15,714 nt of DNA from Chloroflexota bacterium (GTDB lineage Bacteria; Chloroflexota; Ktedonobacteria; Ktedonobacterales; JACDGC01): assembly GCA_021812265.1 (NCBI GenBank), contig JAKAOI010000009.1:1-15714 (forward strand), written 5' to 3'. Below, in pieces: positions 1 to 15,714 of the stretch. Below the pieces are notes generated by a model. The model had not been told where the DNA came from. It saw only the letters and a program-made list of their open reading frames with translations, and made no database searches. The first letter of the stretch is position 1, and each line of letters begins with the position of its first letter. A program made the position numbers and the translations under genes.

Positions 1-262
1 TATTGCCACAGGATGGGATATTCCCACTGGTCTGTATATCCCGAGTACTCTCAGCACCTTACCAGGCTACCCTGCGTATGTTGCGTTTCAGCATTGGATT
101 TCGGTGACATGGGATACGAATGGCGGGTCCACGGTGTACTATGCCGATCCAACCTATAATTCCCCTTTCTACACGAGTGCGAATGGTTGGAATACACCAG
201 GGCCATATGCCAATACTCCTACCAGTAATATGGCTCAATATGTCCCATTCTACCTCTGGTAG
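1..262 (+). CDS. C39-like (papain-like) peptidase family protein, C-terminal part
   Basis: This open frame enters from the left edge of the window and runs 86 codons to a TAG stop at 260-262. The 5' part of the gene lies outside. The visible protein has a His in 'AFQHWISVTWD' followed about 18 residues later by Asp in 'YYADPTY'. This is the spacing of the catalytic His and the Asp (or Asn) region in the C39-like peptidase fold (Peptidase_C39_2). The catalytic Cys would lie upstream and cannot be seen. The tail is rich in Tyr, Asn, Thr and Pro, which suits a secreted or surface protein. It ends 76 bp before the lipoprotein start, so the two may be co-transcribed. The family call rests on a short fragment and is moderate. 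Confidence 0.55.
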   Translation, partial: IATGWDIPTGLYIPSTLSTLPGYPAYVAFQHWISVTWDTNGGSTVYYADPTYNSPFYTSANGWNTPGPYANTPTSNMAQYVPFYLW

Positions 263-287
263 ATCAAAAAGTATAGATTCAAAAATA

Positions 288-320
288 AAGGAGGTCGCTG
301 GAGCCTGTTCAACAGGTTCC
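288..320 (+). promoter_or_regulatory. Strong Shine-Dalgarno followed by hairpin, upstream of lipoprotein gene
   Basis: AAGGAGGT (288-295) is a near-perfect Shine-Dalgarno sequence, but the nearest in-frame ATG is at 339, about 44 nt away. Between them lies an 8-bp stem (GGAGCCTG / CAGGTTCC, one G-T pair, loop TTCAA, 300-320). Folding the hairpin would shorten the effective distance to roughly 23 nt. The real initiation mechanism is unclear. Confidence 0.35.
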
Positions 321-338
321 GGCGATTCGTACAAAGAG

Positions 339-1538
339 ATGAAATGGTATTTTCGCTTTACTGTGCTCTGTGTCGTGATGCTGTCCGGATGCTCCAGTTC
401 GACTGGAATCGGGAGAACAGCCACAGCGACTCCTACTACGCTTCTTCCTACTGCAACACCAACGCCTATCTCTATCAATCTGACACCTTTACCTGCTCAA
501 GATGCTTGGGGAAATGTTAATATCACCCAGTTTTCTCTCGATATGGGAGATCGTTACTTTGAAGCTATACCGAATTATAATGGCATTACCGACGATGATC
601 AGGTATGCGGAGTGACTGTTCCCATGAACTCATCATATGGAACGGACAATTCACAGTTTATGGCATCGGTTGGGTTGCTCAACTTGCATACAGGAAAGAT
701 TACCTTGCTCACCACTCTTCCCGCCGGAGATCAATCGTGGGATTGTACTGTCACAGGTTCCTGGGTAATCTGGATACAATCATTTGGCAATACATTAGAA
801 AGCTTAGCCGTTCATTGGGTCATCAAAGCGATCAATCGAGACACAGGCGAGATTCGCGTGATTGATCAGGCGAAAGGCGCAGATGGACAAGGACAATTTG
901 TATCCATCAGACCCAATCCCTATGCCAGCAATGGGCGGGTTGTCTGGACAACATATTCATCGGATATCCCTAATGGAACACAGTCAGAGATGTACACATT
1001 TAATACCAGCACAAAAACCGTTCTTGCAGACAATACCTCATATCCAATCCTATCCTGGCCTTGGGTCACATGGGGAGATGGAAAACAAAAAGCCATCGTT
1101 TGCGAGAATCTGGAAACGGGGCAGCAAGTACTGCTTCATATGCAGTATATCCCTACGACAACCGCTTTTCATGGAACGACGTTTGTGTATACAAATAGTG
1201 ACTATTCCCAAGTTCTAATATATCCAGACATCACCGATCCATCTCTTCCATCGTATGTGATTGAAGATAAAAGCATCGATGGAGACAGTTTTAGCGAATT
1301 TCCTACAATAAACAACCGTCTTGTTTCCTGGGTTTCCGACACCACATCTTTGGTTTTTGACCGCAAGTTGATGCGCCAGGTAATAGTTGATTCGTCAAAA
1401 ATTCCTTTTGCTGGTGTTGTATCCAGTCATTTTTTGATATCAGAAGCTCCCCTTACTCAGGCAGATCATGACGCTTCAGTGAAAGGGCTTCCGTACCATC
1501 ATGTGATCAGGATTATCGATACCGATACGTTGCCATAG
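339..1538 (+). CDS. Lipoprotein with Thr/Pro linker and beta-propeller-like domain
   Basis: This is a 399-residue protein of unknown function. The chosen ATG at 339 gives a clean lipoprotein signal peptide: basic start (MKWYFR), hydrophobic core, and lipobox LSGC with the lipidated Cys at residue 18. The open frame extends upstream to 120, but that part overlaps the C39-like gene and would bury the signal peptide. Residues about 26-52 form a Thr/Pro/Ala-rich linker typical of Chloroflexota surface lipoproteins. The rest has repeated short units with W-V-x-W (for example SWVIW, WPWVTW, LVSWV) and 'D..T..G..' turns. These resemble the TolB or WD40-like beta-propellers used for surface binding. 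No catalytic motif was recognised. It probably sits on the outer face of the cytoplasmic membrane. The propeller assignment is inference from repeat texture. Confidence 0.75.
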   Translation: MKWYFRFTVLCVVMLSGCSSSTGIGRTATATPTTLLPTATPTPISINLTPLPAQDAWGNVNITQFSLDMGDRYFEAIPNYNGITDDDQVCGVTVPMNSSYGTDNSQFMASVGLLNLHTGKITLLTTLPAGDQSWDCTVTGSWVIWIQSFGNTLESLAVHWVIKAINRDTGEIRVIDQAKGADGQGQFVSIRPNPYASNGRVVWTTYSSDIPNGTQSEMYTFNTSTKTVLADNTSYPILSWPWVTWGDGKQKAIVCENLETGQQVLLHMQYIPTTTAFHGTTFVYTNSDYSQVLIYPDITDPSLPSYVIEDKSIDGDSFSEFPTINNRLVSWVSDTTSLVFDRKLMRQVIVDSSKIPFAGVVSSHFLISEAPLTQADHDASVKGLPYHHVIRIIDTDTLP

Positions 1539-1643
1539 TTGGTAATAAATTGAAGTTTAGACAAGTCATATGAGAAAAAGGCAAATTGGCCACAAAAATG
1601 AGGGACGCCACTGTAATGATCATAAAACAGGAGCAACCCTCAG

Positions 1644-1754
1644 ATGAAAAATACCACATGGCGCCAAGTGAGGCATTATCGCAATTATATGCTTATTGTT
1701 CACCGCCGATTGCCATATAAATTTTTATTTATGGGTACTTTCTCATGTAATTAA
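1644..1754 (+). CDS. Small ORF, 36 aa, doubtful
   Basis: This ATG frame has CAGGAG at 1628-1633, about 10 nt before the start. The product is a basic peptide beginning MKNTTWRQVRHYRNYM. It has no recognisable family. It could be a real small protein, the N-terminal scrap of a lost gene (perhaps a transposase), or chance. The only support is the ribosome binding site and the basic and aromatic composition. Confidence 0.2.
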   Translation: MKNTTWRQVRHYRNYMLIVHRRLPYKFLFMGTFSCN

Positions 1755-1817
1755 AAAACAGGAAAAATATTTTTTACGGCATAAAAATATTTTCTTGTGT
1801 GTTTATGGTCCTGATCC

Positions 1818-1847
1818 TTGACATTTTACTAAATAATTATACATAAT
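1818..1847 (+). promoter_or_regulatory. Candidate sigma70-type promoter P1 in the long gap
   Basis: A perfect -35 TTGACA (1818-1823) is followed after 18 bp by CATAAT (1842-1847), which matches the -10 consensus at five of six positions. No gene starts within 500 bp downstream, so the transcript it makes is unknown. Confidence 0.4.
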
Positions 1848-1877
1848 ATAAATATACTCATCATGGATAAAAGCGGC

Positions 1878-1906
1878 TTGACAATATATCACAGTTCTTG
1901 TGTAAT
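1878..1906 (+). promoter_or_regulatory. Candidate sigma70-type promoter P2 in the long gap
   Basis: A perfect -35 TTGACA (1878-1883), an optimal 17-bp spacer and TGTAAT (1901-1906) make this one of the best promoter matches in the window. The predicted start of transcription is near 1913. It lies about 530 bp before the first RSH gene, so it would give either a very long leader or a separate small RNA. Confidence 0.5.
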
Positions 1907-2185
1907 GTTGTAGCGCGTATATAAAGCTCATTTTCGGAAAGCGGCAGTATGCCAGACCCTATCCAAAACAGCCAAAGGAGGTGACGCCGGAATTTTTAAT
2001 GGATATCTCATATTGATGATGAAAGATTTTAGTTCATATGAACGTATAAACATATATGACTCTTGTTCTTGAGCTTTCATATAGCATACGTTTACAAAAA
2101 TATATGAGTAGTTCTTTGGAATTTTATAAAATAGAAGGCTATGAATATATTTTTAATAATATTTATCAGCAGAGACAGCAGTATG

Positions 2186-2214
2186 TGTGAATTTGTAAAT
2201 GATGTAAATTCACA
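2186..2214. repeat. Inverted repeat, 9-bp arms
   Basis: TGTGAATTT (2186-2194) and AAATTCACA (2206-2214) are perfect inverted copies separated by 11 nt. It is AT-rich and has no T-tract after it, so a DNA-binding operator is as likely as an RNA hairpin. It sits about 200 bp before the first RSH promoter. Confidence 0.5.
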
Positions 2215-2409
2215 TAATCACAGCGACTTATCAGCACAGTAAGACGCGGCGCAAAGATTTTTATCGAGGAAGATGTTATCGTAAATATATTTGCGTGATA
2301 AGGCGCTGCCAGCGCTGCGCTGTGTTTAAACTGTTGCAATGCCATAAATCGCGGCTTAGGAGCGCAAACAATGCGATGTACTAGTATATTTTCAGCATGC
2401 ATAACATAG

Positions 2410-2418
2410 TGTTATAGT
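2410..2418 (+). promoter_or_regulatory. Extended -10 promoter of the first RSH gene
   Basis: TGTTATAGT contains an extended -10 (TG, one base, then TATAGT at 2413-2418). The region 17 bp upstream (TTTCAG) is a poor -35, which extended -10 promoters tolerate. The predicted start near 2425 leaves a leader of only about 16 nt before the ATG. The same TATAGTAT string occurs before the second RSH gene. Confidence 0.45.
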
Positions 2419-2440
2419 ATCTTTAACGGACGCTGCAATT

Positions 2441-4462
2441 ATGAATATTCTATCAGACTTACATGAGGGTTTTCCTGCATCAATGACTTCTCAGTCTTTT
2501 ACACTGCTTTTCGAGGAATGCGCCGAATATATGGACTCGAAAGTGTTGGATGTTGTATTGCTTGCCTTTGAGGTTGCGGATGAAGCGCATGCCGGCGTGT
2601 TTCGCAAATCTGGTGAGCCTTATATTGAACATCCGCTGGCTGTTGCGCTGTGGCTCGCAAAACTTCGTGTCGGATTTGAGTGTATTGCGGCGGCGTTGTT
2701 GCATGATGTGGTTGAAGACACTGATGTTTCACTGCAAAAAATTCGCAATAAGTTTGGCTCTGTAATTGCCCGGCTGGTAGATGGCGTTACAAAATTCGAC
2801 GCAGTAGACCAAGCCGATATTGAGGATGAAATTGTTCGCGCCCGAGTTAAAAAACAAAATCAACAGGCCGAAACATTCCGCAAATTACTGCTTACCATGG
2901 CCGAAGATCCTCGCGTAGCGCTGATTAAGCTTGCCGATCGCTTGCATAACCTGCGCACGCTAGATTCTATGCGCTCCGAAAAGCAATTAGCTATTGCTCG
3001 GGAAACTATGGATATTTATGTGCCTCTGGCTGATAGACTGGGTATCAGTGAAGTGAAATATGAATTACAAGATATTGCGTTTAGATATTTGCACCCTGCC
3101 GAATATAAACAATTAACCGCATGTATTGCCGAAGAAATTGAACGTAAAAAAGAAAATACAACTGCCGCTATTAAAGCGATAGGGCAGGTGCTTGCGCGCA
3201 GCCATCTGCAGGTTGAAGTGCTTCCTCAATATAAACATGGGTATAGCGTATACCGCAGCTATCATACCGCGTCTATCGATATGAGCGAGGTACGGGACCT
3301 GATAGTGTTTCGGGTTATTACACAATCGCTTATTGATTGCTATTCTGCGCTTAAGGCTATTCATAGCCAGTGGGCGCCTATTGATTCGCGTGTGCGCGAT
3401 TTTATTGGCACTCCTAAGTTAAACGGATACCGCGCGTTGCATACAACTGTTTTTGGATTTGATGGCTTTTTTAATGTGCAGATTCGTACCCGAGAAATGC
3501 AGAAGCTTGCTGATTTTGGGCCATTGATTGCCTATACTGAAAAACAGCTGCAAGAAGATAAATCGCAATCATTAAACTGGATTCGGCAAGTGCAGTCGTG
3601 GCAGCAGGAAATGTCTCTTTCCGCGTTAGATTTTATTGAAACTGTGCGGGATGATATTTTTAAAGATCAGATTTTTGTGTTTACTCCAAACGGCGAGGTT
3701 ATTAGTCTGCCAAATGGATCTACCGTGCTGGATTTTGCCTATAAAATTCATTCGGATTTGGGCAGCCACTGCGCCGGCGCGCTGATTTCATCGGGAAACG
3801 CCGATGAACATATGGAAGATCGCGGTTATAAGATTGTTTCCGGTGATATTATTCGTATTTTAAAAGATAACACGATTACTCCTACGATCGATTGGATGTC
3901 TTTTGCTAAAACAAAACATTCCCACGACGCAATCGAAAAATATCTTCACGAACATCATATTACTGCCGATTCTCCCACCGAACAGATTGCTATGGATACT
4001 AAAAAGATTCATTTGTGTATGTATTGTGAGCCTAATCCCGGCGATGATTTGATTGCAACTATCCGCGGACGCTATATTACGGTACATCGAAGCAAGTGCC
4101 GTTTTGTTCTTATGAATCAATCTCGCTCCAACGCTTCACGTTCTGCCTCTGCAAAAAAAACCTCTTCTTCTGTACAAACACAAATCACTTGGCGTATTGC
4201 TCACCCGCCTTGCTACCGCGTTACACTGAATATCTATGGACAGGACCGCACCGGTCTGATATATGATATTGCAGATGTGCTGGCTAAAGAAAGTATTAAT
4301 ATCATCCGTTCCGGCGCTAAGGCAATCGGAAGCTTAGTGAAAGCGTTGACAACGGTTACGATTGAAGTGCGCGATCAGGCGCAGCTCAATCATGTAATAA
4401 ACAGGCTGCTTTGGGTACAGGGGGTTGTTCACATTCAAAGAAAAGACTGCGTTGCGCATTAA
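2441..4462 (+). CDS. spoT: RelA/SpoT homologue 1: (p)ppGpp hydrolase type with damaged synthetase site
   Basis: This 673-residue protein has the full long-RSH layout. It has an HD hydrolase domain (about 40-200), a synthetase domain (about 255-370), TGS (about 408-472), a zinc-finger-like region (C526, C529, H549, C553) and a C-terminal ACT domain (about 590-668). The hydrolase residues are all present: R55 and H64 in RKSGEPYIEHP, H88-D89 and E92-D93 in HDVVED, and D166 and N170 in KLADRLHN. The synthetase domain keeps K265, S269, D286 and the PKLNGYRALHTTV loop. It has lost the nucleotide-binding Arg of GRxKH (Q263), the Glu of EIQIRT (N345) and the HWxYK motif. It is therefore predicted to break down (p)ppGpp but not make it. 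The start at 2441 has only a weak ribosome binding site (ACGGA). The second RSH gene follows 218 bp downstream. The family is certain; the activity is inferred. Confidence 0.93.
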   Translation: MNILSDLHEGFPASMTSQSFTLLFEECAEYMDSKVLDVVLLAFEVADEAHAGVFRKSGEPYIEHPLAVALWLAKLRVGFECIAAALLHDVVEDTDVSLQKIRNKFGSVIARLVDGVTKFDAVDQADIEDEIVRARVKKQNQQAETFRKLLLTMAEDPRVALIKLADRLHNLRTLDSMRSEKQLAIARETMDIYVPLADRLGISEVKYELQDIAFRYLHPAEYKQLTACIAEEIERKKENTTAAIKAIGQVLARSHLQVEVLPQYKHGYSVYRSYHTASIDMSEVRDLIVFRVITQSLIDCYSALKAIHSQWAPIDSRVRDFIGTPKLNGYRALHTTVFGFDGFFNVQIRTREMQKLADFGPLIAYTEKQLQEDKSQSLNWIRQVQSWQQEMSLSALDFIETVRDDIFKDQIFVFTPNGEVISLPNGSTVLDFAYKIHSDLGSHCAGALISSGNADEHMEDRGYKIVSGDIIRILKDNTITPTIDWMSFAKTKHSHDAIEKYLHEHHITADSPTEQIAMDTKKIHLCMYCEPNPGDDLIATIRGRYITVHRSKCRFVLMNQSRSNASRSASAKKTSSSVQTQITWRIAHPPCYRVTLNIYGQDRTGLIYDIADVLAKESINIIRSGAKAIGSLVKALTTVTIEVRDQAQLNHVINRLLWVQGVVHIQRKDCVAH

Positions 4463-4464
4463 TT

Positions 4465-4476
4465 GCCGGCGCCGGC
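4465..4476. repeat. 12-bp GC palindrome after the first RSH gene
   Basis: GCCGGCGCCGGC is a perfect palindrome starting two bases after the stop codon. There is no U-tract behind it, so a classical intrinsic terminator is unlikely. The rest of the 218-bp gap shows nothing clear until the TATAGTAT box. Confidence 0.4.
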
Positions 4477-4653
4477 TGCGCTGCTATTGAATGAAAGAGA
4501 TATGCAATAGTGTTCTTATGAAGCGCTGTATAAAATTATTATGGGATATGTATCATCGGGTGAAACGCTGCAATCCTCAACAAAAGCCAATAGTGATATT
4601 TTGTATATTTTGGCAAGCGCGCCGCGTAAAATAATTTATAATCTCTACGAAGA

Positions 4654-4664
4654 TATAGTATACT
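4654..4664 (+). promoter_or_regulatory. Candidate promoter of the second RSH gene
   Basis: TATAGTAT (4654-4661) overlaps a second -10-like string, TATACT (4659-4664). With TATACT, a 17-bp spacer places TTATAA (4636-4641, four of six matches) at -35. The leader would be about 10-16 nt. This suggests the second gene can be transcribed independently of the first. Confidence 0.35.
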
Positions 4665-4680
4665 AAGATTGGAGGCGCCT

Positions 4681-7170
4681 ATGGATTTAGAAAATGATTT
4701 TTCTGTTCGGGATGAGGGTTTTGCTTTGCCCCTGTCGATGGAACAAAATTTTGATAACACTATGGCAATCGAGGCAGAACGCAAGGAAACGCCGCAACAA
4801 AATTCTGCTGTGGGAACTCGCCGTATCTACGACAGTACAGTACAATCTATTTTGGCCAAATACCTTCATCCCGAAGAGCTTTTGGAAATTCAGCGGATTT
4901 GTGATTTTGCTGAACGATATGATCCAGCCGCCGAGTTTTTTGCGCCAATGCGCGATATTGCCATTATTTTAGGAGAAATGCGTGTCGATTCTATGGGAAT
5001 TTCGTGTGGCGTTTTGCAATATATAGCCATTGATCCCATAGAAAATACGATCAAAGAATCGGTAAAAAAACAAATAGAAGAAGATTTTGACGTAGAATAT
5101 ATCTTATTGCTGGAAGGTATTGCCTATTTTAACGCTATTCAAAATCGCAAAGGGAAAAATGTACAAAGCAAACCAACAAAAAATGATAAAGAACAAGTAG
5201 CCCGTAAAACATTAAAACGGCGTCAGGCGCAAAGCCATATGCTGCAAATTGAAACCATCCGTAAAATGTTTATCGCTATGGGCAACGATCCGCGCATCGT
5301 TATTTTTAAAATAGCCGAACAAGTTTTACGTATGCGCAAAATACGCCTGAATGATCCCGACGCTCGGCTCATTGCATCCGAAACCCGCGATATATATGTG
5401 CCGCTGGTCAGCCGGTTGGGTATTTCTCACTTTGAAACAGAATTGGAGGATCGCGCCTTTGAAATTCTGGAGCCGGATGAATATCGCAAAGTTACCAATT
5501 TGGTGTCCCAATTTATTGTAGAGCAGCATGGCTATATCGATCGTGTTTGCGCTATTTTGCAAAAAGAAGCCGAAAAATCTGACATTATTACCCATGTAAG
5601 CGGACGCTATAAACATTATTACAGTATTTACCGTAAACTGCTCCGCAACGATTGGAATATTCGCCAAGTATATGATCTGCTGGCGTTTCGCGTGATTATA
5701 GATCCATACGATAAAACCTTGGAGGATACTTTAACTGCACCGGAAAAAATCGATTTGGAGAAAAAAGCGGTAAATAACTGCTATGCTATGCTTGGTTTTA
5801 TTCACGCCATGTGGGTTCCCAAAGAAGATCGCATTAAAGATTATGTTGCCATGCCCAAGCCCAATGGCTATCAGTCGTTGCATACAACAGTTTTCTGTGA
5901 ACAAAATCAACTCGTGGAAATACAGATTCGCACCCGCAAAATGCACGAAGACGCCGAATTTGGCTTTGCTATGCACTGGCATTATAAGGCGGTGGGGGAT
6001 TCTGCTGCGCCTGATAAAAAATTGCATTCATGGCTGGATCAATTGCATAATTGGCAAAGTGAACTCGATCAGCGCGCTAAACCCGAAAAAGAAGTTTCTG
6101 CGTCAGCCGATAGCTCCAATGATTTTACCCGTGTTTTTATTTTCAGCCCACGCGGTGATGTATTTGATTTTCAAAATGGCGCCACACCGGTAGATTTTGC
6201 TTATCGCATTCACACGAATTTAGGCGATCATTGCGCCGGCGCAAAAATCATCTCTACAGTTTCCGGCGCGCCATTAAAATTGGTGCCGCTGGATTATAAA
6301 TTTAAAAATGGCCAAATCGTGGAGATTATGACCCGTAAAGATGCGCATCCCACACGCGACTGGCTTCATTTTACCGTCACACCCAGCGCGAGATCGCATA
6401 TTAACCGATATCTGAAACAGCAGGAACGAGATATCAATATTACCATTGGCCGAGAAAAGCTGGAGATTGAGGCAAAATTTCGCAGTTTGGGTTCTTTGGC
6501 GGAAATTGGTGACCAAGTTTTACGCGAAGTTGCTGAATCGTATAATTTTACCTCGATTGAGGATATGTTTGAAGGTATTATTACAAAAAGCGTATCTTTG
6601 TCGGGTATAACCCAAAAAATTCAAAATCTCTTAAATCTCGCCGAACCCCTGAAAAAAATCCCAACACCTGATGTTGTCAGCACAAAAGTAACTCGCGGCG
6701 GTGAATTGGTGGTTTCGGTGGGCAATCAGGGCGGATTGCTTGCGCGTTTGGCAAATTGCTGCCATCCATTGCCGGAAGATCCTATTGTCGGTTTTATCAG
6801 CCGTGGCAAAGGTATTGTTATTCACCATTCGCTGTGTAAAGGGTTGCGCAGATTAAAGGATTCGGATCAAAAACGTATTATAGAGCTGGATTGGGGAAAA
6901 AATGAAATTCATCATTTCGATGCAGTTATGATGATTTTGTCGGAAGACCGAACGGGCTTGCTGCGTGATGTTACTCAGGAAGTGCGTGATATGAAGATTA
7001 ATATGGGGGCAACAAGTTCATCTGTAAACCGGAAAAATAATGTTTCAACCATTCTATTAACATTGCAGATTGAGTCGGTGAAGCAATTTTACGACGCAAT
7101 GAACCGTATTCGAAATATTCCCGGTGTTTTGGAAGTAAAACGTGATGAACGAAGCCTCATTGCCTCGTAA
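4681..7170 (+). CDS. relA: RelA/SpoT homologue 2: (p)ppGpp synthetase with dead HD domain
   Basis: This 829-residue long RSH starts at ATG 4681, because GGAGG (4671-4675) sits 5 nt before it. An in-frame TTG at 4669 lies upstream but overlaps that site. The synthetase domain (about 300-440) looks complete: GRYKH (308-312), S315, D332, RIKD (384-387), PKPNGYQSLHTTV, E413 in EIQIRT, and HWHYK (432-436). About 20 extra, charged residues (about 341-364) interrupt it. The HD domain is ruined. HDxxED reads Q113-Y-I-A-I-D118, KLADRLHN reads KIAEQVLR (E213, R217), and the upstream RKSGEPYIEHP is absent. TGS (about 483-552), the zinc-finger region (C693, C694, H695, C719) and ACT (about 745-822) follow, as in ribosome-sensing Rel proteins. 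It should make (p)ppGpp on stalled ribosomes but be unable to remove it. The family is certain; loss of hydrolysis is a strong inference. Confidence 0.95.
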   Translation: MDLENDFSVRDEGFALPLSMEQNFDNTMAIEAERKETPQQNSAVGTRRIYDSTVQSILAKYLHPEELLEIQRICDFAERYDPAAEFFAPMRDIAIILGEMRVDSMGISCGVLQYIAIDPIENTIKESVKKQIEEDFDVEYILLLEGIAYFNAIQNRKGKNVQSKPTKNDKEQVARKTLKRRQAQSHMLQIETIRKMFIAMGNDPRIVIFKIAEQVLRMRKIRLNDPDARLIASETRDIYVPLVSRLGISHFETELEDRAFEILEPDEYRKVTNLVSQFIVEQHGYIDRVCAILQKEAEKSDIITHVSGRYKHYYSIYRKLLRNDWNIRQVYDLLAFRVIIDPYDKTLEDTLTAPEKIDLEKKAVNNCYAMLGFIHAMWVPKEDRIKDYVAMPKPNGYQSLHTTVFCEQNQLVEIQIRTRKMHEDAEFGFAMHWHYKAVGDSAAPDKKLHSWLDQLHNWQSELDQRAKPEKEVSASADSSNDFTRVFIFSPRGDVFDFQNGATPVDFAYRIHTNLGDHCAGAKIISTVSGAPLKLVPLDYKFKNGQIVEIMTRKDAHPTRDWLHFTVTPSARSHINRYLKQQERDINITIGREKLEIEAKFRSLGSLAEIGDQVLREVAESYNFTSIEDMFEGIITKSVSLSGITQKIQNLLNLAEPLKKIPTPDVVSTKVTRGGELVVSVGNQGGLLARLANCCHPLPEDPIVGFISRGKGIVIHHSLCKGLRRLKDSDQKRIIELDWGKNEIHHFDAVMMILSEDRTGLLRDVTQEVRDMKINMGATSSSVNRKNNVSTILLTLQIESVKQFYDAMNRIRNIPGVLEVKRDERSLIAS

Positions 7171-7181
7171 TTGTTTGGCAA

Positions 7182-7205
7182 GCCGGCAACAGCAAAAATG
7201 CCGGC
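7182..7205 (+). repeat. Short inverted repeat after the second RSH gene
   Basis: GCCGGCA and TGCCGGC flank a 10-nt A-rich loop, 11 nt after the stop codon. No T-tract follows. It may protect the mRNA 3' end or help termination together with the stronger hairpin at 7267-7302. Confidence 0.35.
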
Positions 7206-7266
7206 GCATTCCTCCCCAATATTTCACAAGACTTTTGCCTGCAGCCCTGTGCGGCAACGCTGTTTT

Positions 7267-7302
7267 TAGCTACGCAAAGAGCGGTGGCTTCTTGCGTAGC
7301 TA
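7267..7302. terminator. Hairpin between convergent genes, possible terminator
   Basis: TAGCTACGCAA and TTGCGTAGCTA form a perfect 11-bp stem with a 14-nt loop. It lies between the convergent second RSH gene (+) and the small membrane protein gene (-). On the plus strand it is followed only by TTTG, and on the minus strand by an A-run, so it is not a textbook intrinsic terminator. Confidence 0.4.
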
Positions 7303-7329
7303 TTTGATCCGGATGATAGTTTTGTTGCG

Positions 7330-7539
7330 TTAATGCAGATTATTCCACGCCTGGTATGTCACCAGCGCCAGCATAAACAGCGCATATACACGCAGCGCCC
7401 AAAATAATATTTTTGCTCCGGGCGATAATTGTTTTTTTCCATAATGCCGCTGCTGCACGTTTTCCGATAATTGTTCCGGCTCTAATGCGTCTGCCGGCCA
7501 AGATAATCTTTGATTCAACTGAAAATGATCCATTTTCAT
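7330..7539 (-). CDS. Small single-span membrane protein, 69 aa
   Basis: The start chosen is ATG at 7539, because on the minus strand GAAGAGGTG lies about 4 nt before it. The open frame extends upstream to 7698, but that part has no ribosome binding site and runs into the structured repeat region. The protein begins MKMDHFQLNQ and has a soluble, charged N-terminal half. It ends in one hydrophobic segment (about 43-63) followed by a short tail, so it is probably anchored by its C-terminus. It is not recognised. It lies 260 bp downstream of the NRAMP gene on the same strand, so co-transcription is possible but unproven. Confidence 0.55.
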   Translation of the reverse strand: MKMDHFQLNQRLSWPADALEPEQLSENVQQRHYGKKQLSPGAKILFWALRVYALFMLALVTYQAWNNLH

Positions 7540-7699
7540 ATAACACCTCTTCTGAAGTGAATTTTTGTGTTTTGTCTCTGCAAGGCTTCCTTTGCAAGGC
7601 AGATAAGAAACTGCACAAAAGAAACGCTTGCGCTGCAATCTTTCCTTATTAGGGCTATCGCTTGAACGAGAAGCGCATGGTTCTCGTATTTGCAACAAA

Positions 7700-7765
7700 G
7701 GGAGGTCGGGGACACCCCAGAACCCCGTACAAGGGGCGGCGCCCCTTGTATATCCCCGATTTTCC
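7700..7765. repeat. Nested-hairpin structured element
   Basis: The inner stem TACAAGGGGC / GCCCCTTGTA is perfect, 10 bp with a 3-nt loop (7728-7750). An outer stem of 13 pairs, three of them G-T, joins 7700-7712 to 7753-7765, with TCGGGGA / TCCCCGA at its core. The GC content is far above the surroundings. The texture (GGGGACACCCC...CCCCG) resembles dispersed palindromic intergenic repeats of bacterial genomes. It lies in the 259-bp gap between the NRAMP gene and the small membrane protein gene. Confidence 0.55.
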
Positions 7766-7798
7766 CTGCTGCAGCGAAAGTCCTGCTTACCTAAAAAA

Positions 7799-9175
7799 TT
7801 AGAAGTTTAGGTGAGGAAAGACGGTTAAAACACCATACACTACTCCGGTTAAAGAAATAAAAACTACAATTGCAATTGCTATGACATTTGTTATAACGCT
7901 ATTATAGCTGCGTTTCATAATTTCGCGGTCATTGGCCAGCAACAGAACGAACAGCAAGGCTGGCGGCATAGCAAGAGTTGCAATGACGTTAACAATTAAA
8001 GCAATATATTCCAGCGGCGCGTTAGGCGTCAGTACGATGACTGCCGCAAGGACTGCGCTGGAAAAAATAATGGCGTAAAATGGCCATGCTTCTTTTACAG
8101 GTCGATTTAAGCTGTGCGGCTTGGCGGTAATTTCACCAAAGGCATAGCCGGATGATGAAGATATGGTGATAATTGCCACTAAACCGGCTTCAAAAATACC
8201 CAACGCAAACAACGCCGCGCCCCAGCGGCCAATAATTGGCTCTAGCGCTTGCGCAAACTGCGCGGCGGCAAAATTTTGCGCGCTAATATGCCGAGCAAAG
8301 AGCGGCGCTGCAGCTATAACTGCCGCAATGCCGCCAATTGCGGCTAAAATTGCTCCGACGGCAATATCGCGCCGTCCTGCCGGTATATCTTCGGTAGTTA
8401 GGCCTTTATCGGCCACAGCGCTTTGATGGAAGTACAGCATCCAAGGGGTAACTGTGGCTCCGATATCGGCCATCATTAAAAATAAAACTTTTTGCGAAAA
8501 CCCTCCGGGAAGCGGATTCCAAAATAGCAACGCATGCGCGGTTTGGCCTAGATTGGGATGCGTCATCAGCGCAACCGGCACAAATACTAAGTTAAACACT
8601 GCCAGCCCTAATGTAATGCGTTCCCATGTCCAATATCTTTGGGTAAGGCTAACACCGACAACTAGGCCGAGCGCCAAAATTACGGAAAAAACAGCGGAAA
8701 TATTGAAAAAACCTAAACCTGCGCGAACGCCGATAAATTCCGTAACTAAGGTGAGAAAATTGCCGAGCAGCAAATCTCCAATGGCAAACCATCCCCAAAA
8801 TGAGCCAAAGCGATCAAAGATTAATTGCGCATGGCCTTGGTGTGTTGTGGCGCCGATACGCAGCGTCATTTCCTGCACGATATACGCCATAAAAAAGGTA
8901 AGCAGCACAAACGGGATAAAAAATCCAACACCAAAGGTTGACCCAGTTGCGGCGTAAGATAACATGCTGGGCGCGTCATTTTCACCCAGCATCACCAATA
9001 CTCCGGGGCCGATAAGCAGCCAGAAAAGCAATAAAGACTTGTTTTTTCTCTGGCTGGATTTAATTTCCTGAACTTTTCTGCGATCGATTGCGCGCTTGCG
9101 ATCTTCGATATTTATTTCTTTGGGAAAGTGATTAACCGCCATATATTCTATCCGCCGTCTTCTTGTTTTAACCAT
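7799..9175 (-). CDS. Divergent NRAMP-family metal transporter
   Basis: This 458-residue membrane protein has a charged N-terminal tail of about 45 residues and about 11 hydrophobic spans. The NRAMP signature is recognisable but altered. In span 1, GPGVLVMLGENDAPS aligns with the usual GPG...DPGN, keeping Asp67 but giving Ser70 where Asn binds metal. In span 6, GATVTPW replaces GATVMPH, so the metal-binding Met is Thr243 and the His is Trp245. These changes recall the NRAMP subgroup with a 'G-x-ND-A' span 1 and 'TPW' span 6, and the NRAMP-related Mg transporters that also lack the Met. The start at 9175 overlaps the repressor stop by 8 bp (ATGGTTAA), which suggests translational coupling. A second ATG at 9142 would shorten the tail. 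Context suggests Mn or another divalent metal. Family sure, substrate open. Confidence 0.9.
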   Translation of the reverse strand: MVKTRRRRIEYMAVNHFPKEINIEDRKRAIDRRKVQEIKSSQRKNKSLLLFWLLIGPGVLVMLGENDAPSMLSYAATGSTFGVGFFIPFVLLTFFMAYIVQEMTLRIGATTHQGHAQLIFDRFGSFWGWFAIGDLLLGNFLTLVTEFIGVRAGLGFFNISAVFSVILALGLVVGVSLTQRYWTWERITLGLAVFNLVFVPVALMTHPNLGQTAHALLFWNPLPGGFSQKVLFLMMADIGATVTPWMLYFHQSAVADKGLTTEDIPAGRRDIAVGAILAAIGGIAAVIAAAPLFARHISAQNFAAAQFAQALEPIIGRWGAALFALGIFEAGLVAIITISSSSGYAFGEITAKPHSLNRPVKEAWPFYAIIFSSAVLAAVIVLTPNAPLEYIALIVNVIATLAMPPALLFVLLLANDREIMKRSYNSVITNVIAIAIVVFISLTGVVYGVLTVFPHLNF

Positions 9176-9881
9176 CTTTTGATGGTGTGTCAGCGGATTG
9201 CACCAAAATCATACTGCTGGTTCTGGGGCCGATATGGTGTTCTTGGTGATTTACTTTTACGGTATAAATGTTATCAAATGGAGAAAGCGCAATAATTTGC
9301 AGTACAGCGCCGGGCTTAACCCCGATGGAAATAAGATATTCAACCAGCGCAGGCTCATCATCAATGATTCTTTGCACGGTAACTATTCTGCCCGGTTCCA
9401 CACTATTTAACGGCTGGTTAAATTGCTGTATTACCTGCCCAAATTTATTAGGGATAGGATCCCCGTGAGGATCTTCGGTTGGAAATTTCAGCATTTCATC
9501 CATTCTATTAACAAATTTTTCGGAAATTGCGTGTTCCAGTTTTTCTGCTTCGGCGTCTACCTCATTCATAGGAAAATTCATAACTTCAACAAGAAAAGTT
9601 TCCAAAAGCCGATGTTTGCGAATTAATTCTGTAGCCAACACCATACCGCTTTCTGTCAATTCAACACCATGGTATGGCTCATAATGCGCATATTCATATT
9701 TGCTTAACAATTTAAATAACTGTGTTACTGTTGCGTCACTTAATTGCCCGCTTGGTTCAATATGTTTTAATTTATCGCACATTGTGGATGTTGAAATTTC
9801 CTCATTCCGCTCTTTCAGTTTGTAGCAGATTTTCAGACAATCTAAAACACGAATTGGCAATAAAGTTGTATCTGGCGCCAT
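9168..9881 (-). CDS. mntR: DtxR/MntR-type metal-dependent repressor with FeoA-like domain
   Basis: This 237-residue regulator has an N-terminal winged helix (about 1-78), a dimerisation and metal-binding domain (about 80-145) and a C-terminal SH3/FeoA-like domain (about 158-228). Metal-site residues by alignment with DtxR and MntR are H90 and E94 in RKHRLLE, then E113, E116 and H117 in EAEKLEH. The family motif DPHGDPIP is at 137-144. Glu at 113, where DtxR has Cys, matches the Mn-responsive MntR pattern. D109 replaces the His of DtxR. With metal bound it should repress its own operon and so control the NRAMP gene, which it overlaps. The start at 9881 is supported by AAGGAG 8 nt before it (9889-9894 on the plus strand). 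Mn specificity is inference. Confidence 0.92.
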   Translation of the reverse strand: MAPDTTLLPIRVLDCLKICYKLKERNEEISTSTMCDKLKHIEPSGQLSDATVTQLFKLLSKYEYAHYEPYHGVELTESGMVLATELIRKHRLLETFLVEVMNFPMNEVDAEAEKLEHAISEKFVNRMDEMLKFPTEDPHGDPIPNKFGQVIQQFNQPLNSVEPGRIVTVQRIIDDEPALVEYLISIGVKPGAVLQIIALSPFDNIYTVKVNHQEHHIGPRTSSMILVQSADTPSKDG

Positions 9882-9893
9882 AGTATTTCTCCT

Positions 9894-9917
9894 TACCGGT
9901 TTCTTGCTGAACCGGTA
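9894..9917 (-). promoter_or_regulatory. Inverted repeat in the mntR leader, candidate operator or RNA hairpin
   Basis: TACCGGTT and AACCGGTA are perfect 8-bp inverted arms separated by 8 nt, directly next to the AAGGAG ribosome binding site of mntR. As DNA it could bind the dimeric repressor about 67-90 bp downstream of the predicted transcription start. As RNA it would form a hairpin abutting the ribosome binding site. Either would allow control of the operon. Confidence 0.45.
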
Positions 9918-9990
9918 TCTAAAAAGTGTTATTATTGTTGTTTGTTTTTTTATTATCTTGTTAAGATTTGTTTTTTATACTTCTAAAAAT

Positions 9991-10019
9991 ATTATATCAC
10001 ACTATCAAAAATATAGCAA
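9991..10019 (-). promoter_or_regulatory. Promoter of the mntR-NRAMP operon
   Basis: On the minus strand, -35 TTGCTA (10014-10019), a 17-bp spacer and a perfect -10 TATAAT (9991-9996) are preceded by TGA, giving an extended -10. Transcription should start near 9984, leaving a leader of about 100 nt, A-rich, that contains the inverted repeat. Confidence 0.6.
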
Positions 10020-10392
10020 TCACCAGGCTTTTTTGGTTGATACGACAATTGCAAGCCTTTTTCAAGTCAGCAAAAAGAACCTGAATTTCATAAAATACAG
10101 GTAAAACTATTAAATCTTAGTAAAAATGTAAAAATACTATCAAATCTACTTTCTTTTTGAAAAGAAATAGCGTATACTTTAATCATCTCATCTATAGCTG
10201 GGAAACAATCACTGCTTGCCGCTGCACGGCAGTGATTGGGCAAAGACAACGCGCCCTTAGCGCAAATATGGATTGAAGGCATATCCCATTTAATTTTTTA
10301 CCGAACATCCCGTAAAGCCTCCAGTCTGTAGCCTGTGCGGATGCAAGGGATTGCGCTGGCTTGAGCCAGAATCCTGTTGTTTGCCCACTCTG

Positions 10393-10418
10393 TGTGCTAT
10401 ACTCGTATGTATAGCACA
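10393..10418 (+). repeat. Perfect inverted repeat upstream of the tnpB relic
   Basis: TGTGCTATAC and GTATAGCACA are perfect 10-bp arms with a 6-nt spacer, ending 31 bp before the likely tnpB start. It could be a structural hairpin of the element's left end or an operator. Confidence 0.5.
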
Positions 10419-10449
10419 AGATAACTGCATAGGAGAACCACCGTTATTT

Positions 10450-11034
10450 GTGCTGGTTTACGAGCACAAACTGGATGGAAATACCGCCCAATACACGGCC
10501 ATAGATGAAGCGATCCGTGTGACGCAATTTGTTGCGAAAAGCGGCAAAGCAGCTCAAATCTCTGCAACGACAGGTATCCCGCAAGCACAAGGCTCGCAGA
10601 ATCGGAACAAGGCCAGAAAGAAGCTGGCCAAAGCGCATCTGAAGGTACACAGGCAGCGTGAGGATTCTGCCCGAAAACAGGCAAACGCGCTCGTGTCGTC
10701 TAGCGACTTCCTTGCCTATGAACATCTGCAGATTTGCGCTATGGCGCGCAATCACATACTTGCCAAGTCCATCTCCGATGTTGCATGGGGACGGTTCCTG
10801 TATTGGGCGGTCTATTATGCCTCGTTGCATCAGATCCCCGTGATTGCAGCGCCACCGCAGTACACCTCGCAGAACTGCTCAGAATGTGGCGCGTATGTGC
10901 AGAAAACGCTGAGTACGCGGACGCATCGCTGTCCTGCCCGTGGACTCGTCATGGACAGAGATCACAATTCGGCTGTCCTTATTCGCGATATCGGACTCCG
11001 TACCTTCGGGCAGAGGGAAACGGGATCGGCGTGA
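10450..11034 (+). pseudogene. tnpB: tnpB (RNA-guided nuclease family) with internal deletion
   Basis: The frame from GTG 10450 gives 194 residues, about half the usual length of TnpB. The N-terminus (VLVYEHKLDGNT...AIDEAIRVTQF) matches the family start. It then jumps at about residue 27 into the middle of the protein, so roughly half of TnpB is missing, including the first RuvC Asp. The second RuvC motif with E91 (FLAYEHLQ) and the third with DRDHNSA (169-175) remain. The zinc finger has C143, C146 and C161, but the fourth Cys is Arg164 (CPARG). AGGAG at 10431 is 14 nt from the GTG, which is too far for good initiation. It cannot cut DNA as a normal TnpB. A retained non-catalytic role is conceivable, but decay is the simpler reading. 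Confidence 0.75.
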
Positions 11035-11118
11035 CCGATCAGAACGCTTGGGGACTGATGGCCAACACGTTCATCATTGCGAAATGGTTGACGTGCGCCG
11101 CCAGGCTGAACCAAGAAT

Positions 11119-11149
11119 CTGCTGGACTTCAGTCCACGCAGAGTGTCAA
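11119..11149 (+). ncRNA. Right-end hairpin and guide-RNA scaffold end of the tnpB relic
   Basis: CTGC-TGGACT pairs with AGTCCA-GCAG (11119-11141, one bulged C), followed by AGTGTCAA. This hairpin-plus-TCAA arrangement is typical of the right end of IS605-type tnpB elements, where the omega-RNA scaffold ends and the guide begins. The guide would be read from about 11150 onward. Whether any RNA is still made is unknown. Confidence 0.4.
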
Positions 11150-11214
11150 GAGATATGATCTTTTTTAAGAACGGTGCAAGCCGATTTTTGTACCCGATTT
11201 TTAGGAGGTAGCAA

Positions 11215-11994
11215 ATGATTTTATTTTTTAGTGTTATGACAGCCTTGCTCAGCTTTATTGCAGTTATTTTTTTGGTTGATCAATTTATGTACAAGCCAAA
11301 AGCCTACAAAGTTGTATGGGCTATTGGCTTGTTTGTATATGGTGTGGCGGGCTTGGCGCAGACTTTTGCAGTATCCAGTCATTGGACACTCATGGAATAT
11401 CGTGTATGGTTTTTAACCGGAGCTATTCTTGCGGCTCCATATTTAGGCATGGGCACTTTTTATTTGCTCGGCCCCAAAAAATGGGCTAATGGGCTAATGA
11501 CAGTCATCGGCGCATTCTCACTGTATGCGTTGTATCGCACACTAACGGTTAGCCTTACATCGGTTTCAGGGATTCCGGCAAACGAAACACCGCAGCAATG
11601 GATTACTACAGCGTCATTCGATGCGGTAGTAAACACCGGGAAATATTCTATCATGCCGAATGATATTGTTTTTGTCATTATTGTCCTTAATTCACTCGGA
11701 GCGCTTACGCTAGTCGGCGGCGCCGCTTGGAGCGCATGGAAGCTTTTCCGCACGCATCAAAATGGCAATCGCTTTATTTCTATGGTACTTATAGTTATTG
11801 GGGGGTTGGCTCCTACTGCAGCCGGAACCCTTACAAAAAGTGGAGTCAGCGGAGCGTTTTATCTGCTTACCTTTGTTGGCGCGCTCTTTTTGCTGGCCGG
11901 CTACTTGGTAAGCATAGATGTTGCTACTGTGTTTCGCGTGCCGTTTACCAAGAAAATACTCATAAACAGGGAAAGCGCCGCTGTGAGCAAATAG
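11215..11994 (+). CDS. Seven-span integral membrane protein of unknown function
   Basis: This 259-residue protein has a very good ribosome binding site (AGGAGGT, 11203-11209). Seven hydrophobic segments are seen at about 2-22, 33-52, 62-84, 90-110, 150-174, 186-206 and 213-233. A longer polar loop (about 112-148) lies between spans 4 and 5, and the short C-terminal tail is basic. No family motif was recognised. The upstream flank has a 9-bp direct repeat, CCGATTTTT, at 11181 and 11194. A strong hairpin (12016-12042) follows the gene and the MFS gene starts soon after, so the two may or may not be co-expressed. Confidence 0.8.
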   Translation: MILFFSVMTALLSFIAVIFLVDQFMYKPKAYKVVWAIGLFVYGVAGLAQTFAVSSHWTLMEYRVWFLTGAILAAPYLGMGTFYLLGPKKWANGLMTVIGAFSLYALYRTLTVSLTSVSGIPANETPQQWITTASFDAVVNTGKYSIMPNDIVFVIIVLNSLGALTLVGGAAWSAWKLFRTHQNGNRFISMVLIVIGGLAPTAAGTLTKSGVSGAFYLLTFVGALFLLAGYLVSIDVATVFRVPFTKKILINRESAAVSK

Positions 11995-12015
11995 ATCTGA
12001 ACAGGTTGATAAATA

Positions 12016-12042
12016 TGCCCTGCGGCAGTTTGCCGCAGGGCA
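12016..12042. terminator. Strong GC hairpin between membrane protein genes, possible terminator
   Basis: TGCCCTGCGGCA and TGCCGCAGGGCA form a perfect 12-bp stem with a GTT loop. It would be a very stable terminator stem, but only ATAAACAG follows, with no U-tract. It may act with Rho, attenuate the MFS gene, or protect mRNA ends. Confidence 0.45.
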
Positions 12043-12066
12043 ATAAACAGTGGTATTGTGTTTTAT

Positions 12067-13284
12067 ATGTCAGACACATATAAAATCATTCTTATGCGCA
12101 GTTTGCGACAGTTTGCCTACGGCGGCTTAGCTGTAACATTGGCAGTTGCGCTAACTGCCCACGGACTTTCGCCGGAAGAAATCGGCGGATTAGTTACCAC
12201 CTCTTTAGCGGGTGATTTTTGCGGATCGGTTATTATCGGTTATCGCGCAGATATATGGGGGCGCCGCAGAACAATTTTGGGGTTAGCCGCCATCATGATG
12301 GCGGTAGGAATTATACTTTCAGTAACAAGTTCTTATATTATCTTGGTTATTACTGCGTTTCTGGGAACTATGGGAACCGGAACTTCGGAAACCGCGCCAT
12401 TTTTACCGATTGAGCAGGCGATTTTAGGGCATATTACAGAAAATAAACAGCGCACCGGCATATTTGCTCGCTATAACTTTGCCGCGTCTATTGCAACCGC
12501 TCTTGGTTCCGGCTACGCTGCGCTGGTTGCGTCTGTGGCAAAACTTGCAAGGCTGCCTTTTTTTACCGCCGCCGATTTCATATTCATCAACTATGCGGCG
12601 CTGGCGGCTGGTGTACTGCTTATTGCTTCCACACTTTCTCCCGCTGTGGAAATTGTTTGCGGGCAAGCGCCGCCGCAGAACCAGACCATATGGCAGCGGT
12701 TAACTCCGCCAATGCCCAAATCACATAAAAATATCATCACCTTATCCGCTTTGTTTAGCATAGACGCTTTTGGTGGCGCGTTGATCGGCCAAACCTTGCT
12801 GGCGTTGTTTTTTCATATACGGTTTCACGCTGATTTAAGTGAATTGGGGCTGCTGTTCCTAATTGCCAATATGTTGGCGGCGCTTTCTATGCTTTACGCT
12901 GAGTTTTTAGCTAAAAAATTTGGGCTGTTGCAAACAATGGTGTTTACGCATCTGCCAAGCAATGTTATATTGATTTGCGCTGCTGTTGTTCCTATTTTTC
13001 CGATTGCGGCGCTGCTGTTTTTGTTGCGGCAAAGCCTTTCTCAGTTGGATGTTCCAACCAGACAGGCATATACGATGGCGATGACGGATCCTGAGGAACG
13101 GACTGCCGCATCCAGTGTTACTTTGTTGGGGCGCAGCGCAGGGTCGGCGTTGGGGCCATTGCTGACCGGCGCGCTTACCCAAGGCCCATTAATGATAATT
13201 GGCGCGCCGCTGCTGCTGGCCGGGGGAATAAAAATTGTCTATGACCTGCTGCTTTGGCGCGTCTTTGCGAAAGTTAAAATTTAA
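12067..13284 (+). CDS. Major facilitator superfamily transporter
   Basis: This 405-residue protein has about 12 hydrophobic spans in two halves, with a polar linker near residues 200-220. The MFS motif A is clear in the loop after span 2: G58, D62, G65 and R66-R68. No good ribosome binding site is visible before ATG 12067 or before the in-frame GTG at 12058. ATG 12067 is preferred because it starts the family-like N-terminus (MSDTYKIILMRSLRQFAYG). The substrate cannot be read from the sequence; drug, sugar or anion efflux are all possible. The stop shares the bases TTAA with the stop of the convergent M16 gene. Confidence 0.85.
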   Translation: MSDTYKIILMRSLRQFAYGGLAVTLAVALTAHGLSPEEIGGLVTTSLAGDFCGSVIIGYRADIWGRRRTILGLAAIMMAVGIILSVTSSYIILVITAFLGTMGTGTSETAPFLPIEQAILGHITENKQRTGIFARYNFAASIATALGSGYAALVASVAKLARLPFFTAADFIFINYAALAAGVLLIASTLSPAVEIVCGQAPPQNQTIWQRLTPPMPKSHKNIITLSALFSIDAFGGALIGQTLLALFFHIRFHADLSELGLLFLIANMLAALSMLYAEFLAKKFGLLQTMVFTHLPSNVILICAAVVPIFPIAALLFLLRQSLSQLDVPTRQAYTMAMTDPEERTAASSVTLLGRSAGSALGPLLTGALTQGPLMIIGAPLLLAGGIKIVYDLLLWRVFAKVKI

Positions 13285-14576
13285 TATATCGGCGGAAATA
13301 GATCTTTTGTTATTTCATCCGGGTTTGTGGGGCCAACACCTGCCAGCGCAACGCGCTCCCATGGCGGGAATCGCTTTAGCACATTGCGCACTTGGTCTGT
13401 GGTAACAGACTGAATCGCAGTTTTTACTTCACTCATGGGAATAAATCTGCGTTCGAACCACCATGAACGCAAAATAGAGTTTAGGCGAGCGGCGGCGCTT
13501 TCCGATTGCATGACATATTCGCTTTTTAGCTGTATTTTAGCGCGCTCCAGTTCATCTTCCGTTATGCCTTCTTTGCCAAATTTCTGCATTTCCTGCAAAA
13601 CCACTTGCAGCGTTTCGCGCGCTTTTTCTGGTTCGGAACCGGCGTAGATGATGACGCTGCCCATAGCGCGCATCGCTTGTGGATACGCCGCCACCGAATA
13701 AACCAACCCTCGTTTTTCCCGGACTTCAGAAAATAAGCGTGACGTCATGCCGCCGCCAAAAACTTCTATTCCCAGCGCGTTAGCATAATAATCTGGGTCA
13801 TCCCATGTGACACTGGGGTACTCTAAAAACAAATGCTCTTGTTCGCCGGGGCTGGTTTCAAATTGCATAGTTGTAATGGGGTCTGGTGTGTCTCTATATC
13901 TGGTGTCGGCTCCGGCGCTCCACGAACCAAAGAGTTCAGTAACTTTTGCTACTACATGCTCCCAATCAAAAGAGCCGGCGATGGCAAATACTGCGCGGTT
14001 TGCGTGGAAATAGGTATCATAAAAACGTTTTAGATGTTCGACGGTAAGGGAATTGACGGTATCTAATACACCAAGTGTGGGACGGGCTAATCGTGAATTT
14101 CGGAAAAATAATGTAGAAAGCAGTTCACCGCCGCGGCGAGAAGGTTCATCATCACGGCGTTTAATAGCCTGCAACAGCAGCGGCTTCAGCTGCTGCAATT
14201 CTTTTTCGGGAAAGGTTGGATGCAGCAGAATTTCTGCCCATAAACTGATGGCGTCATCTAATTTAGTATGGACTAGCTGCGCTCCGTGTCTGGCAGATTC
14301 AAATCCGGCAGATGAAATGCGCCGCGCGCCAAGCAATTCTATTGCATTGGTAATTTGTCGGGCGTTGCGGTTATCCGTTCCCTGATACAGCATATCATCC
14401 AAAAGCTGGCTTAACCCCAGTTCATCGTCTCCTTCATATTGCAATCCGGCGTCTATTTGTATGGCAAACACTGCTGAACCCACGCTGGGCATATGCTGAC
14501 CAATCATCTCCATGCCATTGGGCAGCCGGTGATAGTAATATGGATATTGAATCTGTGGACTTTGGGATTGGGTCAT
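13281..14576 (-). CDS. M16-family protein lacking the zinc-binding motif
   Basis: This 431-residue protein has the two-domain M16 (insulinase/processing peptidase) layout. The expected HxxEH is replaced by Q57-L-L-D60-D61 in GLSQLLDDMLYQGT. The downstream zinc-binding Glu is probably Ala136 (LLLQAIKRRDDEP). The second domain keeps the substrate-contacting region GGGMTSRLFSEVREKRGLVYSV, with R286, R289 and Y293. This is the pattern of the non-catalytic partner in heterodimeric bacterial M16 peptidases, which need a second HxxEH subunit. No such gene is in the window. A ribosome binding site (AAGGA, 14591-14595) lies 14 nt before the ATG. The hydrolase gene ends 30 bp upstream on the same strand, so an operon is likely. 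Confidence 0.9.
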   Translation of the reverse strand: MTQSQSPQIQYPYYYHRLPNGMEMIGQHMPSVGSAVFAIQIDAGLQYEGDDELGLSQLLDDMLYQGTDNRNARQITNAIELLGARRISSAGFESARHGAQLVHTKLDDAISLWAEILLHPTFPEKELQQLKPLLLQAIKRRDDEPSRRGGELLSTLFFRNSRLARPTLGVLDTVNSLTVEHLKRFYDTYFHANRAVFAIAGSFDWEHVVAKVTELFGSWSAGADTRYRDTPDPITTMQFETSPGEQEHLFLEYPSVTWDDPDYYANALGIEVFGGGMTSRLFSEVREKRGLVYSVAAYPQAMRAMGSVIIYAGSEPEKARETLQVVLQEMQKFGKEGITEDELERAKIQLKSEYVMQSESAAARLNSILRSWWFERRFIPMSEVKTAIQSVTTDQVRNVLKRFPPWERVALAGVGPTNPDEITKDLFPPIY

Positions 14577-14606
14577 AAAAATAACAAGTATCCTTTCAAG
14601 TGCGTA

Positions 14607-15644
14607 TCAATCGCGCCACCAAATGTATTTGGGAACACGCGGATCACGCTGAATATGCAGATGGTTTCTGCCATTAAGTATATTTTGAAAATCAAAACGA
14701 CTGCCGATATTTAATTGATGAAACGGCACATCATCTAATGGTCCATGACTGAAAATATCACCTGAATCACACACTGTAAGCACTGATATGCCATGATCGT
14801 GCGCCCATGAACCAAGCCTTCGGAAAGGAAATTCTTGATACATGCGTGACCATGTTAGGGAAAAACGCAAAGATGGCCATGATGTATTTAGGGTAACATA
14901 TTTTTGCAAAACCGGCAGCAGTCGATCAAACTTCGATGGCCGCTCGGAAAAAGTTGGCCAAGCGGTCCAAGATCGCGCTATGCCACTGACTGCAGCGTTC
15001 AACGTAAGCGCGGCGCGAATCGGTTTTGCCGGCGGCGGCGCTGCCCCGGATCTCAAATCGGCCAAATAGTCTAGAATCGCAGCTCCTCCGGCGCTATGCC
15101 CAAACAAATATATTGAACCTGTTTTAGAGGGCATGGCGTTTAAAATTTGCGCAACTTTTTGTGCTGCGATATGCGCAAAATGTGTTTCGATAAACCGCAC
15201 GTGCTCGGCGATCCACCGTGACCATGGCTCCCCGGGTTGAATAAGCGGATTATTCGGATATTGTTTGCGCAATATCTCGCCAAGGTGATCCAGCCAATTA
15301 TTCCACTGTACTATGCCGATGCGTTTCAGCCAAGGCGCAACCGGAATACCGTAGCAAAGAATAATAATATCATCAATATCCGGCAGCGGCAGGTAGGGAA
15401 TATCGGAAGAGCATCCCAGCGCATATCCAAGCCAGCGCCGCGGCAGCTGTGTATTCTCCGCGTTACTGCCCGGAAATAATTTTTGCAGCTTTTGCGTGAA
15501 ATCGTGCGCGCTGATGGTATTTTCTTTTGGCTGCCGGCGCGGCCGAATCATAGTTACTGATGAAAGTATCAGGAAAAAAGAAAATATCCATAGATAATGA
15601 GAAAAGAAAGATTTCAAATTTTGTACATATGATTTTATATTCAT
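14607..15644 (-). CDS. Membrane-anchored alpha/beta hydrolase (lipase/esterase-like)
   Basis: This 345-residue protein has an N-terminal hydrophobic segment (about 17-33) between basic residues. It is either an uncleaved anchor or a signal peptide, so the enzyme probably acts outside the membrane. The nucleophile elbow is GHSAGG with Ser184, preceded by a strand (SIYLF). Candidate acid residues are D293 and D296 in VLTVCDSGDIF, and the candidate His is H328 or H330 near NHLHIQRD. This gives a plausible Ser-Asp-His triad in the right order. The substrate is unknown. The start at 15644 has only a weak ribosome binding site (AAGG about 13 nt away). It is the first gene of the likely two-gene operon with the M16 protein. 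Confidence 0.85.
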   Translation of the reverse strand: MNIKSYVQNLKSFFSHYLWIFSFFLILSSVTMIRPRRQPKENTISAHDFTQKLQKLFPGSNAENTQLPRRWLGYALGCSSDIPYLPLPDIDDIIILCYGIPVAPWLKRIGIVQWNNWLDHLGEILRKQYPNNPLIQPGEPWSRWIAEHVRFIETHFAHIAAQKVAQILNAMPSKTGSIYLFGHSAGGAAILDYLADLRSGAAPPPAKPIRAALTLNAAVSGIARSWTAWPTFSERPSKFDRLLPVLQKYVTLNTSWPSLRFSLTWSRMYQEFPFRRLGSWAHDHGISVLTVCDSGDIFSHGPLDDVPFHQLNIGSRFDFQNILNGRNHLHIQRDPRVPKYIWWRD

Positions 15645-15714
15645 CGATGATGTTCGCCTTAAAAGACGCTTTTTGGCGCATTTTGTTTCTGGCTCCCTGT
15701 GACCCAGTGTTTTT

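Follow-up and report, generated by a model that had tools for sequence, protein, structure and literature searches.

Complementary Predicted Loss of (p)ppGpp Synthesis and Hydrolysis in a Tandem Pair of Long RSH Proteins of Chloroflexota

Organization of the Tandem RSH Locus

The window (the whole stretch of DNA analyzed here, 15,714 nucleotides in length) derives from a MAG that is 80% complete and composed of 469 contigs. Its open reading frames include two neighboring long RSH genes on one strand, RSH-1 followed by RSH-2 (table 1). The Pfam domains HD_4, RelA_SpoT, TGS, and ACT_4 are found in both proteins, in the HD, SYNTH, TGS, ACT order that defines the long RSH family, and the two sequences share 30% identity over 490 columns (BLASTP). 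Given the GGAGG directly upstream, the RSH-2 start codon is most likely the ATG at 4681, which yields a product of the same length as the database entry P0123 (829 aa); the TTG at 4669 is a longer alternative (833 aa). A promoter and terminator scan of the region returned 16 and 6 sites, respectively, compared with 16.4 and 6.2 expected, which is the chance level.

Table 1. Features of the tandem RSH locus (positions in the window)
Feature	Position	Strand	Basis
RSH-1, long RSH, predicted (p)ppGpp hydrolase with pseudo-synthetase, 673 aa	2441..4462	+	ORF, translation, Pfam, residue table
RSH-1 HD_4 hydrolase domain, all eight residues (R55, H64, H88, D89, E92, D93, D166, N170)	2564..3046	+	PF13328 6.2e-51; alignments
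RSH-1 RelA_SpoT domain, degenerate	3230..3520	+	PF04607 1.2e-22; alignments
RSH-1 TGS domain, residues 411-475	3671..3865	+	PF02824
RSH-1 ACT domain, residues 592-667	4214..4441	+	PF13291
RSH-1/RSH-2 intergenic gap, 218 nt	4463..4680	.	
RSH-2, long RSH, predicted (p)ppGpp synthetase with pseudo-hydrolase, 829 aa	4681..7170	+	ORF, upstream GGAGG, database entry length
RSH-2 HD_4 domain, degenerate	4948..5424	+	PF13328 2.3e-19; alignments
RSH-2 RelA_SpoT domain, whole synthetase set (GRYKH, D264, E323, HW columns)	5602..5991	+	PF04607 2.3e-35; alignment
RSH-2 TGS domain, RelA H432 equivalent kept; residues 489-555 (TTG-start protein)	6133..6333	+	PF02824
RSH-2 ACT domain, residues 749-825 (TTG-start protein)	6913..7143	+	PF13291

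We sought eight neighbors of the window pair at the other RSH loci. Four of them (Nramp, DtxR, orf 11215, and MFS) are also present at the pair of G001, a genome of the same genus; elsewhere, only an M16 peptidase (L041), relatives of TnpB (on L037 and on L051), and, at the third-copy locus L085, a partial Nramp match were found. Because most window neighbors are not found by the pair outside the genus, the linkage of the two RSH genes outlasts that of their surroundings. The Nramp-type metal transporter and DtxR-type regulator genes (7799-9881, minus strand) lie downstream of the RSH pair, are convergent with it, and also adjoin the pair in G001 (L034). Mn2+ is the cofactor of the HD domain in RSH proteins, and the presence of these genes beside the RSH pair may be a coincidence. 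The window also encodes a short TnpB-like fragment of 227 aa (10351-11034; OrfB_IS605, Cas12f1-like_TNB) with relatives on L037 (G004) and, weakly, L051. A 472-aa ORF at 120-1538 has no Pfam match and no relative in the loci compared and may not be a gene.

Catalytic Residues and Domains of RSH-1 and RSH-2

Residues were mapped by HMMER alignment to Rel of S. equisimilis (1vj7), with which a MAFFT table is in agreement. As an earlier note on this DNA had proposed, RSH-1 keeps its HD residues (R44 and H53 of Rel pair with R55 and H64, and the motifs read LHDVVEDT and ADRLHN), has Q263 at R241 and N345 at E323 (codon 3473-3475), and has IAYTEK in place of HWxYK. These substitutions support the loss of synthetase function claimed in that note, which, however, omitted that the catalytic carboxylate D264 is retained (D286); K304, Y308, H312, Q325, and R327 are likewise still present. 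The helical domain, which lies between TGS and ACT, is shortened to 32 residues in the window, where the CC motif of the ZFD reads YC (the reading in G000 and G001). RSH-1 has the sequence features of a hydrolase-only SpoT[Hs] (HD residues intact and synthetase residues lost), with a weaker fit in family f2 (see below), in which E323 and D264 are kept.

The synthetase set of the window RSH-2 is complete relative to S. equisimilis Rel, as the same note had stated, and the assignment of E213 and R217 to the Asp/Asn pair is also confirmed, with a numbering that fits the ATG start. The HD site is broken: R44 falls in a gap, and H53, H77, D82, D144, and N148 are replaced by P, Q, N, E, and R, respectively. 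These six Rel residues are absent under gapped and ungapped alignment alike. The reading of QYIAID in place of HDVVED stands for an ungapped alignment; in gapped alignments (BLASTP and MAFFT), however, D78 and E81 are matched by the D and E of IDPIEN, within QYIAIDPIENT (from 5017), and two of the eight hydrolase residues may thus be retained in RSH-2. The helical domain (105 residues) and the CC motif upstream of ACT are kept. RSH-2 has the sequence features of a synthetase-only RelA[hS] (SYNTH intact and HD site lost). Judging from these residues, RSH-1 looks able only to destroy (p)ppGpp and RSH-2 only to make it.

Distribution of the Pair in Chloroflexota

The earlier note had suggested a survey of related genomes for the pair. 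We found it, in the same order and on the same strand, in 44 of the 47 class genomes examined, the 47 all being from the order of the window MAG; the tandem pair is not peculiar to the window MAG and is nearly class-wide. We infer that the class is Ktedonobacteria, and database relatives of RSH-2 include Thermogemmatispora and Ktedonobacteraceae. The three class genomes without the pair are G002 (80% complete), which has no match, G007 (96%), which has one gene, and G028 (58%), which has one RSH-2-like gene. At four of the paired loci (G003, G022, G032, and G041), the contig ends within RSH-1 and leaves an incomplete gene beside RSH-2, and the RSH-2 genes of G004 and G020 are cut by a contig edge. 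We refer to the window's family as f1, to the family of G007 as f3, and to the other paired families as f2 and f4.

The phylum was sampled with 251 Chloroflexota genomes that are at least 85% complete, 33 in the class and 218 outside it. Among the latter, 203 have one RelA_SpoT match, 2 have none, and 13 have more than one; in these 13 genomes the matches lie on separate contigs, inside a single frame (in G177), or, in G262, in frames that abut and look like one broken gene. An adjacent RSH pair was found in 0 of the 218 genomes, a count that pairs split by contig ends could escape. A contig scan with P0001 returned one locus (L033, a Chloroflexi MAG contig), and a plasmid search with RSH-2 returned 67 records, all below 60% identity.

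In the window MAG and G001, no RelA_SpoT or HD_4 protein was found besides the pair. Some f2 genomes encode additional small HD_4 proteins (frames of approximately 185-280 aa), and f2 also contains extra RSH-1-like copies with an intact HD site (G042, G043, and G045) and an extra RSH-2-like copy in a 578-aa frame (G036); these loci are L082, L083, L084, and L085. The extra copies follow the same specialization as the pair. The third RSH of G017 (L080) has an intact synthetase set and a degenerate HD domain, and it falls on a long branch outside the class clade.

Complementary Conservation and Purifying Selection

All eight hydrolase residues are present in 41 of 41 readable RSH-1 rows and in 0 of 43 readable RSH-2 rows, and the synthetase set, scored over 14 residues, is complete in 43 of 44 RSH-2 rows and in 0 of 41 RSH-1 rows. 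The sole RSH-2 row that falls short of this set is that of G040, which is interrupted by a frame break; the unreadable RSH-1 rows (3 of 44; G022, G032, and G041) lie outside these counts. We dropped Y249 as an argument since it varies among bifunctional rows; the RSH-1 count remains 0 of 41 without it, as none of these rows has H342. The residues of a bifunctional Rel[HS] are found in none of the readable rows of RSH-1 (0/41) or RSH-2 (0/43), and they are found, with Y249 set aside, in G007 and in 11 of 11 outgroup single Rels. Of the HD positions, 30 do not vary among 14 bifunctional references, and of these RSH-1 rows retain 97-99% and RSH-2 rows 39-43%; at 33 synthetase positions invariant in the same references, RSH-2 rows keep 92-96% and RSH-1 rows 65% (f1), 76% (f4), and 82% (f2). 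Complementary residue loss of this extent is more than chance would produce.

The same pattern is seen in mean identity between families, which is 0.52 for HD and 0.40 for SYN in RSH-1, 0.29 and 0.60 in RSH-2, and 0.53 for both domains in single Rels outside the class. Among 780 usable pairs, the HD identity of RSH-1 exceeds that of RSH-2 in 760, and within RSH-2 SYN exceeds HD in 778; SYN identity is higher in RSH-2 than in RSH-1 in only 546, and within RSH-1 HD exceeds SYN in only 491. Within families, SYN of RSH-1 is better conserved than HD in f2 (0.784 and 0.710) and equal to it in f4 (0.622 and 0.619).

The coding sequences indicate purifying selection on both genes, pseudo-domains included: dN/dS lies between 0.02 and 0.36 in all 55 computable values of a total of 60 (10 genome pairs), with dS near saturation in several. 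These values argue against the degenerate domains being decaying leftovers, or one of the genes a pseudogene, as would be suggested by the drift-like variation of residue loss among families and by the frame breaks in RSH-2 of G040 and in the 5' part of RSH-2 of G020. No frame break is seen in the sequence present for the remaining 42 of 44 pairs, and we regard decay as highly improbable. The G040 RSH-2 (L073) is distributed over three frames, which may reflect either a true break or an assembly error.

Ancestry of the Pair

A maximum-likelihood tree of 55 rows included 21 of the 44 pairs but not G028, E. coli RelA, or the third copies; a wider quick tree was also built, from which 7 short fragments were dropped, including the three pieces of the G040 RSH-2. 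In the maximum-likelihood tree, RSH-1, RSH-2, and the G007 Rel of the class form one clade (100/100) that is separate from E. coli SpoT and from the Rels of other Chloroflexota, and in the quick tree the class RSHs are also apart from E. coli RelA (SH-aLRT 100). The class RSHs therefore do not fall in the proteobacterial SpoT or RelA clades, which are represented here by E. coli alone. The position of this clade is at odds with the acquisition of RSH-2 by transfer, for example of a proteobacterial RelA, into a genome whose own Rel, next to the newcomer, subsequently lost its synthetase function. Ribosome-bound RelA is the best PDB match of RSH-2 by sequence and, with a poor predicted structure (mean pLDDT 71.1 and pTM 0.49; below 50 at 427-483 and 485-546), by fold, as transfer would predict; the fold match separates little, because RelA is also the best fold match of RSH-1. 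We consider transfer a very remote prospect.

All class RSHs except one stray third copy (G017, outside the class clade in the quick tree) form one clade, which places the origin of the pair inside the class. RSH-2 is one clade (100/99), as are RSH-1 of f1 and f4 together (100/99) and RSH-1 of f2 (100/100). A single RSH-1 clade is not recovered in the free tree, and constraining one is not rejected (p-AU 0.26); a clade of RSH-1 and RSH-2 that excludes G007 is weakly rejected (p-AU 0.029). The single Rel of G007 (L040), with both sites intact, branches within the duplicated copies, so the G007 line may either never have carried the pair or have lost one copy. Both sites are also present in the 11 single Rels examined from the outgroup. 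In a quick tree of the CTD only (220 columns, too short for branching order), RSH-2 is not recovered as one group. Duplication followed by subfunctionalization, as the earlier note had proposed, is well supported by the single clade, by the mostly single RSH of relatives outside the class, and by the complementary conservation of the two proteins.

Family-Specific Routes to the Loss of Synthesis

The synthetase site of RSH-1 differs among the families. None of the 14 readable rows of f1 and f4 retains E323, which is replaced by N or D in f1 and by Q in f4; E323Q is reported to abolish synthesis in RelSeq (PMC13299517). All 27 f2 rows keep E323 and carry W or S in place of R241; changes in this family also affect G240 and H342. 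The RSH-1 helical domain has 32-36 residues in f1, 40-76 in f4, and 107-127 in 12 f2 genomes; that of RSH-2 has 105-130 residues in the uncut rows examined.

These differences bear on whether RSH-1 is mainly a hydrolase that retains weak synthesis, like E. coli SpoT, such that the split is not clean. All 41 readable RSH-1 rows have D264, and 27 of them, all from f2, where SYN is well conserved, also have E323; because both residues are kept, the f2 RSH-1 may have weak synthesis. For RSH-1 as a whole we consider this reading unlikely, given the D, N, or Q at E323 throughout f1 and f4, the loss of H342 in 41 of 41 rows, and the retention of R241 in only 10 of 41 (nine of f4 and G004). The split is firmest in the window's family and f4. 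At the sequence level, the clean division claimed in the earlier note is well supported for these two families and less so for f2.

Proposed Working of the Pair

We think it very probable that RSH-1 and RSH-2 are paralogs derived from a bifunctional Rel, the first a hydrolase and the second a synthetase. A bifunctional Rel would have duplicated within the Chloroflexota class of the window MAG; one copy would have become the hydrolase RSH-1, with its synthetase domain now a structural or regulatory pseudo-domain, and the other the synthetase RSH-2, with its HD domain now a pseudo-domain. The pair would jointly replace a single Rel, with RSH-2 synthesizing (p)ppGpp upon starvation, acting through its intact TGS-helical-ZFD-ACT tail, and RSH-1 removing it. 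Rel and RelA sense starved ribosomes, and RSH-2 probably does as well, because the TGS domain, helical domain, CC motif, and ACT domain are kept. The RSH-1 of the window's family is probably without ribosome control, because the helical domain and CC motif are lost; lacking parts used on the ribosome, the RSH-1 proteins of f1 and f4 are likely ribosome-independent hydrolases. Hydrolysis by A. baumannii SpoT is reported to be insensitive to ribosomes (PMC9974481).

The earlier note had suggested an obligate couple in which the first gene is protective, and we infer that the two genes may be co-expressed and mutually needed. Because no other RelA_SpoT or HD_4 protein was found in the window MAG or G001, RSH-1 would be the only hydrolase of its family there, and losing it while RSH-2 is active would be expected to do harm. 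The available text of PMC9974481 describes spoT as conditionally essential in relA+ E. coli. The need for RSH-1 may be weaker in those f2 genomes that have additional small HD_4 proteins. Seven of the 10 f4 pairs have a start codon 4 nt ahead of the RSH-1 end, and this possible 4-nt overlap would allow translational coupling; intergenic gaps elsewhere reach about 640 nt. The overlap and the first position of the hydrolase gene are also what might be expected of a toxin-antitoxin-like module in which RSH-1 checks a toxic (p)ppGpp maker, RSH-2, comparable to toxSAS with a hydrolase antitoxin. The pair is present in nearly all class genomes, however, where it apparently replaces the housekeeping Rel and does not stand beside one, and both proteins are long full-length RSHs with ribosome-sensing tails, unlike the short toxSAS; such a module seems to us very unlikely. 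Rather doubtful is a further reading in which the pair forms a class-wide, physically coupled on/off alarmone module with the pseudo-domains as regulators, perhaps through inter-protein contacts, and in which the loss of synthesis was completed separately, by an ATP-site route in f2 (E323 kept) and by a catalytic-Glu route in f1 and f4 (helical domain lost).

Comparison with Known RSH Systems

In the portions of PMC3153485 available, Chloroflexi are listed with Rel[HS] and Moraxellaceae are given as the case of complete subfunctionalization; that paper contains no occurrence of "ktedonobacter." Among open-license PMC papers (preprints being outside the search), we found none on the tandem pair.

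Like FaRel/ATfaRel, in which a toxSAS and a small alarmone hydrolase antitoxin are encoded side by side, the Chloroflexota pair joins synthetase and hydrolase genes. Those proteins are small members of toxin-antitoxin operons in the available text of PMC11782079; the window proteins are both full-length long RSHs and not a small single-domain synthetase and hydrolase. Bacteroidia Rel/RshB resembles the pair in being a lineage-specific second copy with a diverged HD domain, but both proteins are classified as [HS] in the available text of PMC3153485. E. coli RelA has lost its HD site as RSH-2 has, but SpoT retains weak synthesis, relA and spoT are at separate loci, and the K kept by RSH-2 rows at the K297 column is D in E. 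coli RelA. We dropped K versus D at this column as a discriminator of Rel and RelA; D occurs in 8 of 14 bifunctional references.

The closest likeness is to SpoT[Hs]/RelA[hS] of Moraxellaceae (A. baumannii SpoT, 7qpr), in which, in the sources available, a full-length hydrolase-only RSH with a pseudo-SYNTH domain is combined with a synthetase-only RSH with a pseudo-HD domain. A. baumannii SpoT, described as hydrolase-only in the available text of PMC9974481, has lost the adenosine-site Arg (R249 to K240), a loss paralleled at R241 in f2 and in 4 of 5 rows of f1; its catalytic Asp, kept in the Chloroflexota RSH-1, is gone as well (D272 to S263). The Moraxellaceae pair belongs to another phylum and another duplication, whereas the Chloroflexota genes are adjacent and the f1 and f4 hydrolases have lost most of the helical domain. 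In the portions of the literature covered, a single proteobacterial family is named as having long RSHs in which synthesis and hydrolysis are completely separated. If our reading is correct, the Chloroflexota pair would be a second, independent case, tandem across a class, which would make the evolution of a RelA/SpoT-like division comparable and testable. The single-Rel relative G007 and the families that lost synthesis in different ways would aid this comparison, and paired enzymes predicted to be mono-active would serve the study of pseudo-domain regulation. The predicted division of labor is the same as that in Moraxellaceae, but it is of separate origin, encoded in tandem, and nearly class-wide.
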